NCBI GenBank assembly: GCA_001795385.1
Contig: MGOU01000002.1
Span: forward strand, 12,333 to 46,375
Direction: 5' to 3'
DNA length: 34,043 bases
Source of the DNA: Clostridiales bacterium GWD2_32_19
GTDB taxonomy: Bacteria > Bacillota > Clostridia > Lachnospirales > UBA12420
Below, piece by piece: positions 1-34,043 of the stretch. The notes under the pieces were generated by a model that worked only from the letters and a program-made list of their open reading frames with translations, was not told where the DNA came from and ran no database searches. How positions within the stretch are numbered: the first letter of the stretch is position 1; every line of letters starts with the position of its first letter. The position numbers and the translations under genes were made by a program.

Positions 1-30
1 CCCCGTCGGCTTGCCACGGGAGATTCATTA
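1..30 (+). repeat. Edge fragment of dispersed palindromic repeat (arm type A)
   Basis: The window opens inside a copy of the repeat seen complete at 22566-22728. It has the CCCCGTCGGCTTGCC arm and the closing GGGAGATTCATT. Whether the missing left part carried the GTCATTGCGAG core cannot be seen. It lies just past the tlpA-like stop codon, so it is in the 3' region of that minus-strand operon. Confidence 0.8.
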
Positions 31-33
31 GTG

Positions 34-633
34 TTATTTAATATTGAGATTATTAATATATGTTTTCATCTGGTCCTCGGTCATTGAACCAACCTGCTTA
101 GCTGAAATGTTACCCTCTTTATCAATAAAATATGAAACAGGTATGGAAGTAATATTATATAGTTGTGATATAGTTTGGTCTGAATCTAACAAAACTTTAA
201 AGTTATAATTATTATTCTTTATGAATTCGTTTACTGTATTCTTATCCTCACCCAAATTTACAGTTAAAATGATCAAATCCTTATCTTTATATTCTTGATA
301 TATCTTTTCAATTTCAGGCATCTCAAGCCTACAAGGAGGACACCAAGTCGCCCAGAAGTTTAAGAAAACATTTTTCTGACCTTTATAATCACTTAAAGAT
401 ACTTTGTTTCCATTTAAATCTTCTGCTGTAAAATTAATAGCAATATCCGCTGGTATTTTTTCACTCGCAACTGGTAAATCGATATTTTGGGAAGTTATGT
501 TAGAAGATGGACTAGTCGTAGAGTCATTACTAGGTTTGTTTTTTGTGAGATTTTCATTGTAATTAGTAGTAACATATAATGCAATAATTAAGAGTATTGT
601 AGCAATACTCCATATAATATTATTTGTTTTCAT
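34..633 (-). CDS. Membrane-anchored TlpA/ResA-type thiol-disulfide oxidoreductase
   Basis: A 199-residue protein with one N-terminal membrane anchor (about residues 8-22), a Ser/Thr/Asn-rich linker to about residue 60, and an extracytoplasmic thioredoxin fold. The active site is W97-C98-P99-P100-C101, and the cis-proline is P165 in the SIPVSYF segment. TlpA/ResA proteins reduce disulfides outside the membrane, classically for cytochrome c maturation, using electrons passed across the membrane by CcdA. The gene directly follows ccdA on the same strand with a 48-nt gap, which fits a redox pair. The ATG at 633 has AAGGAG about 7 nt upstream. No cytochrome c genes are in view, so the true substrate is unknown; repair of surface or metal-handling protein thiols is one possibility. 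Confidence 0.9.
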   Translation of the reverse strand: MKTNNIIWSIATILLIIALYVTTNYNENLTKNKPSNDSTTSPSSNITSQNIDLPVASEKIPADIAINFTAEDLNGNKVSLSDYKGQKNVFLNFWATWCPPCRLEMPEIEKIYQEYKDKDLIILTVNLGEDKNTVNEFIKNNNYNFKVLLDSDQTISQLYNITSIPVSYFIDKEGNISAKQVGSMTEDQMKTYINNLNIK

Positions 634-681
634 ATAAATCTCCTTTCTTAAAAACGGGATTGCTTCATTTTTTCAACACTA

Positions 682-1389
682 TCAATAAAAATTAGTAAAG
701 TTTAAGTATCTGCTTAAAAAGGTCAAGTTGTTCGTAAATACTAAAATTCCCATGATTATAATTAAAAGACCGCTTAGTATAGAGACCATTGGCATAAATT
801 TTGAAAACTTAGCAAAGTATTTTGAAAAATTATCTATAGCAAAAGCTGTAAGTAAAAATGGTATAGCAAGACCTAGGGAATAAAAGAATAAAAGTGCAGT
901 TCCTTTTTCTATAGTATCCATGCTACCTGCATACAGTAGTATTGAAGAAAGAATAGGACCAATGCAAGGAGTCCAACCGGCAGCAAAAGCCATGCCTATA
1001 AGGATAGAACTTAAATTTTTAGTATTTGTATTTAATTTGATAAATTTCGTTTCTAAATAAAGAAACTTGATTTTTAAGACTCCAATTGTGTGTAATCCCA
1101 ACAATATTATTACGATTCCTGCAACCCTTTTAAAAAAAAGTTGATTATTAATAAAAAGTTTTCCCAAAGAACTAATGCTTAATCCCATAATAAAGAAGAT
1201 AATAGTAAATCCTATTATAAATCCTATAGATTTTTTAAAGATAGTTAGCTTTTCTGCGGGTGCATCAGCATTTGATACTGCTGAGCCTGTAAGATAGCTT
1301 ATATATCCAGGTATAAGGGGCAATACACAAGGAGATAGAAAAGAAAGAAGTCCTGCAGAAAATGCTAATAAAAATGATATATCATTCAA
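682..1389 (-). CDS. ccdA: CcdA-type transmembrane thiol-reducing electron carrier
   Basis: A 235-residue polytopic membrane protein of the CcdA/DsbD transmembrane family with about six hydrophobic helices. The two redox cysteines of the family are visible: C21 in the SPCVLPLIPGY segment and C142 in the WTPCIGP segment, each in an internally repeated half. It should carry electrons from cytoplasmic thioredoxin to the extracytoplasmic TlpA-like protein encoded just downstream. The start is a TTG at 1389, supported by GAGGTGA a few bases upstream on the minus strand; the nearby ATG is in another frame. The length is usual for the short CcdA form. A copy of the dispersed repeat lies 18 nt upstream of the start, so transcription may cross or begin within it. 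Confidence 0.92.
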   Translation of the reverse strand: MNDISFLLAFSAGLLSFLSPCVLPLIPGYISYLTGSAVSNADAPAEKLTIFKKSIGFIIGFTIIFFIMGLSISSLGKLFINNQLFFKRVAGIVIILLGLHTIGVLKIKFLYLETKFIKLNTNTKNLSSILIGMAFAAGWTPCIGPILSSILLYAGSMDTIEKGTALLFFYSLGLAIPFLLTAFAIDNFSKYFAKFSKFMPMVSILSGLLIIIMGILVFTNNLTFLSRYLNFTNFY

Positions 1390-1406
1390 AAAGTATCACC
1401 TCAATT

Positions 1407-1569
1407 TAATAAATTTGGGTTTAATTCCCCGTCGGCTTGCCGCGTTCTTGTCATTGCGAGGAGGTTCTTTCGACGAAGCAATCTCGTTTTTGAAAGATGA
1501 GATTGCTTCGCAAAAAAACGCTCGCAATGACAACATGATACCCCGTTGTCTTGCCACGGGAGATTCATT
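1407..1569 (+). repeat. Dispersed nested palindromic repeat, arm type A, copy 2
   Basis: The left arm CCCCGTCGGCTTGCC is at 1427-1441. The core runs from GTCATTGCGAG (1450-1460) to CTCGCAATGAC (1521-1531) with an inner GAAGCAATCTC/GAGATTGCTTC palindrome. A second diverged arm is at 1541-1560, and the element ends GATTCATT. It sits between the divergent ccdA and 1773-2255 genes. The remaining 1570-1772 holds no gene; a TATAAT at 1727-1732 lacks a good -35 partner. Confidence 0.9.
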
Positions 1570-1772
1570 AAGTTTAAGTTAGTAATATTATACAGTATTA
1601 ATGTGAAGAATATATGAAGATTAGTAAATAAAATTTTAAATATAAACTTGCTGATTTGTAAATCTTGATTTAGGATTTTTTATTATGTATTTATATATTC
1701 TTCATAAAATCTCCACAATTATTTCTTATAATAACAATATATATTAAATATATCAAAAACGGAGGGATTTTC

Positions 1773-2255
1773 ATGACTCATTATATGGAGTTATTAGCAA
1801 CAAACCAACCATGGAATCTAATTATATTTATGGCGATTCCAGTTATCTTAGCAGAAACTCTAGCGGTAACAGAACTATTTATTTTATTTGGCAGGAATTT
1901 AAACGGAATTGTCAGAAAAATTAATAAGATTGCAGGTATTATTGCCGGTTTATATTTTACAGGAATTTTCATATATTTATTTACTAATGTAGTTATACCA
2001 CTAACAACAGCAGGCGGATGGAGAGGATTTGTTGATGTATTAGCAGTAGGTTCTTATCTATCTGGAGTTATACCTTTACTTGGAATTGCTTTACTTGAAT
2101 TAAATTTAATTGGAAGAAGTAGAAATGAAGAAGGCAAGCTGAAATTACATGCAATATTTGTAGCTATATTCTTAGTAGTTGCGCACATAGCAATGATAGC
2201 TGGTATGTTAGATCCAAGACTGTTTACAAGTGCACCAAGCGGTATGGGAATGTAA
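1773..2255 (+). CDS. Four-helix integral membrane protein of unknown function
   Basis: A 160-residue hydrophobic protein with four probable membrane helices (about residues 15-38, 50-73, 85-108 and 124-146) and short loops. The start at ATG 1773 has a good GGAGGG site. The sequence resembles small permease-like membrane proteins of Clostridia, possibly the family called DUF6803, but this is from memory and not certain. No cysteine cluster, CxxC or other catalytic motif is visible; the tail ends in a Gly/Met-rich stretch (GMGM). It precedes the copper operon but is separated from it by a weak terminator-like hairpin and a promoter, so it is probably its own transcription unit. A role in metal handling is only suggested by position. 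Confidence 0.75.
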   Translation: MTHYMELLATNQPWNLIIFMAIPVILAETLAVTELFILFGRNLNGIVRKINKIAGIIAGLYFTGIFIYLFTNVVIPLTTAGGWRGFVDVLAVGSYLSGVIPLLGIALLELNLIGRSRNEEGKLKLHAIFVAIFLVVAHIAMIAGMLDPRLFTSAPSGMGM

Positions 2256-2287
2256 ATTGAAGTATTGCTAAAAATATAAAATTGATA

Positions 2288-2324
2288 TGGATTTTAAGTT
2301 GTCTGAATAAATCCAGTCTTTTTT
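2288..2324 (+). terminator. Weak intrinsic terminator candidate
   Basis: TGGATTT (2288-2294) can pair with AAATCCA (2309-2315), followed by a six-T run at 2319-2324. The stem is short and AT-rich, so read-through into the copper operon is possible. Confidence 0.4.
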
Positions 2325-2351
2325 GCAAAATTTATAAAAAAATGGTATATT
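2323..2351 (+). promoter_or_regulatory. Sigma-A-type promoter of the copper operon
   Basis: TTGCAA at 2323-2328 and TATATT at 2346-2351 are separated by exactly 17 nt. This lies about 90 nt upstream of the first operon start. No obvious CopY or CsoR operator was recognised, which fits control by the two-component system encoded in the same operon. Confidence 0.6.
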
Positions 2352-2440
2352 ATATAGAAATATATAGTAAATAAAACTTTAAATCGTAGTATTAGAATAA
2401 TGAAAATAAATTGGAGCTGCGGGGAAGGAGTGATTTAACT

Positions 2441-3880
2441 ATGAATATAATACATAAGATGTTGAAAGTAGAAGGAATGACTTGTGTCGGTTGCGAAAGG
2501 AAAATAGAGAAAGCATTGCAAGCATTAGATGGGGTTACAGAAGTTAAGGTTAGTTACAAAAATTTAAATTCTAAGATTAAGTTTGATTCCGATATTATAA
2601 ATATTCAAGAAATAACAGAAGCTATTGACAATTTGGGTTATAAAGTAGTAGACTCAAATGTGAATAAAAATAGTGAGCATAAACAAGGGAGTAAAATGTC
2701 TGTAAGTCAGTTACTTGGGATTGGCATAATAATATTTGCATTGTACATGATTATCAATAATACAATTGGATTTAATTTCATACCTGGGGTAAGTCAAAAT
2801 ATGAGCTATGGTATATTATTTGTAGTTGGACTTTTGACATCTCTGCACTGTATAGCGATGTGCGGAGGAATTAATTTATCTCAATGCGTGGCGTATAAGT
2901 CAACTAACGAAGACTCTAAGTTTGCAAAGCTAAAGCCAAGTTTTTTATATAATATGGGAAGGGTTATATCATATACGATAATTGGTGGAATTGTAGGTGC
3001 ACTCGGCGCTGCTATTAGCTTTTCAGGCTCAGCAAAAGGTGCCGTTGCAATTATTGCAGGTGCATTTATGGTGATTATGGGTGTTAATATGCTAAATGTA
3101 TTCCCAGCATTAAGGAAGCTAATACCACAAATGCCTAAAGTACTTAGAAATAAAATTCGTGAAGGTAATAGTCATGGACCATTTTATGTTGGTTTACTGA
3201 ATGGTCTAATGCCATGTGGACCGCTTCAAACAATGCAGCTATATGCGCTTGGCACAGGAAGTTTTGTTGCAGGAGCTATGTCGATGTTTGTATTTAGTTT
3301 AGGGACTGTTCCCTTGATGTTTGGATTCGGAGCTGTAAGTTCAATACTTAGTAAGAATTTCACACATAATATGCTAAAGGTGAGTGCCGTTCTTGTTATG
3401 GTTCTCGGGTTGATAATGGTGAATAGAGGTCTTAATTTGTCAGGAGTTGATATATCCATGGCAGCACCACAGACTACCACAAATAGTGATAATGTGGCAA
3501 GGGTAGAGGGGAATGTTCAGTTTGTTAACACAACAATGGATGGAGGAAGATACACACCAATCGTTGTGCAAAAGGGTATCCCAGTAAAGTGGACCATAAC
3601 AGCGACTAGTGCAGATTTAAACGGATGTAATAATCCAGTTACCATTCCAAAATATAATATAGAGAAAAGGTTGGTTGTGGGCGATAATGTGATAGAATTT
3701 ACACCGCAGGAAGAAGGTTTTATAACTTATACTTGCTGGATGGGTATGATTAGTAGTACAATAGAGGTAGTAGAAGATGTATCAAAAGTGACTGATGCGA
3801 GCATCGCAAATACAGATAATAATCAAGAACAGCCAAGCTATGACACGGGTTTTGGTGTAGGTGGCTGTTGTGGAGGGTGA
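2441..3880 (+). CDS. HMA - DsbD_2-type membrane - cupredoxin-like fusion, copper handling
   Basis: A 479-residue three-part protein. Residues 8-72 form a heavy-metal-associated domain with C15-x-x-C18. After a lone helix near residue 90, residues about 118-320 match the DsbD_2/SafE-like membrane domain, including C137-x3-C141 in the SLHCIAMCGG segment and C259 in NGLMPCGP. Residues about 345-455 look like a cupredoxin fold, with candidate ligands C396, C432, M434 and M436. The tail ends with a CC pair (C476-C477). The ATG at 2441 is preferred to an upstream in-frame TTG because GGGGAAGGAG lies about 10 nt before it. Proteins with this core are often called sulfite exporter TauE/SafE family, but the attached metal domains and the adjacent copA argue for copper transfer or reduction across the membrane. 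The exact reaction is not known. Confidence 0.85.
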   Translation: MNIIHKMLKVEGMTCVGCERKIEKALQALDGVTEVKVSYKNLNSKIKFDSDIINIQEITEAIDNLGYKVVDSNVNKNSEHKQGSKMSVSQLLGIGIIIFALYMIINNTIGFNFIPGVSQNMSYGILFVVGLLTSLHCIAMCGGINLSQCVAYKSTNEDSKFAKLKPSFLYNMGRVISYTIIGGIVGALGAAISFSGSAKGAVAIIAGAFMVIMGVNMLNVFPALRKLIPQMPKVLRNKIREGNSHGPFYVGLLNGLMPCGPLQTMQLYALGTGSFVAGAMSMFVFSLGTVPLMFGFGAVSSILSKNFTHNMLKVSAVLVMVLGLIMVNRGLNLSGVDISMAAPQTTTNSDNVARVEGNVQFVNTTMDGGRYTPIVVQKGIPVKWTITATSADLNGCNNPVTIPKYNIEKRLVVGDNVIEFTPQEEGFITYTCWMGMISSTIEVVEDVSKVTDASIANTDNNQEQPSYDTGFGVGGCCGG

Positions 3881-3886
3881 TAAAAT

Positions 3887-6076
3887 ATGAAAAAGCAAAC
3901 ATATAAAATATCAGGAATGACATGCGCATCTTGCTCAGCGAGAATCGATAAAAGATTAAATAAAGTAGACGGGGTACAATCAGCAACGGTCAATCTCGCT
4001 ACGGAAAAAGCAACTATAGAATTTGACGATGAAAAGTTAAAAGACTCTGATGTAGTTAAAATTATAGTAGATCTCGGTTATGGGGCACAGATAGAAGAGA
4101 ATGTAAATAGTGACAGGGAAAAAGAACAAAGAGAAGAAGAGATAAGAAAGCTCAGGAGGTCGCTTATAATATCGGTGGTACTATCATCTCCACTTATTGT
4201 AGCGATGATATCTGCTTTACTTAATATAAATTTAGGATTATTGCATAATGGGTATTTTCAGTTAATAATAGCAACACCAGTGCAATTTATCTTAGGGTTT
4301 AGGTTTTATAAGAATGCATATCATTCTCTAAAATCAAAGAGCGCAAACATGGATGTTTTAGTTTCTATGGGAACCACAGCCGCATACTTATTTAGTGTAT
4401 ACAATTTATTCTTTCAAGAACTAATGGAAGGGGTAATTATGAAGGATTTATATTTCGAGGCTTCAGCCGTAATTATTACACTCGTTCTGCTAGGTAAGTA
4501 CTTAGAATCAGTTGCAAAAGGTAAAACATCAGAAGCGATAAAAAAACTGATTGGATTACAAGCTAAAACAGCAAGAGTTATAAAAAATGGCGAAGAACTA
4601 GACATTCCTATAGAAGAAGTTATTTTAGGTGAAATAATCATTGTAAGACCAGGTGAGAAAATACCGGTTGATGGGAAGGTCATAGAGGGAAATTCAGCGG
4701 TTGACGAATCAATGCTTACCGGAGAAAGCATGCCTACAAATAAGAAAGAGGGAGATAGAGTCTTCGGTGCTACAATTAATAAAAATGGTACATTTAAATT
4801 TGAGGCAACCAAGATAGGAAAGGATACAGCACTTGCACAGATTATAAAGCTTGTTGAGGATGCTCAGGGCTCGAAAGCTCCTATACAAAAAATAGCGGAC
4901 CAAGTGTCAAATGTGTTTGTACCAGTAGTAGTAGTTATAGCATTTGTAAGCTTTTTGGTTTGGTTTTTAGGCTACGGTAACCTCACGATGGGAATCGTTA
5001 GTGCAGTCTCTGTACTCGTTATAGCATGTCCATGTGCACTGGGACTTGCTACACCTACAGCTATTATGGTTGGAACAGGTAAAGGTGCCGAGAATGGCAT
5101 ACTTATCAAGTCAGGTGAGCATTTAGAAACAGCGCACAAAATAAATGCAGTAATACTAGATAAAACAGGCACGATAACAAAAGGTATGCCTGATGTAACA
5201 GACATAATAGTATTAGGAATATTTGATAAACAAGATCTATTAAAGTTAAGTGCTATATCAGAAAAGAAATCAGAACATCCACTAGGGGTGGCGATTTACA
5301 ATAAAGGTAAAGACGAATTAATAGTTATAGCTGATCCTGATAAGTTCGAAGCTATACCAGGGCAAGGAGTTTATAGTGAAATAGAAGGTAAAAAGATATA
5401 TATTGGAAACAGAAGGCTTATGAATGATAAACACATCGATATAGTTAGTATTGAAAACCAGATTTCTAAGCTTGAAAATGAAGGCAAAACTGCAATGCTT
5501 GTCGCTATTGATAATGATATTTCAGGGATAGTGGCTGTTGCAGACACAGTAAAAGAAACATCGAAAGCAGCGATAGAAGAACTAGAGGCTATGGGCATAG
5601 AAGTATATATGATTACAGGTGATAATAAACGAACAGCAGAGGCAATAGCAAAACAAGTTGGTGTCAAGAATGTTCTAGCCGAAGTGTTGCCAGAAAATAA
5701 AGCTGAAGAAGTGGAGAAGTTAAAGAAACAAGGAAAGGTAGTAGCGATGGTCGGAGATGGAATAAATGATGCGCCAGCACTTGCCACTGCAGATATAGGA
5801 ATGGCTATAGGTACAGGAACTGATGTAGCAATCGAAGCTGCAGATATAACACTGATGAGTGGCGATCTTAGAGCGATACCAGCTGCAATAAGATTATCTA
5901 AGAAAACAATAAGTAAAATAAAACAAAACTTATTTTGGGCATTTTTTTATAACATAATAGGCATACCATTTGCTGCACTAGGTATGCTAAACCCAGTTAT
6001 TGCAGGCGCTGCAATGGCATTTAGCTCTGTTTCTGTAGTTACGAACTCGCTCAGTTTAAAGAAATTTAAATGTTGA
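3887..6076 (+). CDS. copA: Copper-translocating P1B-type ATPase
   Basis: A 729-residue CopA-family ATPase that exports Cu(I) across the plasma membrane. It has one N-terminal HMA domain (C13-x-x-C16 in GMTCASCS), eight expected membrane helices, the actuator TGES loop, the metal-gating C381-P382-C383 motif, the phosphorylated D425 of DKTGT, the P1B-specific H464 of SEHPLG, and the GDGINDAP hinge from residue 623. The CPC motif with MTCxxC is the signature of the monovalent copper/silver class. It starts 6 nt after the preceding fusion gene, so the two are co-translated. Only one HMA domain is present where some homologues have two. All catalytic residues are intact. Confidence 0.97.
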
Positions 6077-6101
6077 GAGATGAGTATAAGTGTGGTATAA
6101 T
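6073..6101 (+). promoter_or_regulatory. Internal promoter before copZ and the two-component genes
   Basis: TTGAGA (6073-6078) and a perfect TATAAT (6096-6101) are 17 nt apart. The -35 overlaps the copA stop codon. It would allow copZ, the regulator and the kinase to be expressed separately from copA, for example at a basal level. Confidence 0.6.
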
Positions 6102-6136
6102 ATAGAATAAATACAAAAACAAAGGAGGAGATTCAT

Positions 6137-6346
6137 ATAAATAAAACAATAGTTTTAAATGTTCTAGGAATGTCATGTTCACATTGCGAAAATGCAATAA
6201 AAAAATCAGTAGGAGCACTTGCGGGTATAAGTAAAATAGGGGTTGATTTAAAAGAAAAAAGTGTTACTGTAGAATACGATGCAGATAAAGTTGAAACTGA
6301 TGAAATAAAGGAAGCAATAGAAGATCAAGGGTATGATGTTGTATAG
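6137..6346 (+). CDS. copZ: CopZ-like copper chaperone with apparent ATA start codon
   Basis: A 69-residue single HMA domain carrying GMSCSHC, the Cu(I)-binding CxxC, and the usual beta-alpha-beta-beta-alpha-beta length, ending GYDVV. CopZ delivers Cu(I) to CopA. No ATG, GTG or TTG lies in frame before the first beta strand. The ribosome site AAAGGAGGAG (6121-6130) is followed 6 nt later by ATA at 6137, which gives a normal CopZ N-terminus (x-NKTIVLNVLGMSC). The only in-frame ATG (6170) lies inside the metal loop and would remove the first strand. So either AUA is the initiator or a base differs from the true sequence. It is followed after 11 nt by the response regulator. Confidence 0.85.
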   Translation: MNKTIVLNVLGMSCSHCENAIKKSVGALAGISKIGVDLKEKSVTVEYDADKVETDEIKEAIEDQGYDVV

Positions 6347-6357
6347 GAAGTGAGATA

Positions 6358-7059
6358 ATGAATGATAATCCAAAGAAAATTTTGATAGTAGATGACGAGT
6401 CTAAAATTGTAGAGGTTGTAAAGTCTTACCTTGAAGTGGCCGGATATATAACTTTTGATGCATATAACGGGAGACAAGCATTAGAAATTTTTGATAAAGT
6501 AAAACCGTCACTGGTGATACTAGATCTTATGTTGCCAGATGTATCTGGTGAAGATGTATGTAAATCTTTAAGGCGGATTTCAAAGGTTCCTATAATAATG
6601 GTTACTGCAAAGGTAGAGGAAGAAAGTATTTTAAAGGGATTAGATATAGGCGCAGATGATTATATAACTAAACCATTTAGTCCAAGACAATTAGTTGCGA
6701 GAGTTATTACACTACTTCGTAGAAGTGAAGGTGGAAATAATGTTTTTGCAAATATTTTATCATGGGGTAATGAAGAACTTGAAATTAATTTGACAAGTCA
6801 TGAAGTTATTAAAGATGGAAAGCTAGTCAATTTAACACCTAACGAATATAAAATACTGATAACACTTTGCACATACTCAAAGAAAGTATTTACGAGGGAA
6901 GAACTTGTTATAAGTTCACTCGGTGAACAATATGACGGGTATGATAGAACCATAGATACACATATAAAAAACTTAAGACAAAAACTAGAAGCTAATCCGA
7001 AAAACTCGAAATATATTTTAACAGTCTACGGTGTTGGATATAGATTTGGGGGTGAGTAA
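6358..7059 (+). CDS. OmpR/PhoB-family response regulator
   Basis: A 233-residue two-domain regulator. The receiver domain (about residues 6-120) has the acidic pair D12-D13, phospho-acceptor D56 in the LDLMLPD segment, and the conserved Lys in ITKPFSP. The C-terminal winged-helix DNA-binding domain (about 132-230) shows the NEYKIL and GVGYRF landmarks of the OmpR class. GGAAGTGAG precedes the ATG. It overlaps the start region of the sensor kinase, as is typical for a cognate pair. Position within the copper operon suggests it activates that operon in response to extracytoplasmic copper or silver, but no binding site was identified. Confidence 0.95.
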   Translation: MNDNPKKILIVDDESKIVEVVKSYLEVAGYITFDAYNGRQALEIFDKVKPSLVILDLMLPDVSGEDVCKSLRRISKVPIIMVTAKVEEESILKGLDIGADDYITKPFSPRQLVARVITLLRRSEGGNNVFANILSWGNEELEINLTSHEVIKDGKLVNLTPNEYKILITLCTYSKKVFTREELVISSLGEQYDGYDRTIDTHIKNLRQKLEANPKNSKYILTVYGVGYRFGGE

Positions 7060-8446
7060 TATTAAATATAAATTGAGAACCAAGCTGTCATTATCATATT
7101 TACTGATTACTTTGATTTGTGTAGCATCAATTAGCATATTTGCAAATATTTTTTTAGAGAAACAATTTAGAGAATATGTTATAAAAAATCAAAATGTGAA
7201 AAATCAAGAAATTATGAATATGATTAGTAATCAATATGGACAAGATAATAAGTGGAACTATGATTACATATCAAACATAGGAATGAACGCACTTGAGAGT
7301 GGTATTATAATAAAAGTAAAAGATTCAAAGGGTAAAATAATTTGGGATGCAACTAAGCACAATACTGGGCTTTGCAATCAAATGATAGAGCAAATGGCAC
7401 AGAATATGAATAGCAGATACAGTAATTGGCAAGGTAAGTATACGGAAACAAAGTATCCAATTGTTCAAGTATTTAAACAAATAGGAACTTTAGAAATAGG
7501 ATATTATGGACCATTCTATTTTGATGATAATGATTTGAAATTTATTAATAACTTAAATTGGTTTCTGATTGCCATAGCTGTATTTGCATTTGTAATTTCT
7601 CTGTTTTTTGGAACATTGATGGCAAAGAGGATTAGCAATCCCATTTCAAGAGTCATTAAGTCAGCTGAACTAATAGCAAAAGGATATTATGGAGATTGTA
7701 TACCTGAAAAGTCAAACACAAGAGAAATACATGATTTAACAGAGACCATAAATAATTTGGCAGAGACTTTTGAAAATCAAGATAAATTGCGAAAAAGGCT
7801 TACTTCTGATGTTGCACATGAACTCAGAACTCCACTTACTACACTTCAAAGTCATATGGAAGCTATGATAGACGGTGTGTGGGAACCTAACATTGAAAGA
7901 ATTAAAAGCTGTCACGAAGAGATACTTCGTATAAACAGAATGGTTGGTGATTTAGAAAATCTAGAAAAGATTGAAAGTGATAATATTGTACTAGATAAAA
8001 CAGAGTTTGACATTGCAGAACTTACTCGAAATATAATAACAAACTTTGAGAGTGATTTTGTAAAAAAGAATATAAAAATAATGTATGAAAGTGAAGAACA
8101 ATTGATTATGGCTGACAAAGATAAGATTAGCCAAGTAATAGTAAATTTGCTATCTAATTCATTAAAATACACTGAAAAAGGCGGAAAAGTTAAAGTTTAT
8201 ATTAGTGGAGATAAAGATAAAGTACAGCTAATAGTAAAAGACACAGGAATAGGAATACCAAAAGAAGATTTGCAGTATATTTTTGAAAGATTCTACAGAG
8301 CAGACAAGTCAAGAAATAGGCTAACAGGTGGTTCCGGTATAGGATTAGCTATAACTAAAGCAATGGTAGAAGCACATAACGGAAGCATAGAGGTGCAAAG
8401 TAAACTAAATGAAGGCACAGAATTTACAATTAAAATGGATAAGTAA
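7052..8446 (+). CDS. Membrane sensor histidine kinase, probably copper-responsive
   Basis: About 464 residues. A first membrane helix near the N-terminus and a second near residues 172-195 bracket an extracytoplasmic sensor region. HAMP, HisKA with H256 in SDVAHELRTP, and a HATPase_c domain with NLLSNSLKYT (N box), DTGIGIP (G1), YIFERFYR (F box) and GGSGIGL (G2) follow. The sensor has C108, M111, M115 and M119, spaced as one face of a helix, a plausible soft-metal site. The start is uncertain. GTG 7052 overlaps the regulator stop but lacks a ribosome site, while ATT 7061 is correctly placed after GGGGGTGAG (7048-7056) and gives a typical MKYKLRTKLS-type N-terminus. The coding region ends at a strong terminator. 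Confidence 0.93.
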   Translation: MSNIKYKLRTKLSLSYLLITLICVASISIFANIFLEKQFREYVIKNQNVKNQEIMNMISNQYGQDNKWNYDYISNIGMNALESGIIIKVKDSKGKIIWDATKHNTGLCNQMIEQMAQNMNSRYSNWQGKYTETKYPIVQVFKQIGTLEIGYYGPFYFDDNDLKFINNLNWFLIAIAVFAFVISLFFGTLMAKRISNPISRVIKSAELIAKGYYGDCIPEKSNTREIHDLTETINNLAETFENQDKLRKRLTSDVAHELRTPLTTLQSHMEAMIDGVWEPNIERIKSCHEEILRINRMVGDLENLEKIESDNIVLDKTEFDIAELTRNIITNFESDFVKKNIKIMYESEEQLIMADKDKISQVIVNLLSNSLKYTEKGGKVKVYISGDKDKVQLIVKDTGIGIPKEDLQYIFERFYRADKSRNRLTGGSGIGLAITKAMVEAHNGSIEVQSKLNEGTEFTIKMDK

Positions 8447-8447
8447 T

Positions 8448-8493
8448 AAAAGAGCTTGAATGATTCATATATAGGAATCATTCAAGTTCTTTT
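8448..8493 (+). terminator. Intrinsic terminator of the copper operon
   Basis: A 19-bp stem (8448-8466 with 8475-8493, one G-U pair) with an 8-nt loop, ending in TTTT and followed by ATT. The flanking A-rich side could also serve the minus strand. Confidence 0.85.
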
Positions 8494-8544
8494 ATTGTGA
8501 GTTTACAACCAACTATTGAACTTAGATTAAGTACTATACCTGTT

Positions 8545-8705
8545 TAATCTCTTAGGGTCAATTCCCCGCAGCTCTGCTGCGTGCGTTCTGTCATTGCGAG
8601 GTACGAAGCAATCTTGTACTTAAGCTAAAGGAGAGATTGCCTCGCAAAAAGATGCTCGCAATGACAAATAGATACCCCGCAGCTTTGCTGCGGGGAGAAT
8701 TCATT
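8545..8705 (+). repeat. Dispersed nested palindromic repeat, arm type B, copy 3
   Basis: The same architecture as the type A copies but with arms CCCCGCAGCTCTGCTGCG (left) and CCCCGCAGCTTTGCTGCGGGG (right). The core again begins GTCATTGCGAGG and ends CTCGCAATGAC, with a different centre (TTGTACTTAAGCTAAAGGAG). It ends GAATTCATT. It fills much of the gap between the copper operon and the SLH gene. Confidence 0.9.
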
Positions 8706-8739
8706 ATTATGGGATTTATTTTATATGCATTTTTATAAT

Positions 8740-8772
8740 TTGACAGAATACACTGTGTATATGTGTTAAAAT
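8740..8772 (+). promoter_or_regulatory. Possible promoter with palindromic operator before the SLH gene
   Basis: TTGACA (8740-8745) is followed by TTAAAAT near 8766-8772; the 19-21 nt spacing is longer than ideal. Between them is the perfect palindrome ATACAC-T-GTGTAT (8748-8760). Further GTGTA half-sites follow at 8789-8805. This suggests a repressor or activator site, but the promoter assignment is weak. Confidence 0.35.
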
Positions 8773-8834
8773 ATACATGAAAAATAGAGTGTACATTAGT
8801 GTATACTGTAAATTTAATTTTAAGGAGTGATAAT

Positions 8835-9845
8835 ATGAGACGATTACTTGGTTTTATTCTAGTGTTTATATTTATAACCATTGTATCAGTCAATGTTGGA
8901 GAAGCTAAAAATTTTTCGGATTTAAGACAAAATCATTGGGCATATGGACAGGTGAAAAAATTAGTAGAAGCAGGGGTCATATCTGGATATGAAGATGGTA
9001 CATTTAGACCTAATGGTATGGTGACAAGAGCGGAATTTGCAAAAATTCTTGTAAATGCACTAAAACTTAAGATACAACAAACAAGTAATTCTGACTTCTT
9101 GGATATTCCTAGAGACCACTGGGCTAAACAATATGTAGAGGCAGCTAAGTATTATCTTACAGGATTTAAAACAAGCAAAGGTGATTACTTTAAACCTGAT
9201 TTACCCTCAGTTAGAGAAGATATGGCAGTAGCAATAGTAAAAGCAAAAGGACTAGAGGATGAGAAATATAATAAAAGTACACTAGACAAATTTAACGATA
9301 AAAATTTGATATCGAAGAATCTTCAAGGTTATGTAGCTATAGCAGTAGAAAAAGGAATTATGGTTGGTTCAGAAGGATCGGATCGGAAAATGTATTTTAG
9401 GCCTCAAGATAATATAACAAGAGCAGAGACGGCAGTATTGCTTGATAGAGTAAGCAATATATCAGGAGACAAAGTGACATATGATGAAGAAGATAAGGTT
9501 GATTATGATAACAATATAAATCTCGCTAAAACCCCAAAATTAGAGTATAGTGTTGAAAATGGTAGAATAGCTCTGAATTGGACAGAGGTTGATAATGATG
9601 ATTTTAGATATTATAAAGTGGTTTTATCAAAGAGTGACAGAACGCCAGAATATCCGGATAACGGGTATATAGCTCATATATCGGATGTAAATAGAAATTA
9701 TCTTTATATCACAGAAGGAATGAGTTATGAAGATGGAGATTTTGGTAGAAATACAGTTTCAGGGGACAGTTATTATGTGAGTATTACGACTGTTTATAAT
9801 GATGTGAAATATACGAGTAACACTATAAGAGTAACTTTGCCGTAA
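8835..9845 (+). CDS. SLH-domain exported surface protein with C-terminal beta domain
   Basis: A 336-residue exported protein. The signal peptide is about residues 1-24, with cleavage after GEA. Three S-layer homology domains follow at about 26-75 (with GYEDGTFRPNG and TRAEF), 82-135, and 150-210 (with TRAETA). The C-terminal part (about 230-336) is rich in Tyr/Asp/Thr and reads like a fibronectin-type beta sandwich (starting TPKLEYS, ending VTLP). SLH domains bind the pyruvylated secondary cell-wall polymer, so the protein should sit on the outer surface. The ATG at 8835 has TAAGGAGTG 7 nt upstream; an in-frame codon 36 nt earlier would only add residues before the signal peptide. The gene is monocistronic. 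Confidence 0.9.
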   Translation: MRRLLGFILVFIFITIVSVNVGEAKNFSDLRQNHWAYGQVKKLVEAGVISGYEDGTFRPNGMVTRAEFAKILVNALKLKIQQTSNSDFLDIPRDHWAKQYVEAAKYYLTGFKTSKGDYFKPDLPSVREDMAVAIVKAKGLEDEKYNKSTLDKFNDKNLISKNLQGYVAIAVEKGIMVGSEGSDRKMYFRPQDNITRAETAVLLDRVSNISGDKVTYDEEDKVDYDNNINLAKTPKLEYSVENGRIALNWTEVDNDDFRYYKVVLSKSDRTPEYPDNGYIAHISDVNRNYLYITEGMSYEDGDFGRNTVSGDSYYVSITTVYNDVKYTSNTIRVTLP

Positions 9846-9888
9846 AGTAAATTTAAATGTCTGTATAATAAGGGTAAGGGTTTTATAT

Positions 9889-9980
9889 TCTCCCCTGCTA
9901 AAGGAGAGCTAGAGGGGGTCATAGATTTGGTATTAAAATAATGTGTCCCCACCTAACCTCCTCTAAGCAAGGGAGGGGAA
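9889..9980 (+). repeat. Second palindromic intergenic repeat (CTCCCCT...AGGGGAG type)
   Basis: Ends of about 33 nt (starting TTCTCCCCTGCTAAAGGAGA at 9889, and the reverse complement of GCAAGGGAGGGGAA ending at 9980) form an imperfect inverted repeat around an AT-rich centre. It is MITE-like and unrelated to the GTCATTGCGAG family. A truncated relative may lie at 25185-25211. The rest of the 9846-10314 gap is AT-rich with a small AATGGT/ACCATT hairpin at 10066-10080. Confidence 0.55.
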
Positions 9981-10180
9981 AAATAAAAAGATTTGATTTT
10001 TATAGGATGAAGATTAAGTCTTTTTTGTTGTAAAAAATCGTATAATAATATGTAAGAAAACAAGAAATGGTAAAACCATTATAAAATATATCTGCAACCA
10101 GTTCCCCATTCTTATAGCATTGTTTAGCGAATATATTATAACATTATGAATATTTTTATATGTGACATTATTTTATATAA

Positions 10181-10223
10181 AGGCTAATAATAATAATTTG
10201 AAAATAAAATTATTGCCTTTTTT
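10181..10223 (+). terminator. Terminator-like hairpin upstream of the glycosyltransferase
   Basis: GGC plus AATAATTT on the left can pair with AAATTATT plus GCC on the right around 10182-10217, followed by TTTTTT (10217-10222). It is 336 nt from the nearest upstream stop codon, so it may end a short untranslated RNA or a long SLH mRNA tail. Confidence 0.45.
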
Positions 10224-10314
10224 ATGTAAATATGATATTATTAAATCTAAAACATAGGTATAAAAGTATGATTCAGAATTGAAATATTGAGTCTATAAGG
10301 AGCGAATTTAAGTT

Positions 10315-11376
10315 ATGATTAATTTAAAAAAATCAAATAAAAGAATTCATAATGTTGTAAGTAATTCAAGTGATATGAAGGTGTTGTTATATACTGAATG
10401 GCTAAAGTATATATCTAACTCTGGGGTTGGTAGAGCTATTAAACATCAAATGAAAGCCTTAGAAGAAAATAATATACAATATACTACTAATTGTAATGAC
10501 GATTTTAATATAGTACATATAAATACAATAGGACCTAAATCTTATCTTTTGGCAAAAAGGTGCAGTAAGCAAGGTATAAAAGTTATAATACATGCACACT
10601 CGACAGAAGAGGACTTTAAAAATTCTTTTATAGGCTCTAATTTAGTATCAAAGTTATTTAAAAGCTGGTTAATTAAAGTTTATAATTTAGCTGATCAAAT
10701 TATAACTCCTACACCATATTCAAAGGAAATATTAGTAGGATATGGATTAAACCCAAACATTGAATGTGTATCAAATGGTATAGAATTAGAGTATTTTAAA
10801 AATGATGAGGAACTGGGCAAAAAGTTCAGACAAAAGTATGGGTTTTCAATTAATGATAAAATTATTACGGCAGTAGGGTTACCAATAGAAAGAAAAGGAA
10901 TACTTGATTTTATCGAGCTAGCTAAAAGATTGCCTAATTACAAATTTGTATGGTGTGGAGATATAAATTCTTTATATCTACCAGGAAAGGTAAAGAAAGT
11001 TTTAAAGAATCTTCCTAGTAATGTATATCGCTTGGGATATGTACAACGAGATATGATGAGAGGTGTTTATGCAGGATCAAACATATTTGTTACGATGTCA
11101 TATGAGGAAACTGAAGGTATTGTTGTTTTGGAAGCCATCGCGACAAAACGACAAGTTATAGTCAGAGATATAGGTGCGTATAAAGGATGGTTACAGGACG
11201 GAGATAACTGCCATATGGCAAGAAATCTTAATGAGTTTGAGGGAAAAATAAATAAATTATTTAATAAAGAGTTAGAGGATCTTTCTGAAAAGGGATATGA
11301 AGTTGTAAAAGAAAGAGATATAAAAAAGATAGGTAAAAAACTCGCAAGTATATATCAGAAAACACTAAATAAATAA
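10315..11376 (+). CDS. Family 4 glycosyltransferase, possibly glycolipid-forming
   Basis: A 353-residue GT-B-fold glycosyltransferase. The N-terminal half has VHINTIGPKS, IIHAHSTEEDF and the ITPTPYSKEIL segment. The C-terminal nucleotide-sugar domain has the ExxxxxxxE-like segment YEETEGIVVLEA near residues 262-273 (the GT4 retaining motif). The N-terminal pattern (LYTEWLKYISNSGVGRA) resembles diacylglycerol glucosyltransferases of Firmicutes. The next gene encodes a flippase-like membrane protein, a pairing seen around glycolipid synthesis genes. The ATG at 10315 is 12 nt past AAGGAG; an ATG at 10375, where similarity to the family begins, is an alternative start. Acceptor and sugar are inferred, not shown. 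Confidence 0.85.
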   Translation: MINLKKSNKRIHNVVSNSSDMKVLLYTEWLKYISNSGVGRAIKHQMKALEENNIQYTTNCNDDFNIVHINTIGPKSYLLAKRCSKQGIKVIIHAHSTEEDFKNSFIGSNLVSKLFKSWLIKVYNLADQIITPTPYSKEILVGYGLNPNIECVSNGIELEYFKNDEELGKKFRQKYGFSINDKIITAVGLPIERKGILDFIELAKRLPNYKFVWCGDINSLYLPGKVKKVLKNLPSNVYRLGYVQRDMMRGVYAGSNIFVTMSYEETEGIVVLEAIATKRQVIVRDIGAYKGWLQDGDNCHMARNLNEFEGKINKLFNKELEDLSEKGYEVVKERDIKKIGKKLASIYQKTLNK

Positions 11377-11521
11377 AAAAACTATGAGAAATAGGTGAAA
11401 TTCAAAATTTGAATGCTTGATTTTTATTGAGATATATGTTAATATACAAGTGCTGAAATGAAATACGAGTAAAAGTATTGCATAGGCTTTAAAATATTTT
11501 TCAAAAATAAGGATGAAAAAA

Positions 11522-12529
11522 ATGAAAAAAAAATGGTTTAACATTATTATACTTGTAGGTTCGCTACTTGTATTCTTTGGGATAGTGGCATTTACTGATG
11601 GTGCAGATAAATTTATTCAAAATATAGCAAAAGTTAGTTTTGAATTATTCTTACTTGCTATTGTAGCAATGATAACATATTGGATGCTAGAAGCAATTAT
11701 TTTATATATATTTGTTAAATCAAAGTATAAAGAATATAGTTTCATGGCTGTTCTTAGAGTATCAATGATAGGACAATTTTTCAATTCGGTTACCCCTTTT
11801 TCAACAGGAGGACAACCGATGCAGCTATATGCTATGACTAAAGATGGTATAAGCTCTGGGGAAGCTGGCTCTATACTTGTTATGAAGTTTATAGTATACC
11901 AAGTAATATTAACTCTATATTCTATAATGGTAATATTCTTTAAGTACAACTTTTTTGTTTCGCATGTCGATAAATTTATGCTTCTTGCTTTAATTGGTTT
12001 TATAGTTAATTCCTTTGTGATGGTTGTATTGTTTGCGTTTACTCACTATGCTGAGTTAACAACCAAATATATACATTCATTGGTAAAACTATGTTCTAAA
12101 TTTAAAATATGTAGACATTCAGATGATATTGAAAATAAGATTAAAGATGAATTAACTTATTTTAAAGAGCATTCAAAAAGCTTGAAATCAAATATGAAGG
12201 TATTAGTTACAACGAGTTTATTGACCATTATGCAATTAACTATATTTTTTTCAATATCTTATATAATATATAGAGGGTTCGGAAAGACAGGAAATATGAC
12301 AGATATTATATCGGCGAATGCTTTTGTAACTATGATAACATCATTTGTACCACTACCAGGAGCATCAGGTGGTGCAGAGGTAAGCTTTGGGATGTTGTTT
12401 AATATATTTTTAGAACCAGGCAAAATCTTACCTGCTATATTTTTGTGGAGATTCGTAACTTTTTATTTAAATATAATAGTTGGTGGAATGGTAGCGTTGT
12501 TAGCACCTGAACAACCTCTGAAAGCATAG
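11522..12529 (+). CDS. Flippase-like (UPF0104/MprF transmembrane-type) protein
   Basis: About 335 residues with eight or so hydrophobic helices. The signatures of the lysylphosphatidylglycerol synthase TM/UPF0104 family are visible: the TPFSTGGQPMQLYAM segment, the MKFIVYQ segment and, near the C-terminus, VPLPGASGGAEVSF. The soluble aminoacyl-transferase half of true MprF is absent, so it is the membrane part only; family members move or flip lipids. AAGGATG (11509-11515) is well placed for ATG 11522, but ATG 11513 is also in frame and would add MKK. It follows the glycosyltransferase by 145 nt, so joint expression is plausible, not certain. It ends at a terminator. Confidence 0.88.
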   Translation: MKKKWFNIIILVGSLLVFFGIVAFTDGADKFIQNIAKVSFELFLLAIVAMITYWMLEAIILYIFVKSKYKEYSFMAVLRVSMIGQFFNSVTPFSTGGQPMQLYAMTKDGISSGEAGSILVMKFIVYQVILTLYSIMVIFFKYNFFVSHVDKFMLLALIGFIVNSFVMVVLFAFTHYAELTTKYIHSLVKLCSKFKICRHSDDIENKIKDELTYFKEHSKSLKSNMKVLVTTSLLTIMQLTIFFSISYIIYRGFGKTGNMTDIISANAFVTMITSFVPLPGASGGAEVSFGMLFNIFLEPGKILPAIFLWRFVTFYLNIIVGGMVALLAPEQPLKA

Positions 12530-12568
12530 TCTAAGATGCTGGATAAAGATGGTGAAATGAATTGGAAT

Positions 12569-12600
12569 AGGACTTCTTAATGAGGTCTTTTTTGTTTTTT
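12569..12600 (+). terminator. Intrinsic terminator
   Basis: AGGACTTC pairs with GAGGTCTT through a five-base loop (one or two G-U pairs), then a long T-rich tail with two T runs to about 12601. It closes the glycosyltransferase/flippase unit just before the arsR promoter. Confidence 0.75.
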
Positions 12601-12611
12601 TGTAAATAATA

Positions 12612-12643
12612 TTGACAAAAAGATTATTTATGCATATAATATG
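12612..12643 (+). promoter_or_regulatory. Near-consensus promoter with palindrome over the -10 (arsR operon)
   Basis: TTGACA (12612-12617) and TATAAT (12635-12640) are exactly 17 nt apart. The -10 lies inside CATAT-A-ATATG (12633-12643), an inverted repeat that would suit a dimeric ArsR-type repressor. Bound protein there would block polymerase, consistent with autorepression by the first gene. Confidence 0.75.
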
Positions 12644-12690
12644 TATATATTCGGAATAAAGGATATACTTATACTGTGGGGTGAATAAGA

Positions 12691-13050
12691 GTGAAAGAGA
12701 TATTAAATGTAACGAGTGCATTGTCAGAAGAGATAAGGCTCAGAATAATAAACTTATTGTTTGAGTCAGAATTATATGTTTGTGAAATAGTAGATATATT
12801 GGGGTTGCCACAGTCTACAGTATCAAGGCATCTCACAATACTTAAAAATGCTAATATAGCAAACGACACGAAGAGTGGCTTATGGGTTAAATACTCATTA
12901 AATAAAAACAGGATTTATAATACTATTATAAAAAGTTTGGTGAAAGAAGAACTTATAAACATACAAAAATGTAAAGAAGATATACAAAAGTTGAAGGAAA
13001 GACTCGTAAAAGATAGAGGTTGTAAAGATAATTGCAAGGGGGAAGAATAA
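12691..13050 (+). CDS. arsR: ArsR-family winged-helix repressor
   Basis: A 119-residue ArsR/SmtB-type regulator. The helix-turn-helix is around residues 30-56 (ELYVCEIVDILGLPQST, then VSRHLTIL), followed by the wing (KSGLWVKYSL). A single Cys in ELYVCEI sits where many arsenic sensors have their alpha3 cysteine. The acidic/basic C-terminus ends with a CKDNC pair that could complete a thiol site. The GTG start at 12691 has GGGGTGA upstream. Its stop overlaps the start of crcB by one base (TAATG). It heads an operon with an efflux-type permease, so it probably represses its own operon until a metalloid or organo-metalloid binds. The inducer is inferred. Confidence 0.9.
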   Translation: MKEILNVTSALSEEIRLRIINLLFESELYVCEIVDILGLPQSTVSRHLTILKNANIANDTKSGLWVKYSLNKNRIYNTIIKSLVKEELINIQKCKEDIQKLKERLVKDRGCKDNCKGEE

Positions 13051-13418
13051 TGTATAATATATTAATAGTTGGAATGGGCGGATTTATAGGTGCTTCGTTA
13101 AGATATGTTATATATAAAGTATCAGAAAAACTATTAGGTAATTTATATCCTTATGGTACGCTTACTGTAAATGTTTTAGGATGTTTTTTAATAGGAATAA
13201 TGATGTCATCTATAAATGTATCAGATAATTATAAATTATTTTTAATTACAGGAATTTTAGGTGGACTTACCACGTTTTCTGCGTTTGCATACGAGACCAC
13301 AAATATGTTTACAAGTGATAAAATAACAATGGCATTTATCAATATCTTTTTGAATCTAACATTATGCTTTATAGGTGTTATAGTGGGAAGGTATTTAATG
13401 TTGGGAAGTATTAAATAA
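13050..13418 (+). CDS. crcB: Fluoride channel FluC/CrcB
   Basis: A 122-residue four-helix protein of the FluC/CrcB family, which forms dual-topology dimers that let fluoride leave the cell. Family landmarks are intact: GGFIGASLRY at residues 10-19, N41 in TVNVLGC, and GGLTTFSAF with the phenylalanine-box residues F76 and F79. The start at ATG 13050 overlaps the arsR stop by one base and has GGGGGAAG upstream. No fluoride riboswitch was recognised upstream. Instead the gene lies inside an ArsR-controlled operon. One copy would act as a homodimer. Confidence 0.93.
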   Translation: MYNILIVGMGGFIGASLRYVIYKVSEKLLGNLYPYGTLTVNVLGCFLIGIMMSSINVSDNYKLFLITGILGGLTTFSAFAYETTNMFTSDKITMAFINIFLNLTLCFIGVIVGRYLMLGSIK

Positions 13419-13435
13419 AAAAGAGGTGAGTTTGA

Positions 13436-14440
13436 GTGAATATATTTAGTTTTTTAAACGATCAAGTTTTAAAAATGCAATGGTTAAGCGATATAGTAAA
13501 GTTTTTAGTTGAAAATGTATTTGATTTATCGATACAAAGTAAAGTGGGTGGTGCAGTTCACTTTTTTATGTATGATGTTGTTAAAATATTTATTTTGTTA
13601 TCAGTATTGATATTTTTAGTATCATATATTCAAAGTTATTTCCCACCAGAAAGAACAAAAAAGATACTAGGGAGATTTAAAGGGATAAAAGGCAATATAA
13701 TGGGGGCACTTTTAGGAACAATTACCCCGTTTTGCAGTTGCTCTAGCATACCGATATTTATAGGATTTACTTCAGCAGGATTACCACTTGGAGTCACATT
13801 TTCATTCCTCATATCATCTCCATTTGTTGATATTGCATCATTTCTTGTATTACTATCATTTTTTGGAATAAAGGTAGCACTTGCATATGTAGTTGTTGGT
13901 GTTATACTTGCAGTAGTAGCAGGAACCATCATAGAAAAATTGGATTTAGGTGATCAAATACAAGATTATGTTAGAAAAATAAAAAGTGTTGACTTGGAAG
14001 TTACTGAGTTGACAAAAAAGGAACGAGTTAATTATTCAGTAGGGGAAGTAAAAAACATAATTAAAAAAGTTTGGATATATATATTAATAGGTGTCGGTAT
14101 AGGAGCGATGATTCACAATTTTATCCCACAAGATATAATAGATAATGTTGTCGGATCAAACAATCCATTTGCAGTAATACTTGCCACACTTGTCGGAATA
14201 CCCATGTATGCAGATATATTCGGTACTATTCCAATAGCTGAGGCACTATTTGCAAAAAGTGTTGACATAGGAACTGTGCTTGCTTTCATGATGGCAGTAA
14301 CAGCACTATCATTCCCATCTATGGTTATGATAAGTAGAGTTGTAAAACCAAAGTTACTTACAATATTTATATCAATAGTTACAGTAGGTATTATAATTAT
14401 AGGATACTTGTTTAATATTTTTTCATATTTATTAATATAA
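13436..14440 (+). CDS. ArsP/SO_0444-type permease (organo-arsenical or metal efflux)
   Basis: A 334-residue polytopic protein of the DUF318/ArsP permease family. The diagnostic segment TPFCSCSSIPIFIGF is present, with C100 and C102, followed by a helical block with SSPFVDIASF and a central cytoplasmic loop rich in charge (about 165-200). The second half repeats the fold, with the VGIPMYADIFGTIPI segment. Characterised relatives export trivalent organoarsenicals (ArsP) or divalent/copper-type metals (SO_0444). GAGGTGAG precedes the GTG start, 17 nt after crcB. The gene order arsR-crcB-permease-thioredoxin/DUF2703 supports a metalloid-type substrate, but selectivity cannot be read from sequence. 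Confidence 0.88.
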   Translation: MNIFSFLNDQVLKMQWLSDIVKFLVENVFDLSIQSKVGGAVHFFMYDVVKIFILLSVLIFLVSYIQSYFPPERTKKILGRFKGIKGNIMGALLGTITPFCSCSSIPIFIGFTSAGLPLGVTFSFLISSPFVDIASFLVLLSFFGIKVALAYVVVGVILAVVAGTIIEKLDLGDQIQDYVRKIKSVDLEVTELTKKERVNYSVGEVKNIIKKVWIYILIGVGIGAMIHNFIPQDIIDNVVGSNNPFAVILATLVGIPMYADIFGTIPIAEALFAKSVDIGTVLAFMMAVTALSFPSMVMISRVVKPKLLTIFISIVTVGIIIIGYLFNIFSYLLI

Positions 14441-14486
14441 ATTATGTAAATGAAAATAAAAATAAAACAAATTGGAGGAGATTAAA

Positions 14487-15194
14487 ATGAATATAAAAAT
14501 TTTAGGAATGGGTTGTACAAATTGTAAAAAATTACATCAGCTAGCAGAAGAATGTGCAAAAGAGTTGAATGTTAGTGTTGAAATGGAAAAGGTAGAGGAA
14601 ATACAAAAAATAATGGAATATGGAGTAATGGTAACACCGGCTATTGTAATAAATGAGAAAGTAAAGGCATATGGAAGGATTCCAAGCAAGGAAGAAATAA
14701 AGGGATATATAAAAGAAGAAAATTTAGATAACAATGAGGATGTATGTAAAATGAAAACGCTTAAAATTGAATGGAGGCACCTTGATGTGGTAGGTGAGAC
14801 TTGCAACCGTTGTTATGATACGGGTGAAAATCTCACGCAGGAAGTAAAAAGATTAAATAGAGTGTTACAACCACAGGGTATTGTAGTAGAACTGACTGAG
14901 TCCAAACTTGATGAAACCCAAATTGCAGAGTCGAATATTATCATCTTTAATGGAGTTCCCATTGAAGATATTCTGAATATCGAGGTATCAAAGAACTACT
15001 GTGATTCCTGTACATCTTTACTAGGAACGGAAGCTTACTGTCGGACAGTTATGTATGATGGTAGTGAATATGAGGATATCCCAGCAAAGGCTATTCGTGA
15101 GGCTGCATATAAAGCATTAGGCATAGAGCAAGGAAAAACTTCATTACCAGACGGCAGTTCTAGTTGTGGCTGTAATAGTAATGGTTGTTGTTAA
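14487..15194 (+). CDS. Thioredoxin-like - DUF2703 fusion protein
   Basis: A 235-residue cytoplasmic protein. Residues 1-85 form a small thioredoxin-like (redox-active disulfide protein 2) domain with C10-x-x-C13 in GMGCTNCKKL and a cis-Pro segment VTPAIV. From about M89 a DUF2703 domain follows, with C106-x-x-C109 (ETCNRC), a YCDSCTSLLG segment and AYCRTV. The tail is Cys-rich (CGCNSNGCC), suited to soft-metal or metalloid binding. The ATG at 14487 has a GGAGGAG site; an in-frame TTG 15 nt earlier lies in that site. There is no ribosome site before M89, so this is a true fusion and not two genes. It closes the arsR operon, 46 nt after the permease. The DUF2703 reaction is unknown; thiol-based handling of an arsenical is a guess. 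Confidence 0.88.
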   Translation: MNIKILGMGCTNCKKLHQLAEECAKELNVSVEMEKVEEIQKIMEYGVMVTPAIVINEKVKAYGRIPSKEEIKGYIKEENLDNNEDVCKMKTLKIEWRHLDVVGETCNRCYDTGENLTQEVKRLNRVLQPQGIVVELTESKLDETQIAESNIIIFNGVPIEDILNIEVSKNYCDSCTSLLGTEAYCRTVMYDGSEYEDIPAKAIREAAYKALGIEQGKTSLPDGSSSCGCNSNGCC

Positions 15195-15240
15195 CATCTC
15201 TAATTTTTTATGATAATCTGCTAGACAATCAAGTCTTTAT

Positions 15241-15290
15241 AATGAATCTCCCCGTGGCAAGCCGACGGGGAATTAAACCCAAAGAGATTA
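15241..15290 (-). repeat. Core-less (solo arm) copy of the type A repeat
   Basis: The reverse complement reads TAATCTCTTTGGGTTTAATT, then CCCCGTCGGCTTGCCACGGGG, then AGATTCATT. It is the two outer ends joined around one arm, lacking the GTCATTGCGAG core and the second arm. The hairpin CCCCGT...ACGGGG lies 46 nt past the DUF2703 stop. The 15195-15673 gap otherwise holds a promoter and a perfect hairpin. Confidence 0.88.
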
Positions 15291-15374
15291 AAAATAATAT
15301 ATCTACTGAATAAGTGATAGTTAATAAAAAATTAAAAGAAAAACATTTATATTTTAAAATAAAATAAAATATTA

Positions 15375-15403
15375 TTGACAAAAAATTATTAATATGATAG
15401 TAT
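15375..15403 (+). promoter_or_regulatory. Sigma-A-type promoter candidate for the PhnD-like gene
   Basis: TTGACA (15375-15380) and TAGTAT (15398-15403) are 17 nt apart. Transcription from here would give a leader of about 260 nt containing the 15511-15556 hairpin. Confidence 0.55.
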
Positions 15404-15510
15404 TTGTTTGTAAATTATGTTGATTAATGCATAAAATGTAATTTAAAGCTGTTATTTTAAAGAATTTGACAATAATGTAAGGCATAAGACAATGGAGAAA
15501 CATGTCAGAA

Positions 15511-15556
15511 TAAGCTTGATACTGTTATATTAATACATATAACAGTATCAAGCTTA
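15511..15556 (+). other. Perfect 20-bp hairpin in the leader of the PhnD-like gene
   Basis: TAAGCTTGATACTGTTATAT (15511-15530) is exactly complementary to 15537-15556 around a six-base TAATAC loop. No T run follows on either strand, so it is not a classical terminator. It lies 117 nt upstream of the lipoprotein start, so it may be an mRNA-stabilising or regulatory structure, or a protein-binding palindrome. Confidence 0.7.
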
Positions 15557-15673
15557 GAAAAATTATATATCTAACAAAAGCAAAATATCAAGAGGATGTA
15601 AAACAAACAAACTTTATGTTTTTTGGGAGTAATTATTAAAATTATAAAAAAATATGAAAGCGAGGAGAAACAA

Positions 15674-16579
15674 ATGAGAAAAATATTAAATCTTTTAGGA
15701 GTAACTTTATCAATCTGTTTTGTAGTATTAATGTTAGTTGGATGTGGTGGTAAAAGTTCAGAGGAAAAGCCAGTAGATGATGAAAATGTGACTCAAACAA
15801 GTACAAATGAAACACCTGTAACAGAGGAGACTATAAAAATTACGGCGATAGGTTTGGAAGACCCAGTGACGATGGTTAAGAATTTTGCACCATTGTGCGA
15901 TTATTTAAGTAAAGAAATAGGAAAAAAGGTTGAATTTATTCCATCTTCAGATTATGAAAAAGCAGTACAAGGCTTAGAACAAGGAACAGTAGATATTGCA
16001 CACCTTGGGCCAGTTACATATGTTCAAGCACATGATAAATTTAAGGCAGAGGCATTGGTAAAAGCAATAGAAGGTAAGGACACAGAATATAGCTCAGTAA
16101 TTTTTGTTAGAGATGATAGTGCTGTAAAAGATGTAAAAGGATTAATGGGTAAGAAGGTTGCGTTCGGAGATAAGGATTCTATGTCTTCAAACTGTGCTCC
16201 TAAATACCTTATGTACAATGAGGGCGTTAAAGAAAGTGACCTTGCAGAGGCAAAGAATTTTACAAGTCAAGATGAGGTAATATCTCAAGTATTAAACAAA
16301 AACTATGATGCAGGTGCAGTTAAAGAAAGTATTTTTGAAAAGAATAAGGATAAAGGAATAAAAATACTTGGTAAACAAGAACACATACCTACTTTTGCTA
16401 TTACAGCAAGAGAAGGATTAGATGCAAAATTAAAAGAGGATATAAAGAATGCGCTTTTAAAATTAAAAGATGTTGAGATATTAAAAGCAGTTGATAAAAA
16501 ATATACTGGATTTACAAGTGTAACAGATGAAGATTATGCTTGGGTACGTGAGGCAATGGTTAAGCTAGATATTAAATAA
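15674..16579 (+). CDS. PhnD-type (phosphonate/phosphite-family) substrate-binding lipoprotein
   Basis: A 301-residue lipoprotein. The lipobox LVGCGG puts the lipidated Cys at C24; a Ser/Glu/Thr linker runs to about residue 50, and a PhnD-like periplasmic-binding fold follows (opening IKITAIGLEDPVTM). Recognisable segments are a GTVDIAHLGP loop, the FGDKDSMSSNCAPKYLM ligand loop, and a YDAGAVKE segment. ATG 15674 follows GAGGAG by about 6 nt; in-frame codons upstream lack a hydrophobic signal. The usual PhnC ATPase and PhnE permease genes are absent on both sides, and a chemoreceptor follows. It may therefore be a sensing protein, or it may serve a transporter encoded elsewhere. The ligand is inferred from the family only. 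Confidence 0.88.
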   Translation: MRKILNLLGVTLSICFVVLMLVGCGGKSSEEKPVDDENVTQTSTNETPVTEETIKITAIGLEDPVTMVKNFAPLCDYLSKEIGKKVEFIPSSDYEKAVQGLEQGTVDIAHLGPVTYVQAHDKFKAEALVKAIEGKDTEYSSVIFVRDDSAVKDVKGLMGKKVAFGDKDSMSSNCAPKYLMYNEGVKESDLAEAKNFTSQDEVISQVLNKNYDAGAVKESIFEKNKDKGIKILGKQEHIPTFAITAREGLDAKLKEDIKNALLKLKDVEILKAVDKKYTGFTSVTDEDYAWVREAMVKLDIK

Positions 16580-16604
16580 TATATAATATTTAAGATGTAT
16601 TATA

Positions 16605-16648
16605 TTAAGCAAGTTGTATCTTAATACAACTTGCTTAAATTTAGTTTT
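16605..16648 (+). terminator. Intrinsic terminator after the PhnD-like gene
   Basis: A perfect 15-bp stem (16605-16619 with 16624-16638) with a CTTA loop, then ATTTAGTTTT. The downstream T run is short and interrupted, so termination may be partial. Confidence 0.7.
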
Positions 16649-16652
16649 AGGC

Positions 16653-16814
16653 TAATCACTTTGGGTTTAATTCCCCGTCGGCTTGCCACGTTCTTGTCAT
16701 TGCGAGGAGGTTCTTTCGACGAAGCAATCTCGTTTTTGAAAGATGAGATTGCTTCGCAAAAAACGCTCGCAATGACAACATGATACCCCGTAGGCTTGCC
16801 ACTGGAGATTCATT
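16653..16814 (+). repeat. Dispersed nested palindromic repeat, arm type A, copy 5
   Basis: A left arm CCCCGTCGGCTTGCC, the GTCATTGCGAGG...CTCGCAATGAC core, a right arm CCCCGTAGGCTTGCC and a GATTCATT end. It lies just upstream of the chemoreceptor and contains an in-frame ATG (16780) that would wrongly extend that protein by 27 residues. Confidence 0.92.
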
Positions 16815-16860
16815 TATTTTAAATACCACTATACAAATAAGAAAAAGGAGGGGGACTTTG

Positions 16861-18654
16861 ATGATAAGTAAGTGGGGTAATTTACTAAAGAATAATGTAT
16901 TCAATAAAATATTAACAAAAATATTTAAAAAAATATTCAAGAAAGTAAATATTAAGGTTTCTTTTTCAATGAAAATTATAATTATGTTTTCAACTATGTT
17001 ACTTTTAATTTTATCAATAATGGCAGTAATGCTATACAACTGCCAAAGTACAACTTTAGAAGATGAACTTGAAAAAAGAGGAAAAATTTTATCAAAAAAC
17101 ATAGCGAATTCCTGTATCAATTCAATGTTGATAAAAGATTACAATGTATTAAGGCAGATTGTACAAGGGTTAGAAGTAGGGGAGAACGCCGAAGATTTAG
17201 CAATGGAGTATATTGCTATAATTGATGAAAACTATGTTGTGAAAGAACATAATAATGATACATTAAAAGGAACAAACTTAAAGAATATAATAAACTTAAA
17301 AGAAATCAATCCAGATAAGATTACAACAAGTGAGCTAAGCTATAAAAAAGCACTACAAATGATGGGGGTTGAACAATCTGAAACAATTTCTAAATCTCAA
17401 AATGCGGTATTAGAAATAACAGCACCCATTATAGGACCAGTTAAGAATTTAGGGTATGTAAAAATAGGTTACAGTAAGAAACCAATCACTCAGGAGTTGG
17501 GTTCGTTAATTTTAGAAATATGTATTATTACAAGTTTATTCATTGTTATTAGTATAATTGCATGCATATTTATGGCTAGGATATTTACAAAACCTATTTA
17601 TACAATAGTTGAGTCAACAAAAAGTTTGGCGATGGGAGACCTAACAAAAACCGTTGTCATAAATACAAATGATGAGTTTCAACAGTTGGCAAGTTCTTTT
17701 AATATGGCGATAGAGAAGCTCAATGAGTTAATAAAATCTGTCATATTAAGTACAAAAGATGTAAATGAATTAGGTAAGAAGGTTTATGATGGTTCAAGGG
17801 AAACATCAGAAATCTCAAATCAGATAGGACATACAGTGGATGAACTTGCAAAAGGTTTTCAGGAGCAGGTTAATACGACTAATACAATCATGGATACTAT
17901 TGTTGAACTTGATCAATTAATTAAAGAGATTGCAGAAAAGGCAGAACTAGTTAAGACTGCATCAGATAATACAGTTTGTGCCGCTCATGAAGGCGAAGAA
18001 TCTGTTAGTAATACTATTAGAAAGATGAATGAAGTAGATGAATCAGTTAAACAGATGTTTGAAGTAGTTAAAACACTTGGAGATAAATCTATAAAGATAG
18101 GGGAAATTGTAAATTTAATTTCTGATATTGCAAGTCAAACCAATTTGCTTTCACTAAATGCTGCAATTGAAGCTGCAAGAGCTGGAGAACAAGGAAGAGG
18201 TTTTGCAGTGGTTGCAGATGAAGTCAGGAAATTGGCAGAAAAGAGTGTAAACTCAACAAGTCAAATAGAATCTATAATACTTGAAATTCAGAGTTCAGCA
18301 GCAAAAACAGTTCAATTAATGAACTTAAACTCACAAAAATTAACTGAGGGAACAGAAACCATAAGTGTTACTGAAAAATCACTAAAGAAAATCATGGATG
18401 CTGCACAAAACACAGCAGGTATGGTTGAAGATATATCAAGTGCAACTTTTAACCAAACAAGTAAAAGTAAAGAGGTTGTTTCATCAGTAGAAACGTTGGT
18501 TGTAACTACACAACAAGCTGCTTCATGTTCTGAGGAAGTATATGCATCCGTTCAGGAACAATCGGCTAGGCTTATGGAAATTGACTCTTATTCAGAAGAC
18601 TTAAATAAGATTGCAAATGATCTTTCAGATAAGGTAATGCAGTTTAAAGTTTAA
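16861..18654 (+). CDS. Methyl-accepting chemotaxis protein
   Basis: A 597-residue transmembrane chemoreceptor. A basic N-terminus leads into TM1 (about 38-60). An extracytoplasmic sensor of about 150 residues, TM2 (about 216-238), HAMP (about 239-292) and a long coiled-coil signalling domain follow. The hairpin tip has [20 protein letters not shown], where CheA and CheW dock. ATG 16861 is chosen because AAAAAGGAGGGGG precedes it; the frame stays open upstream only through the dispersed repeat. It follows the PhnD-like binding protein after a terminator and repeat, which suggests, but does not prove, that this lipoprotein presents its ligand to the receptor. The stop codon is the first base triplet of the next repeat copy. 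Confidence 0.93.
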
Positions 18655-18809
18655 TATCTCTTAGGGTCAATTCCCCGCAGCTCTGCTGCGTGCGTCCTGT
18701 CATTGCGAGGTACGAAGCAATCTGGTACTTAAGCTAAAGGAGAGATTGCTTCGCAAAAAGATGCTCGCAATGACAAATAGATACCCCGCAGCTTTGCTGC
18801 GGGGTATCT
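18652..18809 (+). repeat. Dispersed nested palindromic repeat, arm type B, copy 6
   Basis: Near-identical to 8545-8705 through the core and right arm. Its first bases (TAATATCTC) overlap the chemoreceptor stop codon. The right end differs from the other copies: it closes as a perfect palindrome ATACCCCGCAGC-TTT-GCTGCGGGGTAT and lacks the GAATTCATT end. Confidence 0.9.
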
Positions 18810-18827
18810 ATTTATTTTAAATTTTAT
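18781..18827 (+). terminator. Repeat-derived strong hairpin followed by T-rich tract
   Basis: A perfect 12-bp GC-rich stem (18781-18792 with 18796-18807) with a TTT loop, followed by a T-rich stretch. It is placed to terminate the chemoreceptor transcript, so the repeat may have been taken up as a terminator. Confidence 0.6.
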
Positions 18828-18868
18828 TTGATTTTGTCATACTAAACTAATGCAATAAGAAATAATAT

Positions 18869-18897
18869 TTGAAATAAAAGAGAAATTGTGTTAAGAT
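18869..18897 (+). promoter_or_regulatory. Promoter candidate for the NRAMP gene
   Basis: TTGAAA (18869-18874) and TAAGAT (18892-18897) are separated by 17 nt, 30 nt before the start codon. No manganese riboswitch or clear MntR/Fur-type palindrome was recognised. Confidence 0.5.
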
Positions 18898-18927
18898 AAC
18901 AAGATAATAAGTAGAAAGGAAAAACAT

Positions 18928-20193
18928 ATGAAGATATTTAAATTTATTGATGGGTTTAAAGAAAAACATAAAGCAAAGCGTACAGCTTTGGATTTTATCA
19001 AATACATAGGACCTGGATTCTTAGTAACCATTGGGTTCATTGATCCAGGGAATTGGGTAACGAATATTTCTGCTGGTTCTGAGTTTGGGTATTCTTTGCT
19101 TTGGATAGTAACAATCGGAACTTTATTCCTGATTATATTGCAACATAATGCTGCACATTTGGGAATTGCTACTGGTTACTGTCTGTCAGAGGCTGCTACG
19201 AATTATTTAAAACCATGGGCCAGTAGAAGTATACTGACAACGGCTATGCTGGCATGCATATCTACAGCACTTGCAGAGATATTGGGGGCGGCAATAGCAT
19301 TAAATATGCTGTTTGGATTACCAATAAAAATAGGAATTATGATAGTACTAGGTTTTGTAATGTGGATGCTATTTACTAATTCATATAAAAAGTTAGAAAG
19401 ATGGATAATAGGATTTGTTTCTATTATAGGAGTCTCATTTATAGTTGAACTTGGACTTGTGCATGTGGAATGGGACAAAGCAGTAATGGGAATGGTTATC
19501 CCTAACATACCAGTAGGCTCAATGTTTATTTTAATGAGCGTTTTGGGTGCAGTTGTCATGCCTCATAACCTATTTTTGCATTCTGAAATAATTCAGAGTA
19601 GGCAGTGGAATTTGAAGGATGAACATATCATTAAGAGACAGCTGAAGTATGAGTATATTGATACAGTGTTTTCTATGTTAGTTGGATGGGCTATAAATTG
19701 TGCAATTATACTAGTAGCTGCTGCAACATTCTTTGCTGCAAATGTGGAAGTTACTGAGTTATCACAAGCACAAAAGATGCTAGTACCTCTTGTTGGAAAC
19801 GGTGCATCCACTCTTTTTGCCATAGCATTATTGTTTGCAGGGATATCTGCAGCTGTTACAGCAGGAATGGCAGGTGGAAGTACATTTGCAGGCATATTTA
19901 GTGAACCATATGACATCAACGATAAGCACACCAAACTGGGTGTTGGACTAACCCTTGTTTTAGCGACAATACTTATTTTCTTCATAGATGATATATTCAA
20001 AGGCCTTTTATTATCACAAATGTTTTTAAGCGTACAGCTTCCATTTACAATATTTCTACAGATATATCTAACATCATCAGGAAAAGTAATGGGTAAATTT
20101 AAAAATGGAGTATTCGATAGATTATCACTTTGGATAATAGGGGTTACTGTAGTGATTTTAAATATTATGCTTTTTATGGACTATATTTTATAG
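18928..20193 (+). CDS. NRAMP-family divalent metal ion transporter
   Basis: A 421-residue proton-coupled metal transporter of the NRAMP/MntH class, with about eleven helices. The metal-binding motif of TM1 is D39-P40-G41-N42, and TM6 has M211-P212-H213-N214 in the VMPHNLFLHS segment. Together these bind Mn2+ or Fe2+ in characterised members. The length is usual. AGAAAGGAAAAAC precedes ATG 18928. The gene is flanked by a repeat-derived terminator upstream and its own terminator downstream, so it is monocistronic. Selectivity for Mn over Fe or Cd cannot be settled from these motifs; the Met of the TM6 motif is present, as in true transition-metal transporters. Confidence 0.93.
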   Translation: MKIFKFIDGFKEKHKAKRTALDFIKYIGPGFLVTIGFIDPGNWVTNISAGSEFGYSLLWIVTIGTLFLIILQHNAAHLGIATGYCLSEAATNYLKPWASRSILTTAMLACISTALAEILGAAIALNMLFGLPIKIGIMIVLGFVMWMLFTNSYKKLERWIIGFVSIIGVSFIVELGLVHVEWDKAVMGMVIPNIPVGSMFILMSVLGAVVMPHNLFLHSEIIQSRQWNLKDEHIIKRQLKYEYIDTVFSMLVGWAINCAIILVAAATFFAANVEVTELSQAQKMLVPLVGNGASTLFAIALLFAGISAAVTAGMAGGSTFAGIFSEPYDINDKHTKLGVGLTLVLATILIFFIDDIFKGLLLSQMFLSVQLPFTIFLQIYLTSSGKVMGKFKNGVFDRLSLWIIGVTVVILNIMLFMDYIL

Positions 20194-20220
20194 CAGGAAA
20201 GTCCTCTCTAAATAACCCAA

Positions 20221-20257
20221 GGTATTGAGCTTTGATGTTGAAGATTCAATACTTTTT
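20221..20257 (+). terminator. Intrinsic terminator of the NRAMP gene
   Basis: GGTATTGA (20221-20228) pairs with TCAATACT (20246-20253), with an inner CTT/AAG pair, and a TTTTT run follows. Confidence 0.75.
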
Positions 20258-20290
20258 AGTTACAATTGAATTTCAAATCATGGTGTTTCA

Positions 20291-20319
20291 TTTAAAAGAG
20301 GTTCGGTATATGATATAAT
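20291..20319 (+). promoter_or_regulatory. Promoter candidate for the GH18 gene
   Basis: TTTAAA (20291-20296) and TATAAT (20314-20319) are separated by 17 nt, about 40 nt before the ATG at 20362. Confidence 0.5.
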
Positions 20320-20361
20320 AAACTTACACTTAGCAAAAACAATATATAGGAGCTGATAACG

Positions 20362-21798
20362 ATGGAAAAAATGATGAGAAAGGTATACATCATGTTATTT
20401 ATCCTACTCCCGATAATATTTGTAAATTATACAAGTGTATTTGCAATGATCCTACAATATGATGGACAGACATATGAATATACAGCACAACCTGTTAAAC
20501 TTAGAGTAAATGGTGAGACAGTAAGTACTGACATGCCTCCAATAATACTAAATGACAGAACATTAGTGCCAGCAAGGGATGTTTTCGAGAAACTAGGTGC
20601 TAAGGTGAACTGGGATGAAAAGTATAAACAAGTTTATGTGACATATGCAAATAAGGTGATAATATTAACGATAAATAATAAAACGGCATACATTAATGGG
20701 ATAACAAGTGAACTTGATGTGCCTGCAAAAATAATAAATGATAAAACTATGATACCTGTAGCCTTTGTAGCAAAGGGGATAGGTTTTAATGTGAGCTGGA
20801 ACGAAAAAACAAGAGTAGTATCTATTCAAGATAAAAACATGGTTGTAGTCGATGATAGTAAGGTTGTTCTGGGATATGCTACATATTATTATGATGGCGA
20901 CAAGACATCTTATAACTCGATGGTAAATAATAAAGATGTACTTGATGAAGTAATTACGCATACGTATACTGTTGATGGGTTAGGAAATCTTACAGGACTA
21001 ATACCGACAAATCAGATAGATTTCGCAAAGGCAAACAATATAAACCTGAAAGCTTCTGTGACAAATCAGTTTGATAGTGAAGTAGCCAAAAAGCTGCTAG
21101 AAAGCACTGAAAATAGAAGTAAATTGATAAATAACATTTTAGTTCAAATGAAAAAGTATGGTTACTCAGGAATATGTATAGACATAGAAAATGTGTACGC
21201 ATATGATAGGGAATATATGACGAGGTTTATGAAAGAACTATATGAGACGCTATCGCCTATAGGATATTTAGTAACGATAGATTTACCAGCAAAAACATAT
21301 GATAATAAAACAGCTGCTTGGCAGGGTGCGTTTGACTATGAGGGGCTAGCTCCATATGCAGACCAATTCGTAATTATGGCATATGATGAGCATTACCCAC
21401 AAGGTACAGCAGGATCAGTCGCTTCAGCAGGTTGGGTAGAAAAAGTAGTTAAATATGCAATAAGTATAATACCAGAAGATAAAATACTTTTAGGCGTGGC
21501 TGCCTATGGATATGACTGGTCAACAAGTGGGACAAGGTCTTATACAATAAGCAAAGCATACTCAGTAGCCGCAAAATATGGTGCAACTATAAACTGGGAC
21601 ACAGTCTCAAAGTCTCAATATTATGAGTATACAGATGAAAAGGGAATAAAACACAAAGTTTGGTTTGAAAATGAAAAGAGCTTAGCAGCAAAACTGGATA
21701 TAGTGAACGACTATGATTTAAAAGGAATAAGCATATGGGCATTAGGGTACGAAACACAGGCGTATATGGATGAAATAGAAAATCAGGATTGGTCTTGA
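20362..21798 (+). CDS. Secreted stalk-domain glycoside hydrolase family 18 protein
   Basis: A 478-residue exported protein. The signal peptide is about residues 1-28 (cleavage after VFA). Residues 44-155 form a stalk domain of the copper amine oxidase N-terminal type, with two copies of the LNDRTLVPAR / INDKTMIPV pattern; this is a wall-associating module, not an oxidase. From about 168 a GH18 TIM barrel follows. The catalytic segment is GICIDIEN, with acid E276 and D274 kept, although the first Asp of the usual DGxDxDxE motif is Ser. Later barrel strands have QFVIMAYDEH, GVAAYGYDW and GISIWALGYE. GH18 enzymes of this layout in spore formers cut peptidoglycan or chitin-like glycans; the resemblance to YaaH/SleL-type enzymes suggests a wall or cortex role. 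AGGAG precedes the start. Confidence 0.9.
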   Translation: MEKMMRKVYIMLFILLPIIFVNYTSVFAMILQYDGQTYEYTAQPVKLRVNGETVSTDMPPIILNDRTLVPARDVFEKLGAKVNWDEKYKQVYVTYANKVIILTINNKTAYINGITSELDVPAKIINDKTMIPVAFVAKGIGFNVSWNEKTRVVSIQDKNMVVVDDSKVVLGYATYYYDGDKTSYNSMVNNKDVLDEVITHTYTVDGLGNLTGLIPTNQIDFAKANNINLKASVTNQFDSEVAKKLLESTENRSKLINNILVQMKKYGYSGICIDIENVYAYDREYMTRFMKELYETLSPIGYLVTIDLPAKTYDNKTAAWQGAFDYEGLAPYADQFVIMAYDEHYPQGTAGSVASAGWVEKVVKYAISIIPEDKILLGVAAYGYDWSTSGTRSYTISKAYSVAAKYGATINWDTVSKSQYYEYTDEKGIKHKVWFENEKSLAAKLDIVNDYDLKGISIWALGYETQAYMDEIENQDWS

Positions 21799-21821
21799 TT
21801 AATAAATAAATCATAACAAGC

Positions 21822-21852
21822 AAGGTTTTATTCAAGAAGGATAAAACCCTTT
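21822..21852 (+). terminator. Weak hairpin between GH18 and DUF402 genes
   Basis: GGTTTTAT (21824-21831) pairs with ATAAAACC (21841-21848). There is only a short T stretch after it, so termination would be inefficient and the DUF402 gene may be partly co-transcribed. Confidence 0.3.
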
Positions 21853-21878
21853 GAGGAAAGATTATTGGAGGGATTAAT

Positions 21879-22415
21879 ATGAAAAAAAAATATATTAACA
21901 AAACATACTTGAGAGGGATGGAAAAGTATGATATTAAACTAATTAAAGATGAGGAGTTAAATTGTTATATTTCACTCAAGAAGATTGATAAAGTGGAAGA
22001 GCCACTTGTTATGAATCATGATGGAATAAATGTTTGTGTAATAAACGATGGATATTATATAATTGAATATGTGTCAATTGATGATAACTATATCGTAAGA
22101 ACATTCTTTGATAAAGAGCAGAAAGTTGTTGAATGGTATGTAGACATAAGCAAAGAAAATGGAGTAAGTGAGGATGGAATACCATTTTATTATGATTTAT
22201 ATTTGGATATACTTGTATTTGATGAAAAGGTAATATTAATTGATGAAGATGATTTGAAAGAAGCACTTGATGAAGGAAAAATAACACAATATGATTTTGA
22301 TTTTGCTTATGAAGTTGGATACAAATTAATAGAACAGATTAAGTGCAAGCAAAATAAATATATTAATAGAAATAATACTGATTTGAAGAAAATGCTGAAA
22401 ATGATTAACATGTAG
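21879..22415 (+). CDS. DUF402-domain protein (nucleoside phosphatase-like)
   Basis: A 178-residue soluble protein, highly acidic in its second half. The DUF402 hallmark spans residues about 88-150: WYVDIS, then PFYYDLYLDILVFD, then LIDEDDL, then a helix with EALDEGKIT. Relatives with this fold (Bacillus YgaC/Ntdp type) hydrolyse nucleoside tri- and diphosphates using the clustered Asp/Glu residues with divalent metal; the matching acidic residues are present here. TTGGAGGG precedes ATG 21879. It follows the GH18 gene by about 80 nt. The catalytic role is from family knowledge only. Confidence 0.8.
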   Translation: MKKKYINKTYLRGMEKYDIKLIKDEELNCYISLKKIDKVEEPLVMNHDGINVCVINDGYYIIEYVSIDDNYIVRTFFDKEQKVVEWYVDISKENGVSEDGIPFYYDLYLDILVFDEKVILIDEDDLKEALDEGKITQYDFDFAYEVGYKLIEQIKCKQNKYINRNNTDLKKMLKMINM

Positions 22416-22498
22416 TATAGGTATTAATATACTTGTTATGTAATATAAATTAAGAATATATAATTTAAAATATTGATATTACAAATTACTTGGGCTAA

Positions 22499-22557
22499 TT
22501 AAAATGTACCCTATAGAATAGACTGTTTATTTGTCTATTCTATAGGGTACATTTTAA
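22499..22557 (+). terminator. Perfect 25-bp hairpin after the DUF402 gene
   Basis: The arms 22499-22523 and 22533-22557 are exact reverse complements around a nine-base TGTTTATTT loop. The right arm ends in TTTTAA. It is placed as a terminator, possibly bidirectional, but its length and perfection exceed what termination needs. Confidence 0.7.
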
Positions 22558-22565
22558 AATAAACT

Positions 22566-22728
22566 TAATCTCTTTGGGTTTAATTCCCCGTCGGCTTGCC
22601 GCGTTCTTGTCATTGCGAGGAGGTTCTTTCGACGAAGCAATCTCGTTTTTAAAAGATGAGATTGCTTCGCAAAAAACGCTCGCAATGACAACATGTTACC
22701 CTGTCGGCTTGCCGCGGGGAGATTCATT
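22566..22728 (+). repeat. Dispersed nested palindromic repeat, arm type A, copy 7
   Basis: The best-preserved copy: TAATCTCTTTGGG start, arm CCCCGTCGGCTTGCCGCG, core GTCATTGCGAGGAGG...CTCGCAATGAC, second arm CCCTGTCGGCTTGCCGCGGGG, and GATTCATT end. It lies between the 25-bp hairpin and the YbjQ gene. A 62-codon reading frame crossing it is an artefact of the repeat. Confidence 0.93.
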
Positions 22729-22783
22729 TTTGTTTAAAAAAAAGTTAATAAAGTATAAATAACTATATTTAAATTTCAAAATA

Positions 22784-22792
22784 TGCTATAAT
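22784..22792 (+). promoter_or_regulatory. Extended -10 promoter candidate for YbjQ/LemA
   Basis: TGCTATAAT (22784-22792) is an extended -10 without a good -35, 36 nt upstream of the YbjQ start. Confidence 0.4.
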
Positions 22793-22827
22793 AATGGAAA
22801 ATATTAAGAAAAATTGGAGGAGACGTT

Positions 22828-23154
22828 ATGGATAAGAAATTTATAACAACTGGTGTGAATTTTGAGGGGTATAAGGTAACAGAAAATCTAGGTATTGTCA
22901 GAGGAATTACAGTTCGTTCAAGAAGTGTTGTAGGGACTTTTGGCGCAAGCATCCAAAGTGTTTTTGGAGGAAATATAACAATATATACGGAATTGTGTGA
23001 ACGAGCTAGACAAGAGGCGTTTGATATAATGATAGAGCATGCTGATAATATGAATGCTAATGCAATAATAAGCATGAGATACGATGCGAACCAAGTAGGA
23101 GAAGGTATAACTGAAGTTTTGTGCTATGGCACGGCTGTGAAAATAGAAAAATAA
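22828..23154 (+). CDS. YbjQ/UPF0145 family heavy-metal-binding-like protein
   Basis: A 108-residue small cytoplasmic protein matching UPF0145. It shows GIVRGITVRSRSVVGTF, a segment GGNITIYTELCERARQEA, and ANAIISMRYDANQVG before a beta-strand end with CYGTAV. Structures of the family are pentameric, and it is often annotated as putatively heavy-metal-binding, though a function is not established. TTGGAGGAG precedes the ATG. The next gene, LemA, starts 40 nt downstream; the pair may be an operon for a membrane-associated process. Confidence 0.9.
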   Translation: MDKKFITTGVNFEGYKVTENLGIVRGITVRSRSVVGTFGASIQSVFGGNITIYTELCERARQEAFDIMIEHADNMNANAIISMRYDANQVGEGITEVLCYGTAVKIEK

Positions 23155-23194
23155 ACGGATATGTTTATTTGAAATTTTAATTCAGGAGGGTTTT

Positions 23195-23746
23195 ATGGAA
23201 ACTTCAATAATTATTGGTGTTATTGTATTTGTCTTAGTACTGGCATTTATAAGTATATATAATGGGATAATCTTAATGACAAACAAGGTGAATGAAGCGT
23301 TTTCTACAATGGATGTTTATCTTAAAAAGAGGTATAACTTAATACCAAATTTAATACAAACTGTAAAAGAATATATGTCTCACGAAAAAGAAATATTGCA
23401 AAGTCTGGTTAATGCTAGAACTTTAGCTACTCAAAGTACTAATTCTGAGAATATAATAAGTTCTAACAACGAGATATCTATAGGATTACAAAAAGTTTTG
23501 CTTATGGTAGAGGCTTATCCTAATTTAAAAGCAAGTACAAACTTCCTAGAATTGCAAAAAGAACTAAACCAGATTGAAGAAGATATTACAAATGCACGTA
23601 AATATTACAACGGGTCAGTTAGAGAGTATAATAACTACATATCGATATTTCCCAATCTAATCGTAGCAGATATTTTAAATAAAAAAGAAAAAATGTACTT
23701 TCGCATTGAAGTTTTAGAAAGAGAAAATCAAGAAGTAAAATTTTAG
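23195..23746 (+). CDS. LemA family membrane protein
   Basis: A 183-residue protein with one N-terminal helix (about residues 3-27) and a long helical bundle with the family landmarks KKRYNLIPNLIQTVKEY (about 44-60), AYPNLKAS (about 109-116) and a NARKYYNGSVREYN segment. The end, with a FRIEVLE-type strand before EVKF, is of normal length. LemA proteins are anchored facing outward; their biochemical role is unknown, and they often accompany a TPM or DUF2207 membrane partner. Here the expected partner is missing: only about 30 codons of what could be a gene tail follow. Confidence 0.9.
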   Translation: METSIIIGVIVFVLVLAFISIYNGIILMTNKVNEAFSTMDVYLKKRYNLIPNLIQTVKEYMSHEKEILQSLVNARTLATQSTNSENIISSNNEISIGLQKVLLMVEAYPNLKASTNFLELQKELNQIEEDITNARKYYNGSVREYNNYISIFPNLIVADILNKKEKMYFRIEVLERENQEVKF

Positions 23747-23834
23747 AACCAAAAATTGGTATGGTTTTGGTGGTGGATTATCGACAAAGGTTCTTGGTAA
23801 TACGACTGTTACTAAAGTAAATAAAAATAAATAG
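23739..23834 (+). pseudogene. Possible remnant of a LemA partner gene (C-terminal tail only)
   Basis: Right after lemA, in another frame, about 31 codons remain open and end at TAG 23832. They encode a tail with WYGFGGG and NTTVTKVNKNK, which reads like the end of a Gly-rich membrane protein rather than random AT-rich sequence. There is no start codon or ribosome site. The interpretation as a deletion scar is tentative; chance is possible at this length. Confidence 0.3.
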
Positions 23835-23877
23835 TGTGAGATAATAAGCAAGTTTTTATTCAAAGGATGTGGCACAT

Positions 23878-24588
23878 ATGATGAAGGGAAGTAAATATTT
23901 TGACTACACCGTGTCAAAGCATATTAAGGAAGCAATCGATATTAATATACAGCGACTTCCTCTTTATTCTGATTTAACAGGCGGAAGGTCTGAAAAAATT
24001 AGTAGTAGTTTAATTTTCTATGAGAAGATAGCTTGGGTAGTTTTCATATTTCTAGAACAGTTTGCAAGACCATATCATAGGAATGGAATTCCTATAATGT
24101 CAGAGGAAGTTGTATCTATGAAATCAATACCTAAGTTTAGTGATATTGGACATAAAGATACAGAGACATTTTTTATAGATTTCAAAAGGATAGATTCTAA
24201 AGATATAGGGTATAAGATTAGAACTGCATATAATAAAGATAGTTTTATAGGTGTGGCTGAAACAACTGAAGAAATTTTAATTAATTACAATGATTGTGTC
24301 AGGTACTATTGTCTTACTAGACATTTATTAGAGTCGATTGTAAGGGCTTCATATCTTGCTATCGAGTATGATGTATATGCAAAAGCTCGAAGGATAAAGT
24401 CACCAGCCTTGCTTTCATGGATATTTATAAATACTCTAATCTTAGCAATAGGCAAAGCTTCTAAAATCGACATGCTTGCGGAATCAATTCAAGCTGAAGG
24501 TGTACCTATACTTTATAATGATCTTCCTCATGTACCAGCTAAATCAAGCTTTTATGAGGTAAAAGAGAAGGAAACATGTCATTATTAA
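23878..24588 (+). CDS. Conserved-looking protein of unknown function
   Basis: About 236 residues; I do not recognise the family. It has no signal peptide; two moderately hydrophobic stretches are seen, near residues 40-60 (IAWVVFIFLEQF) and 175-195 (LLSWIFINTLILAIG), so it may be soluble or peripheral. The middle has an HKDTETFFIDFKRI segment and a helix-rich RYYCLTRHLLESIVRASYLA region, and the C-terminus carries IQAEGVPILYNDLPHVP. ATG 23878 (or 23881) is preferred to a GTG 9 nt earlier because AAAGGA at 23862-23867 is then at usable spacing. It stands alone between the lemA remnant and the VOC gene. Codon use matches its neighbours. Confidence 0.7.
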   Translation: MMKGSKYFDYTVSKHIKEAIDINIQRLPLYSDLTGGRSEKISSSLIFYEKIAWVVFIFLEQFARPYHRNGIPIMSEEVVSMKSIPKFSDIGHKDTETFFIDFKRIDSKDIGYKIRTAYNKDSFIGVAETTEEILINYNDCVRYYCLTRHLLESIVRASYLAIEYDVYAKARRIKSPALLSWIFINTLILAIGKASKIDMLAESIQAEGVPILYNDLPHVPAKSSFYEVKEKETCHY

Positions 24589-24702
24589 ATAAAATAATAG
24601 GTAAACCCAAAAGTATTTATAAAAAGTGTAAATACATATAATATCGATATTTATTTTGGTTAGTATATATAAGGATACATCCTAAAAGCGAGGAGGTGAC
24701 CT

Positions 24703-25098
24703 ATGAAAAAGATTATTCCCAATATCAATTTTAAAAATTGTAAAGAGGCTTTAGATTATTACAAGGAAATATTTGGTGGAGAAATAAAAAATCTTCAGAA
24801 ATCAGACAATACACCTGGTTTTGAAGGACAAGAAGGAAAAATAATACATGTAGAACTTCATATTAACGATCAATGTATATTATATCTGGTGGATGCAATG
24901 GGTGATAGTGCAGAAAGTGGTAATATGGACTTGATACTTGAATTAGATAGTGAAGAAGAAATAAATAAACTATACAAAGCTTTGAGTAAGGATGGCACTA
25001 TAAAATTTGAGTTACAGAAGACATTTTGGGGAGCTCAACATGCAATAATTACTGATTGCTTCGGAGTTACATGGGGATTGAATTATATGCTACAATGA
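24703..25098 (+). CDS. VOC-superfamily (PhnB/glyoxalase-like) protein
   Basis: A 131-residue single-domain protein with the PhnB-type vicinal-oxygen-chelate pattern: an opening beta strand PNINFKNCKEALDYYKEIFG, a middle HVELHIND strand, and an end with DCFGVTWGLNYM. Homologues are dimeric metalloenzymes or resistance-type binding proteins with varied substrates. GCGAGGAGGTGA precedes ATG 24703. The gene ends in its own strong hairpin terminator. Despite the family name PhnB, there is no phosphonate locus nearby. The substrate cannot be inferred. Confidence 0.88.
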   Translation: MKKIIPNINFKNCKEALDYYKEIFGGEIKNLQKSDNTPGFEGQEGKIIHVELHINDQCILYLVDAMGDSAESGNMDLILELDSEEEINKLYKALSKDGTIKFELQKTFWGAQHAIITDCFGVTWGLNYMLQ

Positions 25099-25099
25099 A

Positions 25100-25150
25100 T
25101 AAAAGATAGTATTAACTTATTCTGAATAAGTTAATACTATCTTTTATTTT
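25100..25150 (+). terminator. Intrinsic terminator of the VOC gene
   Basis: A perfect 22-bp stem (25100-25121 with 25125-25146) with a CTG loop, then TTTTC. A-rich on the far side, so it could act on both strands. Confidence 0.85.
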
Positions 25151-25184
25151 CAGTTTATATTTTGAAATTTGTTTAGGTTTTAGA

Positions 25185-25211
25185 TTCTCCCCTGAGAAGG
25201 GGAAGGAACCA
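25185..25211 (+). repeat. Truncated relative of the 9889-9980 repeat
   Basis: TTCTCCCCTGAGAAGGGGAAGG resembles the left end of the 9889-9980 element, and both follow a TTTTATATTC- or TTTTAGATTC-like lead. Only one end is present. The rest of the gap to gerA shows no clear sigma-G-type promoter. Confidence 0.35.
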
Positions 25212-25282
25212 AAATACAAGTATTAATCTGATTTTAAATTATAATTTGTTAGTTATTGTAAATAATAGTTTTAGGTGATGAT

Positions 25283-26830
25283 ATGTTTGGATTGTTTAAT
25301 AAAAGAGATCCTATAAAGGAAACAGAAAAAGATGATAAACCGCCAAGTATTAATAAATTAACAGGAATACTTGAAGAAGATATAAAGCTGTTTAGTAATA
25401 TTTTCTCAAATAATGATACTTTAATAATTAGAAAATTTCAAAATAAATATTTAGATTCAGCTAAGTGCTGTGTTATATATATTGAAGGTATGGTAAAGAA
25501 TGAAATACTTAATGAAAATATTATTAAGCCTATATTGTCTAACAATTTAGGAGAAGAAATATCAAATAAGAATCTACTTGAAGAACTACAATATAAGGTT
25601 ATCGTATCAAATAATGTAAAAAAGTCCTCTGATATTGATGAAATTGTAAACTCAGTAATATATGGAGATACAATATTCTTGCTTGATGGATATGACAAAG
25701 TTTTAATAATTAATTCTAAAGGTTGGGAGACTAGAGCAGTTGCGGAGCCAACATCCGAAAAGGTTATTCGCGGCCCTAGAGAGGGGTTTACAGAGTCCAT
25801 CAATATAAATTTATCACTGTTAAGGAGAAAAATTAAAAACCCTGATTTAAAGTTTAAATTTAAGGAAATAGGGGTTATGACTCATACGAAAACTTGTATA
25901 TGTTATATTGAAGGGTTGGTTTCTGACAAAATATTAAAAGAATTAAATAAGCGTTTAGATGATATTAAAATAGATGGGATACTTGATGCTGGGTATATTC
26001 AGGAGTTAATTAAAGACTCACCATATTCACCATTTGAAACGGTGGGAACTACTGAAAGACCGGATGTTCTAGCTGCAAAGCTACTTGAGGGACGTATTGG
26101 ACTTTTTATTGATGGGACACCTTTCGTTTTAACTGTTCCGTTTTTGATGATAGAATATTTTCAAGTTAATGAGGATTACTATAATAACTTTATATATGCA
26201 TCTATAAATAGGATATTAAGAATAACTGGAGGACTATTATCTATAAGTGTCCCAGCTATCTATATTTCACTTATCACATATAATCAAGAAATGATACCCA
26301 CTCCACTCATCTTAAGTATATCTGCTGCTAGGCAAGGTGTTCCATTCCCTACGGTTGTCGAGGCTCTTCTTATGCTTTTAGTATTTGAAATACTCAGGGA
26401 GGCAGGAACTAGAATGCCTGTACAAATTGGACAAGCTGTTAATATAGTAGGTGCATTGGTGTTAGGACAGGCAGCCGTTGAAGCTAAATTAGTAAGTGCT
26501 CCAATCGTCATAGTAACAGCTTTGACTGGTATTTCATCACTACTTATTGTAAACTTAATAGGTGCTTCTATAATAACGAGAACTATATTTTTGCTTCTTG
26601 CGTCAATAATGGGTATGTATGGGTATATTTTTGGAGTTGTAGGGTTAGTTATATATCTTATGAGTATGCGTTCATTCGGTGTTCCGTATATGTTAAATAT
26701 TATTTCATTTGATGAAGAGGACATAAAAGATACTATAATAAGAGCACCATGGTGGGAAATGAATTTCAGAACAAAACTAATTGTTGATAAAAACTATGTT
26801 AGACAGCCTAAAAAAAGTAGAGGTAAATGA
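25283..26830 (+). CDS. gerA: Spore germination receptor A subunit
   Basis: A 515-residue GerA-family protein. The first about 290 residues are a soluble two-lobed domain, with RGPREGFTESININ and the GTTERPDVLAAKLLEGRIGL segment typical of the family. Then several membrane helices follow (about 310-480), including the PFPTVVEALLM and PVQIGQAVNIVGALVLG segments. GerA, GerB and GerC subunits form nutrient-sensing receptors in the spore inner membrane. ATG 25283 is placed after AGGTGATG. The stop lies 1 nt before the gerC start. The nutrient specificity cannot be read from sequence. Confidence 0.95.
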   Translation: MFGLFNKRDPIKETEKDDKPPSINKLTGILEEDIKLFSNIFSNNDTLIIRKFQNKYLDSAKCCVIYIEGMVKNEILNENIIKPILSNNLGEEISNKNLLEELQYKVIVSNNVKKSSDIDEIVNSVIYGDTIFLLDGYDKVLIINSKGWETRAVAEPTSEKVIRGPREGFTESININLSLLRRKIKNPDLKFKFKEIGVMTHTKTCICYIEGLVSDKILKELNKRLDDIKIDGILDAGYIQELIKDSPYSPFETVGTTERPDVLAAKLLEGRIGLFIDGTPFVLTVPFLMIEYFQVNEDYYNNFIYASINRILRITGGLLSISVPAIYISLITYNQEMIPTPLILSISAARQGVPFPTVVEALLMLLVFEILREAGTRMPVQIGQAVNIVGALVLGQAAVEAKLVSAPIVIVTALTGISSLLIVNLIGASIITRTIFLLLASIMGMYGYIFGVVGLVIYLMSMRSFGVPYMLNIISFDEEDIKDTIIRAPWWEMNFRTKLIVDKNYVRQPKKSRGK

Positions 26831-26831
26831 A

Positions 26832-27989
26832 ATGATGAGACTTTTTAAAATAGTCCTGATATCCTTTTTTATTTCAGTTCACATGGTTTTGTTATCTGGT
26901 TGTTGGAATTACAGAGAGGTAGAAAAAATGTCCGTTGTGGCTGGTGTAGCTATAGATAAAGGTGATGATAATCAATATAGTATGACTGTAGAAATAGTGG
27001 AAGCTAAAGGCGGTCAGGAACATAAAATAACTCCAAAGGTCATAACAATGACTGGTAACACCTTATTTGATACGATTAGAAATACTATATCAGTATCTGG
27101 TAAAAGATTATATTGGAGTCATACAAAGGTATTAATTTTAAGCAAGAATATAGCAGAAGACGATATGGTAAAAATACTAGATTGGTATAATAGAGATGCA
27201 GAGACGAGAGCTGATATGCATATTTTAGTTTCTAAGGAGAAAACAGCAAAGGAAATAATTGAAAGTAAGGCAAAAACCAATGAAGTTGTCTCATTTGAGA
27301 TTGATGATATATTAGAGAATGAAAAAAGTCTATCAAAATCACCAAATATTGCAATATCAGATTTTATAGTTGATTTGGCGGCAGATGGAATCTCACCTAT
27401 AACATCAGCAATTGGACTTCAAAAAACAGATGAACAATCTTCACCAAAGGTTATGGGGACTGCCATTTTTGATAAAAATAAGTTTATGGATTTTTTGAGT
27501 AGTGATGAAACGAAAATATTACTTTTCATTAAAGACATGGTAGAAGGTGGAGTTCTTGTTCAAGAACAAAAGAATAAGAGCGGTGTCACAAAAATAACAT
27601 TAGAAATTATTAAAAGCAAGACCAAAATTGAACCTATATTTAGTGATGATAATGTGAATATAAAAATTAATATTGAAACAACAGTAGCAATTGATGAGAT
27701 ACAGGGGAAGGAAAATTATATGGAGGAGGGAAATAATATGAAATTGCAAAAGGATGTAGAAAAGAATATGAATATTAGAATAAAGAACTTAGTAAAAAAA
27801 GTACAGTCCAAATATAACACTGACATATTTGGATTTGGAAAGAAAATAAAAGAGAATTTACCGGATGAGTGGAAAAAATTAGAGTCAAAGTGGAAGAAGA
27901 AATTTAAAAATTTAGAAGTTACTGTTGACACTAAAATTAATATAAAAAATAGTGCAGCATTATATAAAACTCTTCCAGTTGGTGATTAG
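26832..27989 (+). CDS. gerC: Spore germination lipoprotein, Ger(x)C family
   Basis: A 385-residue lipoprotein. The start is ATG 26832, with AGAGGT upstream, not the earlier in-frame codon inside gerA. The signal peptide ends in the lipobox LLSGC, with lipidated C24 followed by WNYREVE, the typical Ger(x)C opening. Three-domain Ger(x)C features include VAGVAIDKG, GKRLYWSHTKVLILS, and the C-terminal DIFGFGKKIKENLPDEWK. It is anchored on the outer face of the spore inner membrane with the A and B subunits. One base separates it from gerA and three from the small gene that follows. Confidence 0.94.
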   Translation: MMRLFKIVLISFFISVHMVLLSGCWNYREVEKMSVVAGVAIDKGDDNQYSMTVEIVEAKGGQEHKITPKVITMTGNTLFDTIRNTISVSGKRLYWSHTKVLILSKNIAEDDMVKILDWYNRDAETRADMHILVSKEKTAKEIIESKAKTNEVVSFEIDDILENEKSLSKSPNIAISDFIVDLAADGISPITSAIGLQKTDEQSSPKVMGTAIFDKNKFMDFLSSDETKILLFIKDMVEGGVLVQEQKNKSGVTKITLEIIKSKTKIEPIFSDDNVNIKINIETTVAIDEIQGKENYMEEGNNMKLQKDVEKNMNIRIKNLVKKVQSKYNTDIFGFGKKIKENLPDEWKKLESKWKKKFKNLEVTVDTKINIKNSAALYKTLPVGD

Positions 27990-27992
27990 AAT

Positions 27993-28202
27993 ATGATTGT
28001 AGCAGTAGTTTTGGTATATGCATTAGTGATATTTATACAACTAGTTCCTGTATATAAAAATAACAATCGACGTGATTTTTGGGTCAATTTGACTATAACT
28101 ATAATATCTTTTATAATTGCTATATTATTAAGTTTGAATATTAAAATATCTAGTCCGTCAGATTCTATAAAAGATATCATAATAGCTCTTTTGGGAAAGT
28201 AG
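27993..28202 (+). CDS. Small two-helix germination receptor D-type subunit
   Basis: A 69-residue protein with two membrane helices (about residues 2-20 and 33-50) joined by a short basic loop (KNNNRRDFW). Small genes of this shape sit in many gerA-type operons of spore formers and are called D subunits; they modulate receptor function. It lies between gerC and gerB with 3 and 7 nt gaps, so it belongs to the operon. It is identified by size, topology and position, not by catalytic motif. Confidence 0.82.
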   Translation: MIVAVVLVYALVIFIQLVPVYKNNNRRDFWVNLTITIISFIIAILLSLNIKISSPSDSIKDIIIALLGK

Positions 28203-28209
28203 GAATTGT

Positions 28210-29316
28210 ATGAATAAGGAGATTATAACTAGTAAACAGGCGATTTGTATTATGATTTTTTTTATAACAGGAACTTCTTTACTAATTGGTACAGCAGGTG
28301 TGGCAAAAAGAGATTGTTGGATATCTATTATTTTAGGAATTATTATGGCAGTTCCATTTGTTATCATATATGCAAGAATATTAACGCTTTTTAGGGGTAA
28401 AGATATTTATGAGATAGTACAAATGGTTTTTGGAAAGATTTTTGGTAAGATAATAGCAATACTTTATATATGGTATGCATTTCATTTGGGTGCTTTGGTT
28501 TTAAGAAATTTTGGAGAATTTATAAATGTTGTTGCAATGCCAGAAACTCCAATGCTTGTTCCTATGTTTATGATAGGAGTATTATGTATCATGGTAGTTA
28601 GTGGTGGTGTTGAAATTATAGGAAGAACTTCGAAGTTCTTCTTCCCTATTATAGTAGCAGTACTAGTTTTAGTAAATCTATTGGGTATTACAGAATTGAA
28701 TTTTGATAATATTAAGCCCATTTTGTACGATGGATTTTTGCCAGTATTTAAAGGTGCTTTTTCTGCGTTTTCGTTCCCTTTTGCTGAGACAGTTTTGTTT
28801 ACAACCATTCTTTTTGCTTTACAACCTAAAAAGTCAGTCTACAATGTTTACTTATGGGGGTTATTAATTGGTGGGATTATTATATTAATCATTTGTATTA
28901 GGAATATATTGGTTTTAGGTCCAGATATTGCAGAAATTCTATATTTTCCTTCTCATGTAGCAGTGGGTAGAATAGAAATAGGTGACTTTATACAACGGAT
29001 TGAAGTTACTGTTTCTATAGTGCTTGTAGTAGGAACATTTATAAAAGCAAGTATTTGTTTGTATGCTGCATGTAAAGGTATAAGTAGTCTGTTTGGTATG
29101 AAAAATTATAGAAATATCGTACTCCAAACGGGATTACTAATGATCTATTTTTCCTCGTTTATATACGAGAGCACAATGCAAATGGAACATTGGGCTTTTG
29201 AAATATATTCATATTATGCTTTACCATTTCAAGTTATTTTACCAATAATAATTCTAATTGCAGCTGAGATAAAGGTAAGAAAGGGTGATTTTAAGATAAG
29301 TGAAAATAGAAGTTAA
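28210..29316 (+). CDS. gerB: Spore germination receptor B subunit (GerAB/amino acid permease fold)
   Basis: A 368-residue integral membrane protein with about ten helices of the APC-like germination B-subunit family. N-terminal KQAICIMIFFITGTSLLIG and the segment AGVAKRDCWISIILG are typical, as is the charged C-terminus. B subunits bind the nutrient germinant within the membrane. TTG/ATG context: ATG 28210 follows GTAGGAATTGT, a modest ribosome site, with translational coupling to the small gene. No terminator was clear after the stop. Confidence 0.93.
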   Translation: MNKEIITSKQAICIMIFFITGTSLLIGTAGVAKRDCWISIILGIIMAVPFVIIYARILTLFRGKDIYEIVQMVFGKIFGKIIAILYIWYAFHLGALVLRNFGEFINVVAMPETPMLVPMFMIGVLCIMVVSGGVEIIGRTSKFFFPIIVAVLVLVNLLGITELNFDNIKPILYDGFLPVFKGAFSAFSFPFAETVLFTTILFALQPKKSVYNVYLWGLLIGGIIILIICIRNILVLGPDIAEILYFPSHVAVGRIEIGDFIQRIEVTVSIVLVVGTFIKASICLYAACKGISSLFGMKNYRNIVLQTGLLMIYFSSFIYESTMQMEHWAFEIYSYYALPFQVILPIIILIAAEIKVRKGDFKISENRS

Positions 29317-29377
29317 TTATATTTCAAGTTGAAAGTCAAATAAAATAGTATAAATAGTAAAATATTTTTAAAATATG

Positions 29378-29405
29378 TTGATAAAATATAATAGTTTGGT
29401 ATAAT
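29378..29405 (+). promoter_or_regulatory. Promoter candidate for the stalk/MORN gene
   Basis: TTGATA (29378-29383) and TATAAT (29400-29405) are separated by 16 nt, about 50 nt before the start codon. Confidence 0.5.
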
Positions 29406-29454
29406 ATAATTTGTAAGATATAAGAAGTAAAAATAAAAAGGGAGATGGATACAA

Positions 29455-30759
29455 ATGAAAAAAAGATTGATTCTTTTAGTGAGTGTTTTATTGATGGTAT
29501 TTCAAGTGAATTATTCTTTGGCTGAGGATAATATAAAAATTAATATGTATGGAGAAGATTTATATATAAAAGATCAGGGACCTATATTATATAACGATAG
29601 AACCTTGGTACCAATTAGGGTAATATTTGAAAGGCTGGGTTTGGAAGTTTCGTGGGACGCAGATAAAAGAGTAGTTACTGGAAAAAAAGAAGGACTAGAA
29701 ATTTATTTACAAGTTGACTCTAATATTTCGAAGCTGAATAAAAAGGAAGTAATTTTAGATGCTCCCGCTAGTATAATAAATGATAGAGTTATGGTACCTT
29801 TAAGATTTATTGCTGAAAGCTGCGATAAAGATGTAGAATGGGATCAAGATAATAAAACAGTAAGAATAAAAGAAAAAGCTCAGGTAACAACAGCAGAAGA
29901 ATTTTTAAATGCAATTGAATCAAATAAAAATATATATTTAGCTAATAATATTGATATAAGTGAAGTAATGGAAAAAAGTGAAACCTATGATCTAAAGCAT
30001 ACAATTTTGAATAATAATGTAGAATATGATGGAGAAAATGTAGTAATCACTAACATCGAAAATTTATCAATAATAGGTATCGATAGTGCAAAGAAAGTTC
30101 AAATAAGTATTTCTAAAGAATATTTAAATAATGTAATGTTTTTCGAAAATTGTGAAAATCTAAAACTTGAGAATTTAGAAATCGTTGATAAAAAAACAAA
30201 AGATCAAAAGATAGGTATAATAAAAATTGAAAGTTGTTATCGAATAAATACAAATAATTTAAACTCTTTTTTTACTACTAATACTAATACACTTGAAAGT
30301 GGTGAAATAATAGTAAAAACACAATCTATAAGTAATAATAAACTAGATGGTGAAACAAAAATATATTACAAAAATGGAAACTTGATGTGTGAAGCAATAT
30401 ATAAAGATGGATATCCTGAAGGATTGATAATCCTATACTATGAAAGTGGCATTAAAGCGGTAAAAGCTGAAGTAACAAAAGGTGATTACGGGATAAAACC
30501 AATAGGAGGAAGAGTAATTTATTATTATAATAATGGAAATGTTATGATAAATGTTAAGGTAGGAGATGATTTTAACTTCGCTGAAGGAGAAGTATATAAT
30601 GAGAAAGGAACATTACTATATAATGGAAAATTTGAAAATGGTAAACCTATAAGTATGACAGACGAAGAATGGAGTAAATTAGGACAAATATTTACAGAAG
30701 GAATGGGTATTTACGAACCAGTATTAAACAATATATTTAATGGACATTTTGGAATATAA
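29455..30759 (+). CDS. Exported stalk-domain protein with beta-helix-like region and MORN repeats
   Basis: 434 residues. The signal peptide is about 1-23 (cleavage after SLA). A stalk domain at about 30-140 has paired YNDRTLVPIRVIF and INDRVMVPLRFIA segments. Residues about 143-270 repeat short hydrophobic strands with Asn ladders (LKLENLEIV), as in right-handed beta helices. Residues about 295-410 carry MORN-2/YwqK-type repeats (GETKIYYKNGNL, then GLIILYYESG, then GGRVIYYYNNGN, then GTLLYNGKFENG). Such modules are structural; no enzyme residues are visible. AAAGGGAGATGG precedes the ATG. It has a terminator downstream and is likely a surface or wall protein of unknown role. Confidence 0.85.
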   Translation: MKKRLILLVSVLLMVFQVNYSLAEDNIKINMYGEDLYIKDQGPILYNDRTLVPIRVIFERLGLEVSWDADKRVVTGKKEGLEIYLQVDSNISKLNKKEVILDAPASIINDRVMVPLRFIAESCDKDVEWDQDNKTVRIKEKAQVTTAEEFLNAIESNKNIYLANNIDISEVMEKSETYDLKHTILNNNVEYDGENVVITNIENLSIIGIDSAKKVQISISKEYLNNVMFFENCENLKLENLEIVDKKTKDQKIGIIKIESCYRINTNNLNSFFTTNTNTLESGEIIVKTQSISNNKLDGETKIYYKNGNLMCEAIYKDGYPEGLIILYYESGIKAVKAEVTKGDYGIKPIGGRVIYYYNNGNVMINVKVGDDFNFAEGEVYNEKGTLLYNGKFENGKPISMTDEEWSKLGQIFTEGMGIYEPVLNNIFNGHFGI

Positions 30760-30821
30760 ATTACATAATATATTTAGTGCAAACAAAATATGCAGATTAT
30801 GGTGGAGATAATATACAATAA

Positions 30822-30860
30822 TAATATAAGACAGCTTCAATTGCTGTCTTATATTATTTA
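30822..30860 (+). terminator. Intrinsic terminator of the stalk/MORN gene
   Basis: TAATATAAGACAGC (30822-30835) pairs exactly with 30843-30856 around TTCAATT; TTT follows. Confidence 0.7.
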
Positions 30861-30940
30861 CAGGTGAAGAGTTAAACTCAAAATATTTTGTTGAATATCT
30901 AGAAAATAAATATAAAGATTTATACAATTTAGAGGACTAA
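30857..30940 (+). pseudogene. Possible small gene remnant between two hairpins
   Basis: About 27 codons without a start codon, reading GEELNSKYFVEYLENKYKDL and ending at TAA 30938. The sequence is amphipathic and protein-like, and a terminator (30948-31003) follows at once, as after a real gene. In such AT-rich DNA it could be chance. Confidence 0.2.
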
Positions 30941-30947
30941 TTAGATC

Positions 30948-31005
30948 AAAAAGAGGTTATAAAGTTATAAGCAAAATGCTAAACTTTATAACCACTTTTT
31001 GATTT
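30948..31005 (+). terminator. Hairpin with T run
   Basis: The 19-nt arms (30948-30966 with 30982-31000) pair with a single mismatch around a 15-nt loop and end in TTTTT. From here to 31201 the sequence is AT-rich, with a TTGACA at 31069-31074 that lacks a good -10 at 17 nt. Confidence 0.65.
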
Positions 31006-31201
31006 GGAAACATGGGCTAGAAAGCAAACTTATCATTAGGAGAGTTAAACAAAGAATCCAAAAACCACTTGACAAAAAAACTTATTTTTAAAGTTTTTAA
31101 TATATATTTTTACAAATTATTTAAAAAACATATACAAAAACATAAATATTTGTTAAAATAACTTATGTGAAAATATTTTATATAGGGAGGAGTCTCGAAA
31201 T

Positions 31202-33262
31202 ATGAAAGAAAAGATTGTAGCATATGTATTATCTTTAGTGATGATAGTATCAAGTATGGGCAATGTATATGCCGATACAAATACAAATAATACAGGAAGT
31301 GATTTTACTTTAACAACTGACATTTCGGAACATTGGGCAAAAAATGAACTGATAAAATGGCAGGATAAAGGGCTGATTAAAGGGTATGAAGACGGAACTG
31401 TAAAACCAGACGGGAGCATAACAAGGGCAGAATTTTTTGCATTAGTAAATAGAATTTTTAATTTTAAGGGTGAAGCAGAGATCGTTTTTGACGATGTAAG
31501 CGAAGCTGAATGGTACAGTGAAGTGATTAAAAAATCAGTGGCTGCTGGGTACTTAAAAGGGTATCAAGATGAAAATGGAGTGATTGCAAAACCAAATGCT
31601 CCAATAAATCGTCAAGAAGCATCTGCGGTTTTATGCAGGGTATTTGAACTTGTAGGAAATTCAGATAATCTAGAAAATACATTTATAGACTACCAAGCAA
31701 TAGAAGGATATGCCAAGCAAAATGTAAATGCACTTCTTGAAAAAGGCTATATCAAAGGCTATGAAAACCAAACATTCAGACCAAACAATAATTTGACAAG
31801 AGCAGAAGCGGTAAAAATGATTGACAGCATAGTAGGAGAGATATATAACCAGTCAGGAAGTTATACAGGTAAATACAATAATATAGTAATCAATACAGGT
31901 GACATAATGTTAAAAGATACAACAATAAACGGAAATCTATATTTAACAGAAGGAATTGCAGAAGGAAATGTATATTTAGAAAATGTTACGGTAATAGGGG
32001 ATACAGTGATTAAAGGTGGGGGGTTAAACTCGATCATTATTAACAACTCTAATTTAAAAAACATTAAAGTAAAGAAAAATGATAGCAAAATAAGAGTTGT
32101 TTTAAGCGGAACAACAAAGTCATCAGGTGTCTCTCTTGAATCAGGAGCGATGATCCAAAAAGAAAAAGATAATGTTAGTGATATACCAGTTCGAATTTCA
32201 GAGAACATACAAGATGGAGCCAAGGTAACATTAAAAGGAGATTATGCCGAGGTAAATGTAGATAAAGCGGTATCTATTGAAACAGCTGCAGACTCAAGCA
32301 TAGGTCAACTTAATTTAACTAATAAAATACAAGAAGGAGCAAAAATTATATTAAATGGTAATTTCACAAGAGTAAATATGGACAAGGCTGTATCAGTTGA
32401 ATCAGCAGCAGATACTAAAATATCGGAACTAAGGATAACAGATAGAGTACAAGAAGGAGCTAAAGTAACACTTAGCGGTACTTTTGATAAAATAACTGTA
32501 GATAAAGGTGTAGAAATTACAACAAATAATACTACTATAATTAATGTAATGAATATTGCAAGTACAGCAACAGGAGCAAGTTTAACAGGTGAAGTTACGA
32601 TAACATTACTTACAAATAGTGCGAGTGGTGTTGAGATAAATGGAAAAACTGTGACTCTAGGTAGTAGTATATCTGTAAGCCCAGTTGATGAAAATATTAC
32701 GACAAATACATCAAGTGGAGGATCGTCAGGAGATGATAGTTCGACTGATAGTACAGCCCCAGTGATTACACTGGTAGGACAAGCAACAGTAAATGTAGCA
32801 AGTGGAAATACTTATACAGATGCAGGAGCAACAGCAAGTGATAATATAGATGGAACGATAACTGCTAACATAGTAAAAACGATAACAAACGGAGCAGGGA
32901 CAATCATAGGCTCAATCAATACATCTGTATCAGGAACATATACCATACACTATAATATAAGCGATGCAACAGGAAATGCAGCTACAGAAGTAACAAGAAC
33001 GGTAATAGTAGGAGCAATAGAGATTTTAGCGAAAGCAAGCTTTACAGGAGCATTTACATCTGATGTGAAAGTTAGAGTGAATGGTGGATTTATAACAGGC
33101 TATTCGTTGTACTATAAAGACCAACTGGTAACGACAGATAGTGATAATGATGGAGTAGTAAGAACAATCAGTAATATATTTAATAACTTGGGTGATGTAA
33201 AAGTAAGAACATCTGGTGGAGTAGATATAACAGATTCAGATATCACATTAGGGGCATGGTAA
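31202..33262 (+). CDS. Large SLH-domain surface protein with repeats and Ig-like domain
   Basis: 686 residues. The signal peptide ends after VYA (residue 24). Three SLH domains lie at about 38-88 (GYEDGTVKPDG), 97-152 and 162-212 (GYENQTFRPNN). Next comes a beta-helix-like stretch (about 220-330, strands such as GNLYLTEGIAEGNVYLENV) and three 40-residue repeats (about 335-445). A Ser/Gly/Asp linker (about 495-518) and a DUF5011-type immunoglobulin-like domain (about 519-605, starting APVITLVGQATVNV) follow, then a short C-terminal domain. SLH domains anchor it to the cell-wall polymer. GGGAGGAG precedes ATG 31202. The next surface protein starts 35 nt downstream with no terminator between, so they are probably an operon. 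Confidence 0.92.
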   Translation: MKEKIVAYVLSLVMIVSSMGNVYADTNTNNTGSDFTLTTDISEHWAKNELIKWQDKGLIKGYEDGTVKPDGSITRAEFFALVNRIFNFKGEAEIVFDDVSEAEWYSEVIKKSVAAGYLKGYQDENGVIAKPNAPINRQEASAVLCRVFELVGNSDNLENTFIDYQAIEGYAKQNVNALLEKGYIKGYENQTFRPNNNLTRAEAVKMIDSIVGEIYNQSGSYTGKYNNIVINTGDIMLKDTTINGNLYLTEGIAEGNVYLENVTVIGDTVIKGGGLNSIIINNSNLKNIKVKKNDSKIRVVLSGTTKSSGVSLESGAMIQKEKDNVSDIPVRISENIQDGAKVTLKGDYAEVNVDKAVSIETAADSSIGQLNLTNKIQEGAKIILNGNFTRVNMDKAVSVESAADTKISELRITDRVQEGAKVTLSGTFDKITVDKGVEITTNNTTIINVMNIASTATGASLTGEVTITLLTNSASGVEINGKTVTLGSSISVSPVDENITTNTSSGGSSGDDSSTDSTAPVITLVGQATVNVASGNTYTDAGATASDNIDGTITANIVKTITNGAGTIIGSINTSVSGTYTIHYNISDATGNAATEVTRTVIVGAIEILAKASFTGAFTSDVKVRVNGGFITGYSLYYKDQLVTTDSDNDGVVRTISNIFNNLGDVKVRTSGGVDITDSDITLGAW
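32207..32566 (+). repeat. Three tandem 120-nt coding repeats
   Basis: ATACAAGATGGAGC-like motifs recur at exactly 120-nt intervals (32207, 32327 and 32447), giving units of 40 codons. Each has QEGAKxxLxG followed, in the first two, by VDKAVSxExAADxxI. The third unit diverges near its end. They encode a repeated beta-structured element inside the SLH protein. Confidence 0.8.
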
Positions 33263-33297
33263 GCAAACTAAAACTAAAAAATGGGGGTATTGAGAAG

Positions 33298-34043
33298 ATG
33301 AAGAATATGAAAAAAGTAATATCATACATACTTGTAATGTGCATGATGGTAGTGAGTACGGGATTTAATGCGGAAGTGGTATTTGCGGCAGCGCCATTAG
33401 CAGATGGAACAACACCGGTAGTATTAACAATTAATGCGGTAGTGGGAGACTCACAATTAGTATCAACTGATGTGGTAACATTAAAATTTAGTGAAGCAAC
33501 AGAAAATACTGGAGGACAAACAGTAACAGCAATAACAAGTGCTTTGACAGGAACAGCATTTGTTGGGAATGCGACTGTAGAATCAGTGGCAGGATTAAAT
33601 ACTGATTCACAAGAGTATAGATTAACAATTACAAATACAGTAAATTTAGGTTCTTTAAATGTAATTACATTAGGAGCAGGGGCAGTAACTGATACAAGTG
33701 CGGTTGCAAGTGTTGCGCAAATTGATTTTATGGTAGTAGATACTGATAAGAGTGCCTTAACATCAGCAATAACTGTAGAAGTAGGAGCAGATCATGGAAC
33801 ACCAGTATATGTGTTAACTCAAACAGACTACACAGTACCAACATGGACTAATTATGCAAATGCAATAACAGCAGCAATAACAACAGAATCAGATGCAAAT
33901 GTAACTCAAGCAGCGATAGATACAGCGACAATATTAATAGGAACAACAAAAGCAGGATTAGTATTTGCAGGACAAGCGGCACTAGATGCAGCGATAACAG
34001 CAGAAGGATTGTTAACAGCAGCAGACTATACAGACTATAGTGC
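33298..34043 (+). CDS. Exported Ala/Thr-rich surface protein, cut by window end
   Basis: The first 248 residues of a protein that continues past the window. The signal peptide is about residues 1-30 (cleavage after VFA). The mature part is low in Lys and rich in Ala, Thr and Val, unlike the neighbouring housekeeping genes. Residues 35-160 look like a beta-rich invasin/Ig-type domain. From about 170 a helical stretch with YANAITAAITTES and AAIDTATILIG resembles FIVAR-type repeats. ATG 33298 follows a GGGGG/GAGAAG site, 35 nt after the SLH gene. It is probably an adhesin or a matrix protein of the S-layer. Confidence 0.8.
   Translation, partial: MKNMKKVISYILVMCMMVVSTGFNAEVVFAAAPLADGTTPVVLTINAVVGDSQLVSTDVVTLKFSEATENTGGQTVTAITSALTGTAFVGNATVESVAGLNTDSQEYRLTITNTVNLGSLNVITLGAGAVTDTSAVASVAQIDFMVVDTDKSALTSAITVEVGADHGTPVYVLTQTDYTVPTWTNYANAITAAITTESDANVTQAAIDTATILIGTTKAGLVFAGQAALDAAITAEGLLTAADYTDYS

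Follow-up and report, generated by a model that had tools for sequence, protein, structure and literature searches.

How did a palindrome enclosed by two direct copies of a GC-rich arm come to be repeated between the genes of a clostridial genome, and what carried it there? The question is raised by a window of 34,043 nucleotides from Clostridiales bacterium GWD2_32_19 (contig MGOU01000002.1, positions 12,333 to 46,375), in which the initial annotation had listed five copies of such a nested repeat with common outer ends. The genome (G000 below) is a low-GC draft assembly of 1.97 Mb in 47 contigs; its loci are given as contig:position. The two congeners, G001 and G002, are ∼66–86% identical to it across the aligned stretches of the window. 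We consider it highly probable that the repeat derives from an IS200-type insertion sequence, is itself non-autonomous and carries the palindrome as a passenger.

All five copies are real, with exact starts at 1411, 8549, 16657, 18658 and 22570, and direct GC-rich arms lie around the core palindrome as described; the arm pairs have drifted in some copies. A solo copy on the minus strand and a remnant at the window start had been overlooked. The features are as follows.

22570–22728, plus strand: composite copy, type A (IS200-like left end, core palindrome, right end); TTAAT before it at 22565–22569
22586–22603, plus strand: left-end hairpin arm CCCCGTCGGCTTGCCGCG of the 22570 copy, from folding
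22608–22690, no strand: core palindrome TGTCATTGCGAG...CTCGCAATGACA of the 22570 copy, 83 nt, from folding
22699–22728, plus strand: right end of the 22570 copy, hairpin CCCTGTCGGCTTGCCGCGGGG plus AGATTCATT
1411–1569, plus strand: composite copy, type A; core 1449–1532
8549–8705, plus strand: composite copy, type B, arms CCCCGCAGCTCTGCTGCG / CCCCGCAGCTTTGCTGCGGGG; core 8589–8666
16657–16814, plus strand: composite copy, type A; core 16695–16777
18658–about 18804, plus strand: composite copy, type B; core 18698–18775; tail past the right hairpin diverged
15241–15286, minus strand: solo outer copy, left end joined to right end through a single arm, without core
1–29, plus strand: what remains of the right end of one more composite copy, the body being outside the window, upstream of position 1; it adjoins a run of N in the contig

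The typical unit is ∼159 nt long and mostly preceded by TTAAT. It consists of a left end (LE; CTCTTTGGGTTTAATTCCCCG or a variant), an arm, TGTCATTGCGAG...CTCGCAATGACA, a second arm and a right end (RE; GAGATTCATT or a variant); it contains no tnpA, and the TGTCATTGCGAG palindrome stands in the place of that gene. In the 22570 copy, the GC-rich right arm (22699–22719) is a direct repeat of the left arm at 22586–22603. Comparison of the 60 nt on either side of the core gives a longest exact shared run of 14 nt in this copy, 6 nt at 1411 and 10 nt at 16657, 8549 and 18658. At least two arm/core types are present in the window (A at 1411, 16657 and 22570; B at 8549 and 18658), and TTAAT or CTAAT precedes four of the five listed copies, with AATAT before 18658. 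Perfect 25-nt inverted repeats with short loops were also seen at 22499–22557 and 25098–25148 and are probable terminators or separate small palindromes.

With the 163-nt unit as BLAST query, the own genome gave at least 88 matches at E ≤ 1, far more than chance would produce; 40 of 104 candidates were scored, and the count includes reverse matches of the palindrome. The best non-self match had E = 8.3e-77. A 15-nt left-end pattern matched 40 times, as against none for the reversed control. Matches above 200 bits numbered at least 32 in G000, at least one in G001 and none among those scored in G002 (27 candidates per congener). G001 has a type A copy that is almost complete, plus two copies whose arms differ; in G002, the matches listed fall within query positions 34–132, the core region. 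Orthologous positions in G001 were compared by eye for two window sites. The solo copy at 15241 had no counterpart downstream of the orthologous gene; at the second site, the gene before 8549 has an orthologue in G001 that is followed by a core in another frame. The concentration of strong matches in G000 and the missing counterpart of the solo copy speak for mobility of the unit.

Judged from sequence, the duplicated arms are the two subterminal hairpins, left and right, of an element of the IS200 type (Y1 transposase). Hairpins are predicted at both LE and RE of the unit. The left-end pattern matched in one of 397 other genomes of the phylum (G389), where a decayed tnpA of the IS200 type and then GATACCCCGCAGCTTGCTGCGGGGAGATTCATT follow it, and in three IMG/VR contigs. 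In six IS200 records, LE lies upstream and RE downstream of tnpA, with no core between them. These records come from plasmids of the cyanobacteria Kovacikia and Chroococcidiopsis and of the rickettsial endosymbiont Ca. Megaera, from two IMG/VR contigs and from G389, the one genome of the same phylum. The tnpA frame is open in three of them (L289, L286 and L287), interrupted by one stop in two (L290 and L291) and decayed in L275. The three open-frame proteins are IS200/IS605 transposases by Pfam PF01797 and NCBIfam NF033573, and among solved structures the L289 protein matches the ISHp608 transposase and others. The LE of the Kovacikia element agrees with type B at 35 of 38 bases.

Local alignment scores of both ends exceeded all 200 shuffles in six of six IS200 records. 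Controls from the genus, three other IS200-family genes and four RAYTs (REP-associated tyrosine transposases), all fell within the shuffles at both ends (seven of seven). Two more distant IS200 elements (L292 and L293, 45% and 41% identical to the query protein) had been entered as controls in this test; both of their ends exceeded the shuffles, more weakly (LE 27 versus 23 and 30 versus 20; RE 33 versus 26 and 37 versus 19). Similarity of the ends thus forms a gradient within IS200, so that the unit matches a branch of this family rather than a single element. The arms of the unit are also distinguishable from each other. In type B they differ identically in both window copies (CAGCTCTG on the left, CAGCTTTG on the right), a further subfamily of six copies has left and right arms of different types, and the sequence after each arm is specific to its end (the LE interior versus AGATTCATT). 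As no gene lies between the ends, the unit would be a non-autonomous derivative and not a full IS.

The initial annotation had directed attention to a transposase or RAYT-like gene with matching ends. An IS200 tnpA of this description exists in the other records above; the RAYT-like genes tested in the genus do not answer to it. Neither G000 nor the congeners G001 and G002 yielded an IS200 gene whose ends match, in a comparison that excluded short Y1 fragments of G001 (L265, L267–L269). When 398 genomes of the phylum were searched at the protein level with a strict limit of E ≤ 1e-30, nothing was returned, and even the decayed G389 gene was missed; PF01797 had no match in any of the three IMG/VR contigs that carry the left end. 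The 163-nt unit had no match in plasmid and phage collections at E 0.001. When viral contigs were scanned for a core flanked by CCCCG arms, three loci came up; inspected by eye, none has ends of the IS200 type.

The sequence at the left junction is biased. TAAT stands directly before CTCT in 45 of the 54 copies found by pattern, and TTAAT in 42; TAAT occupies 1.1% of positions in the background and 2.2% in AT-rich stretches. The same 54 copies were used for the divergence and neighbor-gene tests below. Twelve of them lack a clean right end; the 42 with both ends comprise seven short copies (45–46 nt, coreless) and 35 long ones (124–209 nt). A 3-base match resembling a target-site duplication (TSD) occurs in five of these 42, with none longer, and 4.7 would be expected by chance from pairing the flanks of different copies. 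At C33:38357 a tandem case is found: TAAT is followed by a unit running from CTCTCAGGG to GGTTCATT and then by CTCTTTGGGTTTACAACCCC; the unit thus has TAAT immediately before it and the CTCTTTGGGTTTACAACCCC belonging to another left end immediately after it. Removal of the insert leaves a normal left end; the pre-insertion site is therefore known, and nothing was duplicated. TTAAT could be part of the element rather than its target, but this single tandem case argues otherwise. Classification as a MITE with inverted terminal repeats and a TSD was considered and rejected, because direct duplication of the target is lacking.

Orientation is biased as well. With strands assigned from GC skew, the top strand of the unit lies on the G-rich strand in 60 of 70 copies (the 54 found by pattern and 16 added by hand; binomial p = 8e-10). 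The G-rich strand is the template for lagging-strand synthesis. Pairs of copies on the same contig agree in orientation in 76 cases and differ in 19, a result reached in none of 20,000 shuffles. Long ORFs are strand-biased too (414 of 472, or 88%, on the same strand), which means that few copies test the bias independently of genes; copies flanked by convergent or divergent genes were therefore examined. Thirteen of 14 such copies follow the GC skew, as do 12 of 13 with ORFs of 150 aa, eight of nine with ORFs of 200 aa and 23 of 24 with looser ORFs. The bias is what would be expected if the unit moved by single-strand transposition; IS608 and ISDra2 are described as preferring the lagging strand (PMC6006769).

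The core leads a life of its own. The initial annotation had proposed a nested unit with separable parts, and separate searches bore this out: arms and core occur independently and not always together. Of 59 paired cores in the G000 sequence examined (629,092 bases, 32% of the genome, mostly around known matches and hence not a genome census), 47 have an IS200 end on either side; arms were called by fuzzy patterns and core-end places taken from 100 of 140. The other 12 lack one or both arms: three are solitary, two stand in a frame that follows terminator-like hairpins, two in a GATAGTGTC-ended MITE and three in IS200/MITE hybrids, and two have a left end only. Conversely, the seven short outer copies are coreless. 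As the initial annotation had stated, such cores occur in many bacteria. The core is found alone in at least 118 stretches from Bacteroidota, Pseudomonadota, Chloroflexota, Cyanobacteria and candidate phyla (as labelled in the records), and the left-end arm (TTCCCCG or AATTCCCC) was within 60 bases of none of 184 core ends at 118 loci of other bacteria. Among 398 genomes of its own phylum, this core form (at most one mismatch) was found in G000 only, so that within the phylum it looks acquired or rare.

The core is an inverted pair of hairpins with the tags outermost. With a search pattern that fixed TGTC at the first end, the opposite end was found for 84 of 147 matches and reads TGTC in 66, CGTC in ten and otherwise in eight. 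The stem starts with ATTGC/GCAAT, and the folded half units have 5 bp followed by mismatches, with a tail of CTC or CCC. This fits CGTC-tagged REPs in the tag and first pairs and departs from them in stem length and tail; we therefore name the core CGTC-like and do not file it as a member. By eye, sister palindromes (TGTCATTTCGA...AAATGACA and TGTCATTCTGAG...) occur in the same loci as the core, and five loci (L101, L162, L169, L174 and L210) have a TGTCAT foot with other stems (TTC/GAA, TCT/AGA) near GTCATTGCGAG cores. This looks like compensating stem change within one superfamily. The solitary core at C7:60404 (L042) is enclosed by an inverted repeat of 12 nt, GTTACAGTTCAG; a direct repeat of the same length, AGATAACAGATA, lies farther out, and the whole is perhaps another nested frame. 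In G001 (L254, contig C61), an IS110-family transposase with an open frame at 182–1399 (PF01548, PF02371, NF033542) has flanks that resemble two pieces of a GTCATTG core beside an IS200-type left end, with the boundary set by eye, as if the palindrome had been the target of that transposon.

Two other frames hold the same core. The first, TTACTAGGAAA...CTCCGATTT, comes directly after the T-run of terminator-like hairpins, at C22:4431, C30:29255, C10:53061 and C43:37792 and on contig C2 of G001 (L238, about 490–640); the gene upstream of the G001 copy is orthologous to the one preceding the 8549 copy in the window. The second resembles a MITE, lies upstream of genes and has the ends GATAGTGTCAAAAG / TTTACACTACC; it contains the core or half of it (C8:36571, C20:41626, C13:31583 and others; L051, L057 and L059). 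Hybrids between frames were also found: left end A, core and the right half of the MITE at C13:5715 and C33:31964, and the left half of the MITE, core and right end A at C25:9107. One copy combines left end A with right end B (C21:162086), and the reverse combination, left end B with right end A, forms a subfamily. Subfamilies A, B and LE B/RE A, the LE A/RE B copy and the three MITE hybrids all join at the core.

Near-identical cores in unrelated frames (two types of IS200 end, the GATAGTGTC-ended MITE and the terminator-linked frame) would let recombination at the core swap the ends. The palindrome might then be a shared joint through which mobile frames exchange ends, a tentative reading that we rate as possible rather than probable. 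If true, a REP without its own transposase would gain many vehicles, which would explain the spread of CGTC-like REPs that have no enzyme of their own. The divergence data fit such exchange. Among 24 type A copies, differences from the consensus occur at 18 of 1986 core sites and 63 of 1819 arm sites (0.9% versus 3–4%; Fisher 3e-8, or 8e-6 without one site split 12:12).

This low divergence means either that selection keeps the core or that cores exchange sequence. The first option is part of an explanation in which the core is a functional RNA or DNA structure under selection (a terminator, an mRNA stabilizer or a protein binding site) and the transposon ends are incidental. The position of the window copies, between the main ORFs or at their edges, would suit such a role. 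We nonetheless consider this explanation improbable: one species holds a high number of copies on one set of ends, orientation follows the skew between convergent or divergent genes too, Rfam had no match to the repeat at gathering thresholds, and gene conversion between palindromes would yield equal conservation.

Movement of the unit as a REP/BIME by the RAYT genes of the genus is slightly less credible still. There are nine PF01797 matches in G000, including five open frames of 239–314 aa, and the hairpins of the core are REP-like and paired in inverted orientation. The ends of the unit had no match at any of the four RAYT loci scored, however, and in 12 of 13 RAYT-like loci other repeats were seen by eye at one or both borders, GGGTCAGG...CCTGACCC or GGGGACGGTTC...GTCCCC (L032–L034, L036, L257, L259–L264 and L266, not L035). 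A decayed RAYT-like gene on C32 with a solo outer copy ∼0.7 kb downstream, on one side, is the one contrary observation, and we rejected RAYTs as the mover on their unmatched flanks. A profile of three RAYTs of the genus had a single match in at least 138 core loci (118 from other bacteria and 20 from congeners), ∼2 kb from the core, which we take as chance.

The least probable account is that offered by the initial annotation, in which the palindrome, itself a transposon, jumped into a hairpin repeat already present and duplicated 15–18 nt of it. In its favor, near-identical direct arms do flank the core in several copies, arm-only copies exist and, of the three solitary cores, C7:60404 shows a direct repeat of 12 nt within the 100 nt on either side. 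That repeat, however, is not adjacent to the core and lies outside the 12-nt inverted repeat, the other two solitary cores (C10:56939 and C12:5341) share just 6 and 7 nt between their flanks, the arms occur in mixed pairs and each continues into its own end-specific sequence, and the same two arms flank tnpA in coreless IS200 relatives. Target-site duplication was thus rejected on the IS200 ends, the mixed arm pairs and the chance level of TSD-like matches.

We therefore return to a gene-less IS200-type element, which looks like the vehicle that spread the palindrome to dozens of sites. Its ends would be LE (CTCTTTGGGTTTAATTCCCCG plus hairpin) and RE (GATA, hairpin and GAGATTCATT), recognized in single-stranded form by a Y1 HUH transposase. 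The tnpA gene would have been replaced by the TGTC-tagged palindrome, an inverted pair of REP-like hairpins of a kind found across bacteria, and transposase would be supplied in trans, no matching tnpA having been found in the own assembly. The top strand would be excised and inserted 3′ of TTAAT on the lagging-strand template, with no duplication of the target. Since the transposase would move the whole top strand, the palindrome would be copied along with it. Solo copies may have arisen by deletion between the two similar arms; all seven have left-end sequence before and right-end sequence after their single arm, which is what such a deletion would leave. The sequences show directly that the ends resemble those of tnpA-bearing relatives, that TTAAT and strand biases exist, that core and ends occur independently and that hybrids join at the core; transposition itself and this deletion we infer.

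In Di Nocera et al. (2013; PMC3733652), the movement of CGTC-type REPs is left open: none borders a transposase gene except by chance, no dedicated transposase is recognized and a broad spectrum of transposases is suggested. The present repeat offers a concrete, testable vehicle: dozens of copies of a CGTC-like palindrome lie between the ends of a Y1 element, with a strand bias as for single-strand transposition. In open-licence PMC text, we found no report of a CGTC-like palindrome between IS200 ends, and a search of papers for the sequence string of the repeat gave no paper on bacterial repeats among the matches listed. The misreading corrected above is likely to recur, since a palindrome with direct arms on both sides may owe them to an IS200 derivative, as its two hairpin ends, and not to duplication of a target.

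RAYT-linked GTAG REP systems (REPINs, BIMEs) resemble this repeat in that Y1 enzymes and inverted hairpin pairs are involved; the present core, however, has no GTAG tag, and the scored RAYT genes of the genus have unrelated flanks. CGTC-tagged REPs are closer. According to Di Nocera et al. (PMC3733652), these have a CGTC or TGTC tag, AT first stem pairs, a stem of 8–9 bp, a loop of 4–5 nt and a tail that is mostly CCA; they form mostly HH dimers, which include dRS3 of Neisseria and RPE-4/6 of Rickettsia, and a list there of five phyla with CGTC repeats does not include Bacillota. Measured against that description, the core is likewise an inverted hairpin pair with outer TGTC/CGTC tags and A-T, T-A first stem pairs, present in many phyla and without a known transposase. 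It differs in its contiguous stem (∼5 bp versus 8–9 bp), in its tail (CTC/CCC versus mostly CCA) and in being carried between IS200 ends. Nesting has a precedent in that paper (PMC3733652): in Halothiobacillus neapolitanus, among others, REP dimers lie within other palindromes, CGTC-1 in palindromes of 41 bp. As described there, the outer palindrome was not encountered in the absence of the REP and no link to a transposon is stated, whereas here solo outer copies exist and the outer part has IS200 ends.

The closest relatives of that outer part are the IS200/IS605 elements with Y1 TnpA, such as IS608 and ISDra2. The unit differs from them in that it does not encode tnpA and that no active partner is seen in its own assembly. 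It shares with them a hairpin of the same sense at each end, the LE and RE hairpins being similar, a short fixed motif at the left junction, target duplications no more frequent than chance and a strand bias fitting the lagging-strand template, and its ends are close to those of tnpA-bearing relatives. In its end hairpins, its apparent insertion at a fixed motif without duplication and an orientation seemingly tied to the replication fork, the outer part is thus what would be expected of an IS200/IS605 element, with the palindrome of another repeat family in the place of tnpA.
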